NCBI GenBank assembly: GCA_016647705.1
Contig: CM028338.1
Span: 35,717,176-35,781,175, forward strand
DNA: 64,000 bases
Direction: 5' to 3'
Origin: Eucommia ulmoides
Taxonomy: Eukaryota; Streptophyta; Magnoliopsida; Garryales; Eucommiaceae
Shown in pieces: positions 1 through 64,000 of the stretch. A program made the translations under genes and the position numbers. Within the stretch, counting starts at the first letter, position 1; every line of letters starts with the position of its first letter. The notes under the pieces were generated by a model. It ran no database searches, had not been told where the DNA came from, and was given only the letters and a program-made list of their open reading frames with translations.

Positions 1-767
1 GAGAATATGGGGTTTAACTCTCGCAAGAGGTAACCCCGGATTCGAACTAGAATAAACAAACGTCACAATTCCATAACCCGGTCGGGATTTAGATTGTGGA
101 CAATCGATGACGTTGGGTCAAGATTCACATGACCTAAAGTCGTTAAGATGTTGAGGGGGACTTCGGCATTGACACGAAATCACGTATTTCCTCGTCTTAC
201 ACTCGGGAGAGGTGACGGGAGAGTTTTAGAACTGAGATTGTCGATAGGGTAAACACAACGCAACGATCCAATAACCCGGGAGGGAGTTGGATTGTGTGTA
301 ATCAATTACGTTGGGGCAAGACTCATGTGGCCTAGAGTTGTTAAGACGTTGAATAGGACTTCGGCATTGATTCGAAGTTGCGTAATCCCCCGTCTTATAC
401 TCGGAAGAAGTGGCGAGGAAGTTTACGAACCGAGATTGTTGGATACGCCGAACACCTTTAATGTTAACTAAAATGAAACCAAACACATTTTAGTAAATAT
501 CATTAATCCCTAGGCAATCTACTCCCCTAAACAATCTCAAATTAGTATTTATAGTATAGTTAATTAAATTAGTATTTTAGTTTAGCATTAGTATAAATTA
601 TATTCCATTTTTAGCGCCTAGAAAAAGTCGGGTTCTGACAATTGCGGTACTCGATAGTAATCTCAACCAATCCCTGTGGATACGATACCTGACCAAAAGG
701 TCCATTATACTAAAACTTGATCCGTACGCTTGCGGTGAAAGTGGCAGCGCTTACTTAGAGGCCACCA
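1..767 (+). repeat. Partial 5' LTR of a non-coding Athila-like element
   Basis: The window opens inside an LTR. Its text (a block beginning GAGAATATGGGG, CCCCGGATTCG, then ACTCGATAGTAA and CCGTACGCTTGCGG) recurs in nine other places in the window. Two related blocks of about 190 bases lie side by side (about 50-235 and 240-440), each with an ATCGATGACGTTGG-like core and a CGTCTTACACTCGG-like core. The LTR ends in GCCACCA, six bases before a tRNA-Asp primer-binding site. The U3 part lies outside the window. Orientation is set by the primer site and by the polypurine tract downstream. Confidence 0.85.
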
Positions 768-773
768 AGTTTT

Positions 774-791
774 TGGCGCCGTTGTCTGGGA
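774..791 (+). other. Primer-binding site (tRNA-Asp type)
   Basis: TGGCGCCGTTGTCTGGGA matches the complement of the plant tRNA-Asp 3' end (TGGCGCCGTTGCCGGGGA) with two mismatches. It starts six bases after the LTR. This primer is typical of Athila and related Ty3/gypsy elements. Confidence 0.85.
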
Positions 792-1096
792 TTGTGTTTT
801 GGATTATTGTTGATATCGTGAGGAAATTACTTGATTTTAATTTAGGCATCTTTTAGTGCATATAATTTCTCCTTGTAGTTTTGTTTTTGTATTTCTTATG
901 CAGGGTACTTGTCGATGTTAGATCGATAGGTATTGATGCATCCCTTTTGACGGGATTCCGAATCGTTTATAGTGTGTGGCCACGTACATAAGCTGGTGAG
1001 ACGTGTCGTTGAAAGATTGAGCCGAAAAAAGCAATATTCCGCCAAGCATGAGGGCATTCTGAATGTGTCGGGCTGACGACCATAAACCAAGTGCTT

Positions 1097-1114
1097 CTTG
1101 GGAGGTAACCCAAG
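1097..1114 (+). other. Conserved hairpin in the element leader
   Basis: CTTGGG, loop AGGTAA, CCCAAG: a perfect six-pair stem with a six-base loop about 305 bases after the primer-binding site. The same hairpin, with loop AGGCAA on the minus strand, is found in the other non-coding element at 28713-28730. A packaging or dimerisation signal is one possible role, by analogy only. Confidence 0.5.
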
Positions 1115-2735
1115 GTACAAATAAGTTTGATCCGTCGCAACCAATTTGATTTGGAGGCGAGATTCTCTCGCCTCCCAGGTATGTGTTCTAAACCCTAGTC
1201 TTCTTTATAATGCTTTATCATGTCATTGGGATCACTGACTAGGTTGTTTTGGGAATTTATTGTTTGAGTCGAGTGTGATGTGTAGTATGTTTATTTATGT
1301 TTTTGTTATTAGTTAAGTTTTATTGCTTTTATAATTTGCATGCATATTTAGGATTAGATTGTTTAGTTTAGTTGTTGTTTTGTGCTGAGTTTTGACGTCA
1401 TTTGAGCCTTTACCTGATGATGACTCTATCCCCTAATTGTTTTGAGGTCGAGCGTAAAGCTCATTCATGTGTGATTCTGTGTGCTTAACGTATCGTCTTA
1501 GTAAAAATTATTGTAGATCTTAATAATGCATGAGCACGTAAACTCGATATAGCACTATCTTATTAATTTGAAACCGATTATCCTTCAATTAATTTCATGA
1601 CAATAGGGATTCTAGAACTTAATTTGGGGGAAATTCGAGGCGAAATCCTAGGCGAGGTTGTTTAGGAGATATGATTTAGGCATTCATTTGATCGCTTGAG
1701 CCTTTTATAAGCTTACCCTGATAAATCATTACCCTTCGTTACCCAGTCGAAGTCTCAAAACCGTTTCAATTCTGAACACTTAACAAATACCCTAGCCGAT
1801 TGAACTTTTTCCAAACCTATATCGCTAAACTGAAGGCATAATTTGAGTGAATCAAGTTAGCATTTCGCTACTTGATGTGAGCGGTTGGGTTTAGGCCGAA
1901 ATTCTAATTGGTTCGGTATTCGAGTACTCACTTGTCGTTCATATTTTTGCATATTCCTAAAGTTGTAAAAATTCGAATACGTTTAGGGGTGTGTTATTTA
2001 ATCATTTTTGCACACTCCTAAAATTGTAAAAATTTGAATGAGTTTGGGGGTGTGTTATAACAAACAATAAAAAATAAAAATAAAAATAAAATTGTTTCTT
2101 TTTGACATGACAAGTGAGTACGTCGTTCTTAATATATGTTCAGGGTTGTTTCAAAATAAAATATGGGGTTTCAAGTGTGAGAGTGCCAAGCGATGTGCCT
2201 CGGGTAACGTTAAGTTAACGACATTAACTCGTTTCCTAATTCCAAAGTGCCCGTGGCCATTATTCCTAAAATCGAACCAAGACCTACTGATCTTCATGAA
2301 CCTCCGAGCCTACATTAGTAGAGAATAGAACCTGGGTCAGGCATATGGATTCTCTATACCGTAAAGGTTTTATGTCATGATCTTTATTTAGGGATAATCC
2401 CATCTAATCAATGGATAGTAATATATTTGAGTTTAATCACACACACTTAAAAATGATCTAGAATAGCACTTACTATTTTTGAACATTGAAATTATAGAAC
2501 ATCACATGGTGTGTTTTTATGCCTGAACTTGATAGGATTGGGGGCCGATGAGGGAAAAATCTTTCGGCCGGTAGATGATAATCAAAACTTACACATATTT
2601 GTTTTTAGTGTTTTTTTTTTTTTTTTTTTTTTTTTTTTTCATTTTTAGTTTTCAATTTCGTACTTAGTTTTTATATTTTCTTGTATTGTGTGAGTGTTTT
2701 GCTCGAGGACTAACAAAATTCTGAGTTTGGGGGTA

Positions 2736-3095
2736 GGCCTCCATATGGATGGGCTCTATGCAGGAACATCACGGTAGGGTGACCCCAAAATGTTTTCAAT
2801 TTTCTGAGCAGCCTTTTTCAAACAGTTAATTTTTTTAGGAAGGCTAATTTGTAATAGGCCTTCATATTGCTACGCTCTGTGTAGGGACAACATGGCAGGG
2901 CGACCCCTAAATTTTCTTAATTTGTTAGGCAATACTTTTCAAACGGTTAACTTTTTCTGGATGGCTAATTTGGAATAAGACTCCATATGGCTGTACTCTG
3001 TGTAGAGACAACACGACAGGGCAACCCCAAAATTTTCTCAATTTTCTTGGCAACACCTTTCGAACAGTTAACACATTTTGAGTACAAATTGGCCT
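2736..3095 (+). repeat. Three tandem units of about 121 bp
   Basis: Three units start at 2736, 2857 and 2979. Each opens with a CTCCATATGG-like motif, then a CTCTGTGTAGGGACAAC-like motif, AGGGCGACCCC and TTTTCAAACGGTTAA. They begin directly after the polypurine tract, where the 3' LTR should start with TGATAGG. They therefore replace the 5' half of that LTR. No other copy of this repeat is seen in the window. Confidence 0.85.
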
Positions 3096-3164
3096 TCACT
3101 ATGGAAAAGATAAAAGCGAAACCCAAGGGGGTATGTGGCGCGGAAAGGCAAGGAGGTCAAGTAG

Positions 3165-3874
3165 GTGCCACAATCCTATAACCCTGTCGGGGTTTCGATT
3201 GTGGACAATCGATGACGTTGGGTCAAGATTTACGTGACCTAGAGTCGTTAAGACATTGAGGGGGACTTTGGCGTTGACGCGAAGTCACGTATTCCCTCGT
3301 CTTACACTCGGAGAGGTGCTGGGGAAGTTTTAGAACTGAGATTGTCGACAGGGTAAACACAACGTGACGATCTAATAACCCTAGAGGGAGTTGGATTGTG
3401 TGCAATCAATGACGTTGGGGCGAGACTCATGTAGCCTAGAGTCGTTAAGATGTTGATGGGGATTTCAGCGTTGATTCGAAGTTGCGTATTCTCCCGTCTT
3501 ACACTCGGGAGAGGTGGCGAGGGAGTTTACGAACCGAGATTATCAGATACGATGAACGCCGTTAATGTTAACTAAAACTAAATGAAACGCATTTAAGTAA
3601 ATAGAGTTAATCCCTAGGCAATATACTCCCCTAAACAATCTCAAATTAGTATTTATAGTATAGTTAGCCTAATTAGTTTTTTTTTAGTTTAGTATTAGTA
3701 TTAAATTAAATTTCATTTTTAGCATCTAGATAAAATTAGGTTATAACAATTGCGGTACTCGATAGTAACGACACCAATCCCTATGGATATGATACCCGAC
3801 CGAAAGGTCCATTATACTAAAATTTGATCCGTACGCTTGCGGTGAAAGTGACAACGCTTATTTAGCGGGCACCA
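3165..3874 (+). repeat. Truncated 3' LTR
   Basis: This stretch matches 30-767 closely, with both 190-base blocks and the same end (GGGCACCA). Everything 5' of the R region, including U3 and the promoter, is missing and is replaced by the tandem repeat and a 70-base spacer. No primer-binding site follows, as expected for a 3' LTR. The target duplication cannot be checked because the left end lies outside the window. Confidence 0.8.
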
Positions 3875-6480
3875 AGGCCTGGTGGGGTGCCCGACTTAGA
3901 AGGGCAAGCGATAAGGCAAGGTCCCCTTGAAGACAATGAACGCTGCTCCAATCCTTCTAGATCCTAATCCCGAATTCTTTAGAGTTGGGAATACATGTGT
4001 GGAGATTGGTAGCCACATGTTGGATAACCCGATATTGATGCCTTAGTTCTTGGGTCGAGTGATGCCACTGACCGATAAGTAGATAATTGGTGGTATTGCC
4101 CTAGAGTGGCTCGCCGGGGACTTACAGGGATATGACGGGGGTGAGTGCTTCACTCTTTCTTAGTACTTAGATTATTGAAAGTCTCTTTAAGTTCATGAAT
4201 CCCCACTTTTTCTCCCCAACTTGTTTTCACCGACAGGCCATCTTTTGGTTCCACGGATTGGCGAACAATCAGATCACTTCACTATTTCATTTCAGCGAGC
4301 AAACCTATTTGTTCGTTTAAAAGGAAGCAGTGACGATTGTGTATTATTGAGAGAGAGAGAGAAGGAGAAAGAAGAAGATAAAGAATAAGAAGAGTCGAGG
4401 TTGAGAAGTGAAAACTGAAAAGAAGAATCTAAATGCGATTGCAGTAGCGTAGCAAATTCCTAAAATTCTGAATTTTTGCAACTCAGGTATTGCTATATTC
4501 TTCAACCTCGTCAATTGACTTAACGATTAAAGCCTTTTTTTTTTGCAAATTGATTATCTGTTCCTTTTGATTCTTGTGATTTATTAAGCGAATTGAACTG
4601 AACTAAATTGAAATTGGATGTTATTTGTTTTTTGTTTTTTGTTTTTTTTTAACTTGGGGAAATAAAGCACAAATCTAATGTCCATAAGATGCTATTTTTC
4701 TGTTGTTAATTGCCTTCTATTTTCTGGATTAAGAATCTTAATTTTGCACTCAATTTCCATTTTTTTACTTCTATCTCCAATTTCCAGACAATTATTGAAG
4801 TTATGATTACTTGATTACCATTTTTTTTCCTTTTTATTTTGTTGTGTTCTTTCTTGAGGTTCATGAGTCTAGCATAAGTAATTGTGAAATAGATTCTTTT
4901 TCTAAGGCCGCGTTTGTTTGGTATTGTTTCTCTTTCCAGAAACATGATTTTTCTATTCGAAAAATTGAAACATAATCAAAAGCATAAAAACCAAAAAAAA
5001 TAAAAATAAAAATTTGTTCTCCTTTCATATGTTCAGGAACAAGAACAAAAACCTGTCAATAAGGTATCTTCTTCTTCAACTCTTGAGTTTTTCAGTCCTT
5101 TCATTCAATCGAAATTTGAATCGTATCTTCTGAAAATCGTTGCTTTCGTTCTTCTGAATTTTGAATCGGTTATGTATTTCGTTTCTTTCATTTGTGTATT
5201 GTTGGACTATTGAACGACCTTTTGGGGTTTTGAAAATACATTTTACAATCTTGAATTTGATGGCATCATATACATTTGAAGTATAGATAATTATTGTTAT
5301 TGCTTGTATAGCTATTTATAATTATCTTCGAAAAAAATTGTGACATATAATTTTTTTCGACTAATTTACTGAAGGTTGTAAAGCAAATGATCGTCTGATG
5401 ATAAAATAATTACTTCAGAAATTGAAACTAAAAAGGGAAGTAACCAAACAGATCAAGCATATATGCTTCACTTGAGTAATAGAATTCCAATTTAATTGTT
5501 TAATTCCCAGATTTAATTTTTTTTTTTTTTGAATTTTATGTTATTGTTGATTTGTAATAATTTATATATTTGAACTTTTTAGTATATTATTGTTGCTTTT
5601 ATTTTATTATTTTGTTCTCTAAATTTTTTTTTTTTTTTTTGTATCATCTTGATTCAAGAACAATTATGTAAATTAAACAATTTTCAACATTTAAATTTTG
5701 TACTTATCAAACAAATAAAAAAACTTCAGCACTATTTTATCAAACAAATTGTTTAAATTTTCAGCACTTAAAATTTAAGCATTTGGTTTTCAGTATTTAA
5801 AAATTAAATCATTATCAAATAAGTCTAAAGTGTCACATGGTTATTTTGGAGATAGTAAGTCTGTGGCTGTTTGGTAAGATGGAATTGAAGGCTTTAAAAT
5901 TAGAAATGTCAATAAATGATGGTAATTTTACAAAATGCGTCCGTGTTGTATTCCAATTGTAAATTTTTTGTTCCATAAAACGGAATGCCATGGTATCATG
6001 TACAAGAGACTCCCATTTAAGACATGATGATGTGAAAGTGATTGTTGAGTGAGTATCCTGTTAGTCTTGGGATATTAACTCATTATTATTTGTTAACATG
6101 AAACTGATTTTGGTGCACTACATCCGCCTGTCAGATTAGGGTTGTCAATGGATCGAATTTTAACTTGAATGATTGGGTTTGATGCATAATTTTGACTTAG
6201 AGGGTAATTGATGTAAAGAGTAAATGAGTAAATGTTTTTGTTTTTGACTTATACAGTAAACATTGTATTTGATAACAAGATTGACATTTATTAGATCATG
6301 TCAAACCATATATTGACATAATTTCTGAGCAGAGTTGTGGAGTCATTAATTATCAACATGTCGGGTGATACACTGAGATTATAGTGTATATTTTCTACCA
6401 TTTGTTTTTTGCGATAAGGTATGTTCCAGCCAGTTTATGCACATCTTGACTTAATGGTGCACTTCTTTACATCGGTCTAG
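3875..6480. other. Unassigned AT-rich DNA
   Basis: No convincing gene. Around 3919-4150 a plus-strand frame reads NAAPILLDPNPEFF and IIGGIALEWLAGDLQGYDGG with two stops between, which may be a decayed coding fragment that I cannot place. At 4349-4400 there is a GA-rich leader-like stretch followed by CAG/GTATTG (about 4485), compatible with a 5' exon but with nothing downstream to support it. Near 4909 (GGCCGCGTTTGTTTGG) and at 5690-5825 there are short MITE-like fragments without a clear partner end. Confidence 0.5.
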
Positions 6481-6486
6481 TGTATT

Positions 6487-7360
6487 TAGGCAATATTTTA
6501 AAAACTGGACAGGACATCGAACCGGAAAAGTTGTTGGGTCACGGTTCATTGGTTCAACTAGTGGGTGAACCGGTATTGAACCGTGACGTTATTAATAATA
6601 ACAAATATATATATAAAAATAAAATAAAATAATTTTTTATATTTTAAATTTTTTATATATAGTTTTTAGAATACCAAAAAAATAATTTAAAAAGATATAT
6701 ATGATATATAAATTAAAAAAACTGAAAAACGATGTAAATTCATGAAAAGATTGGGACAAATAAGAACTTGTAGAAAGTTAGAGGGAAGAGATCCGTGAAT
6801 TGTGAAAATATAGGGCTCTTTTGGTAAATTTTAGGGGTACCTAGTGAGGTTTAGAAACTACTGAAGGCCAGGGTTCGCGATCGTAAAGAAAAAAGAAAAA
6901 GGAAAACCCTACGATCCTTTCAATCCTTATTTTTGCACGATCGTAAGAAAAAAAAGAAAGAAAACCCCACGATTGACGGCCAGGGTTCGCGATCGACGGC
7001 CAGGGTTCTCCATCGACGGATACATTCTGTGATCGAAGGCCAAGAGGTTTTCAATCGACGGACAGGGTTAGCGATCGACAAATGCACCCTACGATCGATG
7101 ACCAGGGTTTGCAATCGACGGACGCAGCCTATGATCGAAGGCCAAGAGGTTCACGACTGACGGATTTGGGTTCTCGCTTCTCAATCGAAGGCCATACACC
7201 ATGTTCAAGTGACGACAGTGATTTGAGGGTTTTGAGGGCCATTTTTTTTTTTTTTTTTTAATACTTGGGCTTTTGTTGAAAAACCGCTCCGGTTTAACTG
7301 GAGGTTCACCGGGTTTTTTCAGTTTAATCCCTAAATCAATTTTTCAAGATTTGATTCTTA
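6487..7360. mobile_element. Possible degenerate DNA element around a minisatellite
   Basis: The left side (CAATATTTTAAAAACTGGAC, then GAACCGG and GGTTCACCCG-like text) and the right side (CCGGTTTAACTGGAGGTTCACCGGG, then TTTCAAGATTTG) are roughly inverted with respect to each other. This resembles plant non-autonomous elements rich in GAACCGG. The inverted ends are imperfect and I could not fix a target duplication, so the boundaries are approximate. Confidence 0.3.
6838..7200 (+). repeat. GATCGACGG-type minisatellite
   Basis: Irregular units of about 18-22 bases built on CGATCGACGGCCAGGGTT recur through 6860-7200. There is a larger repeat of about 110 bases, since GATCGAAGGCCAAGAGGTT occurs twice (7031 and 7134). 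A run of lysine codons and the repeat leave one frame open at 6933-7160. The product would be a repeat translation, so I do not call a gene. Confidence 0.7.
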
Positions 7361-7483
7361 AAATGTTCTTCTAGAGAGTCGAACCTGGTTGATTTAAAAA
7401 AAAAAAAGTCACCCTCTTTCTTTCAACTCAGCTAACACTTTTTGGTGGTTGTATGTATGTTTCTCATGCTTGTGGTCCACTTA

Positions 7484-7950
7484 GGCCCCGTTTGGTAACC
7501 ATTTCCATTCCAGAAATTCTCATCCCATTCTCAGATTTTTGAGAATTTTGTTTGGGAATAACGTTTGGTAATTTTTGTTTCCGTTTTCATTTCATTCCCA
7601 TTTGAGAATTGTGCCCACTTTTTTCCTTAAGAAATGAGAAACAAAAAAAAGTTGTTTCTCATTATTCTCATTCCATTTTCAAAACACATTGTCACTGTTC
7701 ACCAGCCAGCCACCGTCCGCCGCCGCCGACCATCTTCGGCGACCGTCGCTGGTCACCATCCGGCCGGAAAATTTTCGGCCACTGTCACCCACCCGCCACC
7801 GCTGTCCGGTCGTCGCCAACGTCGGCACCGGAGCCACCGTCGGCCGCCGGCCGCCGGCGACGGCGCCACTGCCGTCAGGCCAAAACAGAAAAAAAAAAAA
7901 AAATATATATATATATTAGGATAAAATCATTACCAAACACAATTCTCTTC

Positions 7951-8003
<53 letters not shown>

Positions 8004-8107
8004 GTTACCAAACGCGATTCTACTTTCAAGAAGAAAACAAAATTCTCATCCCATTTCCATCTTAGTGTTGGAATAGAAATAGAAACGGTCGGTTACCAAA
8101 CGCCACC
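7484..8107. mobile_element. Harbinger/Tourist-like MITE, 624 bp
   Basis: The ends are inverted: GGCCCCGTTTGGTAAC on the left and, read on the minus strand, GGTGGCGTTTGGTAAC on the right. TTA flanks both sides (7481-7483 and 8108-8110), the 3-bp target duplication of PIF/Harbinger elements. GAGAAT/ATTCTC motifs inside each arm also pair. The centre holds a strongly GC-rich block (about 7708-7880) unlike the arms, and a 48-base A run. No transposase is encoded. Confidence 0.75.
7954..8001 (+). repeat. Poly-A run of 48
   Basis: An uninterrupted A tract inside the MITE. It is not preceded by a gene, so it is a simple repeat and not a polyadenylation remnant. Confidence 0.9.
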
Positions 8108-8860
8108 TTAATTGATGCATAAATGAGGTATGTGTCCACAAAATTATTCCATTGAAGCATTTCAACGAAATATTATATAGTATCCTTTTTCTTTTGTTCC
8201 CCCCTCCTCAATTTTGGAGGAGTTATTGATGCTAACAAAATGAAATACATTTTCCATGAGGTGTGGATTGTCTTTTCTCCATCTTGTTTTATTTTAGAAT
8301 TAAGAATAGGTTAATACGTCTACATCAATGGAAGTCAGTGTCCATAACTTATAATTTCAAGGAAATTGCAATATTATATATATATTTCTAAAAAGTATTG
8401 TTCAAAGTTGAATGTAATGGTTATTTGCGGCATATATGGGCTAAAGCATGAGACAAAATTTCCATTCATCTTTTGTTGTCACAATGCTATAACTCCCACT
8501 TACTAGATTTGAAAAAGAATTTCAAAATCAAACCCCAATCCAGCCTCCCACCCGCTTGGGGGATGTTATTTTACCCATTCAAAATGTCTATATGTACTAC
8601 AATTATATTCTTTCTTGACCAAATTATATATTTGATGTTCCTAACGTGTCTTTTTATGTGATCTTTCAATTCATTATTTTTAATGTGGTCTTCTATTTTG
8701 CAACCAATTTTTCCTATAGTTTTTTTTTATCAAATATTAGGGTTAGATTGGGCAGAAATTGATCACGCATAATTGAGGGATAAAAATGTCATTTTACTTT
8801 TTTTTTTCTTTTTCTTTTCTTTCCGTTGTTGACACCCGTCTTCTACGTCACGATTTTAGC

Positions 8861-8956
8861 GAGAGAGAGAGAGAGTAGAAAGAGAAAACAGAGAGAGAGA
8901 GAGAGAGAGAGGAGTGAGAGTAGAGAGATGTGCGCGCGCGCGCACACACATACACA
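8861..8956 (+). repeat. Compound (GA)n/(CG)n/(CA)n microsatellite
   Basis: GA runs at 8861-8874 and 8890-8910 are followed by alternating TGCGCGCGCGCGCACACACA at about 8930-8949. The last part is an alternating purine-pyrimidine tract able to form Z-DNA. Confidence 0.9.
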
Positions 8957-9079
8957 GATGCAGTGTTTGGAGGTATTTTCAAGATTAATAAATGGGTTCA
9001 TTTCTAATCATGATTCCCGATGTTACCAGAAATTCTCAACACGTGTAGCAAGCTTCGCACGTGTTAAAAACCTATTCAT

Positions 9080-9640
9080 CTTCCTTTTGTTACCTGCAAA
9101 ATCGTGAGTTCGCAAGGGGGACACCGGTGTGGTGTTGGCCAAAAAACCTCCGGCGTGAGAATAAATTAATCTAGTAATGGAAGGAATTAATACACAGATT
9201 GAATTGTAAAAAGATACCAGTGATACATGCCCCTTATATAGGCTTGGAGATATTTCGCCGTGTCATTGGAGAGGTTACCCGTTATGTGATACGCTCCTAA
9301 CGGCTTGGAAGATAACCAATATCTCCTTTATTGTATGAGAGATCTCTATAACGTTCTCCATTAATCATGAGTTATTACAATCAATCTAGTTTATGGTGAT
9401 CTTCAAGTGTAGGGGAAGCAGTCACGGCGGGCTGACCGTTATTCTTTGGACCACAACACCATGGGCTCTGATCTGCCCAACATTGAGCCTCTTTGTGAGG
9501 CCATTTGTCTTGCATAGAAGACTATTGAAGACTGCACCCCATTGGGCTCATTATTCTTCTACCTAGATAACGCATTGGGTAAGTTTGTTTTGGATCAAAT
9601 TTCTGATCCGATCCGACCCATTTAAGGCTCCATGCCTATG
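9080..9640 (-). repeat. Probable 3' LTR of the Tat-lineage element (bounds unresolved)
   Basis: In Tat elements the antisense gene lies between pol and the 3' LTR, so this position is expected to hold the 3' LTR on the minus strand. A minus-strand TATA box (CCTATATAAGGGG, complement of 9233-9245) is followed by leader-like text ending in CGCCGGAGGTTTTTTGG and CGAACTCACGATTTTGCA. I did not find a matching copy beside the gag end near 33.3 kb, so the LTR cannot be delimited by comparison. Confidence 0.4.
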
Positions 9641-11499
9641 TTAGTTATGAGACAAAATAGAGATGAAAGATCACTTCTATTTCGTGTAAGTTCTCGTCTT
9701 CCCCTAATCTTTTGGTTGTGTAACTTTTTTTTCTTCATATTTCTCTGTTACCAATTGCTGCTTGTTCTGCCATAAGATTTTGTTGAGTTAATCTAATAGT
9801 CCTACTGGAGCTGGTTTATTGTCAAATCCCATCGCGGACCGGACGACGATGGCTCAGGCTGCTCAGCCCTCCAATCCCTCAAAGAATAAAGGGGATATTG
9901 GTGCGAGCAAGTTTCCTCAGGAATGGCTTATTCCATTTAGGGAACAATTCGACATTTCCTCATTGGTGTCAATTAGGGTTCCATCCAAAGATGAGTGTTC
10001 CTTCGATGGCACGAAGGATAAAATATGTCTTTTTTCGTGGATGTTCGATTACGGACTCACTCTCCATTTTTCTCCATTACTCCATAATCTCTTTCGTCAG
10101 TTAGAAATTACCCCTGCCCAGTTAACCCCAAATGGTTTTCACCAAATCATGGGAGACATTGCTCTGGCTCAAGTAAATGAAACACATCTCTCCGTAGATA
10201 CAATTAGGAGCATAGGATACCTCAAATTCCACACTAATCTTGGGAGATATTACTATTCTTTTTCCAAGAAAGTTTCTTTTCTTATCGATCTTCCAGTTAA
10301 AGTAAGGGACTAGCAACAGTGGTACCTTTTCTTCTCTAGTGACTGGGAGTTCTCCCCTAATAAAGTGGGGTAGCCCTCTATTGTGCCGAGGCATTTCAAT
10401 ACCCCAAGTAATTTTCCCTTGTTATCCTCTTAATAGTTTGATTTCTTTTGAAATTCTGTTTAAATGGTTTAAATGTTTTTGGGGTTTCTGATGCAAGTGA
10501 TAAAGCTTGCAAAAGCCTTGGCCTCATAACTAGAGCTGGAGGGGAGTTAAGGAGGTTGTTGAACCCAGCGGAGCGCTCATCCAAAGTCCTGACCTATCAC
10601 CCATTCGTTAGACCGGAAATGGATCCGTCTCGATTTAATGCATTGGCTAAGGTGCAACTTGGAACCAAGAAGAGAAAGAAGCTTGCAAAGAAGCCTATTA
10701 GGAAAACTGGGCAATCATCATCCCAAACTACTGCTACTGCTACTGCAAGACTGGCAACTCATCATCCTACTGTGCTCTCTATTCAGTTAGAGGTCAGCCA
10801 AGTAGCTTTGCCCGCCATTCGGCCTACTATTAATCCACCTCCTCAGCCTACCATTCAGGAGGCTACCGAATCTGACGATGACTCTCAATCTTTAAGTACT
10901 CGTAGGCGCAGGGTGATTTCAGTGATGGTTCCACAAATTCTGGCTCCTATTCCACCAAAGGTTAGTGAGCCAGAACTTACTATGAGGGAGGCAAACATTT
11001 CAACTGACCTTCCTATTGCTGGGCCCCTTTTTGTTAACTGTCAACCTTCCCCAGCTCCCACTACTAGCCAGAGAACCTCTAGTAGGCATGGTATGTCCAA
11101 GTGGTAAATGTGCCAGCTTATTGAAGAGGTTAGACCCTCTATCCCAGTTCGTTGTGCCATTTTTTACGACGCTATCAAATTTTTGTACGAGAAGTCTTGG
11201 GACAAGGGTAAAGAGAGGACTGAGGATCAAAACAAGGCCGAACTATTACGGATGATAATCTATGCACTTTTCCATGTAACTCTTTGGTAGCGCGGGAAAA
11301 AGTACGCTTCTACTTACACTCGCAAGTATACGAGGTCTAAGTTTTAGTATAGTGTGATTGTTAAGATTGGGTTATCGTACCCACAGGGATTGTTGTTGTT
11401 ACTACCGAATACCGCGTTTGTTGTGACCTAACTTTATCTAGACAAAAACAAATATAATTAATTAATTAAACTAATACTAATATAACCTAAATTAACTAC

Positions 11500-12314
11500 T
11501 GATGAGAATCAACAAGCACCATCAAAGGATCAGTTACATGTTCCAGTTAGGCCTATTACTAGGGAAAGATCCAAGAAAAATCAAAGTAGCACTTAATGGG
11601 GTAATTCAAGAGACTTGGCCCATGTCTACAATAGTTAAGTCCAAATTAGGCCCATCGGGCAATCAAGGCCAAATCCATATCATCAAAGCAAGCGAATGGG
11701 CTTAGACATGAACTCAAATGGGCCAAGTCATGTGGACCACGAAATTCTTATCATATTTATTTTATTATTTTAAGTCTTTTAATTATTTTAGGCTGATTTG
11801 TAAGCTTGATTGCCAAGTAAATCATTTCCTTTTTCAACTAGGAATGTAAGGCAAATTAGGAAGCTTCCTTATTCTTTATTTAGCAATTAGATTTTAGGGT
11901 TTCCTTTTTCCTCCATGTAGACCCACGAATTTCAAAGTGTATTAGAGTTTCTTTTCTTATTCTCTTGGACACCTATTTAAGGGGCTTTGTAGACCTATGA
12001 ATTTTACATTATTTTGATTAAGAAAAATTGTGAGAGTTTTCTCTTTAGTTCTTCAGAGAACTTTTCTTGAACTTATCAAGAGTTTCTTGTGGCATTCAAA
12101 CTTATATCTTTGATTCGTGATTCATTATAATCATTGGGTCAAGATCATTATACCATTGGTTCGCGTTTCATTCATAAACGTTGGGTCAAGGTAATCTATC
12201 TTTCAATTTCCGTATTTTTTTAGCTCGTTCAAAATCTGATTTAGTTTTCGATCTTCGCGAAGAAACCCTAAGTTGGTTTCGGGTCTCACTAATCTTTTGG
12301 TGAGGTTCGCATCA
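11500..12314 (+). mobile_element. Nested solo LTR of a different family, 815 bp
   Basis: TGATGAGAATC to GGTTCGCATCA, flanked by the exact 5-bp duplication ACTAC (11495-11499 and 12315-12319). Removing it rejoins the host LTR text CTAAATTAACTACACTAATA as found at 42809. A TATA-like CTATTTAAGG near 11971 suggests plus orientation. No other copy is seen in the window, and the family is not identified. Confidence 0.92.
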
Positions 12315-13321
12315 ACTACACTAATATGCTAATATGTTTTAGGGTGAAGAATTGCCTAGGGATTAACGTGTTTACAAATACGTGTTCGATTCCGATTTAC
12401 TCGCGTTTACGTTGTTCGACCTATTTGACAACCTCGGTATGTAAACTCCACCTCCACCTATTCCGAGTGTAAGACGGGAGAATACATGACTTCGAGTCAA
12501 CGAAGAAATCCCCCTCAACATCTTAATGACGTTAGGTCACGTGAGTCTCACCTAGCGTCATTGATTGCACACAATCTAACTCCCTCCCGGGTTATTGGAT
12601 CGTCGCGTTATATTTACCCTATCAACAATCTCCGTTCTAAAACTCCCTCGCCACCTCTTTCGAGTGTATGACGAGGGATATAACGCAACTTCAAGTCAAC
12701 GAAGAATTTTCCCTCAACGTCTTAACGACCCTAGGTAGCATGTGTCTTGCCTAACGTCATCGATTGTCCATGATTTAAACCCCGATCGGGTTATAGAATC
12801 GTGGCGTTTGTTTACCCTAATCCGAATCCGGGGTTTGTCAAAACCCCGTATTCTCTATTTATCAATCCAAGCATAATAAACAAACAATACGATAAATACA
12901 ATCAAACTACGAAGAACAATCACAAACGAAGCACCAAGATCATCCAAACAACGTATTTATAAATATAATGTTAATCCCTACTACAATCCATATTTAACTC
13001 GAGGCCATAGCCGCATATACAATAAAATAACGAGTTAAACATGCTCACATGATCCTAAGATAAAGAAATAAGGAAAAACAATCGAAGAACTTAGCCTCGT
13101 CCGAAGATAAACCGCTAAGAACGCCCTACGATTGATTCGCCATCTTCTCCACTTCGGGATGTGAGCTCCACCTCTAAAATCCCTAACTATACCCTTAGAT
13201 ATAGCCTAACGAGCTCAAAAAGCCAATGGGGCAAGAGAGTCACAGGCCAAGGGGGAGGAGATGGGGTATTTATAGCAAAAATATCTCAAAAATATTTAAA
13301 AATATCTCAAGACTGTGCAGG

Positions 13322-13615
13322 GCAAATCCGCCTAGGCGGTGGAAATTGCGCCTAGGCGGAGTCAGGTCGGTTCAGTCTGATTGCCTAGGAGGTGAAGTAG
13401 GCGGTGGACTTGGAGAACATTCTGTTGGATTTTCGCCTAGGCAGTAGAATTTCTGCCTAGGCGAGCGGCTGTCAATAGCCCTTCTGCGTTTTCTGCTGGA
13501 TTTCTGCCTAGGCAATAGAATCTTCGCCTAGGCGGTCATTCGTCAGTAACATTTTGCTCTTCTCAGCATCTTCACCGCTTAGGCGGTGGTCTGGACGCCT
13601 AAGCGGTGGACCTTT
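13322..13615 (-). promoter_or_regulatory. CGCCTAGGCG palindrome cluster upstream of LTR TATA box
   Basis: At least six sites of the form CCGCCTAGGCGG, GCGCCTAGGCGG, CGCCTAAGCGG and close variants occur within 290 bases. The first is a perfect 12-bp palindrome at 13328-13339. The cluster begins about 50 bases upstream (minus-strand sense) of the TATA box at 13267-13274. The same position in every other full LTR of the family holds a similar cluster. Confidence 0.7.
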
Positions 13616-14222
13616 TTCATCTTTTAGCCTCCGAGCTTGTTTATCTACCGTAACTTCGAACCGCTTTGGTTCGATCTCATTGTTTTAGCTCCAGTTTCCT
13701 ATCTTTTTGCCCCACACACCTGATTTATACAAAAAGTATGAAAACTAATTAAAACATAATAAAATACTATATAAACATATTCGAAAACTAACAAATTCGG
13801 ATTGGAAATAGATAGGTTTTTCACACCTATCACTCTTATAACTTATGAGTTTCTATTTCTTCAAGCGACTGGTTAATCCTTTATCATTTGCTTTACTGTT
13901 ATAGTGTATGCACATGTCTTCTGCTATGGTCAATTGTGCCGAAGACACAAATGAGTTGGATGCCCAACTTATGCACCAGGTGACGAAATTCAGCAAGTTG
14001 GAATAAAGGAATCGTGCCTTAGAAAATGAGAAGCTTAATCTGGCGATACACCTTACACTGGCGAGATCTTCCCAAGAGAGATTTGAATTAGAGTTGCGCT
14101 CTGCTAACGAGCAATGAGAGGTTTTGTAGAAAATCAACGAACTCTATTGCTCGGAGAATAGCGGGCTCAAGACAGAGATTACTTCCATGGGAAGAGATTG
14201 CACATCCTTGAGAGATGATATC

Positions 14223-16711
14223 TGTCACACCCCACCCCGGACACCCGTCACCTTGTGGGGCCGGCGTGATGTTGACACGACCTTACTCAGTAAAAAAAAA
14301 CAGAATCATCCAGGAAGCGACAACATGCATTCATAATTATACAAATAATCAAGATACAAGTTATAAACATTTTTCTGAGCCAGAGACACACCCGTCCCTG
14401 ATAAACCCTTCTAAACCATAAAAAGGGGGGAAAAAAAAACAACTGATGAATCCTTCCTAGGTTCGCCTCAGGCGGCACCTTGCCGATTTTTTTTTTTTTT
14501 AAAAAAAACCCTGATATACCGTTGACGGACTCTACCCCGTGCCAGTAGGCGACCGACTCCTAGCCATTTCACCTGCGAGTGTACTGCATTCTCAGTAAGA
14601 GCATTCTTACTTAATAATAATCGTACTTTCTAGGTAACACAACATTTATACATGGATTCAGCGTAAATATCACATAGGCAGTAAAGAATAAGTGACATAT
14701 ATACCTAAGGTTCAATTCTCTAATCATGCAGTATAAACATCATGACCATTGCCTGAATTAGTAAATTATTACACAATAGCAACAGAACATCACACCCCAA
14801 AACACAACGCACACTGGCTAGCCATGGCGATCGTTTTAACCTCACGATCGAGAGTTTGCAACGGTACCGTACCGTCCGTAGGATATGCCTTCCTACGAAC
14901 ACCCATCACTCCGCCGAAGCGGATCCTTACTGCGCAGTACAATCGTCTAATCATCACTCTGCCGAAGCAGATAAACATCACTCCGCTGAAGCGGATAAAC
15001 ATCACTCCGCCGAAGCGGATTATATCACATAATAATATCGTCGAATCATCACGTAATGGTTTAAAAAACATCTAATTTTAGTTCAATCATTTATTCATCA
15101 TGCATGCACATATACAAACAATTTGGCGAGCAGACAGTACACTCACCTCGTTCCTGGTACTGCAAAAACCCTCCCTGTCCAAAGCTTACCGGGGTGTTGG
15201 CGACTGCGAACCTAGAAACGATAGGGTCTAAGTTAACATTTCATGTAAAATCACCTAGTCATGTAGGGCAGGCCCTAAGTTCCTCATTTTTCCATTTCTC
15301 ATATTTTATTTATGAGATTTGCTATTATTCCTGATAATTTTTTTTTTTGTTTCATTATTTATTACATGAAAAAAACCCCGTAATATGAACGATCCTAATT
15401 TACTACTCCGGTTACAAAGATTTTAGGCTAGGATTGGGTTTTAACAGAACCAGAATAAATTTAACGGCAACCCAAACCCTTTCCGAGTTATTCACGAGTC
15501 GTAAAAAGGATTTTTATTTAAAAAGGAATTTCTCCCTTTCTCCTGGGGTCAATTGTGCAATTTTTTATTTTTATTTTTTCCTTTTTTTTTTTTTTTTTCT
15601 TTTCTGTTTCCAGTTCCTGCTAGCTCCGACGCCGGTCCTCCCTCTCTCTACCGTTGCCGGCCGCCGGTGGCTTTCCCCCCTTGCCAACTCGCCTGACAAC
15701 CCCACAAACCACCCAAACAACCCTCCTAACCCACCTCCGGCCGCCACATCAGCTCCACTGCACACCCACAAACATTGTTCACCCACCACCGATCGCTCTC
15801 TCTCTCTCCTCCTCTCCGTCCCGGCTTCTCTCTCTCTCTTTTTTCTCATTTGTAGTATACCCTTTACACATACACACCCTCACACACCATAACCAGAAAA
15901 ACAGCACATCCATACCCCAAACCCACATGGTGCCGGAAAATGGAAATCGAACACGACCCCTACCTCGCCGGAACCTCGCCGACCCAACTCGTTACACTTA
16001 TGCATGCGTGTATCCATCAATTAGTTGCAGAAACACATATAAATACTTACCTGACCGATGATCGTCGATGATCGAAAAGCGATCCGCAACTCCGTTCACC
16101 GGCGACACCAACATGCACACGGCCGCCCCGTCGACAAATCTCTGCACCTCTCTCTCTATGGGATTGTTTACCCTGCCCGCACGACCACGCTTCCGGAGAA
16201 CTGTCGATCCAAGGAAAGCCGACGACCCCTCCGCTCCGGCTCTCTCTCTCTCTCGAATTTTCGGACTTCCGTTTCTTCTCCGATTTCCTCACCTCAGTGC
16301 ATGTAAGAGGTTTTTAACGCATGAATTTAGTGGTTAAGATGATCCTAAGCCTGCCACGTCGCCCCTCGATCATCCCTCCCTTGGCCGGTGAGCTTTCGTC
16401 GGGCCGCCGTGTGGGTGGGAGTGGGATTATGGGAAAAACAATTAAATTACACTTCCCTCCCCACATTTTCATTAAGGTTCTCATTTCAGTGTATCCTTAT
16501 TTTAAAAGTTTTCAAAATTATAATTTTGCCCCAAATTTTTATTTTATTTTATTTATTTATATTTTTTATTATTTTTTTTTTCATTTCTAAATTCCTAATT
16601 TGACCCTCAATTTTTAACTTGGGTTTTATTAACGACATTTTTACCCTAAAATTCTCTAACGTTTTATAATATGGTTATTTATGACGCATGTTCTACCACT
16701 TAGGTTTTACA
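14223..16711. mobile_element. Solo LTR of 2,489 bp with ATATC target duplication
   Basis: TGTCACACCCCACCCCGG to TAGGTTTTACA, flanked by the exact duplication ATATC (14218-14222 and 16712-16716). It interrupts the coiled-coil exon of the antisense gene in mid-codon run. The TGTCACACCCC end resembles LTRs of some plant gypsy chromoviruses, but no coding part is present to confirm the lineage. It contains a 23-24 bp minisatellite, a T run, a GC-rich pyrimidine-biased stretch (15600-16300) and CT runs. Open frames inside are low complexity. Orientation is not settled. Confidence 0.88.
14903..15023. repeat. Minisatellite CATCACTCCGCCGAAGCGGATAAA
   Basis: Four units of CATCACTCCGCCGAAGCGGA start near 14904, 14953, 14977 and 15000. 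The last three are spaced about 23-24 bases apart. Each unit holds the near-palindrome CCGC(C)GAAGCGG. Confidence 0.8.
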
Positions 16712-17489
16712 ATATCCATTCTTTGACTGAGAAAATCTGCTAGCTTGCCTAGTTATTGATCAAAAAAATGTCGACCTCAAAGCTAAGGATACTACTTTTC
16801 AGGCCAAGGACGATGATCTAGATGAGAAAGAGTCTGCCCTCCAGCAGCTGCGAACTATGAAAGATCGCCTAGCGGCTGAGCTGGATCAGGAGAAACTAAA
16901 ATCTAATGATCAAGGACAAGAGGTGGAGAGGCTTGTGGCCGAGTTGGCAACCAAGACTAAACAGTCTGAGAAAGATATTGAAAATCTCTGGGTTGTGTTC
17001 CAAAGTGAATCAAAGAAGCTCTAGAAGGTAGGGTTCTCCTATTGTCAGCAGAGAGTATCTGAGGAGTATCCTGATCTGGATCCTTATTCTTAACGGACGA
17101 GCTAGAAGGAGAAAATACTTATGAGGGTGAAGAAATGATTGTTGATATTGAAGAGGCCTTACCCACATCGGCTGCTGAGGTACCAGTGGAGAGCTCAACT
17201 CCAAACCTGGATCAAGCTTAGCCAGCCAACGTTACTGCCACGCTGACGTCTAATCAACCAAACGTCACCGATCAGAATGCCACTCTCTGACCTACCCCGA
17301 TGTCTTTCAATTTTCTTTTTTCAAGTCTGTAATTAATTTTTGGTAATGATAACATTTTATCATCATGATCTGTATTTAAACAGTAGCCATCGTTTTAATC
17401 TCGAATGTGTACTTGTGGTAATCGCGGTACGTCTTTCATCAGCACACGTCACTCGCATATTTAATGTACACTTTTTCAATTTTTCAGTT

Positions 17490-17491
<2 letters not shown>

Positions 17492-17524
<33 letters not shown>

Positions 17525-17543
17525 ATCGTCTGGCTATTTAAAG
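17492..17543 (+). promoter_or_regulatory. Candidate antisense promoter: (CT)n pyrimidine patch and TATA box
   Basis: A CT run (17492-17520) is followed by the TATA-like TATTTAAA (17535-17542). About 220 bases further is the start of the second antisense gene. Pyrimidine patches beside TATA boxes are common in plant core promoters. The placement is by reading only. Confidence 0.4.
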
Positions 17544-17764
17544 CTAGGCCAAGCATTGATAATTCTTCACAAGTTCAAACGCTTCCTTTTGCTTCAATAT
17601 TGGTTTTTTGAATACATCTTTATTCTTTCTTTTCACACCAACTGCACTCATGGCATCCATATCATGAACTACCTTCTTCCTTCGAAACAATTTAGTCTAA
17701 AAGATTACACGAGATAGAATTGGGAGATCATTTCTGTTCCCTGATGTTGGTGGCGAAAACCACC

Positions 17765-18109
17765 ATGAAAGATCATTCTCATCTTCGTGCCCTAGAGGAA
17801 GCCACCACTATTTTTTCCGCCATGGAAGCGGTGTATTTCCAAATAATCTCTCACCTCTAAAAACTTAGAGGGGAACTGAAGAAGTCTGAAAGGAGAAAGC
17901 GTGACTTAGCTGCCGACTTCAACTATCACAAGCTTTTTACCGATATTGTCAAGGCAAAGTAAGACCAATTCATGGAGAAGAACAAAGCAAAGAGGTCCAA
18001 GATCCGTGACCTGATCAACAAGCTTAATAAGTATGAGAATCATACCTTCTATTTCTCCAACTCATATTTGAAAGATCTGGGTTTACCTGCTTCTCCGACG
18101 TCGAAATGA
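17765..18109 (+). pseudogene. Second small antisense gene of the Tat element (coiled coil)
   Basis: The frame reads MKDHSHLRALEEATTIFSAM and continues for 114 codons to TGA at 18107, with two internal stops. It is rich in Lys, Arg, Glu and Leu (KLRGELKKSERRKRDLAADF, then KRSKIRDLINKLNKYE), so it probably forms a coiled coil. It follows the larger antisense gene in the same strand and resembles that gene's C-terminal style. It could be a 3' exon of that gene or a separate gene behind the TATA box at 17535. I do not recognise a known domain. Confidence 0.5.
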
Positions 18110-18759
18110 AGCCCTTTTCAACCCTAGTTTATAATGAATGAGAAAATCCTTTTTTTTTTTTTTTTTTAAAGAACAGTCTTTTATGTTCTTATATTTTTTT
18201 AGCAATATACCCACCCCTCTCTTTTTGATATTAAAAAATATGGGGTTTTTGATTCAGTTGATCTTGTGTTTCTTGATCTTATGTGGTGCTACTGCGTTGT
18301 TGATTGACTAAGTATTTGTGTTGCCCTCCTGCCAGACCTTCTTCATAATTTGATTAGAAAACTAAGCTAGTTATAAACTAATCGTTAGGCTTTTGGCAGT
18401 AATTTTAACATTGGAAGTACAAGCATAGTCATAAAAATCAATATTGCCGCATGGAGGGTAATCAAAGTGATCATCATAAAATCCATATCTCCCAGATGTC
18501 AACCAATATTGGCCTCATCACTTAGATAAGTTTTCTGGATTTTTCGCATTGAAGGAATTAACGGTGTTGATGACAAGAAAATTATGGAGATTAGCAGGAG
18601 TCCATAAAACACTTACTCCGTTGAATTGGTAAAATCAGTAGTTAAAGAGCAAAGTGATTCAAACAGTGTCATCTAGGGCTGGGCTTATATGTTCTATTGA
18701 AATTAAGCACTTAGTTAACTGCCCTATTCTACTCATTCAACCAGTCTAGATGTACTTAT

Positions 18760-19375
18760 TCGCTGAGCTGAACTACTCAATTAAATATTGAGCTTAAATG
18801 ATCTGTTGGTTGCTGAGCTGAGAGGCTCAATTAAACCTTGAGCTAAGGCGCTCAGTTTTTACTGAGCTTAAAAGCTCAGTTAAATCTAGGCTGAGATGCC
18901 TAGTTAATTGCTGAGCTAAAATACTCAATATATACTGGCTAAGGTGCCTAGTTAAGTGCTGAGCTAAGGAGCTCAGTTACTGCTGGGCTGAGGTGCCTTG
19001 TTAAGTGATGAGCTAATGAGCTTAGTTAGGTGCTAAGTTAAGTAGCTAAGTTTTTGCTGGACTGAGGTGCCCAGTTAAGTACTGAGCTAAGAATCTCAGT
19101 TACTGCTAGGCTGAGGTGCCCAGTTAGGTGATGAGTTAAGGATCACAGTTACTGCTAGGCTGAGGTGCCCAATTAGGTTCTGATCTATGGAGCTTAGTTG
19201 CTACTGGGTTGAGGTGCCTAGTTAGGTGCTAAGCTAAGGAGCTCAGTTACTGTTGAGCTAAGGTACCCAGTTAAGTTCTGAGTTGAGGAGCTCAGTTGCT
19301 ACTGGGCTGAGGTGCCTAGTTAAGTTCTGAGCTGAAGAGCTTAGTTGCTGCTGAGCTGAGATGCCCAGTTAAGTT
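18760..19375. repeat. 49-bp dimeric tandem repeat in the Tat 3' region
   Basis: Units of about 49 bases, each made of two related 24-25 base halves: GCTGAGCTAAGGAGCTCAGTT and GCTGGGCTGAGGTGCCCAGTT. Around a dozen diverged copies are visible. Each half contains an inverted motif (GAGCTNAGGNGCTC). The array lies between integrase and the antisense genes. Tat/Ogre elements are known to carry variable tandem repeats in this 3' untranslated region. Confidence 0.85.
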
Positions 19376-19574
19376 GACCTTAATGTTTGTTTCAAACTTA
19401 GTCTCATTTTACTAAGTGTTCTAAACATTGCAAAAGTAGATTAGTACAATAACAACCGTCACAAAATCTATGGAGATAAAATCATTTCACTTTATTGAAT
19501 AAGAATATCTCAAATTAATAGAGAATTACTTTAAAACATCCAAAGATAAACAATAATCAGAAAATGATTAGAAC

Positions 19575-20580
19575 TCATACAAAATACTTGCGCAGGTGAG
19601 AGATGTTCCAAGGTCTGAGAATTTTCATGCCGTCCAGATCTTCTAGCCAATAGGTCTTTGGTCTGTTGACTTTGGTAACTTGGTAAAGGCTTTCCCAGTT
19701 TTATGCTAGCTTTCCTAAGCGAGCTTCTAGGCGATGAGGCATGACCCGTCGAAGTACCAGGTCTCCTACAATGAAGTGTCATGGACGGACTAAATGATTG
19801 AACATTCGAGCCATTCTTGATTTATAAGTTTCCATTCTTATCACCACCCTGTCACGTCTTTTTTCTAGCTAGTCCATTTCTTCTCGCAAGAGTTCATCGT
19901 TCTCTACCAGGTTGATTTAGTCATCCCGTCCAGACAACATCCCTATCTCTACTGGAACAATAACTTCGGTGCCTTAAGTCAAGGAGAAAGGTGTTTTCCC
20001 ATTGTCGGAAATTGGAGTGGTCCGGTAAGCCCACAACACTCCTGGGAGATCTTCTACCCATTTTCCTTTTGCATTATCCAGTCCTTTCTTGAGTTCATCC
20101 TTGATAGAACGGTTTGTCACCTTTGCTTGTTAATTGGCTTGTGGACACGCCGGGTTGGATGTTCGATATTGAATCTTTAATTCGTTGTACACCCATGCAA
20201 CCTTGCCACTAGTGAAATGTGTCCCGTTATCATAAATGAGCATTATTGGGATACCAAAACGACATATGATATTTTCCAATGAAAATTCTTTACTTTATTC
20301 TCTCCCACAGTTGTGAAGGCTTCAACTTCTACCCACTTGGTGAAATAATCAATTACCACCAGCAGGTACTTCTTGTTTCCTGGCACTGGAGTGAAGGGGC
20401 CTAACACATCCATCCCCCAATGAGAGAATGGCCATGGGCTGATTATTGGAGTCTGTTGTTGAGTAGGGACCTTGATATTGTTGGAGAAGCGTTGACACTT
20501 ATCACATTTCTTTACATATTCCTGCGCATCAATGCATATAGTTGGCCAGTAATATCTCGCTCGTAGTGCCTTGTGAACCA
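19575..20580 (-). pseudogene. pol: Tat-lineage integrase (3' part of pol)
   Basis: Reading leftwards from 20580: the zinc-binding part (KALRARYYWPTICIDAQEYV, CDKCQRFSN), the core start WGMDVLGPFTPVPGNKKYLL, VIDYFTKWVEVEAF, then YDNGTHFTS, and the C-terminal SLYQVTKVNRPKTYWLEDLDG to HLRKYFV and a stop at 19575-19577. This order and text are those of Tat/Ogre integrase. It is dead: the third catalytic position reads AN-stop-QAKVTNR where NGQAEVTNR is expected, so the glutamate is lysine. Other stops and a frameshift near 20280 are present. These changes fit G-to-A decay. The gene once continued into the RNase H part at 22424. Confidence 0.88.
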
Positions 20581-20809
20581 ATCCTTGGTGATTTTTTCAA
20601 ATCAGTTCATGTATTTCATGTAGGACATAGGTAGTTTCCTTTGGTCCATCCTCCATTGAGCGAATGGCCATGGGCTGATTGTTTGAGTTTACTGTTGAGC
20701 AGAGACCTTGATATCATTGGAGAAGCGTTGTCACTTGTAATATTTCCTCATGTATTCCTGCGTTTCAATGTGCATAGTTGGCCAGTAATATCCCACTCTT
20801 AGCGCCTTG
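20581..20809 (-). repeat. pol: Tandem duplication within the integrase N-terminal region
   Basis: About 20650-20809 repeats 20417-20580 (GAATGGCCATGGGCTGATT, GAGAAGCGTTG, GTTGGCCAGTAATATC, CGCCTTGTGAAC). The following linker (CTTGGTGATTTT...GGTAGTTTCCTTTGGTCC) is found both at 20583-20645 and at 22439-22501. A unit of about 235 bp was therefore duplicated in tandem before the solo LTR at 20815 entered the second copy. Confidence 0.8.
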
Positions 20810-20814
20810 TGAAC

Positions 20815-22418
20815 TGATAGGTGTAAATTATCTATGTATTTTCAATCCGAATTTGTTAGTTTTCAAGTACGTTTATAGTTATTTTTATATGTTTTAATAT
20901 CTTTTTATTCTTCTTGTATTAAAATAGGTGCGTGGGATGAAACGGTATGAAATCGGAGCGAAAACAATATGATCGAACCAAAGCGGACGAAGTTACGGTG
21001 GATAAATGAGCAATGAGGCAACATTGTGAAACAAGCCCATCGCCTAGGCTTCTAGACCTCCGCCTAGGTTGTGAAGATTGCTGATAACATTTCCAAGTCC
21101 ACCGCCTACTTCTTCGCTTAGGTGGTCACCAAACCTGCAAAGCCGATATAGGTACTGTAATTTAAAGGCTATTTTGGACTATGATGCGATCCAATTTTGG
21201 AAACACTCAAAACACGGAAGTTGTATATATTTTTCTTATCTTTCCATAGGTTTTTGAATCACCTCAATCGGAGTTCGAATGAAGAAGTTACAGTCAAAAC
21301 AAAATTAAAAACCTACAGTAACTTCGCCTAGGCAAAAATTCGGCAGAAAGTTAACCGACCTAACTTAGCCTAGGCAAAGTTTTCTTCACCTAGGAGAAAT
21401 CCTCTACGTAGAATAAATATTTTGGAGATAATTTTTGGCCTATTTAAGCTCTTCTCTCCTCATCTTTTCTCTCTTCTTGAGCTCCTAAGGCCTTAGGCCA
21501 TATTTTAGGGTTAGGATAAGGGATGTTTGAGGGAGAGCTCTCAACCCGAGGTGGAGGATGAAGAGGGAAGCGATCGGTAGACGGTTCTAGCGGCTATTCT
21601 TCGGATATCGCTAAGTCGCTCGTTTCTTCTCTTTGTTTTCTTCATTTTGGTAGTTGTTGAGCATGTTTAGCTCATTTTACATTGTATAAACAATTAGGGC
21701 CATGAGTTAAACATGGATTGTAATAGGGATTAACGTATTATTTATGGAAATGTAGTGTTGGTTGAATTTGTGATTCGTTCTTGGTTGTTCTTCGTATGTT
21801 GATTGTGTTGCCATGTTTTCTATGATTATATGCTAGTTTAGATATATTGAGAATACAGGGTTTGACACTCGAGAAAGGTAACCCCGGATTCGGACTAGGG
21901 TTAACACAACACGACAATCTAACGACCCAAGAGGGCGTTAGAAAGTGTGCAATCGATGACGTTGTGCTGAGACTCACGTGACTTAGAGTCGTTAAGACGC
22001 TGAGGAGGACTTCAGCGTTGACACAAAGTCACGTATTCCCCCGTCTTACACTCGGAAGAGGTGGCAAGGGAGTTTACGAACCGAGATTGTCGGATACGCC
22101 GAACTCCGTTAATGTTAACTAAAATGAAATCAAACGCATTTAAGTAAATAAAATTAATCCCTAAGAAATCTACTTCCCTAAACAATCTCAAATTAGTATT
22201 TATAGTATATTTAACTTAATTAGTATTTTAGTTTAGTATTAGTGTTAAATTAAATTCTATTTTTGTCGCCTAGATAAAGTCAGGTTATGACAATCGAGAC
22301 ACTCAATAGTAACAACACCAATCCCTGTGAATAAGATACCTGACCAAAAGGTCCATTATACTAAAACTTGATTCGTACGCTTGCGGTGAAAGTGGCAGCA
22401 CTTACTTAGCAGCCACCA
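20815..22418 (+). mobile_element. Solo LTR with TGAAC target duplication
   Basis: TGATAGGTGTAAATTATC to TTAGCAGCCACCA, with the exact duplication TGAAC on both sides (20810-20814 and 22419-22423). It has only one copy of the 190-base block, CGCCTAGG-type palindromes at 21028-21400 and then CCTATTTAAG (TATA, near 21440). Its 3' end matches the subfamily at 767 and 3874. It lies inside the duplicated integrase segment of the Tat pol gene, in the opposite orientation. Confidence 0.92.
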
Positions 22419-22423
22419 TGAAC

Positions 22424-23989
22424 CAAGGTTCTTCATCCTTGGTGATTTTCGCAAATCCCTTCATGTATTTCTTGTAAGACATAGGTAGTTTCCTTTGGTC
22501 CTAAACAAAGAAACAATGGTTGGAAAAAACATCGTCTATATAGTCTTCCGTTGACATACCTCGAAATTTTGTATAGAATTTTCTTGGCGGAATCCTTGCC
22601 ATCTAGTGAGATTATATCCTTTAAGTAACGAATTAAGAAAGTTCTTCAGTCTTCTTCCTGATCCAGTTATGCATGCACATAGGTTAACTAGATCTGCTGA
22701 TCTAGCCCAAAAGCAGAAGCTAGAACTGATAAAGCATATGCCTTTATGTTTTCAGTCTTGGGGATGGCTTCAAACTTGCAATCTTGGAATGAGGAGATCA
22801 GCGCTTTTACTTTCTCAACGTAAAGACACAATCATTCCTCATTAATGATGAACATTCTATTAATCTGATTGACCACCAATTGAGAGTATGACTTCACTTC
22901 TAGAAGTTGGGCGCCTAACTCCTTAGCTAGAATCAACCCCAAAATTATTACTTTATTGTTAGAGGTTCGAAAATCGAGTTGTACTATTTTTTCAAGTTGA
23001 TCTTCTTAATGTATTTGCAAGACTATGCCCACTTCACACCGCCTTCATGTTCAATGCACCGTTAACCCTGAGCTTCCATGGTGTAGCTGACTAATCCCTG
23101 CACTCTCCATTTTGCATAGCAGCTTCAGCTGGAGGAGTCAGTTCTGCAATAAAGTCTGCCAAGGCCAGTCCTTTGATAGTTGTCCTATGCTTGTGCTTGA
23201 TGAAAAACTCATCAAGTTCCACAGTCCACTTCATGAGACGTCTTGATGCCTTTGACCTGTGCATTACCGCTAGGAGCAGGTATGAGGTCAGCACGTTAAT
23301 CACGTGTGCCTGAAAATATGGTATGAGCTTTCGTGCTGTGGTCACCAGGGCCAGGACAAGCTTTTGCAACTTAGTATAGCGATTCTCTGCTGGGACTAAT
23401 GACTTGCTGATGTAGTAGACCAGCATCTGCCCTCCTATGTAATCTTTTACCAATGCAGCACTGACCGCTACAGGTGTTACCGCCAGATAAAGATAGAGTT
23501 CTTCCCCTGTATTTACTTTGGCTAACGTCTCAACTGAGGCCAAGTAATCTTTGATGGATTGGAGCGCTCTTTCACAGTTATCATCCCACTGAAAGGTTTT
23601 ATTCTCTCTCAAAATCTTGAAGAAAGAAGCATACCTGTCAGTAAATTTAGAGATGAATCTGTTCAGCGCAGCCAAACTTCCTGTTAGTACTTGACCTTCT
23701 CTTATAGTCGTAGGGGATTTCATGTTCTTGACAACTTCTATTTTACCAGAATCCACCATGATGCCAATCTAGTTTACCACAAAGCCCATAAATTTTCCAG
23801 ATGCAACTCCAAAAGCGTATTTTTCTGGATTTAGCTTCATGTTGTATTTCCACATAATGGCAAAGGCTTTTGCCAAGTGGCTAAGGTGGTCATATTTTCT
23901 AGAGCTTTTAACCAGCTTATCGTTTATGTAAACCTCCATAGTTTCTCTGATCTAATCCTGAAAAAATGCAGTTCATTAACCACTGATAT
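22424..23989 (-). pseudogene. pol: Tat pol: end of RT, RNase H and second RNase H
   Basis: From right to left: the RT catalytic stretch EVYINDKLVKSS (complement of 23919-23930 for YIND, where YVDD is usual, so one catalytic aspartate is asparagine), NMKLNPEKYAFGVASGKFMG, the connection and RNase H (FQWDDNCERALQSIKDYL, YYISKSLVPAENRYTKLQKL), then MKWTVELDEFFIKHKHRT. Beyond a degraded stretch a second RNase H-like domain can be read (AKELGAQLLEVKSYSQLVVN, then EAIPKTENIKAYALSVLAS). The dual RNase H marks the Tat lineage. The open part 23091-23759 is the longest intact piece. The RT N-terminal half lies at 30692 and beyond, split off by an inserted element. Confidence 0.88.
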
Positions 23990-23994
23990 ATAGC

Positions 23995-25592
23995 TATACG
24001 GCGAGCGTTTGTTACGCACTCACTTATTGACTACTCGCAAGTGTACGAGGTCAAAATTTTAGTATAATGTGATCTTTAATATCGGGTGTATCCACCGAGA
24101 TTGGTTGTCATTATTATCGAATACCGTAATTATCATGACCTAACTTTATCTAGGCTAAAAATGAATGTAATTTAATTAATTAACACTAATACTAATATAA
24201 CCTAAATTAACTATACTAATTATACTAATACGAGATAGTTAGGGGATGGATTATCTAGGGATTAACTTTATTTACTTAAACGCATTTAATTTCGTTTAGT
24301 TTACAATAAAGGTGTTCGACCTATTCGATAATCTCAGTTCGTAAACTCTCCCGCCACCTCTCTCGAGTATAAGATGAGGGCTATAACGTGACTTCGTGTC
24401 AACGAAGAAATCCCCCTCCACATCTTAATGACTCTAGGTCACATGAGTCTCGCCTCAACGTCATTGATTGCACACAATCCAACTCCCGACCGGATTATTG
24501 GATCGTCGCGTTGTGTTTACCCTATCGACAATCTCAGTTCTAAAACTCTACTACCACATCTCCCTAGTGTAAGACGGGAGAATACATGACTTCGAGTCAA
24601 CGGAAAAGTCCCCCTCAACTTCTTAATGACCCTAGGTCACGTGAGTCTTGCCCCAACGTCATCGATTACCCACAATCCAACTCTCTCTTGGGTTATTGAA
24701 TCATGGCGTTTGTTTACCTTAGTCCAAATCTGGGGTTTGTCAAACCCCGTATTCTCCGAATATCATTCTAAGCATAATAAACAAACAATACGACAAACAC
24801 AATCAAACTACGGAGAACATTCATTAAAAAACACAACTCAAACAAAACTACGTTTTCATACATAATATTAATCCCATACACAATCCACATTTAGCCTATG
24901 GACATAGCCATTTATACAATTGAAACAAGATAACCATGCTCAAACAAATATCAAAGTTAAGAAATAAAAGGAAAAACGGATGAACTGAGTCGATATCCGA
25001 AGATTAGCCCCTAAAACAATCCACCGATCAATTCTCCTTCTTTGCGTGGTAATCTTTTCCTTTGGATTTGTTTGAGCACTCCCCATACTGTCTTTATATA
25101 CTAAACTAAGCCCTAAGGGCTCTAATAGCCAGAGGTTACAAAGGAGAGGGGATGAGAGGGGTTTAAATAGGCAAAATATCTAAATAAATATCTAATCTGC
25201 TGCAGAGGCCACCACTGTGGCGGTGAGTAGGTCGGTTGGTTAATCGCCTAAGCGGTAAAGACAGTGGTGGAATGGTGACCATCCTGCATTTTCACCGCCA
25301 TGGCGGTGGATCTCACAGCTGCGACGGTGGACGTTCAACAAGAAATTGGCCACTCTGGATTTTCACCGCCGCGGCGGTGGACTTGTTTTCAGAATTTTGC
25401 CGTCTTGCTCATTTTTCCACCGTTTTTGGTTCGATCTCATCGTTTTCGCTCTAGTTTCCTATCGTTTAGCCCCACACGCCTAATTTATACAACAAGAATA
25501 AAAACTAAGTAAAATATAATAAAATAAACTATAAAAATACTCTAAAACTAACAAAACTGGTTTGGAAATATGTAGGTAGATTACACCTATCA
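23995..25592 (-). repeat. Left (3') LTR of the non-coding element
   Basis: Runs from TATACGGCGAGCG (the normal TG start mutated to TA) to TTACACCTATCA, 1,598 bp. It has two copies of the 190-base block, a TATA-like element on the minus strand (complement of 25161-25170) and the palindrome cluster 25206-25380. It is followed at 25593 by a degraded polypurine tract (complement of AATACCTCCGAACTTGG). Confidence 0.9.
25206..25380 (-). promoter_or_regulatory. Palindrome cluster with CATG and CGCG cores
   Basis: Two perfect 16-bp palindromes lie 55 bases apart: CACCGCCATGGCGGTG (25293-25308) and CACCGCCGCGGCGGTG (25364-25379). Imperfect relatives are at 25206, 25245 and 25315. The cluster is about 40-210 bases upstream (minus-strand sense) of the LTR TATA-like box. 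Confidence 0.75.
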
Positions 25593-26513
25593 AATACCTC
25601 CGAACTTGGAATTTTGCTAGTCCTCGAGCAAAACACACACACGAAAATGAAAAACACAACTAAATTAAATAACAAACAACCTAAAAACAATCTAAACATT
25701 ACAATATACTAGTTTTGAATTCTTCTAACAGCCAAGTTATTTTTCCCTCAACAATCGCCAGTCATATCGAGTTCAGGCAGTAATACACACCATGTAATGT
25801 TCTATAATTTCAACATGCAATAATGGTGAACGTCATTCTAAATCCTGTAAATGTGTTAGTGTGAGACTCAATAATATAACTACACAACGACCAGATTGGA
25901 TCATCCACCAACGAAATTCATGACTTAGACCATATAGGACTAGGATTTCCATATGCTTGATTGGGGTCTACTCTCCACTAATGTAGGCTTGGAAGTTCAT
26001 AGAGATCAAAAGGATTTGGTTCAGTTTTGGAATATTTGGACAAGGGTATTTCAGAATAGAAAACGGGTTAACGCTGTTAACTTAACGTTACCCAAGGCTC
26101 AACGCTTGGCACATTCACTCTCAAACCCCCATAGATAAATTGGAAACAAATTCTAAACAAACATTTTAGACCGACGTACTCACTTCTCAAAAGAAACGTA
26201 AATTTATTTTTTTATTTTTTTATGAACCACACTCCCAAACTTATTCGATTATGATTTTATGGGTGTGGTTAAAACGAAAGAAAAACGACAAGTACTCGAA
26301 TACCGAACCAATCCAAAGTTCACCATAAACCCAACCGCTCACATCAAGAATCATTTGCAACTGCTAACTTGATTCACTCAAATGTGCCTTTAACTCAGCG
26401 ATATGGGTTTGGAAAAAGATCAACTGGCCAGGGTATTTATTTATGTGTTCATAATTGAATTGGCATTTTAGGCTTTGACAGGGTAAATAGGGATAAACAT
26501 TTAACAGGGTAAG

Positions 26514-28121
26514 TGATAGGTGTGATCTACCTACATATTTCTAAACTGGTTTTGTTAGTTTTAGAGTATTTTTTTTATATTTATTTTATTATGTTTTAAT
26601 TAGTGTTTATACTTTTTGTATAAATCTGGTGTGGGGGGCAAAAAGATATGAAACTGGAGCGAAAACGATGAAATCGAACCAAAAATAGTCGAAGAACGGT
26701 GGAAAAACAAGCTCAGAGGCAATATTGTGAAAGAAGCCTACCACCGTGGCGTCCAAACCTCTGCCGCGGCGGTAACGATGAAGAGACTGACTTATTCTTA
26801 CTGACCATCCACCGTTGCGGCGCTGAAGATGCAGGATGTCAACCAAGTCCACCGCTGTCTTCACCGCCTAGGCGATCAACTAACCGACCTACTCACCGCC
26901 GCAGCAGTGACCTCTGCACAGACTGAAGATACTTATTAGACATTTTGAGATATTTTGATTATATATATCCCATCTCCTCCCTCATTTTTGGAGTCTCTTG
27001 GCATTTTGAGCCCCTTAGACTATATCTAAGGGTAGGTTTAGTAGTTTTAGAGGGAGAGCTCACATCCCGAAGTGGAGGAAGACGGCGAAGCGATCGTTGA
27101 GTGTTCTTAGCGGCTAATCTTCGGACGTGGCTAAGTTCTTCGATTTCTTCTCTTATTTCTTTAAATTAGGATTTTGTAAGCATGTTTAGATCGTTCTTTC
27201 TTGTTTATACAATTATGACCATGAGTTAAATGTGGATTGTATAAGGATCAATAATAAATTTATAAATATGTGTTTGGATGATTTCGGTGTTGCGTTTATG
27301 TTTGTTCTTCGTAGTTTGATTGTGTTTATCGTATTGTTTATTTATCATGCTTAGATAGATAAATGGAGAATACGGGGTTTGACAAACCCTAGATTCGTAA
27401 TAGGGTAAACAAATGCCACGATCCAATAACCCGGTCGGGGTTAGGATTGTAGACAATCGATGACGTTGAGGCAAGACTCACGTGACCTAGGGTCATTAAG
27501 ACGCTAAGGGAGACTTCTTTGTTAACTCGAAGTCATGTATTCTCCCGTCTTACACTCAGGAGATGGCGGTGGAGTTTTAGAATCGAGATTTTCAATAGGG
27601 TAAACACGACACGACAATCCAATGACCCGGTCGGGAGTTGGATTGTGTACAATCAATGACGTTGGGGCGAGACTCACGCGACTTAGGGTCGTTAAGACGT
27701 TGAGGGGGATTTCTTCGTTGACACGAAGTTGCGTTCTATCCCTCGTCTTACACTCGAGAGAGGTGGCAGATGAGTTTTAGATACCGAGATTGTCAAATAG
27801 GTAGAACACCGTAAACGTGAGTAAATCGAGATCGAACACGTATTTGTAAACAATTAATCCCTAGTCAATTCTTTTCCCTAAAACATGTTAGTATATTAGT
27901 ATAGTTAATTTAGGTTATATTAGTATTAGTTTAATTAATTATTTACATTTTTGGTCACCTAGATAAAGTTAGGTCATGACAATTACGGTACTCGATAATA
28001 ACGACACCAATCCCTGTGGATTCGATACCCGATCTTTCAAGATCATATTATACTAAAACTTTGACCTCATACACTTGCAATTAGTCAATACGCGAGCGCG
28101 TAACAAACGTTCCGCCGTAAA
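26514..28121 (+). mobile_element. Solo LTR nested in the non-coding element, GTAAG duplication
   Basis: TGATAGGTGTGATCTACC to AACGTTCCGCCGTAAA, 1,608 bp, with the exact duplication GTAAG (26509-26513 and 28122-28126). Removing it restores CAGGGTAAGCTTA, as at the related site near 1710. The last bases read AA where CA is expected. It is in the opposite orientation to the element it entered. Two 190-base blocks and CACCG/CGCCTAGGCG palindromes (26740-26925) precede TATATATATCCC (near 26957). Confidence 0.9.
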
Positions 28122-28712
28122 GTAAGCTTAAAAAGGCTCAAACGACAAAAAAGAATGCCTAAATCACGTTTCCTGAACTACCTTGCCTAGGATTTTGCCT
28201 CAAGCTTCCCCTCAATCAGGTTCTAGAATCCTTAATGTGTCATGAATTTGGCTAATCGATAATCGTCCTCAAATTAATTGAATAGAAATACATTGAGTTT
28301 ATGTGCTCGTGCAAATTAGGATCTACAATAATTTTCACCAAAAAACATTATCAAGCACAAAGAACACACATGCATGGGTATTACCCTTAACCTTGAAAAC
28401 AATTAAGGGGTAATATCATCATCGGGTAACGGCCCAGATGAATGCAAAACTCAGCATGCACACAACAACAAAAAACAAAAACACATTCTAACCTAAAAAA
28501 ACATGCACACAAGAAAACAATAAAACATACTAATATCCTACACATCACGGCCAAACTCAAAATGGACAATGTCTTCAGCGAACCCAATCATCATTCTCAA
28601 TATATGAAATTTAAGAATGCTAAAGAAGGGGGTTTAGAACACGTACCTGGGAGGCAAGAGAATCTTGCCCCCGAATGAATTTAGCTGTGACAGATTTAAT
28701 TTATTTTTTTAC

Positions 28713-28730
28713 CTTGGGTTGCCTCCCAAG
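28713..28730 (-). other. Conserved leader hairpin, second copy
   Basis: CTTGGG, TTGCCT, CCCAAG on the plus strand; on the element's own strand the loop is AGGCAA. It sits about 365 bases from the primer-binding site, similar to the copy at 1097-1114. Confidence 0.5.
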
Positions 28731-29096
28731 AAGCTCGTGGTTTAATATCCTCAGCCCGACATTTTCAGAACACCCTCAAGCTTGGTGAGATTTTGCTTTG
28801 TTCGGCTCAATCTTTCAATGACACACCTCACCAGCTTATGTGCGTGGCCACAACACCATAAAACAGCTTGGAATCCCGTCGAAAGGGAAGCATCAATACC
28901 TGTCGATCTAACATCGGCAAGTACCGTGCATAAGAAACAAAAACCAAACTACAAACAAAAATTATATACAAAAGAAATGCCTAAAGTAAAATCGGTTCAT
29001 TTACTCATAATATTAATAATAACGAAAAAACACAATCCCTAGCAACGTCATCAAAAACTCGGTGACAATTGCCGAAAACTGAATTTGACAACAACC

Positions 29097-29116
29097 AATC
29101 CCCGGCAACGGTGCCA
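29097..29116 (-). other. Primer-binding site (tRNA-Asp type)
   Basis: The complement reads TGGCACCGTTGCCGGGGATT, near-perfect to the tRNA-Asp 3' end. Six bases separate it from the LTR at 29123. Confidence 0.9.
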
Positions 29117-29122
29117 AAAACT

Positions 29123-30686
29123 TGAACGGCGAAGCGTTTGTTCCACGCTTGCGTATTGACTACTCGCAAGTGTATGAGGTCAAAGTTTTAGTATAATGTG
29201 ATCTTTCAGATCGGGTATCGTATCTACAGGGATTGGTTGTCTTTATTTAGGCTAAAAACGAATGTAATTTAATTAATTTGCCACTAGTACTAATATAACC
29301 TAAATTAACTATATTAATACGAGATAGTTAGGAGATGTATTATCTAGGGATTAATTTTATTTACTTAAACACATTTGATTTCATTCAGTTTACAATAATG
29401 GTGTTCGACCTATTCAACAATCTCAAATGGTAAACTCCTCCGCCACCTCTCCCGAGTGTAAGACGAGGGATATAATGCAACTTCGTGTCAACGAGGAAGT
29501 CTCCCTCAATGTCTTAACTACCCTAGGTCATGTGAGTCTCGCCCCAACGTCATTGATTGCACACAATCTAACTCCCAACCAGGTCGTTGGATCGTCGCGT
29601 TATGTTTACCCTATCGACAATCTCAGTTCTAAAACTCTACCGCCACATCTCTCAAGTGTAAGACGGGGGAATACATGATTTCGAGTCAATGAATAAGTCC
29701 CCCTCAACGTATTAACGACCCTAGGTCACGTGAGTCTTGCCCCAATGTCATTGATTACCCACAATCCAACTCTCTCTCGGGTTATTGAATCGTGGTGTTT
29801 GTTTACCCTAGTCCGAATTTGGGGTTTATCAAACCCCATATTCTCCGAATATCATTCTAAGCATAATAAACAAACAATAATGCAAACACAATCAAACTAC
29901 GAAGAACATTCATTAAAGAAACACAACTCAAACAAAACTACGTTTTTATAAATAATATTAATCCCATACATAATCCACATTTAGCCTTAGTCGTTTATAC
30001 AATTGAAACAAGCTAAACATGCTCAAATAGATATCCAAGTTAAGAAATAAAAGGAAAAATGGATGAATTTAGCTGATATCCGAATATTAGCTGCTAAAAT
30101 AGTCCACTGATCGATTCTCCTTCTCCGCTTGGTAATCTTCTCCTTCGGATTTATTTGAGCACTCCCCATACTCTCTCTATATACTAAACTAAGCCCTAAG
30201 GGCTCTAATGGTTGTAGGTTACAAAGGAGAGGGGAGAAGGGAGGTTTAAATAGGCAAAATATCTAAAATAGATATTTAATCTGTTGCAAAGGCCACCGTT
30301 GCGGTGTTGAGTAGGTCGGTTGGTTGATCGCCTAGGCGATGAAGACAGCGGTGGAAATGTGTTCATCCTGTATTTTCACCGCTGCAGCGGTGGACTTTCA
30401 GCAAGAAATTGGTCACTCTGCATTTTCACCTCCGCGATGGAAGTCTGGACGCCACGGTGGTAGGCTTGTTTTCAGAATCTTGCCGCCTTGCTCGTTTTTC
30501 CATCGTTCTTTGATCGTTCTTGGTTCGATCTCATCGTTTTTGCTCCAATTTCCTATCTTTTTGCCCCAAACACCTGATTTATACAAAAAGAATAAAAAAT
30601 AATTAAAACATAATAAAATAAACTAGAAAAATACTCTAAAACTAACAAAATCGGTTTGGAAATATGTAGGTAGATCACACCTATCA
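29123..30686 (-). repeat. Right (5') LTR of the non-coding element
   Basis: TGAACGGCGAAGCG to CACACCTATCA, 1,564 bp, partner of 23995-25592 with two copies of the 190-base block. The palindrome cluster at 30290-30480 includes perfect CACCGCTGCAGCGGTG (30377-30392) and ATCGCCTAGGCGAT (30327-30340). A TTTAAATAGG TATA-like element lies near 30244. Confidence 0.9.
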
Positions 30687-30691
30687 ATAGC

Positions 30692-31290
30692 TCATGTATT
30701 TCTTAAACCAAACGACATTACTTTATAATAGTAAGTACCTCTTGATGTAATGAATGTTGTCCCTTCCTCGTCTTGCTAGTCCATGTGGATCTGATTATAA
30801 CCTGCATAAGCATCCATTATGGTCAGTCGCTGGTGCCCTGCTGCTGTGTCTACCATCTGGTTTATTCTCGACATTGGATTGTAGTCTTTTGGGCATGTTT
30901 GATTGAGGTCAGTGAAGTCCACGCACATTCCCCACTTTTCGTTCTTCTTCTTAACGAGGACTAAGTTTGCCAGCCACTTCAGATACATCACTTCCCTTAT
31001 GTGGCCAATGGAAAGCAGTCTCTTTACCTCAACTTCAATTACTTGTTCATTATCAAGGCTAGAAGTTCTCATTTTCTGCCAAACTGGAGGATGAGATTTG
31101 GAGATATCAAGGCGGTGGACCGCAACATCAGGGCTAATACCCTTTATGTCCTCTGGAGTCTAAGCAAAGACTTTCAAATTTTCTTGGAGCAACCTAGAGA
31201 TCTCCTCGGTCTCAGTCTAACTTAATGATTAGCTTATCATCAGCTTCTGAGCATCTTGATTGTGGGCGATCTTCTGTACCTCCTTAGTAG
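30692..31290 (-). pseudogene. pol: Tat pol: N-terminal half of reverse transcriptase
   Basis: Reads VEVKRLLSIGHIREVMYLKW, NLVLVKKKNEKWGMCVDFTD, LNQTCPKDYNPMSRINQMVD, RLTIMDAYAGYNQI, then stop, QDEEGTTFITSRGTYYYKVM, SFGLRNT and a stop near the insertion point. Upstream, between protease and RT, DISKSHPPVWQK and EISRLLQENLKVFA match the usual Tat linker. The frame is open across 30776-31072. The rest of RT continues at 23989 beyond the inserted element. Confidence 0.9.
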
Positions 31291-32008
31291 GTTGAATTAC
31301 ACTAGCATGCTAACTGAAATCATCGATTTCATTGGCCGAGCATTCTGATAGAGCTGCTTCCTGTACATGCTTTAATTGCCATAAGATATTATTCTTGCCC
31401 TTCATAGCTACAAAGAAACATTTCCTCAATGCCACCTGGTCACTTCGTATTACCGCTACAGAGCTACCCTTTGCATACTTGACACATTGGTGGTACGTTG
31501 ATGACACAGCGCCCATCGCATGTAGCCATGGACGTCTTAGTATTGCATTATAAGGTGATTAAGAGTCCATCACCATGAACTCCGTCGCTTTGGTTTACCC
31601 TCGTTCCTCCTTATTCGCGGTAACGAATAAGGTAATCTTCCTACGTGGTGAGCTAAGGTCACCGTTGAATCCCACCATAACTGTCTGGGTAGAACTAACA
31701 TCCGAATTGGGAACTCCCTTCTACTTCAAAGTATGCACAAAAATGATATTAGCAGAACTACTATTATCTACCAAAGTCCGTCTTACCTGGAAACTGGATA
31801 TCCAAAGAGTGATGACTAGAGCATCCTCATGGGGATAGACGATGCCTTTATAATCCTCATCTGAGAAAGTGATGACCGGTCCTAGATTTGTGGTTACTGT
31901 CATTGCTTCTCCATAGCAGCGCTCTAGTGCTGCTTCGTGGACTTTTCTTTTCCATTCTCGGTTGGATTCTCCAGTTATTGCCCCAACAGAGTTTATCATG
32001 AAGATCAT
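31291..32008 (-). pseudogene. pol: Tat pol: aspartic protease region
   Basis: The active-site segment reads RTLVDNSSSANIIF, with DNSS where D-[SG]-G-S/T is normal. It is followed by VGFNGDLSSPRRKITLFV and the typical AILRRPWLHAMGAVSSTYHQ. There are stops after HTLK and after VMDS. The stretch before it (CYGEAMTVTTNLGPVITFSD) is the usual gag-protease linker of this lineage. The missing glycine after the active aspartate suggests loss of activity. Confidence 0.82.
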
Positions 32009-33340
32009 TTCACAATTCTCATTGGTGCGATCCTCTTTGCACTCCTTATCATTATTTTCTTAATGGTGACCTTCGTTTCTAGACCTCTTTTTATCTATCG
32101 AGCGTTCTTGTATGTAGTCACGCAACTGACCCAAAAAAGTCGTTTGATCTTATTTTTTAGCTCTCAGCAATCATCTATATCGTGACCATGGTCCCTATGG
32201 AAATCACATTACTTGGATTTGTTCTTCCTCTTGGACTTAGTAGCCTACCTAGGAGGCCATTGAATTACCTCAAATGCACGTATCTCATGCAGGATTCTTG
32301 AGATCGACATTCATTGGCCAGGCAGGTTTGGCCCTTGCCGAGCTTCTGGTCTAGATCTTGAGCTTCGTGGTCGATATTTCCACCTATCTGAACCACTAGT
32401 TTTAGTATTGTTGTGGTCCTTCTCTCTTTATCTGGGGTGATCCTTAGAAGATCATTTACCATCTCTTGCAAGCTTAATATCCTCCATCTTCATGTAGAAC
32501 TTAGCCTTTTCCATCAACTCCACCATGCTTTGAGGATTTTTCTTCGTGAGAGAATCTTGAAATCAGCCATGGCGTAACCTTAACGTAAATTCATTAATAA
32601 CGAGGTTAGTGTCACAACCCTCAATACATGTCAGTTCCTTATTGAAGCGTCTCATATACTATCGTAGAGTCTCCTATTTTTCTTGACGCAATGTTAGCAA
32701 ATAATTAGAACCCTTCATCAACCTTTGACAGGTAATGAAGTGGTTGATAAACATCTTTTCAAATTCTTTGAACGATGTGATGGAGTTGCTGGAAGCATAT
32801 GCAGCCACTCAAAGGTATAGAACCCTTCAAGGTTGTGGCGAAAGCTCTACAAAGCGTCGAGTCACTTAACCCATATAGGTTCATGACGTGCTTGAATTGG
32901 TGGATGTGGTCCACCGGATTTGCTTTCCCATCGTACTTCTCAAACTTCGTGGGATCAAACTTCTCAGACAGTGGTTCAACCAGGATATCGGAAGAAAAAG
33001 GCATTTCAGTACTTTTTAATAGCATATCCATCTCGTCTAAAGGTTGACCTTTCTGTACCTTGTTTTTGATCTGTTTACAAGAGTCAACAGTCTCAGTTTA
33101 GCTATGCATCCTCATTTTACGATGATGATTGCTTGTATTTCCTTAGGCAGTTCGCTCCCTTTGGGATTGTGAATCAGCGTACCCTGGAGACTCTATTTCT
33201 TCTTCTACGTTGTTGTTGGTAGCTGGGGAGTGCGATATGCTATTAACGATTATCTCCTCCATATATTTGATCGTATCCACCATCTCAGCCATCTTCATAG
33301 AGGCCCAAATTTGTAATTTGCCCTTTTTTCTTTGTTGAGA
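32009..33340 (-). pseudogene. gag: Tat gag
   Basis: Readable pieces from right to left: MKMAEMVDTIKYMEEIIVNS (start near 33296), MPFSSDILVEPLSEKFDPTK, FEKYDGKANPVDHIHQFKHV, YGLSDSTLCRAFATTLKGS (retrotransposon gag domain), then heavily broken text with a degraded zinc-knuckle zone and TFLGQLRDYIQERSIDKK. Many stops and frameshifts are present. In-frame residues continue upstream of the ATG (GKLQIWAS), so the true N-terminus is probably cut at about 33340 by an AT-rich insertion or rearrangement. Confidence 0.82.
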
Positions 33341-35470
33341 TAAATACGGAGTGAAATTAAAGTGTAAGTAGACATTTTAGGAGTGTTAATAGTGTTGGTG
33401 AATAATTATATAAATACAAATTAAATAATAAATATATATCACATAAAATTTCTCTCACTCTAAATAAGTAAGTGTTGGTGTTGAAATCTAATTAACATCT
33501 GCAGTTAGTCCAGTCAGGGTCTAGGTGGAATTTTCTTGTTGAGGTTGTGTTCTTATGTATGGTGGGTTCTGTTAAGTGAACAGTCCAAGATCAACGATCA
33601 ACGGCCAAATTCCTTAAGGCCCAAGAATACGATGTTGTCTTAAGTGGAAATCCTTAGCATAGCTGGAGCATTTACTACATTGCTATTTATAAAAGAGAAA
33701 TCGGATTAGCCTCATAAAATTAGAGCCCTAAGCACAGTCAATTATCATAATCCAACATGTGACCAATAAAGAGGCGTGTGCTATGACTTAAGAAAATGGG
33801 CCTTGTGCTTTGGCCCACCAAGAGGAGCCCATGACTTGCTTATTTTGCCAAGTGGCTGTTGAGTAGAGGTTGGACTAGAGCATACGATGGTGAATACCCT
33901 AGCCTTGGTCATTGGGTGGTCATCGTGAATGGGTAGGTGTTTGGCACCTCGCCAAATGGTGGTCGAACTGGGAAATAGCCCGGGACGATCTAGTCAGCTA
34001 GGACGGTGTGCGTTTGTCAGTCAAGTTGTCTCCTCAAGTCCCCAATCCTGAGTAGAGAAGTACCTCATTAGTTGCTCCTCACTTCTGAGCAGAGAAGTAT
34101 GAGTTGTTGGGGAGTAGTAGTTGTTGTGGTCAGTGCTGGTCATTGTATAATGCGAAGCGGGATGGCTACTAGTGGCGAATTAGGAGGAGAGTTAGATGGA
34201 TGACATGGGTCCCCTATCACGTCGGGCACACAAATCAATGGCCTCTGGTTCATTGGATAAAGACTATTCATCTTCCTCCCTAAAGGCCCTATATAAATGG
34301 GGAACGAACTCTTCCAGAGCCCTAGGCTACCATATGCGTCCTGATTTTAACTACAACATCATTCGCTCGAATTTCTCAATTTTTAATTTTTTAAAATTAT
34401 TTTAAAATTTATTTATAAAATTAATTTTGAAAAACTCTTTCAGATTTACATACGATAAAAAACATCAATATTCCTACAATCGAACAATTCATAAAACATA
34501 ACCAAAATTATTATAAGCTAATTATGAAAGTGGTTCTAATACAACTTTAAGGGATCATATATTAAAATTACCAAATCTACACAGTGGAATTTTTTTTAAA
34601 AAAAAAAAAACTAATTTAGTACCTAATTTCTTTGGTGGATCTAACTGCATTAACATTAAACTAATGATAAACATAATATTAAAATAGTTTATATATACCT
34701 CTTCTGGAGCTTTAGCCTCAACGCTAGTAGCTACCAAGATATGATTTGACAAGGCTCTTCGAAGAGCGTCTGAACATAAACAAAGCAACTACAGGAGGCC
34801 AATTCTTTTAGAAGTAACACAACTGTCTCACCTCTAATAGTATCCACATAGAGAACCTTAGACAGAAGAGTGTTCTTAGGATTTCTAAGATCATATATAA
34901 CCCTAATACTTTAAGGCACCTCTAATTTGAAGTTAGGAGATAGCATGATTCAAATCAATGGTGTAGAAAGAAAAATAGATCTTACAAACACAAGAACAAA
35001 GAGAACTAAGGGAAAAAAAGGTGGCCAAATGGTCTTGCCTGAAACCGATAGGAATCAATGTCCATTTGGATTTCCTTCTTTGTTTATACTGTCCAGGGTT
35101 CATAAACCATGACCCATTCATTTCCTTAAATATGCTTTAGCCCTTAAACTTCTTAAGTTCGGCATTACTACCCATTCCTTTTTCAAGGACTCTTCTATCA
35201 TCAATTCCCTATTTGTGTGACCATTAGCTATACCAAAAGGTGAATGGTAAATAATTAGTTAATTAATTATTTTACTAATCAATTAATCAATAACATTTAG
35301 AGCAATTTTAAATTTGCCCTTACAGAAGAAAATAATTTTTCCCTGAAGGAATGTTCTCCGACTGTAAGTTATGCCTACCTACTTATCATAACCAAGTCTA
35401 GTTGGAAATAAATTTAACCAAGAGAATCCCTTCATGTATGATATATGTATTCCATGATCACTCTATCGGT
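33341..35470. other. Unassigned DNA upstream of Tat gag
   Basis: The 5' LTR of the Tat element should be here but I cannot match it to 9080-9640. 33345-33500 is AT-rich and MITE-like. 34286-34300 holds a strong plus-strand TATA (CCCTATATAAATGG) followed by leader-like text, as in an LTR of an unrecognised element. 34440-35470 continues, after the element at 35476-42519, into 42525-42608 and 44319 onwards as one interrupted sequence. It has no readable gene. Confidence 0.4.
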
Positions 35471-35475
35471 GTATC

Positions 35476-36903
35476 TATACGTCGTAGCGTTTGTTACGCG
35501 CTAGCGTATTGACTACTCGCAAGTGCACGAGGTCTAGTTTTAATATAGTGGATCTTTAAGATCGAATATAGTTCCCACAGGGACGGGTTGAATAATTGAA
35601 TACCACAATTTACATAGTCTCCTATTATCCAGACGGTTCAAGAAATGTTTTAAAATTAAACTAATTAAAACTAAGCAAAATTACAATTAGTGGGTTAATC
35701 CTAACTAAGTTGATTACCTAGGGATTGATTTCGTTCACTTAATACATGTTTGATTTCGTTTTAGTTAACAATAACGGAGTTTATGGTATCCGACAATCTC
35801 GGTTCTAAAACTCCTCCACCATCTCTTCCGAGTGTAAGATGGGGGAATACGCGACTTCGTGTCAACGAAGAGGCCCCCCTCAATGTGTTAACGACCCTAG
35901 GCTGCATGAGTCTTGCCCCAACGTCATCGATTGCACACTAACTAACGCCCTCCCGGGTCGTTAGATCGTAACGATGTGTTTACTCTAGTCCGAATCCGGG
36001 GTTACCTCTCCCAAGTGTCAAACCCCGTATTCTCAAATCCAACCCTATTACCTTAACATGCATATTAATATCTTCATAAAATGATTAACACAATCGGATT
36101 TAAACACAAACAACCATTAAGAAAACTTATATTCCACTAAACTAGTATTTACACAACTACATCGATCCCTAACTAATATTTAACTAATCTAACATGATCT
36201 TTTCCATTGAAAATACAAACCAAGAGGTATTTATCATCATTTACAATAAAACATTAAAGTACAAAGAAAGAAACAAAGAGAGAAAGATCAAATCTTAAAG
36301 TGGAGTGATCCACTGTCGCCAAAGATCGATCCAGCAATGTTTTCTCTTCTCCGGATGATGAATATCTTCTTCAAGAATGTCCAAGGATCAAGGCCTATGG
36401 GTTAGGGATGTTCCATGCTCCAAAAGGCTTCAATGGATGTGGGAGAATGGGTATTTATAGGTGCAAGTCTTCAAAATATCTGAAAATATCTTCTTTGCTA
36501 TGTAGAGGTTACCACCGCGGTGGTAGGTAAGTTAGTTAGTTTTCCAAACTCTCAGATCGTTCACCGTCGCGGTGCTGGGGATCAGCGCCATGGTGGTGAA
36601 AACAACACAAACTCTCTGTCGTTTCACCACCTAGGCTGTGAGACTTGTGAATTTTTCAGCACTCTCCGCATTCCCACCGCCGTGGCGATGGTTTCTTTGC
36701 CGCGACAGTGGCTCTTGTGATCTTGAAACCTTGTTTCTTCATCATTTTTTCACCATTTTCCTACCGTTTTCACTCGTTTATCGGTTGTTTGCATCCCTAC
36801 ACCTGAATTGCATAAAACTAATAAAAACACAATTAAATATAACTAATTCACTTAAAAACTACCAAATCCGGCTTAGAAGTAGATAGGTATTTTGCACCTA
36901 TCA
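35476..36903 (-). repeat. Left (3') LTR
   Basis: TATACGTCGTAGCG (TG start mutated to TA) to TTGCACCTATCA. It has a single 190-base block. TATTTATAGG TATA box near 36450; palindromes at 36508-36720, including perfect ACCACCGCGGTGGT (36511-36524). Confidence 0.9.
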
Positions 36904-38544
36904 ATTACCCCCAAACTTGGAATTTTGCTAGTCCTCGAGCAAAATACCCTAACCCTAAATTAAACTAACTACACTAATTAACTAACAACTAATCTAAAAA
37001 ATGAATAAACATAACAAAGAAAAAGTAAATGCATGCGAGTTCCAAATTCAATCGAAGAAACCAAATTGTTCCTGCCTCAACATCCCTAAATCTTATCAAG
37101 TTCGGGAAATAATACACATCAAGTGGTGTTCTAGAATTTCAACACTCAATATCAATAAAAATCATTCTAGATCCATTTGAAATGTGTGTGAGAGAGAGCT
37201 CAAATGTATAACTAACCAAACTCCATATTAAATTATTCAGTAGACAAGCTCATGACTTAAACCTTAAAGGATTCAGGAAACTATACGCTTGATTGGGCTC
37301 GACTATCCACTAATGTAGGTTTGGATATTCATAGAGATCAATAGAGCTTGGCTAAGCTTTGGAGAACGACCAAGGGTATCGCAGGAATAAAAAATAGAAA
37401 ATCGTTAAGATTGAACGATACCCGAGGCACAAATGCTTGTCGCTATATCACTCTCTCGTAACCCCATACATTTAAAAACACAACCCTGAACGAGAATTGA
37501 AGAACTTTGTATTTACTTGTTGAAACAAACGAGAATAAAAACTATATTCACATAGTTTTTTTTTTAAAAAAAAGAAACATACGAGCACACCCCCAAACTT
37601 ATTCGAATTTCTACAATTTTAAAGGCATGCAAATAGAACTAAAATATTAACAAGTGAATACGCTAATACCGACCCAATAACAATTCGTCTGAAACCTCAA
37701 TCACTCACTTCAAGTTAGCATTAGTCTATGCTACTTGATTTCACTCATTTTGAAACTTAGGATTAGCGACAATGGTTTGGAAAAATTTAATTGGATTGAG
37801 TATTGAAACGTGTTCAGAATTGAAAAGCTTATCGGCTTCAACAGGAGAACGAGGGAATAAAATTTTCAGGTTAGCTTCAAAAGGTTCAAGCGAAAAAAGT
37901 GAAGGCCGAAATCATGCCTCCGAAATTATCTTACCTACGATTTTGCCTCAAGTCTACCCCAAATCAAGTTCTAGATTCCTCATTTCTGTCATGAATTTAT
38001 TACTGAATAATCAACGTCAATTCATTCAAATAGTTATACACTGAGTCCATGCGATCGTGCGATTTAAGGATCATGATAATTTTTACCTAATCGATATGCT
38101 AAGCACACAAAACACATATGACTAGCATTATCCCCGACCTCGATATACAGTTAAGAGATAATTTTTGTCATCGAGAAACGGCCCTAGACAAATTCAATAA
38201 CTCATCAAGCATATACGACTTCACGCATAAACAAAACTATATTAAATCTAAATACTAACATACATAAACTAACTAAGCATTTAACATGAAAAAAACTTGA
38301 AAATTAAACTACAACTTAACTATTTAATTAAAGTCTACAAAACATAAAACATTTAAATTAAATACATCAAAAAATTTGTTCATCCTTCTTCTATAAAAAC
38401 AAAAATGGATGAACACCCCCCCAAACTTAAACATGAAAGTGTCTACACTATCTAGCAGCGAACCCATAACAATTTATAGCATTCATGAACAAAATATTGG
38501 GTTTGAATACATACCTAGGAGATAAGACATAGGAGTCTTACCTC

Positions 38545-40130
38545 CTACTGTCCACCTGGTGAAGCATCATCACCATCACTTTCACGTCGGAAATGAAACT
38601 TTGGTGGTTGCAAAAGGTGCGGCGGCACCTGCGGCATAGTTAAAAACGTGTGCATTTCGATGCCGAGGCCCTCGCAAATAAGTCGGTTTACTTGATCTTG
38701 ATAGCGTCCAAATCGATCATCGTATGTCCATAGCTCGTGTTGCCCTATCCGAAGATTCCGAAGCTCTTCATAAACACGATCCCTGTCGAACTCGGCCCGC
38801 CCAGGTACCTCAGAGCTGGAGCTTCAGAAGGCCCTGCCTCGTCTCTCGCTTGCGCTTTTTCTTCTTCCGCTCCTCCCGATGTCTGGCCTTGAGCGCTCCC
38901 CTTCCATATCCTTGTAATAATGGCCTCATCAAGGGGATTGATAGGGTCCAACAGGCTATCTCCCAGGATCACCACCCTCAATTGCCTAAACAACTCCGTC
39001 AGTAGGTTTGGAAAGAGGAGGCCTCATTTGGTTGTCTGCCCGGTATGCAGAATTGAAGAATGTATGTAAAGTCCGAAGTCGATCAGTTTGCCCCTTAGGA
39101 TAGAATGTAAAACAATGGCCCGCTCATTTGATATGTCCGACAGGTGAGAGGTCGGGATCAGGCTGCCACAGATGAAGTGGTGCCATATCTTCGGCACTGG
39201 CTTTAGGAACTTGGAAGGAAATGTGGCCTGATCCGACCCTGTGATGGTCAATTCGAACATTACCCGTAGTCAGGTCCTGGATCACGTCCCTCATACTTGG
39301 TTGGTATCCTGGATATGGCTCTTCAAAAGGCGGCAGTGGTCCCAATCCCAATATCTTATTGAATTTTTCAGGAGTAAATAAGATAATCTTTCCTCGGACC
39401 CTTTTCTGGTTTTGTTGATCTTCAGTGAGGTTGGCATAGAACTCCTAGACCGCGGAGACCTCACCGAAGAAAGGCGATTTGCGAAAAGACTCCCATCATC
39501 GGTTTTGAATGAACTCCCGGAATTCTTCCGGTAGACTCTCGATTGGCCCGAATCCCCTTTACTTTATGCATGGCCTTTTGAACTCATGCTTAATGAAGTG
39601 CTTCTTGGCTGCTTTTGAAACGAATTTGGTGGAATTGAAGTCAGGAACTGACCCCGACCCTTTACCGCGTGCCTTTTTTGTAGCAAACTTTTTCGGTATG
39701 GTTCCTAGAAACAACATTCACAAAAGAGAACAACCCAATCATATACGTGTAATGAAAACAAACCCTTGAATTAACACTATCAAGAACAAGGTCCAATTTC
39801 AACACACATACACCCATTGCAACGATTTGAACAAAATACTAACAATGTAGCATGCATTTTTGTTTCACTCAATTAAACAATCCAAAACAACTAAGTTTAT
39901 CACCAAAAATCAAACCAAAATCCCTTACAACACGAAAATTGCGAAAAATGGGGGTTTAAGGAGTAGGGCACAATCCGCAATCAATGATTTTTGAGATAAT
40001 ATTGCAAATCAATCAAAGATTTCAACAAATACATAAAATGTAGAAGCTTAAACACTTACTTGTTGAGAAATGGCAGCCCAAATGATAGAAAATTGAAGAA
40101 ATCACACTGTCGTGCCTCAAACCCTAACAT
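38545..40130 (-). pseudogene. Transposase_32-type (plant retroelement) protein
   Basis: Possible exon 1 from ATG at 40130 (MLGFEARQCDFFNFLSFGL) to a GTAAGTG donor near 40064. The acceptor would be TTTCTAG near 39706. The main exon reads GTIPKKFATKKARGKGSGSV, FVSKAAKKHFIKHEFKRPC, EFYANLTEDQQN, VRGKIILFTPEKFNKILGL, FLKPVPKIWHHFICGSLIP, ERAIVLHSILRGKLIDFGLY, LLTELFRQLRVVI, then a Glu/Ala-rich hinge and a tail ending RRESDGDDASPGGQ at a TAG (38545-38547). The order FYanl - vRG...f - W..F....L.P - R...L..I..G matches the plant Transposase_32 family, found in many Athila-like elements. Despite that name, no transposase activity is implied. At least two frameshifts (near 39125 and 38760) and several stops break it. 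Role unknown; a gag-like function is possible. Confidence 0.78.
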
Positions 40131-40315
40131 TTTCGAAAATGGGGAGAAATTGGATGTTTGGAGAAGGATTTGTGGTGAAAATCACAAGTTTTGTTAAGAG
40201 AAGAATAATTTAGAGGGTTGGAAACGGTTTGGAGGGATGGGTTTAGAGAGATTTGGGAGTTTTTGAAAAGGATGTGGCATTTTTGTTTTAGCGGGTTGGT
40301 TTTAATCAAACAGAG

Positions 40316-40525
40316 GCCTCACTGCTGCGGTGGTGTGAGCGCCTTTTTAAAAGCAAATGTTTCTACTATTTCACTACCTAGGTAGTGGGAATCACCGCTT
40401 CAACGGTGAAGCACTTTTATTTAAAACAAAACATTATGTTGGTTCACCACTGCGACGGTAAGGCATTTGTGCTAAAACTTAACTTACTGCATTTTCACCG
40501 CCTCGGCGATGAGCCTGCTGCTGGA
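40316..40525 (-). promoter_or_regulatory. Palindrome cluster in the leader of the Transposase_32 element
   Basis: Upstream of the gene and outside the LTR are CACTACCTAGGTAGTG (40372-40387, a perfect 16-bp palindrome), CACCGCTTCAACGGTG (about 40394), a CACTGCGACGGTAAG relative (about 40447) and CACCGCCTCGGCGATG (about 40497). These are the same kind of site as in the LTR U3 regions. Confidence 0.65.
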
Positions 40526-41063
40526 TTTTTATTTTTTCTTCAAGTTTTCACACAACGGCTCTACACCATGCGTTTCCACTTCGCTTGTTCAATGTTTTTA
40601 AGTTCGAAACACATCTTCGATTATCCTCACTCCCTAATTTACCTCCAAACACGCTCCGAGACCATTCCGGCCTCCAAAAAAAAATAGCAAAAATCGGGTA
40701 AAAATTGATACCCTCGGTTTTGGATCAAAAAATGTAACTTGCTTGATTTAACGTCCCTAGCTAGACTTGCTTGAGCATTATTCACCAAAATCCCTCATAG
40801 ACAAGGAATTTTGGGGGGGAAATGCTCCGTTGGATCACGATTCATGGTATTAAAGTTGGATTCTTCTCTCTCTCATTATCCTTTTCAACTTACACTCGAT
40901 CTCGGGATTAAGAGTTAAGAATTTCAACTTCTTCTACGTTACATGCACTGTTTGATCACAACTGATGACACAAATGAACAAAATAAATAAAAATAAAAAT
41001 AAAATAAAAGAATTGTCTGGATTAATATTCAACTACTTAGTCGCAATATCAACCAATTTAATA

Positions 41064-41084
41064 TCGTCCTCGGCAACGGCACCA
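41064..41084 (-). other. Primer-binding site (tRNA-Asp type)
   Basis: The complement reads TGGTGCCGTTGCCGAGGACG, six bases from the LTR at 41091. It differs from the tRNA-Asp end at a few positions. Confidence 0.88.
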
Positions 41085-41090
41085 AAAACT

Positions 41091-42519
41091 TGTACGTCGT
41101 AGCGTTTGTTACGCGCTCCCGTATTGGCTACTCGTAAGTGCAGGAGGTCTAGTTTTAATATAGTGGATCTTTAAGATCGGATATCATTCCCACAGGGACG
41201 GATTGAATAATTGAATACCGCAATTTACATAGTCTCCTATTATCCAGACGGTTCAAGAAATATTTTAAAATTAAACTAATTAAAACTAAGCTAAATTACA
41301 ATTAGTGGGTTAATCCTAACTAAATTGATTACCTAAGGATTGATTTCGTTCACTTAATACATGTTTGATTTCGTTTTAGTTAACAATAACGGAGTTTATG
41401 GTATCCGACAATCTCGGTTCTAAAACTCCTCCACCACCTCTTCCGAGTGTAAGATGGGGGAATACGCGATTTCGTGTTAACGAAGAGGTCCCCCTCAATG
41501 TCTTAACGACCCTAGGCCACGTGAGTCTTGCCCCAACGTCATCGATTGCACACTAACTAACGCCCTCCCAGGTCGTTAGATCGTAATGATATGTTTACCC
41601 TAGTCCGAATCCGGGGTTACCTCTCCCGAATGTCAAATCCCGTATTCTCAAATCCAACCCTAATACCTTAATAATCATATTAAGATCTTCATAAAATGAT
41701 TAACACAATCGGATTTAAACACAAACAACTATTAAGAAAACGTATATTCCATCAAACTAGTATTTACACGACTACATCAATCCCTAGCTAATATTTAACT
41801 AATCTATCATGATCTTGGCCATTGAAACTACAAACCAAGAGGTATTCATCATCATTTACAATAAAACATTAAAGTACAAAGAGAGAAACAAATAGAGAAA
41901 GATCAAATCTTAAAATGGAGTGATCTACTGTCGCCAAAGATCGATCCAAAAATATTTCTTCTTCTCCGAATGATGAATATCTTCTTCAAAAATGGGCAAG
42001 GATCAAGGCCTACGGGTTAGGGACGTTCCATGCTTCAAGAGGCTTCAAGGGATGTGGGAGAATGGGTATTTATAGGTGAAAGGCTTCAAAATATCTGAAA
42101 ATATCTTATTTACTGTCCAGAAGTCACCGCCGTGGTGGTGGGTAAGTCGGTTAGTTTTCTAAACTCTCTGATCGTTCACCACCGTGGCGGTGGGGATCAG
42201 CGCCGCGACGGTGAAAACAACACAAACTCTCTGTCGTTTCACCGCCTAGGCAGTGAGACTTGTGAATTTTTTAGCACTTTCTACATCCTCACCGCCGCGG
42301 CGATGGTTTCTTCGCCGCGGTGGTGGCTCTTGTGATCTTGAAACCTTGTGTCGTCATTATTTCTTCACCATTTTCCCACCATTTTCGCTCGTTTATCGCT
42401 TGTTTGCGTCCCTACACCTGAATTACATAAAAACTAACAAAAACACAATTAAATATAACTATTTCACTCGAAAACTACCAAATTCGGGTAAGAAGTAGAT
42501 AGGTATTTGACACCTATCA
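41091..42519 (-). repeat. Right (5') LTR
   Basis: TGTACGTCGTAGCG to TTGACACCTATCA, partner of 35476-36903. TATTTATAGG near 42067; palindromes at 42125-42330 with CACCGCCGCGGCGATG-like and CCACCGTGGCGGTGG sites. Confidence 0.92.
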
Positions 42520-42608
42520 GTATCCAAAAAGACTAACAGGATATAGTTAAGTCGAAAACCTTAGTCTAATCATATGTATTTGATTCATAATATGATTCCT
42601 TGTGATAC

Positions 42609-44313
42609 TGGTAGGGCGTAAAATACGCCGCTACTTACACTCGCAAGTATACGAAGTCTAAGTTTTAGTATAGTGTGATCGTTAAGATCGAGTTATCATA
42701 TCCACAGGGATTAGTGTCGTTACTATCGAATACCACGTTTGTCGTGACCTAACTTTATCTAGGCGAAAACAAATGTATTTAAATAATTAAATGAATACTA
42801 ATATAGCCTAAATTAACTACACTAATATGCTAATATGTTTTGGGGTCAAGAATTGCCTAGGGATTAACGTGTTTACAAATACGTGTTTGATCTCGATTTA
42901 CTCACGTTTACGGTGTTCGACCTATTTAACAACCTTGGTATGTAAACGCCACCACCACCTCTTCCGAGTGTAAGATGGGGGAATACATGACTTCGAGTCA
43001 ACGAAGAAGTTCCCCTCAACGTCTTAACAACCTTAGGTCACATGAGTCTCGCCCAGCATCATTGATTGCACACAATCCAACTCCCTCCCGGGTTATTGGA
43101 TCGTCGCGTTGTATTTACCCTATCGACAATCTCTATTCTAAAACTCTCTCGCCAACTCTCCCGAGTGTAAGACAAGGGATATAACGCAACTTTGAGTCAA
43201 CGAATAAGTCCTCCTCAACGTCTTAACGACCCTAAGTAGCATGTGTCTTGCCCCACGTCATCGATTGTCCACGATTCAAACCCCGATCAGGTTATAGAAT
43301 CATGGTGTTTGTTTACCCTAATCTGAATCCGGGGTTTGTCAAAATCCCGTTTCTCCATTTAACATTCTAAGCATAATAAACAAACAATACGATAAACACA
43401 ATCAAACTACGAAGAACAAACATAAACGCAACACTGAAATCATCCAAACAAACATATTTATAAATATACCGTTAATCCCTACTACAATCCATATTTAACT
43501 TGTGGCCATAACCGCATAAACATATAAATCGAGCTAAACATGCTCACATGATCCTAAGATAAAGAAATAAGAAAAAACAATCGAAGAAATTAGCCTTGTC
43601 TGAAGATAAACCGTTAAGAACGCTCAACGATCGAGTCGTCGTCTTCTCCATTTCGGGATATGAGCTCCACCTGTAAAAATCCTAAACCTAGGCCTAAATA
43701 TAGCCTAAGGTGCTCAAAAATGCAAGAGAGACCGGAGAAGGGGGAGGAGAGGGGGTATTTATAGCCAAAATATCCTAAAAATATCTCAAGACTGTGCAGG
43801 GGATTTTCGCCTAGGCGGTGGATTCTTCGCCTAGGTGGAGTTAGGTCAATTCGGCTGATCGCCTAGGCGATGAAGTAGGCGGTGGACGTGGAAGAACATT
43901 CTGTTGGATTTTTTTGCCTAGGCGGTGGATTTCTCCGCCTAGGCGATCAACTGTTAGTAGCCCATCTTCGTTTTCGGCTGGATTTCCTCCTAGGCGAAGG
44001 ATTCGCCTAGGCGGTGGTCCGTCAGTAACATTTTTCTCTTTTCGCTGCTTCTTCACCGCCTAGGTGGTGGTATGGACGCCTAGGCGGTGGGCCTGTTTCA
44101 TATTTTAGCCTCCAAGCTTATTTATCCACCATAACTTCGACTCGCTTTGATTCGATCTCATCGTTTTCGCTCCAGTTTCCTATCTTTATTCCCCACACAC
44201 CTAATTTATACAAAAAAAGAGAAAAACTAATTAAAACATAATAAAATACTATATAAACACACGAAAACTAACTTAATTCAGTTTGAAAATACGTAGGTAG
44301 ATCACACCTATCA
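42609..44313 (-). mobile_element. Solo LTR, GATAC/AATAC flanks
   Basis: TGGTAGGGCGTAAAATACGC to TCACACCTATCA, 1,705 bp, with flanks GATAC (42604-42608) and AATAC (44314-44318), a target duplication with one change. It is the same subfamily as the solo LTR at 11285, with two 190-base blocks. CGCCTAGGCG palindromes fill 43805-44090 (ATCGCCTAGGCGAT at 43858-43871), upstream of the minus-strand TATA near 43757. Confidence 0.9.
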
Positions 44314-44318
44314 AATAC

Positions 44319-47300
44319 CTAATTGGAATCTCATCCCAATTATCACACTGCTCTAGCTAGATGTTTGATTAAATTATATTAAACTGAATCACATGGGTCA
44401 TATATCTTTTTGTTAAGAGTGATAAATCTTTTTTTGTATACTCGTATATTATCATGTATGTCCCATTACCCAATGAATACTTTTGAAGGCCTAAGGTTGG
44501 GGAACAACAATTATTGTTATCAAAGTATAGTAACTTATACACATAATATACGATACCTTAAGTACAAATATTTACGGAGTACATGACATCTCAGATATCT
44601 TATTCCTACTCAAGAAAAACTGTCATGTAGGATATCAAGAATGATCATGTTCTGTCTCTTATTACCATTTAGTAAGTCCCCCTGTAGATATTCTAGTATC
44701 TCATCCTAATGGATTGAGACTTATTGTTTTCATTAATAGAACATCCGATCTAGCTATCCTATATTTTTAGAGATCTTTCTTAACAATCCAATACATATTA
44801 TGAACACTTTTGAATATTGAGTTATCAAATGTCTTTGGCCTCCTCCTATTTAATAATATTACATAACTAGAAATTTTACTCAATATTCAATGTTTAAAAC
44901 AATAAATTTACAATTACAAGAATAATATCAAGAAATGTCTTCCATTAATACTTGAGATTGAAACGTTTTACAGATACAAGTCCTAAATGTAAGATTACAA
45001 GATTGACTATAAGGCTTACATCCAACAGGAATATTTAGGATGATCATGTTCAAGACCTTTACTACTCTAGTAAGTTATCTTGTAAATTTTTCTAGTGTCT
45101 CACACTAATGATTTAGACTCACCATTTATGGAGGAGAAAACACCTACTCGGTTTAACAATCCATTCCCAACTAAGAACATTTAGGATATAAGTTACTAAA
45201 ACGTCTATGATCTGAAACTTTTAATCATCATTAAAAGCTAAGATATTTTCAACATAATATTCAAAGTTCTATATCAATATGATATAATTATAGAATAATA
45301 AAAAGATATTTAATATCTTTTATTAGTAATACTCCATATTGTAATTTTACAAACAAAGCCAATAAATGATATAAAGTAAAATTGAGTATATCGCTTATAT
45401 CCAACAGAGTCACTAATACCATGCGGGAACACAAAAAATGTCACTAACATCATTTGACCACCCAAAGATGCCCAACCATAAGTATTGAACATGTCCCTCC
45501 TTATTGCTATTTGTCGAGAACTAACCAATGTTATCTAGGTGCAGGCTCAACCCCCCAATCAATCTGTTATATCGTCTTACCCTGGTCTGATCAATGATCA
45601 ATGGGGATCGGGTAGATTCTCCTTGTCACCTAAGGGCCTCTACACTCCCCTAACTACCCTATTTCGTATTTTGTCTTGTATGACTATGGATTCCATTTAA
45701 TGGGCTGAAAGTCAAGGTTCAAAGGCTTAATCATGCCAAGAGCCACTCTATTCACTACGCGCCAGATTATGCTAATGATCTAAGCTCATAGCCCTAAATA
45801 TTTGGGGCTAATACGACCTCATCGCCTACATATAGTGGGACATTTAATGCACTAAATACTAGAAATGTTTCTTAATACACTTGAACTTATATTTTCTCCA
45901 AAGTTTTTACTCTCACATTCGGAGGGACTTTGCTAGGCGTATACTGCAATAGGTCTTTGTGTATATTTTTTCTTGGACTCTAAACATCTTGACCAAGGAC
46001 TACTAATATGACAGAATAAGAAACACATTGGGATACCACTCTGCACAAAATCACCCCAGTAGACTATGATCGAGAAAATTGAAGATGTTAATCAATTTTC
46101 GATACTAACGCCAATCATTATAAACTACCTCTTAATGTGTATAGGTATTTGCTTTGCTACCAACGACTTCTGCTTCCCAAGGTATAATGACCTTCAAGTT
46201 TTTGGTATAAGTACTTGAAACCAAAAATTTCGGCGAACTAAACTTGTGCTTCAGCTCTAAAAAAATTCTATATGTTTCGTGTTTTGATAGTGATATGAAT
46301 TGATAATGTTTTGTATCAGACTTCTTGGAATGAATGTGAAGTCTTCTATTTATAGAAGACCAAAATACACCGTTGAATTGATGTCACTTTTGAAAGGCAT
46401 TTGTTTGCATGAATGTTCACGCAAACAGTCACCAATGAACTTTCATGTGTGTTCATTGGTGCTAATTCAACATTAACTGTTAAACAGTTAATTAACTGCT
46501 TAAATGTCACTTAATTAAAGCTTAAACTATCCTGGCAGGTCAAGATCCAACCTGACCCAAACTTGATCCACTTTTGTATCAGATTGACCCAACCTAGCCT
46601 GATTCGAGTTTAATGTTTGATGCTTAGTGACTTGCCTTTATTTCTAACTTATAAGTTGATATAAGCTTAAGTTTTTTCTCTATAAACAATGTGGGATAAC
46701 TTACAACTTACAACTTGACATAGTGCTCATGTTCTTCCTCCATAATCGATGTGAAATTGCTTATCCATTCTAGTCTTCAACCAATCTCAAGTGGGTTACT
46801 CTGATAATTAAAATCTCATTCAAAACTTAATCATTTTTTACATATAAATATACTACATCGATCCTCAAATGATGAGAAACGCAATGGAATGCTAACCTGA
46901 TTAATTTAATTAATGGGTCTCACTTTAATTAATCAATTAAAGTTGCCAAAAATTCTAACATCACTTACTAACTTTGACGCCTTATATTTTCACCAATTTT
47001 CCTCTCTCTCTCTAGCGTATTCTCTTCTTATATATTGAAATGAATGAGAAAAATGAACTAAGCAATTCGTACTAAAAACTTGTTTATTACGCCACTATTT
47101 ATTAAACCGATGCAACAACTATTTTTTCTAATCTTGCAACTATCTTAATAAGAAATTGCAAATTTGTCTAATTTCATATTGTAAATGAAACTTGTTATTT
47201 TCATTTGATATCTTGTAAGTTTTCAATTCAAATTTATAATTTCAAACGTGACTTGTTTCTGGCTTGTGTAAAATCATCTTAAAAATGTTACTTTGACTTA

Positions 47301-47749
47301 TTAACATTAACTCTATGGATTCAATGTAGTTGTGGTTAATTAAAGGTATAGAAAATAAAGAGAAAACTAGATAAAAATATAAGTGAATTTTTTTTAGGAG
47401 AATCTATTAATTTTTCCCTTTTCCCCTTTTGTTTTCTTTGATGTGTTTCTAGTAAACAAAAATAAAACAATTCTCGTCCCTTGACTTTATAGTTTGTACT
47501 TATTTTTGGGATCAAAACGGGAATAATTCTTTTTTTTTATTCATCTATTTTTATTTTGAATATTTTTTAATAATGCAAACAGAAGCCAAAGTTTTAATTT
47601 AATCAATTTTACCCATAAATAAGGTTTTTTTCCTATTAGGTTGATCCTTGTTTTCAATGTACTGAGATTGATCCTTCTTTCCATTTTTACCCTTGCATAT
47701 GTTTTTTCCTAATTTTACATGTACAAATTTACATCTCACCACCAATATC
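44319..47749. other. Unassigned AT-rich DNA
   Basis: No gene found. 44640-44830 and 45035-45300 are diverged direct repeats (TAGTAAGT...TCTAGTATCTCA...TTTAGACTCA, each ending near CTTA(C/T)ATCCAACAG). 45540-45955 looks like part of a plus-strand LTR: TACATATAGTGG, then ACATTCGGAGGGACTTTGC and CTGCA, as in leaders of some gypsy elements, but no partner is seen. 46330-46345 holds a palindromic TATA (CTTCTATTTATAGAAG). Confidence 0.4.
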
Positions 47750-47757
47750 CCCAGTTC

Positions 47758-48410
47758 TAGGGATGGTAATTAGAACCAAACCGATAGGTAAACTGCACGA
47801 AATCGAACCAAGCGGTCCGATTTTAAAACTTATTAAATGGTTTTGGTCGTGGTTTTGATTTTAAATTTAGCACCTGAAGCGGTTTTGGTTTTGGGATAGT
47901 AATCGTGTAACCAAACCACTCGATTGGAACCATGAATCGAACCGTATAACCGATATATATATATATGTGTGTGTGTGTGTGTATTATTTTTTATTTATTT
48001 AATATTTATAGTTTAACTCTTTTCTTTTTTTTATTTTATTTACACTTTAACCCTTTTACACTTTAGCCATAGTATATATACTTATTGTTGTATTTTATTT
48101 ATCATTAGGAATGTTTACAATTAACAGTTTTGTAGTTTGGTTTTGTTTTTGGAATTTATGTTTTATATTTTAGTTATATTTTTGTTCATATATAAGAAAA
48201 AATGGTCTGTGATTTCGCTGTTTTGGTTTTTAATAAAATTTAAAAATCTTACATGATTTCACGGTTTCGTGGTTTTGGTTAAAATTAAATGATCCAGTTT
48301 TAAAATCATTTAAAAAAATAGTGACTTTGGTTTTGATTTTATATATGTTTAACAGTTTTATCTTTAATTTTGTATGAAACCAAGCCGAACCCGGACCATT
48401 GACATCCCTA
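47758..48410. mobile_element. hAT-type non-autonomous element, 653 bp
   Basis: Terminal inverted repeat TAGGGATG...CATCCCTA with a perfect 8-bp target duplication CCCAGTTC (47750-47757 and 48411-48418). Inside are GGTTTTGGTTTTG-type repeats and a (TA)n(TG)n run at 47953-47983. There is no transposase; the length and 8-bp duplication fit hAT MITEs. Confidence 0.92.
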
Positions 48411-48598
48411 CCCAGTTCCAACCACCACAATTAGTTCTCCCTTCCCAATAACCAATATTACCAAATTACCATTATTTATTCTTTCGAATATTATCCCGCA
48501 TAAACCAACCCCTAATCTAACCTACCACATCTATTCATGTAAATAGTCAAATACATGGAAATGAGAAATAGCAATTTGGGAATAGAAAATATTGCAAT

Positions 48599-49343
48599 TA
48601 GGGGTGTGCATGGGTTCGGGTGGAGGTATTTTAGGTGGATTCGAGACCCGACCCGAATGTAGTGGGTAAGGGATTTCTGAATCCTATCTGACCAAATAAC
48701 ATGAAAATCCAATGTTTTCGATTGTTGTTGAATGCGGTCAAATTCGGATCAGGCCAATCGGATTGATAGAACAACAGACAGATCATTGATCTAAGATCAA
48801 CAAAAAATCAAACTCACCGTCGCCTAACGTTTTCATCGTTGTGGCATCTTCACTCACCATCATCACAGGCTCATAAGCTCAAAGGCAAGCACATGATGTA
48901 GATTAAAAATTTAGAGATATTTTCGAATGGGAAAGAGGAACGGCGGATAAGAATCAAAGAAATTGAAATCTTATTAGGAATTTGGAATGAAGACAAAGTA
49001 AGAGGGAAGAAGATAAAGCAAAGACGAGAACTCTAGAGATGAAGAAGGGAATAAGACAAAGCGAGAGAGAAGAAGACAAAGAGAACCCTAGGGACGAAAT
49101 GAAGATAGCAAAGTGAACAAATAAGAAACCCTAAAAAATCATATTTAAAGCAGTATTTCTGGTGGGTCGGGTTTGTTTGTATATTTGTTGAAGATACCCG
49201 CTATCTGACCCTAAACACGAAAAAAAAAATTGCCTAATTCAACCGTGTTTCGACCCATTTCTCATAAATTTGATTTTTGTGGGCCGGGTAGGTCGGATTT
49301 TCGTGGGTGTGTGTGTGGTTATGTGGATTCTTGAACATCCTTA
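48599..49343. mobile_element. hAT-type non-autonomous element, 745 bp
   Basis: TAGGGGTGTGCATGGG on the left and, on the minus strand, TAAGGATGTTCAAG on the right, with a perfect 8-bp duplication ATTGCAAT (48591-48598 and 49344-49351). GGGTCGGGT-type text lies near both ends, which is usual for this MITE style. No coding capacity. Confidence 0.9.
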
Positions 49344-49351
49344 ATTGCAAT

Positions 49352-50030
49352 ATGTGAGGTAAAAGGTTTTATCGAATATTTTATAAGGTCTAGGGTTGAA
49401 GAGGAAGAGGCACGACAAATACAAGGCTAAAATTGGAAAAATACATCAATCAAGTAAGTTTTAGGGGCCAAAATGAAATATTTGAAACTCGAGAAAACCC
49501 TTTCTTATATTCATGTACTTGGAAATGGTAACATTGGTAGGCTCCCATGAAGGATAAAGTAAGGAAACATTAATTTCAAGTGGCAAAAGCGCATGAGCTT
49601 GTCATGGCCTCATAATGAACAATAAATATATAGTAATCTATATTAAAAGTAGTATATCTTTTTTTTTTAAAAATTACATATTTTAAAAGTATATATATTT
49701 TAAAATTAAATATTTAAAAAAAAATTATATATATATAATCAAATTTAAGATTATATATATATAGTAATCTATATTAAAAGTAGTATATATTTAAAAAAAA
49801 AAAATGCATATTTTAAAGATATATTTGGTTCCACATATTATGAAATAATTTTAGGAGATTCTGTTATCTCCCTCTCCTTGTCATCTCAATGTTTCATTCT
49901 ATCAAGCCCTAACTATTTCCAATAAACAAGTTTTTAAACTCTTTAATTGTATTTTATTTATTTTTTAAACCCTAATTTTTTTCTTTCAAATAACTCAAAT
50001 GTAAAATGTTGTTACCCCATATTTTTTTTG
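49352..50030. other. AT-rich spacer with a direct repeat
   Basis: TAGTAATCTATATTAAAAGTAGTATAT occurs at about 49629 and again at about 49762, with (TA)n runs between. Nothing else recognisable. Confidence 0.6.
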
Positions 50031-50039
50031 TTATTCTTA

Positions 50040-50180
50040 TATATATAGTTATGTTTATCTCACATCGAATGCGGAATGAGCTAGTGGTCAGATTATAAGT
50101 GTGAGGAAAAATATCACCTTATAAGTTAGCTTCTGGGGTTGAGGGAGATCCAAGACTATCCTACAGGTGATATCAGAGCC
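50040..50180 (+). repeat. Short LTR and primer-binding site of a TRIM-like element
   Basis: CTCACATCGAATGCGG to CTATCCTACA has the look of a very short plant retroelement LTR. It is followed by TGATATCAGAGCC (50168-50180), a one-base variant of the initiator tRNA-Met primer site TGGTATCAGAGCC. The left boundary is not fixed. The internal part continues at 58222 after the CACTA insertion. Confidence 0.6.
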
Positions 50181-50917
50181 ACGCCCCACTATAAGAATAA
50201 AGGCCCTTTATCACGCTTAGTAAATTTAATTTATCTCATTTTTTATGTAAACTGTGACTGCAAAAATATAAGTGAAATTTAATCTCATTTTAAATTTATT
50301 GGAGTTTAAAAATATTTTTTATCACATTTTTTAAATATATGTGATAATAAATAAATAGTTTTTATCATATATTTTTATTAAAAGAGAGAGATTTTGTGTT
50401 GGTGAAAAAAAGAGCGCTAAACTGAGGGGGAAAAAAAGGCGTTGTTCATTGATCTTTGCTCGACGCTCATGTCGAAACTTGAAATAAACTTTACTTCCTT
50501 GTTCATTCATCAAGCTAGAAGAAATCTCGCAAGACCTAATGCTACCATGTTCACCTTGCTACGTCGATATCTCCCATCACACGAGGTTCACCGCTTATAT
50601 CGCTCACCTTGCTTGCACTATCATCTTTGTTGTGTCTTTCTCTATTCAATCGGATGTCGCTCCAGCACTAGAAATGGCCTTGCCCTCTCCCCGACGACCT
50701 CCAACCCCTCTCTCTTTCTCTTATCGACGGCCAGGTAATCTAAGGTTTAATTCTCCTTTCATTGGTTCAAATTCATGTGAAATCTAGATTCATCTTTGAT
50801 TGATTAAACCTTTTATGAAATCTATTAGAAGATTCAAGACTAGCCCTTTCAGCAGATGGAATTAATCCACATAGTTCTCTGAGCAATAGATACAGTTATC
50901 TGTTAGTTATATTGGTC

Positions 50918-52787
50918 ACCTACAATCTTCCGTCGTGGTTATGCATGAAAATGAAGTTTATGACACTATCACTGCTAATATCAGGGCCAAAATAACCTGG
51001 AAAAGATATCGATGTTTATCTTGCACCGTTGATTAATGATTTAAATTTCTATGGGATGTTGGAGTCGAATCCTACGATGAATATAAAAAACAATCATTTA
51101 TGTTAAGGGTCGTACGTTTATGGATAATTAATGATTTCTTGCGTTTGGCAATTTGAGTGGATGTCGTGTCAAGGGATATCTCGCATCTCCAATATGAGGT
51201 GAAGAAACATCTGTTGTTAGATTAAAACATAGTAGGAAGATGTTATATGCTGGCCATAGAAGGTTTCTTCTGCGACATCATCCTTACCGTAGGCAAAAAA
51301 GGTATTTAACAGAAAATAAGAATTTGGATCACCACATTTCCCATTAAAGGGAGACAAACTGTTGAGTAAGGTTGAAGGAATCCCTTCTATGTGGAAGAAG
51401 AAGAATGGAAACTCGGACACGAAAAATGTTAGTACATGTTGGAACAAAAAATCATATTTTTTTACCTTGAATATTGGCAACACTTGCATGTTTGACATAT
51501 CCTTGATGTTATTCATATTCAAAAAAAATGTATGTGATATTATCTTTGATACATTGCTCAACATTCCAAGAAAAACAAAATGTACTGTCAAATCTCAGGA
51601 GGACATTGTAAATATGAAAATACGCGGCAATTTAGCACCAACGTATGGGCCGAACAAAATATATCTACTTGTAGCTTATTACATGTTATCGAGGGATGAG
51701 AAAAAAAAGAGTTTGTACAACTTTGTCAGAACTCAAGGTTCCAGAAGGTTACTCTTCAAATTTACAGAATCGTGTGTCCATGTAAGATTTGAAACTCTAT
51801 GGCCTTAAATCTCTTGATTGCCATATATTAATTCAACAAATATTACCAGTTTCATTAAGATCAGTGTTGCCTAAGCATGTGAGATATGCCATCATCAGGT
51901 TTTGTTTCTTCTTCAATGCCATATGTAGTAAGATGGTGGTGTTGTTGCTGTTGATCAGAAACAATTGCAACAAGTGCATCGATATGTGTTAGAAAACACA
52001 AACGATGTTCGACCGTATCTTGAGTATACATTTTATTCTCGTTTACTTTTTGATGTTTTTAACCAAAATATCTATATAAAATAATTGTTGGTACTTCATA
52101 TTATTTACAGGAAGCCTATGAATTTGTTGAAGCAAAAATTTCCCACTAAAAAACAACAATGGTTACAAATTGAACACAACACCACCTTTAGTGATTGGTT
52201 GCGTAAAAAGGTATACACTAGTTTACTTCTTAGTTTTAATTGTTCTTTATCATTGCTAAAATGAATAAAGTATGCCAATATTTGTAGGTCATAGATGAAA
52301 ATGATATCTCAGATAGCTTAAAGTCGATAGCAAATGGACCTCGATACGAAGTAATAAAGTTCCAAGGATACATCATTAATGGATGTCGTTTCCACACACT
52401 AGAGATCGAGATAATTCACAAGTCACCCATATGTCTTATTATGGAGTTATAACTGAGATATGGAAACTTGACTATAACAACTTTATGATTCCAATAGTCA
52501 AATGTGATTGGGTTGACAGTAAGAAGGGAGTTAAAGTAGACGGACTCTTTCATTTTAGCTTTGCAAGCCAAACAAGTTTTTATGTTCAAGATCAAATTGA
52601 TTTGAGATTGTTAGTCATGCTAATTGCTCCTCGAAAAGACTATCGAGATGATGAGGATGTTGATGAGATGAATGATTGTTGTATTGAACACAATTGTCTC
52701 GGTCCAATAATTCCCAGTACTGATACCATAGATTTAGAAGATGATAACGATGAAGATGAGAGGAATAACAATGCATTTTATTCATGA
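50918..52787 (+). pseudogene. TNP2-like CACTA transposase (Transposase_21, DUF4216)
   Basis: Readable order: TYNLPSWLCMKMKFMTLSLL, PGKDIDVYLAPLINDLNF, a degraded stretch with AGHRRFLLRHHPYRRQKRYL, then NVCDIIFDTLLNIPRKTKC, LAPTYGPNKIYLLVAYYMLS, a frame change to LKSLDCHILIQQILPVSLRS, VLPKHVRYAIIRFCFFFNAI, a small exon KQQWLQIEHNTTFSDWLRKK ending at GTATAC (52209), and ANGPRYEVIKFQGYIINGCR, another frame change, YYGVITEIWKLDYNNFMIPI and VKCDWVDSKKGVKVD (DUF4216). It stops at 52785-52787. The first third of a full TNP2 protein and most of the DUF4218 part are absent. The element therefore cannot supply its own transposase. Confidence 0.88.
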
Positions 52788-53088
52788 CTAGAATGTGAGG
52801 GGACATAGGTATAGGCAATATATCGTCATACTTCATTAGTAATAGGCTTTACTTCCAGGATTGCTTGGTTTGTACCTTCTCGTATTTGTTTTTACTTTTA
52901 ATCATGCTTTATATTTCTTCATATTTTTATACAAGGTAATACTTTTGTTGAAATAAAGGTCAATATGTGAAATTGAAGTTTTGAACTTTAAAATTGAGTC
53001 ATTTGTTGTTTGGTTACATTTGAGTAACAATGTTTAATAGTGACACTTGTTTTTCCTTTTTATTTGTTCTATATTGCGATCTCATTAG

Positions 53089-56000
53089 ATGGATCAATGT
53101 CAACCTTTCAATAATGAGGTTGGAGAAGGATCATTAACAAGTGCTACCAAAAATACTGGTAGAGGACCAACGTTTCTACCCAAGTTAACCAAAGATAAAA
53201 GTTGCGGTGTGAGGAAAGTAGTTGAATATAACGAAAATGGAGTATTGGCTTGTAATATGGTTTCAATCGAGTATGATCGATGGCGGAAGGTACCACAAAA
53301 GTTAAAAAACAACATATGGAGGACTATGGAGGTAACCCTCTTTAATTTTTGTATAATTTGCACCTTTTTCATGTTATCTTATATTATGTTATTTGAATGG
53401 TTCTTAGTTAAGCTATGTTGTCGATCCAAAGTCAAGAAAGATGTGTTTATCTTCGATAGGAGAAAAATGGAGGACATTCAAGAAGTACCTTACCAGTACT
53501 TATGTACGTCCATTTGAGGCTAACCCCATTGCTCTCGAACATCCACCAAAGAAATATAAGTGCATCAAGCAACACCATTGGAATAAATTTGTTAAAAAGA
53601 GATGGACAGAATAATTTAAGGTATTTTTTATTTTTATTTTTGATTTGTTGCTTTATGTATTGGAGATACTATTTTTTATATTGTTACATTTTGTTTTTGA
53701 TGTTTGACCTACACGTGTTAAATTTTACATTGTACAAATTAAGTGAGCTTCGAAGAAAAAGACGAGCAAATAATATATATAACCATCAGTTAAGTTGAAA
53801 AGGCTACGCTAGACTTTTACAATAATGTGTAAGTTTTCATGAATATAAATTGAATAAGAAACAATTTCATAGCTCTTATCTTTTGCAATATATTTATTTT
53901 ATATCTTGAAATTATTATGTTTTTCTTATAGCAACCAAACGTAGAAGAGAATGAGATTTAGATAGAAGCTTTAATTGGAAGAAAGCTCGACAAAATAAAG
54001 ATGGCGAATATGGTGATGTGACGAGGATGACTACTAAAAGAATAGTATTTTCTATTACTTTGCGCACTTATTTAAAATATTTGTATTGACTTTTTCTGTA
54101 CTTATTATTTTGTATGATAACAATCTGACAGGATAAGTTGACACAAGAGGTTTAAGATGGAAGTTTAAAAACTCAATGGAGTAATGATGTTCTTAACATT
54201 GCGTTGGAAACTCCTGAGCACGCAAGTTGGGTGAGGGGAGTGGGAGGTCGTGTGATACCAGGTGTCTATTTTCATATGCCTAAAAAGAAAAAAAAAGCTG
54301 AGTTTGAAGAAAAATAAAAGTCGATGGAGGCAATGTTGTTACAATTGCAAGAAGAACTTTGTAATGAAACAACAGGGTGTCAGTAGTCACCGAATGCATT
54401 AGTTTGATAATGTGAGCTCTAACACTTTACACAATTATTCGATACCACATGTTAAATTCGTGTCAAAAGAAAAAGATACTCCAAAAAGATATGAAAATGC
54501 ACCAAGAGTGATCGTGAGAAAGCTAATTCATTAATTCACACCTTGTTACTTTTAGTTTGTGTTTCATATGCTTATTTTATGCTATTTCTAATAATTTAAA
54601 TTGTTTGAGAATGTTACAAAGCAAAGCATGTAAGTTGGCAGTAAACTCAATCGAAAATATTGTTGCCCATGGCACCTATGTGATACAATTGGAGCAAATG
54701 AAATAATACACAATGTTCCATTAGGAGATTTCAATATGCGTGTTTCCGTGGATTCTGAAATTAAGAGAGATGTTATTCTTGCAATACCTATACATGACGA
54801 GATGTACAAGGTTATAGATGCTGAGGAGTCTCTTGTGGTTTGGCCAAAGAATCTTATAGTAGTAGTTGATGAGGTATTAAACGTTTATATTATTAAATTC
54901 TAAACCATTCGATTATTTCTTTAACAACTGAGTGTTGATATTGGATTTATTATGTCACAGGTAGTTTCGAGATAGACGAATGGTAATGGTAACTTAGATT
55001 GCATAAATTCTTATGTGGAAAATTATATAGATTTTTTAAAAGATGATAAAGTTGTAAACATTCAATTGGTAAAAGAAATATTTGGAGAGAGCATAACACT
55101 CCAACTTAGAAAATTTGATTTAGAGTATTTTTGTAAGTTTAACAGAGTATCGGCTGCATGCATCATGCTATACATGAGGTAAAAAAAAATTGTTTTGTTT
55201 TTTATTGTGATTCACCATGTTTGTTTTTAGATTGGTATATCGTCAAATATTATGATTTTGCTATTCGATTTCAGTTATCTATATGTTATTATTAAGAGGG
55301 ACAAATTGGATGAAAATTTAGATGTATCGAGCTTTTAGTTTTAGAATATTCATGAGTTGGGAATCTCATTGTTTGTACTTGTCATTTTTAACTTTTCAGG
55401 GAATGCTGGATATTGTTGGCTATTGACCTATCAATTCTAACGGTATTCTATTTTAATCTATGTTGTTCAGGTGAAGTGAATGTAACTCTTGAATTCATAA
55501 TAAACACGTAAGTGTCATTTTATTCTATTCCGTGTTTGTTTTACATGACCTTTTATGTGGAAAACTATTTGTGCATTTTTTTTTCTCACAACTTTTTATG
55601 TTTATGAGTTTTTTTTTTTCCCTAGTTTTTTTCACATAATCTTTATGTAGTGGTCTTAGAACATTAGAAAGGACCAAAAAAAAGGAACAAAATGAACTCC
55701 AACTTGGAAGTGCATTCAGGTGATAAACATGTTTCTCAGTATATATATAAAATAAATATGTATATGTATAATAACACAGTTGTTACACCAGTTCTTATCA
55801 AATTTTGTTATATTTAGTGTCCTCAACAATCTTCGGCTCTGAAATCCAGTTTCTATGTAATGAGATTCATGAAATATATTATTAGAGATAAGAGCATCAT
55901 TTTCTGAGAAAATGTGAGATAAGTAGTTTATTTTTCATTTATTTTGTATTTTGTATCCCTTGAAAATATTATGATTTTTCATTTGTTTTGAAATTTGCAT

Positions 56001-56129
56001 CCCTCGAAAATATTATTCTCTAACTCATTTAAATGAATTATGTAATTTAATGGGAAGAATGCCTACTCCGAAGAAGAACTAGACGAATTGAGAGCTGAAT
56101 GGATTAAATATATGTTAAAACAAATGTGA
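53089..56129 (+). pseudogene. Second CACTA gene: Transposase_24-like, plus Ulp1 (C48) peptidase-like C-terminus
   Basis: Exons on the plus strand: GRGPTFLPKLTKDK and EYDRWRKVPQKLKNNIWRTM, then SIGEKWRTFKKYLTSTYVRP and HWNKFVKKRW, LRRKRRANNIYNHQLS-stop, NDVLNIALETPEHASWVRGV, GGRVIPGVYFHMP (TNPA-like). Then HNVPLGDFNMRVSVD and SLVVWPKNLIVVVDE (the domain that usually follows), FDLEYFCKFNRVSAACIMLY, and a Ulp1-like end: ECWILLAIDLSILTVFYF, CPQQSSALKSSFYVMRFMKY, AYSEEELDELRAEWIKYM, TGA at 56127. The peptidase is inactive: ECW stands where the catalytic His of (E)HW is expected, and SS stands where the catalytic CG is expected. Several stops and a frameshift near 54670 are present. Confidence 0.78.
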
Positions 56130-57956
56130 TTGCAAAAAAGGTATGTCATTATTTTGAATATGTAATTCATTTGTGAGACGTTTAAGTTGTTTTGTTGTAT
56201 TTGCAGCAAAATCGCTACTGTTTTGCTATTTTTGTAGCAAAACAGTTGTTGTTCAGCAGAAAATTTTCATCCCTATTGTTATACGTTGCTTCTGAAAAAA
56301 CTGTATTATATAAACGTATGAATAATCAATAAGATCACTACACTCTAATAATTGGTCTCACCGTTCAAAAAGGTATTATATAATCATGTGAATAATTTTT
56401 CGAAAAGGAAGAAAATACCTATTGTTTTGTTTCCATGTTTCTGTTTCTATTCTCATAGTAATCACAGAAAAAATTAGAAGCTTGCAGTTTTCCCCTGAAG
56501 AGATTGTAGTTTATGGCGAGGCACTAATTGAAAATTTTGAATTGAGCTTGGCTATATGGAATACTAAGTGTCCAACAATTTCCTTCAGATTCTTCTATTT
56601 CATGTAAGAATTCTCTGCTTGTGGAACACATTATGATTATATGTGTAAAAAATAATTTTATGATTTTATGAAGTAGAACTGATTGTTATTATCCTGCTGA
56701 GGCACATATCTAATTTAATATGCAGGATAATCATTCAGCTGAACCAATTCATTTGGTTTTGCTAATGTATTGTTCTGGGTTTTTTCTTCATGTTTTTATT
56801 TAACTTTAAGGTATTATATGTTCAAATTTAAAACTATAAGGATCAAAGTGATATTTTGGTTAAACTTCAGGGGTACAAAGAGTAACAAAAAACTCAATAA
56901 ATCAAGAAATTACCTGTTATTTCTACAATTTTATAGATATAACCTATAAAATACACAAACCATATGCTTAAGCCAACCATTAATGGAAGTTATTTAATTT
57001 ATTAGTTCCACTTCCGAATTAATTTTTTATATATAGATTTTTGAATGTTTAAATTATCATGTGGAATTTTATACTTGAAATATTTAACTATAAATATGTT
57101 TTTCTGCATACGTTTGTTAGTGCAAGCAATTATAAGTAAATAACATATTGAATTATGATATTAATGCATGGTGAAGAGTAATACTTAATAACAAATTTTT
57201 TTATTTTATTTTTATTTTATTTTTTTTGCTGTTGGTGTGTATAATTTAAAACACTTTTTTTTTTTTTTTGTAGCTACAAGTCCTTGAACAGTGCTGAAAA
57301 AACAGTCTAATAAGTTTTTTGAGCTTGTTTTTAGTGTTTTAGCCTTTTTAATTTTTTAGGAAGTTGTTGGTTTTTGTAGCTTCAAGTTTATTGTTTAAGT
57401 TGGTTTTTTGTAGCTAAAATTTTTTTCTTAGTTGTTTTTTTTTTTTTTAGTTGTTTTTTTGTAGCTATTTTTTGCAAGTTTACTTTTTCCTAGATGTATT
57501 TTTAGATGCAAGTGTAGTTTTTAAGAAGTTGTTTTTTCTAGCTGCAGGACTTTATTTTTGGATCAATTGATGGCAAAAGTTAGCTGAACTTCACCTTTGG
57601 ATGCTCTATGGCCAAGATATTAGTAGATTAGTTCATCATAAATGAGTTGTTTTTATTTGTTTTATATTTGATAGAAATTTTATATTTTAGACATTTATAT
57701 TTATAGAAATTTAAGTTTATAATTCTTATTGTTATCTGTGTTTTCCATCTTGATGTAGAATTAATATTTTAATTATTTTGAAAATTTGAAATTATTTTTT
57801 TAGTGAATTTTTTATAGTATTTTCATAAAATGGTGGGTAAATTAATTTTTATTTTTAATATAGATATGAGAAACAATCACAATTTTTAAATGTGATTTTT
57901 TTTTAATTATTAAAGGTGATAGATATTGTTGAAATAATCACAAGTATTACTTTGAT
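56130..57956 (+). other. CACTA 3' non-coding region
   Basis: No coding similarity. 57240-57560 carries a diverged repeat built on TTTTTGTAGCT and AAGTTTACTTTTT-like units; 56205-56250 holds inverted GCAAAACAG/CTGTTTTGC-like text. The subterminal motif array starts near 57900. Confidence 0.5.
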
Positions 57957-57998
<42 letters not shown>

Positions 57999-57999
57999 A
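57957..57999 (+). repeat. (CA)n(TA)n microsatellite
   Basis: CA run followed by TA run, within the right subterminal zone of the CACTA element. Confidence 0.95.
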
Positions 58000-58221
58000 C
58001 CCTTTTAATCACATTTGAAAATCGTGATATTAGATGAACTAACCATCTCAGTTTTTAACTATGGTAAAAAATATGTCATCTCAATTTTTAACTGTGATAA
58101 AAAGCTTACTTTTAATCACACCTCATTCTATCATGGTTTGTTTTGGGACCAAAACCTATGATAAAAAACTTTTTATCACGTTTTTTAACTATGATAAAAA
58201 GGTCTTTTTCTTGTAGCGCCC

Positions 58222-58641
58222 CTAACTTAATCATGTGGACTTCTTCCTCGAAATCCTGAACAAAAGTGGTGGGCCCCCAATTAGCTCGCAATGGGATTCG
58301 TGGATAAACTCTATTGGACAAGTGGTGTGCTTCAGACGCTTCATGGACATGTCCTAACCCTAACATGGTGAAGCGGTGTTGATCATAATAGATCAATCAC
58401 TCGAGGTAGGTAGTACTTTGGTGCTTCACTTACAGCATGTGCTCTAATGCAGTGGAGATGAGTTAACCAAGCTCTTGAGGTTGGCAGTGCTCAGGTGCTT
58501 CATATAAGGTGTATGCTCCAACATGGTGAAGATGAGTAGTTGAACTTGGTAGAGAGTGGACCGATGGATGATCGTTTGAGATGAGACCTGGTGGTCCTTT
58601 ATTCGAGGGAAGGATTGTTAGGTGTGCGACCAAAGTCCTAC
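58222..58641 (+). mobile_element. TRIM-like internal region and start of its 3' LTR
   Basis: About 390 bases run from the duplication CCC to GAGGGAAGGAT, a polypurine-like tract. Then comes TGTTAGGTGTGCGACC (LTR start at about 58617). The LTR is cut after about 25 bases (CCTAC) by the Athila LTR. Inside, two related blocks of about 90 bases repeat (GGTGCTTCA..., GTGCTC(T/C)AA..., GTGGAGATGAG). With the primer site at 50168 the whole internal region would be only about 440 bases, which is TRIM-sized. No coding capacity. Confidence 0.6.
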
Positions 58642-59957
58642 TGATAAATTGATATTTATCCATTTATTCCCTTATGAATTTTATAATTTTTTAGCGTTCT
58701 ATTAGTGTTTTTAATTATTTTTCTTTCTTTTTTGTAGGTAAGTTGATTTGGGTGGAATCGGGAACAAATCGAGAAAATTAGTGGAAATTTAGTAAAGAAA
58801 CAACGAAGAACAAATAAACGTCTGAGGATGCCCAAACAGCGCTGCAGCATGCCCTTGTTTGAGCCTCTAACCATAGCACGCTGCAGCGAATTCTATTTTC
58901 CCGCCTCTTCTGTTCTTTACGCGCTGTAGCGCGCTTCTTGTTGCGCTACAGCGCCGTTCCATCGCTGATAAGGTTTTTCAGTCATTTTAGGGTTTTGGAG
59001 GAGGAGCCTATAAATAGAAAGTGAGAGGTCTTTTAAAAGGGATGTTTTTGGGAGCTCATTTTCAGACCAAACGAAGGAGGCCACCATTAGAGAGAGAGAA
59101 ACTAACTTGAAAGGCTTAGAGCGGTTCTTGTGGAAGTGGATTCATTCCACATATCAGATTTGGATCTCTACCCTCTCAATCTATCTCTCATTTTCAAAAC
59201 TTGGTTTGTTGTTTTGATTATGTGTTCTTCATTTGTTGTTGGGTATTTGGAAATGACAATGTGTAGCTAAATTTCTCTTGTCTAGGGATTAATGTAGTTC
59301 ACTAGTACTATGTTTGATTGAATCTATATTTTGTTAATGGGTATTTATCTCTATTCAATTGTGTTTATCATTTTATTACTTCCATTGTATGCTTGTACAT
59401 GATATTGTGCTTAGTTTGAGAATACGAGATTTGACACTTGGAAGAGGTAATCCCGGATTCGGACTAAGATAAAACGCAACACAAGTTTTAATAAATCGGA
59501 AGATTATTAGAACTCGTGCAATCCATAAGATTGGGACAAGATGAATGTAACCACCTAAACTCTAGATGGGGATATCGGTTTTGAAGTGGTTACATATTCA
59601 CTCACTTAACACTCAAGAGAGGAAGTGAGAGAGCTTTAGAAATCTTAATTGTTGAATAGGTTGATAACCATTAGTGTAGACTAGATTAAATCAGGCAAAC
59701 GTACGAGTGAACGAAGTTAGTCCCCAGAAAATCCATTCCCATTGAATTTATTCCAATTCTTGTAATTTAGTTTGTTTTAATATTTCGAACACCATTCAAA
59801 TTATTGATCGTCTAGATAAAATTGATTTATTCTAATAGTGGTATTTGGCTTATTCTAACGGTAATCCCAGTGGACGATACTTGATCTTCGGATAACTTTA
59901 TTACTTATTCGACCCCGTACACTTGCGAGTATTTCTAGAGCATAATTTATCGCAACA
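58642..59957 (+). repeat. Athila 5' LTR
   Basis: TGATAAATTGATATTTATCC to TTTATCGCAACA, 1,316 bp. The left flank CCTAC (58637-58641) would be the target duplication. TATA box CTATAAATA at 59008-59016, preceded by GC-rich inverted sites at 58838-58954. The R/U5 part has GAGAATACGAGATTTGACAC, CCCGGATTCGG and one 190-base-type block, shared with the non-coding family. That relates the two at the LTR level. Confidence 0.88.
58838..58954 (+). promoter_or_regulatory. CGCTGCAGCG palindromes upstream of the Athila TATA box
   Basis: GCGCTGCAGC (about 58839), perfect CGCTGCAGCG (58879-58888), and GCGCTGTAGCGC (58921-58932), whose exact reverse complement GCGCTACAGCGC follows at 58943-58954, making a 12-pair stem with a 10-base loop. 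They lie 55-170 bases upstream of the TATA box. Confidence 0.65.
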
Positions 59958-59963
59958 AATTTT

Positions 59964-59983
59964 TGATGTTGTTGCTGGGGATT
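59964..59983 (+). other. Decayed primer-binding site (tRNA-Asp type)
   Basis: TGATGTTGTTGCTGGGGATT starts six bases after the LTR. It differs from the tRNA-Asp end mainly by C-to-T and G-to-A changes, as from loss of methylated cytosines. Confidence 0.75.
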
Positions 59984-60103
59984 AAAAAGTTAGAAATCAA
60001 GTTGATATTACTACCAAGTAACTCAATATTAATTTAGACACTCTTTTGTTTTATTTGTTTTTTTTTTTTAATCTTTTTCGTTAGTTATGGTGATTAACAG
60101 TGT

Positions 60104-61560
60104 ATGCGACGTAGCCGTAGCTTGGAATTTCTTGCTCTTGATCCAAAAATTGAATGCACATTAAGGAGACTAAGGAGAGAAAGAAGAAATCAAACTCAGG
60201 AAATGGATGATGGTGGTAATAACTAAGTACCACAACAACCATTGGTGCCTCAAGCACTATCACAACAATCTCCAGAACCTGAAGTACAACAACAGTGGGT
60301 CCTTTGGGATTACTATAAACCCGTCGTGTTCGACAACTATTAAGGAATCCAGTGGCAACCAATCCATGCCAATAATTTTGAGTTGAAACCCGCCCTGATC
60401 AACATAATTCAACAGAACCAATATGGCGGGAATCTACATGAGGATCCCAACATCCATTTGGCAACATTCTTGGAGATATGCGACACCGTAAAGATCAGTA
60501 GAGTCTCGGAGGATGTCATTCGGCTAAGGCTATTCTCATTCTCCCTTCGAGACTGAGCCAGATGTTGGTTTCAATCTGTCCAACTAGAGTGTATCTCGAC
60601 TTGGGAAAAACTAGCTCAACGGTTCCTCACTAAATTCTTTCCCCATCGAAGACGTCACAATTGAGAGGCGAGATTGTTCAATTTCGCTAAAGAGATTATG
60701 AACCACTCTTTGAAACATGGGAGCAATTCAAGTACTTATTGAGAAGACGCCCCCAACAAAGATATCAAGATTGGTTTCAAACTCAACTCTTCTACAATGG
60801 GTTGGATAGACAGATGAGAACGATTGTAGACGCTGCATCTAGAGGTTCTTTGTTGTCTAAAACTCCTGACGAAGCTCAAGCTCTATTGGAGAAGATGGCG
60901 GCCAATAATTTTCAATGGCCCAATGAGCGCAGTATGGGACGAAAGGTAGCCGGTATTCATGAGGTCGATTAGTTACCTTGTCGGCCCAAGTTTCAAAACT
61001 CACGAAACAGCTTGTCGCGTTCACCACCAGAGACGCCTCATCAAGTTGGAAGATAAAAAATGTTGCAAGTATTTCCCAACCAAGGTTTGATAATGAGTTT
61101 GAGGAATGTCACTTCGTCAACAACCGAGCCTATAACTTTAGACTCACCAACAACATCCCAACTCACTATCATCCCGGGATTCAGAATCACAAACATTTTT
61201 CTTATGAGAATACCCATAATACCTTGCGACCTCCTCCCAGGTATTCTTCGCAAACACAAGGTTTTCTGCCACAGTAGCCAAGTCGTCCCTTGCAACAACA
61301 ACCGGTGGGCAGAAATAAGCCACCATTGGAAGAATTGTTCAGTTCATTTATAAAGGAGACGCAAAATATCATGCGAGAAACACATAATCGTCCCAACAAA
61401 CATGAGATGCGTCTTAACAACATTGAGACGATATGCACCAACACTAATTCAACTGTGAAGTCTCTGTAAACGCAAATTAGTCAGCTCGCTTGTGCCATAA
61501 AAGAGCAAACCCAAGGAAGTTCCCAAGGGATTACAAAGCTATCACCTTGAGAAATGGAAA
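60104..61560 (+). pseudogene. gag: Athila gag
   Basis: ATG at 60104 (MRRSRSLEFLALDPKIECTL). The gag domain reads FELKPALINIIQQNQYGGNL, EDPNIHLATFLEICDTVKIS, VIRLRLFSFSLRD-stop, CISTWEKLAQRFLTKFFPHR. After a frameshift near 60690: QDWFQTQLFYNGLDRQMRTI, VDAASRGSLLSKTPDEAQAL. After another: PTHYHPGIQNHKHFSYENTH and LEELFSSFIKETQNIM. Then comes the gag-pol junction RKFPRDYKAITLRNGKEIEA at 61510. Stops are at 60224, 60341, 60554 and about 60662. The cysteine knuckle region is degraded. Order and motifs are those of Athila gag. Confidence 0.9.
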
Positions 61561-64000
61561 GGAAATCGAAGCAACAAAGCCAAAGGAGGACGAGTCCAAA
61601 AAGAAAATAGGTTACGAAAAAAAATCCATTTTGGATAAGAAGAAGAAGGAAGTTCTGAAGGCAAATCTTGGTTTCATCTCGTTTTCGGGCAATCCACCAA
61701 TGATCACTCCACCATTGTCATATCTGCAGTGGTTTCAGAAGAAGAAATTAGATAGCCAATTTGCAAAGTTTCTTAAAATTTTCAAGAAGATCCATATCAA
61801 TATCCCATCCATCGATGCATTAGAGAAAATGCCCAATTATGGGAAATTTTTTAAAGATATAATGACTAAGAAGAAGAAGTTGGAAGAGTACGAGACCGTC
61901 AAGATCCTAGAAGTTTCACCATCCCATACACTATTGGGAAGTCTTATTTTGAGAAGGCACTTTGCGATCTTGGTACGAGTATCAATCTTATGCCGTCGCC
62001 CATTTTTCTGAAGTTGGGACTTGGAGAAGCAAAGCCCACTACTATTTCTCTATAAATGGTGGACCGGTCCTTAACCTATCCAAAGGGCGTTATTGAAAAT
62101 GTGCATGTAAAAGTGGATAAATTCATCTTCCCGATCGATTTTGTTGTGTTGGAGATGGAAGAAGACCGGGAAATTTCCATTATTCTTGGGAGGCCTTTTC
62201 TCGCAACCGGGAAGGCATTGATCAATGTGCATAATGGAAACTTGACCTTAAGGGTCAATGACGAGGAAGTGAAATTCAACATCTTCAACACCATGAAGTT
62301 TTCGGAAGAGAGGTCGACTTGCAATCGGGTAGAAGTGGTGGATTTGTGTGTTAAGGAATTCTTTCATAAAATCGTGCACCAAGATCCTTTGGAGCACAGT
62401 CTCACAAATTCCCTATCTATGGTGGATTTTGGTGAGAAATGATCTACCAAAGATGAAAGTGTTGTGGACTGCGTTTATATCTCTCGAAGCTTTGCCTAGT
62501 GACGCGGTGAAATCGGTACAAATGGAGACTCTTGATGGAGATGAGAGTTCGCCCAACCCCTCAAATCCACCTCATGATGTATTGGTTCTCAAGAAATTAC
62601 CGGAGCACCTTCAGTATGCATTTTTGGGGGAGAACTCTACCGATCCGGTGATTATTTCATCATCGTTGAGTCAAGAAGAAGAAGAAAAACTGTCCATTAT
62701 CCTAAAAAGGCACAAGTCCATATTCACATGGTTTATTTTCGAAATCAAGGGAATAAGCCCGACCATTTGCATTCACAAAATTCTAATGGAAGACTCATTT
62801 AAGCCCTCAATTGAGCATCAACGAAGGCTAAACTCTGCAACGAAGAAAGTGGTTCGTGCTAAAGTTCTAAAGCTATTGAATGCCGGAATCATTTATGCGA
62901 TATCGGACAATGAGTGGGTACACCCCGTGCAAGTAGTACCAAAGAAAGATGGCATGACCGTGGTGAAAAATGAGAAGAATGATCTAATTCCCACATGAAT
63001 CGTCACGGGATGGAAAGTGTGCATTGATTATCGGAAGTTGAATAAGGCCACAAGGAAGGATCATTTTCCCCTCCCGTTCATTGACCAAATGTTGGACAGG
63101 CTAGCCAGTTATAACCACTACTGCTTTCTTGATGGGTATTCAAACTATAATCAAATAGCCATTGCATCGGAGGATCAAGAAAACACTACGTTCACTTGCC
63201 CGTACGGCACTTTTGCGTACCTCTATATGTCTTTTGGACTACGCAGCGCTCCAAGGACTTTTCAACGGTGTATGATGGCGATCTTTTTAGATATGGTCGA
63301 AGAGATTATGGAGGTGTTCATGGACGATTTCTCGGTCTTTGGTTCATCTTTTGACCATTGCCTCTACAATCTATCACTTGTGCTAAAGTGACGTAAAGAG
63401 AAAAATATTGTTCTCAATTGGGAGAAATGTCATTTTATGGTTAAGGAGGGTATCTTCTTAGGCCATCGGGTCTCTTCCAAGGGACTTGAGGTGGATTAGG
63501 CGAAGATTGAGACAATTGAGAAACTTCCCCCACCGATCAATGTAAAGGGGGTACGGAGTTTTCTAGGCTACGATGGCTTCTACCAGAGATTTATCAAGGA
63601 TTTTTCAAAAATTGTAAAGTCGTTGTGCAATCTGCTTGAAAAAGATTCCCTATTCATTTTTTATTATTCTTGTTTGGATGCGTTTAATGCAATGAAGGAA
63701 AAATTGATCTCGGCTCTGATTATAGTCACACCCGATTGGAATGAGCTGTTTGAGATTATGTGTGACACTGGTGACTATGCGGTTGGGGCTGTTTTGGGCC
63801 AACAGAAAGAGAAGATTTTCCGATCGATTTACTATACAAGCAAAACTCCTAATGATGCACAGGAGAATTACACCACCACGGAAAATGAAATGTTGGTGGT
63901 AGTCTTTGCTTGTGATAAATTTCAATCATACATTATTGGGTCTAGGGTGATCATCTATATGAACCACGCAGCCCTCTGATACTTGTTTGCAAAGAAAGAC
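61561..64000 (+). pseudogene. pol: Athila pol: protease, reverse transcriptase, start of RNase H (runs off window)
   Basis: The linker is FQKKKLDSQFAKFLKIFKKI, NIPSIDALEKMPNYGKFFKD. After a frameshift near 61935 the protease reads CDLGTSINLMPSPIFLKLGL (active D at 61966), MVDRSLTYPKGVIENVHVKV, IILGRPFLATGKALINVHNG. From 62348 the RT frame continues: LNAGIIYAISDNEWVHPVQV, TGA at 62996 within the T-stop-IVTGWK segment, VCIDYRKLNKATRKDHFPLP, FLDGYSNYNQIAIA, MSFGLRSAPRTFQRCMMAIF, FMDDFSVFG (63317 on; both catalytic aspartates kept). Stops are at 63389 and 63497, then FLGYDGFYQRFIKDFSKIVK, GDYAVGAVLGQQKEKIFRSI (RNase H). Integrase and the 3' LTR lie beyond the window. With few lesions this is the least decayed pol here. 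Confidence 0.92.

Follow-up and report, generated by a model that had tools for sequence, protein, structure and literature searches.

Palindromic 16-bp sites with shared arms and changing centres, lying upstream of a TATA box in a family of long terminal repeats (LTRs), raise the question of whether dyad symmetry is actively maintained in these repeats or is what remains of it after ordinary mutation. The stretch analysed here, referred to as the window, is 64,000 nt of Eucommia ulmoides DNA and forms part of contig C14. The initial annotation had located perfect 16-mers at 25293–25308 (core CATG), 25364–25379 (CGCG) and 30377–30392 (TGCA); all three were found in place, as were shorter perfect forms at 13328–13339, 30327–30340 and 43858–43871 and near-perfect CTAG forms at 44054 and 26862–26877. 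With up to two mismatches allowed, the window contains 22 matches to the pattern CACCGCNNNNGCGGTG, whereas shuffled sequences average 0.25. It had further been proposed that the core is always palindromic, and here the sites themselves disagree. Perfect arms occur at four window sites, three with palindromic cores (CATG, CGCG and TGCA) and one, at 13573 and omitted from that annotation, with the asymmetric core TTAG. Over the 51 array sites of the window (57 detected, minus 8 outside arrays, plus 2 added by homologous position), only 33 have a palindromic core.

Within the window are eight LTR copies whose heads can be recognised, plus a diverged remnant that also carries an array (Table 1). 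Partial LTR copies are present near 32–749 and 3167–3849, neither of which reaches the head. At 24328–24704, 29417–29793, 59–440, 3164–3544 and 27412–27791, the downstream part of the LTR contains a duplication arranged head to tail, its period being about 198 bp, and a tandem array with a 49-bp period and seven registered copies occupies 18960–19424. Broken coding pieces were also seen, namely a reverse transcriptase plus RNase H piece at the right end (62999–63976, plus strand) and, on the minus strand, pieces of integrase and RNase H (20246–20596 and 23094–23768); these pol pieces are of Ty3 type, and any link to the dyad family would be conjectural.

Table 1. Dyad arrays and associated features in the window; core sequences of copy B and array K are given in LTR sense.
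Feature	Position	Strand	Remarks
LTR copy A dyad array	13326..13608	-	head at 13832; cores CTAG/TTAG/CTAA
LTR copy B dyad array	25206..25380	-	LTR about 24033-25592, minus
Copy B cores	25364 CGCG, 25314 CGCA, 25293 CATG, 25242 TTAG, 25210 CACA	-	
Copy B TATA-like box TATTTAAA (LTR sense)	25162..25169	-	40 bp past last copy B dyad
LTR copy C dyad array	30294..30462	-	head at 30686; 30377 TGCA, 30326 CTAG
LTR copy D dyad array	43805..44089	-	head at 44313; core CTAG in 9/9 detected sites
LTR copy E dyad array	26739..26909	+	head at 26514
LTR copy F dyad array	21038..21127	+	head at 20815; CTAG/TTAG
LTR copy G dyad array	36510..36710	-	head at 36903; 36510 TACCACCGCGGTGGTA perfect, arms changed
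LTR copy H dyad array	42125..42325	-	head at 42519; CGCG and decayed forms, one CTAG site
Array K, diverged remnant	40320..40511	-	40372 CACTACCTAGGTAGTG perfect; other cores CGAG, CGCA, TGAA

The type of element that carries the arrays was assessed from two elements, L009 and L016. L009 has LTRs of about 1.6 kb that align with each other at about 91%, a polypurine stretch TTTGGGGGTATT directly 5' of the 3' LTR head and, just after the 5' LTR, the primer-site-like stretch TTTTTGGCGCTGTTG, with the PBS-side stretch TTTTTGGCGCTG. Its interior is 1.9 kb long and has no stop-free frame above 78 aa. The same polypurine stretch is present in L016, where the LTRs agree at about 94%; the stretch analysed for L016 stops inside the 3' LTR, and the interior is not delimited there. 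Since a PPT-like stretch precedes the 3' LTR in both elements and a primer-site-like stretch is present in L009, the sense of the LTR is fixed. The one delimited element, L009, thus combines paired LTRs and PPT/PBS-like stretches with a lack of coding capacity, the features of a non-autonomous LTR retrotransposon, and its flanks have no exact target-site duplication. From L009, L016 and nine presumed sister LTR pairs (identity 0.886–0.943), we infer that the whole family is old and non-autonomous.

The arrays are very abundant in the genome. Searching the 947-Mb genome with the exact pattern CACCGCNNNNGCGGTG gave 11,873 perfect-arm sites, whereas the reversed pattern used as a control gave 8, and the LTR head TGATAGGTGNNANNNACCTA gave 6,943 + 6,925 matches, i.e. 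about 13,900 heads. Viral contigs scanned with two patterns gave no matches. Our sample comprises 108 distinct LTR heads from three sources: 87 are consecutive matches to the head pattern through the first 6.6 Mb of contig C1, 13 lie in 10-kb stretches chosen because they contain a perfect-arm site, and the window supplies 8. Counting dyads against shuffled controls, as the initial annotation had suggested, confirmed an excess, with 23 perfect dyads versus 2.4 and 136 16-bp dyads of at least 7 of 8 pairs versus 32 in the 108 heads. The main site set contains 622 sites within distance 5 of a CTAG or CGCG reference, in groups of 1–12 per LTR, and 568 of them start at offset 200–520 in the LTR. 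A TATA-like motif follows within 130 bp of the last site in 71 of the 106 site-bearing LTRs (shuffles: mean 11.5, maximum 19), and in 68 LTRs it starts 36–60 bp past that site (shuffles: mean 2.5, maximum 8). The proposed place upstream of a TATA box is therefore borne out for these 71 LTRs and not for each full LTR, as 35 of the 106 have no TATA-like box by the motif used. A reading that put the arrays on the downstream side of a TATA box (TATAAATTAGG, close to the start of the LTR) was given up after the TATA-like box further along and the stretches on the PPT and PBS sides had come to light.

Neighbouring sites look regularly spaced. Their spacings concentrate around 20–21, 32, 42 and 51 bp, each close to a multiple of 10.25 bp, and phasing at this period reaches R 0.74 for spacings up to 110 bp and R 0.81 over 13 spacer groups, values drawn from few spacer groups, with some spacings being sums of others and the period being the best of several tried. 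Phasing is weaker in 36 smaller spacer groups (R 0.39 at 10.4 bp). Expanded arrays were observed in L040 and L041 at offset 190–600, in which a unit of about 70 bp with two CTAG boxes 20 bp apart is repeated several times.

We then asked how symmetric the sites are across the sample. In the main set, the core is palindromic in 382 of 622 sites, and the claim of an always palindromic core fails here as in the window. A second set was defined by the arms only (up to 3 mismatches, core free, arrays of at least three sites, one site with up to 2 mismatches), which gave 464 sites in 103 arrays, 39 of these arrays coming from stretches picked for a perfect-arm site; 213 of the 464 cores are palindromic. 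Permutation over all arrays predicts 104.8 palindromic cores and permutation within arrays 196.6 (P 0.0125), suggesting that the composition of each array explains most, but not all, of the symmetry. In a further permutation of the main set, right halves were swapped among flank-matched sites (448 of 622 sites, in 40 groups of at least four). Left–right association was absent at seven of the eight mirrored pairs, and only the innermost pair is symmetric beyond independence, with 404 symmetric cases against 349 expected and none of 3,000 permutations reaching 404. Covariation between positions 2 and 15, apparent over all sites (349 vs 284), vanishes in flank-matched groups (229 vs 228.4) and therefore reflects site types.

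The decay of the sites was followed by counting single and double hits in the main set. CGCG sites comprise 70 intact ones, 48 with one outer hit and 24 with one inner hit, and the doubles, with the expectations for independent decay of the two CpGs in brackets, number 5 for TGCA (8.2), 4 for CATG (2.1) and 8 for TGTG plus CACA (8.2). Among CTAG sites, 296 are intact and 88 carry a single hit, while TTAA occurs 7 times against 6.5 expected. The CpGs of the arms behave in the same way, with 9 and 10 symmetric doubles (9.5 and 8.7 expected) and 7 and 12 asymmetric doubles (7.0 and 11.8 expected). Symmetry thus decays about as independent mutation predicts, and the proposal that the core changes while symmetry is kept finds no support in present copies. 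Many of the perfect palindromes are the remainder of ordinary decay, and CATG and some TGCA cores fit decayed CGCG. The changing centres mostly look like the product of ordinary mutation and inherited lineage types, rather than of a symmetry-keeping process. Counts of C-to-T and G-to-A over whole arms (352 vs 609) were set aside because lineage arm types bias them. The observed/expected CpG ratio in the arrays is 0.97, i.e. without depletion, and methylation as the cause of the transitions therefore gains no support.

To place the core types on lineages, a tree of the 108 heads was built without the sites, and the inner state, TA or GC, was mapped on it. Counted as switches between the two states, observed versus shuffled, the state is strongly clustered at site a (5 vs 20.5) and site b (5 vs 28.1), less so at sites c (7 vs 15.3), d (8 vs 20.6) and g2 (10 vs 26.9) and slightly at g1 (5 vs 9.3), while site e shows no clustering (8 vs 7.7). 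The 106 site-bearing LTRs divide into 58 with TA only, 22 with GC only, 25 with both and 1 with neither. When the commonest core of each of the 103 arrays is scored, provided that it is common to at least two sites, CTAG leads with 24 arrays, followed by CGCG (16), TGCA (9), CGAG (7), TTAG (5), CGCA (4) and TGCG (3), with four other types accounting for 5 together; in the other 30 arrays no core is common to two sites. In arrays that can be oriented, CGAG was counted 25 times and the reverse form, CTCG, once, so this asymmetric core has one sense. These results indicate that the CTAG, CGCG, TGCA and asymmetric CGAG types follow LTR lineages in large part.

TGCA needs separate treatment. Genome-wide, perfect-arm sites have the core CGCG 1,024 times, TGCG or CGCA 1,067 times, TGCA 1,030 times and CGAG 424 times, with 4,473 for all C..G outer pairs. 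Decay would predict about 278 TGCA sites; the count is 3.7 times as high, and TGCA is therefore an inherited type of its own in many copies. It makes up 3 of 3 sites in L113 and in one L018 array, 3 of 5 in L016 (with 2 TATA) and 3 of 6 in L118. As such TGCA-rich arrays exist, the idea that all these cores are decayed CGCG was dropped after the genome count. L118 has a different head, TGATAAGTGGAATTATCTA, and together with L113, L018 and L016 represents related LTR types with TGCA-rich arrays. The initial annotation had named the sorting of cores into a few old subfamilies as the outcome that would speak against it; cores do follow lineages at sites a and b, yet the excess at the inner pair, the excess of TGCA and the 8, 8 and 10 switches at d, e and g2 go beyond such a sorting. 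Our preferred account is that recombination between lineages would explain both why TA/GC intermediates are scarce and why mixed arrays contain single-site islands.

Sister LTRs offer a view of change within single elements. Ten candidate pairs on the same strand and about 3.5–6 kb apart were collected, of which one was dropped (79% identity) and nine were kept; their sister status is presumed from strand and distance. Across the nine pairs, 40 sites were compared; they show 79 differences, of which 68 are transitions, and the cores differ at 11 sites. No switch between TA and GC was found at any of the 40 sites. Mirrored positions differ on both sides in 11 cases against 6.8 expected from position rates. 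In these 11, both LTRs are paired in 3, both are broken in 6 and one is broken in 2, so compensatory change is not in excess, and the suggested repair of one arm from the other is not seen in these presumed sisters. At one site of the L027/L028 pair, the core is CGTG in one LTR but TGCA in its partner, consistent with a CGCG parent that decayed once the element had inserted.

What, then, are the sites? Judging from sequence and position, they are probably cis-regulatory boxes, repeated within the U3 promoter region of a large LTR family, of which the copies examined are old and non-coding. Each box would consist of inverted half-sites of about 7 bp, CACCGCC and GGCGGTG, around a 2-bp centre, and a host DNA-binding protein contacting both half-sites may have driven LTR transcription while the elements were active. 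As a binder of CACCGCC we presume an AP2/ERF-type factor to be a candidate. A centre shared within an LTR could arise if arrays grow and homogenise through duplication and template switching, or if one factor selects the sites together, and mixed arrays could result from recombination between lineages. Transcript hairpins may in addition draw host small-RNA silencing, as reported for maize Sireviruses. A stronger form of this promoter reading, in which each lineage has its own centre (TA, GC, TGCA or CGAG) at many sites of the array, with unchanged arms and flanks, and replaces that centre in concert as a recognition code that tracks a changing trans-acting factor, with the phasing of about 10.25 bp setting the boxes on one helix face, seems to us a distinctly long shot.

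Selection might instead keep dyad symmetry at each site, as in a dimeric binding site, with cores switching only between palindromes. The excess at the inner pair and the existence of TGCA-rich arrays agree with this, as does the finding that in 90 of 103 arrays the two halves have the same majority inner letter. However, asymmetric cores are shared among copies: CGAG forms the majority in 7 of 103 arrays and turns up repeatedly at sites d and e, chiefly in the part of the tree with the TAATTT tag. Single flank-matched groups hold TTAG at 9 of 10 sites, CTAA at 6 of 8 and CCAG at 5 of 7, and asymmetric arm types persist as well (positions 2/15 in one group of 52: A/T 30, T/T 21). We consider per-site selection unlikely on this balance. 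Far less probable still is that hairpin template switching, whether in replication or in reverse transcription, restores one arm from its partner: two perfect window sites, 36510 and 40372, are altered in both arms, and mirrored double differences exceed expectation in presumed sisters, but the arms lack left–right covariation in flank-matched groups, and most of the mirrored doubles (6 of 11) leave both LTRs broken, with only 3 both paired.

The arrays could also matter mainly as RNA hairpins, either for packaging or as a source of host small RNAs. Their predicted folding is strong: over 40 LTRs sampled from those carrying four or more sites, with 25 shuffles per LTR, the mean z is -5.1, compared with -1.1 at the LTR start. 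Two reports describe maize Sirevirus palindromes as small-RNA hotspots (PMC5311732, PMC10760457). In a hairpin, however, the central four bases would form the loop, which leaves the symmetry at lineage level unexplained, and the arm CpG changes lack the C-to-T bias that wobble pairing would tolerate: with the other arm intact, the left arm has 40 C-to-T and 50 G-to-A changes and the right arm 51 and 69. A mainly RNA-based role is possible at modest odds, somewhat ahead of per-site selection, and we favour promoter-proximal binding sites on one face of the DNA, with a small-RNA source as a possible secondary role.

The initial annotation knew of no description of such a pattern, which is wrong in kind. 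According to PMC2829016, Sirevirus LTRs carry multicopy palindromic repeated-motif (RM) boxes in the upstream half of the LTR, shortly before the TATA box; these begin 200–400 bp past the PPT/LTR junction, and both the motifs and the intervening bases vary between elements. The present boxes resemble them as multicopy palindromes at a similar depth in the LTR (568 of 622 sites start at offset 200–520) and upstream of a TATA-like box (71 of 106 LTRs). The suggested dyad binding site or hairpin upstream of a TATA box is plausible and has a close published parallel. Unlike the RM boxes, with their CGG...CCG signature in that text, the boxes here read CCG...CGG. Sireviruses are Ty1/copia elements, for which the same source gives the PPT AGGGGGAG and the PBS TATCAGAGC, whereas L009 has the PPT-like and PBS-side stretches given above and a non-coding interior; the Sirevirus PPT signal is absent in L009 and L016, and the PBS signal in L009. 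By analogy, the dyad elements may work like the Sirevirus system without being members of it. Maize Sirevirus palindromes, CACCGGACNNNGTCCGGTG (Bousios et al. 2016, as relayed in PMC10760457 and PMC5311732), have fixed arms and a variable centre and cluster in the LTR cis-region, and they are described there as rapidly evolving as well as being small-RNA hotspots; fixed arms with a variable centre are shared with the boxes here, and the arms differ. The BII boxes of Tnt1, known from tobacco experiments, are said in PMC3316501 to bind defence-induced factors, and they resemble the present boxes by position in an LTR promoter. Among the papers listed on LTR/U3 palindromes and Athila, mainly from the open literature, and in passages of one Retand paper, no description of this family's boxes was found; searches for the CTAG-type 10-mer returned only unrelated papers, and those for a GCC box plus LTR promoter none.

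Taken as a case of sequence evolution, the family illustrates how a striking series of perfect palindromes can be merely what ordinary decay has left intact. With about 13,900 LTR heads in one genome, it is a large natural data set in which selection on regulatory dyads can be set against mutation. A promoter architecture like that of Sireviruses, present in a very abundant family whose end signals differ, would suggest that both converged on one solution.
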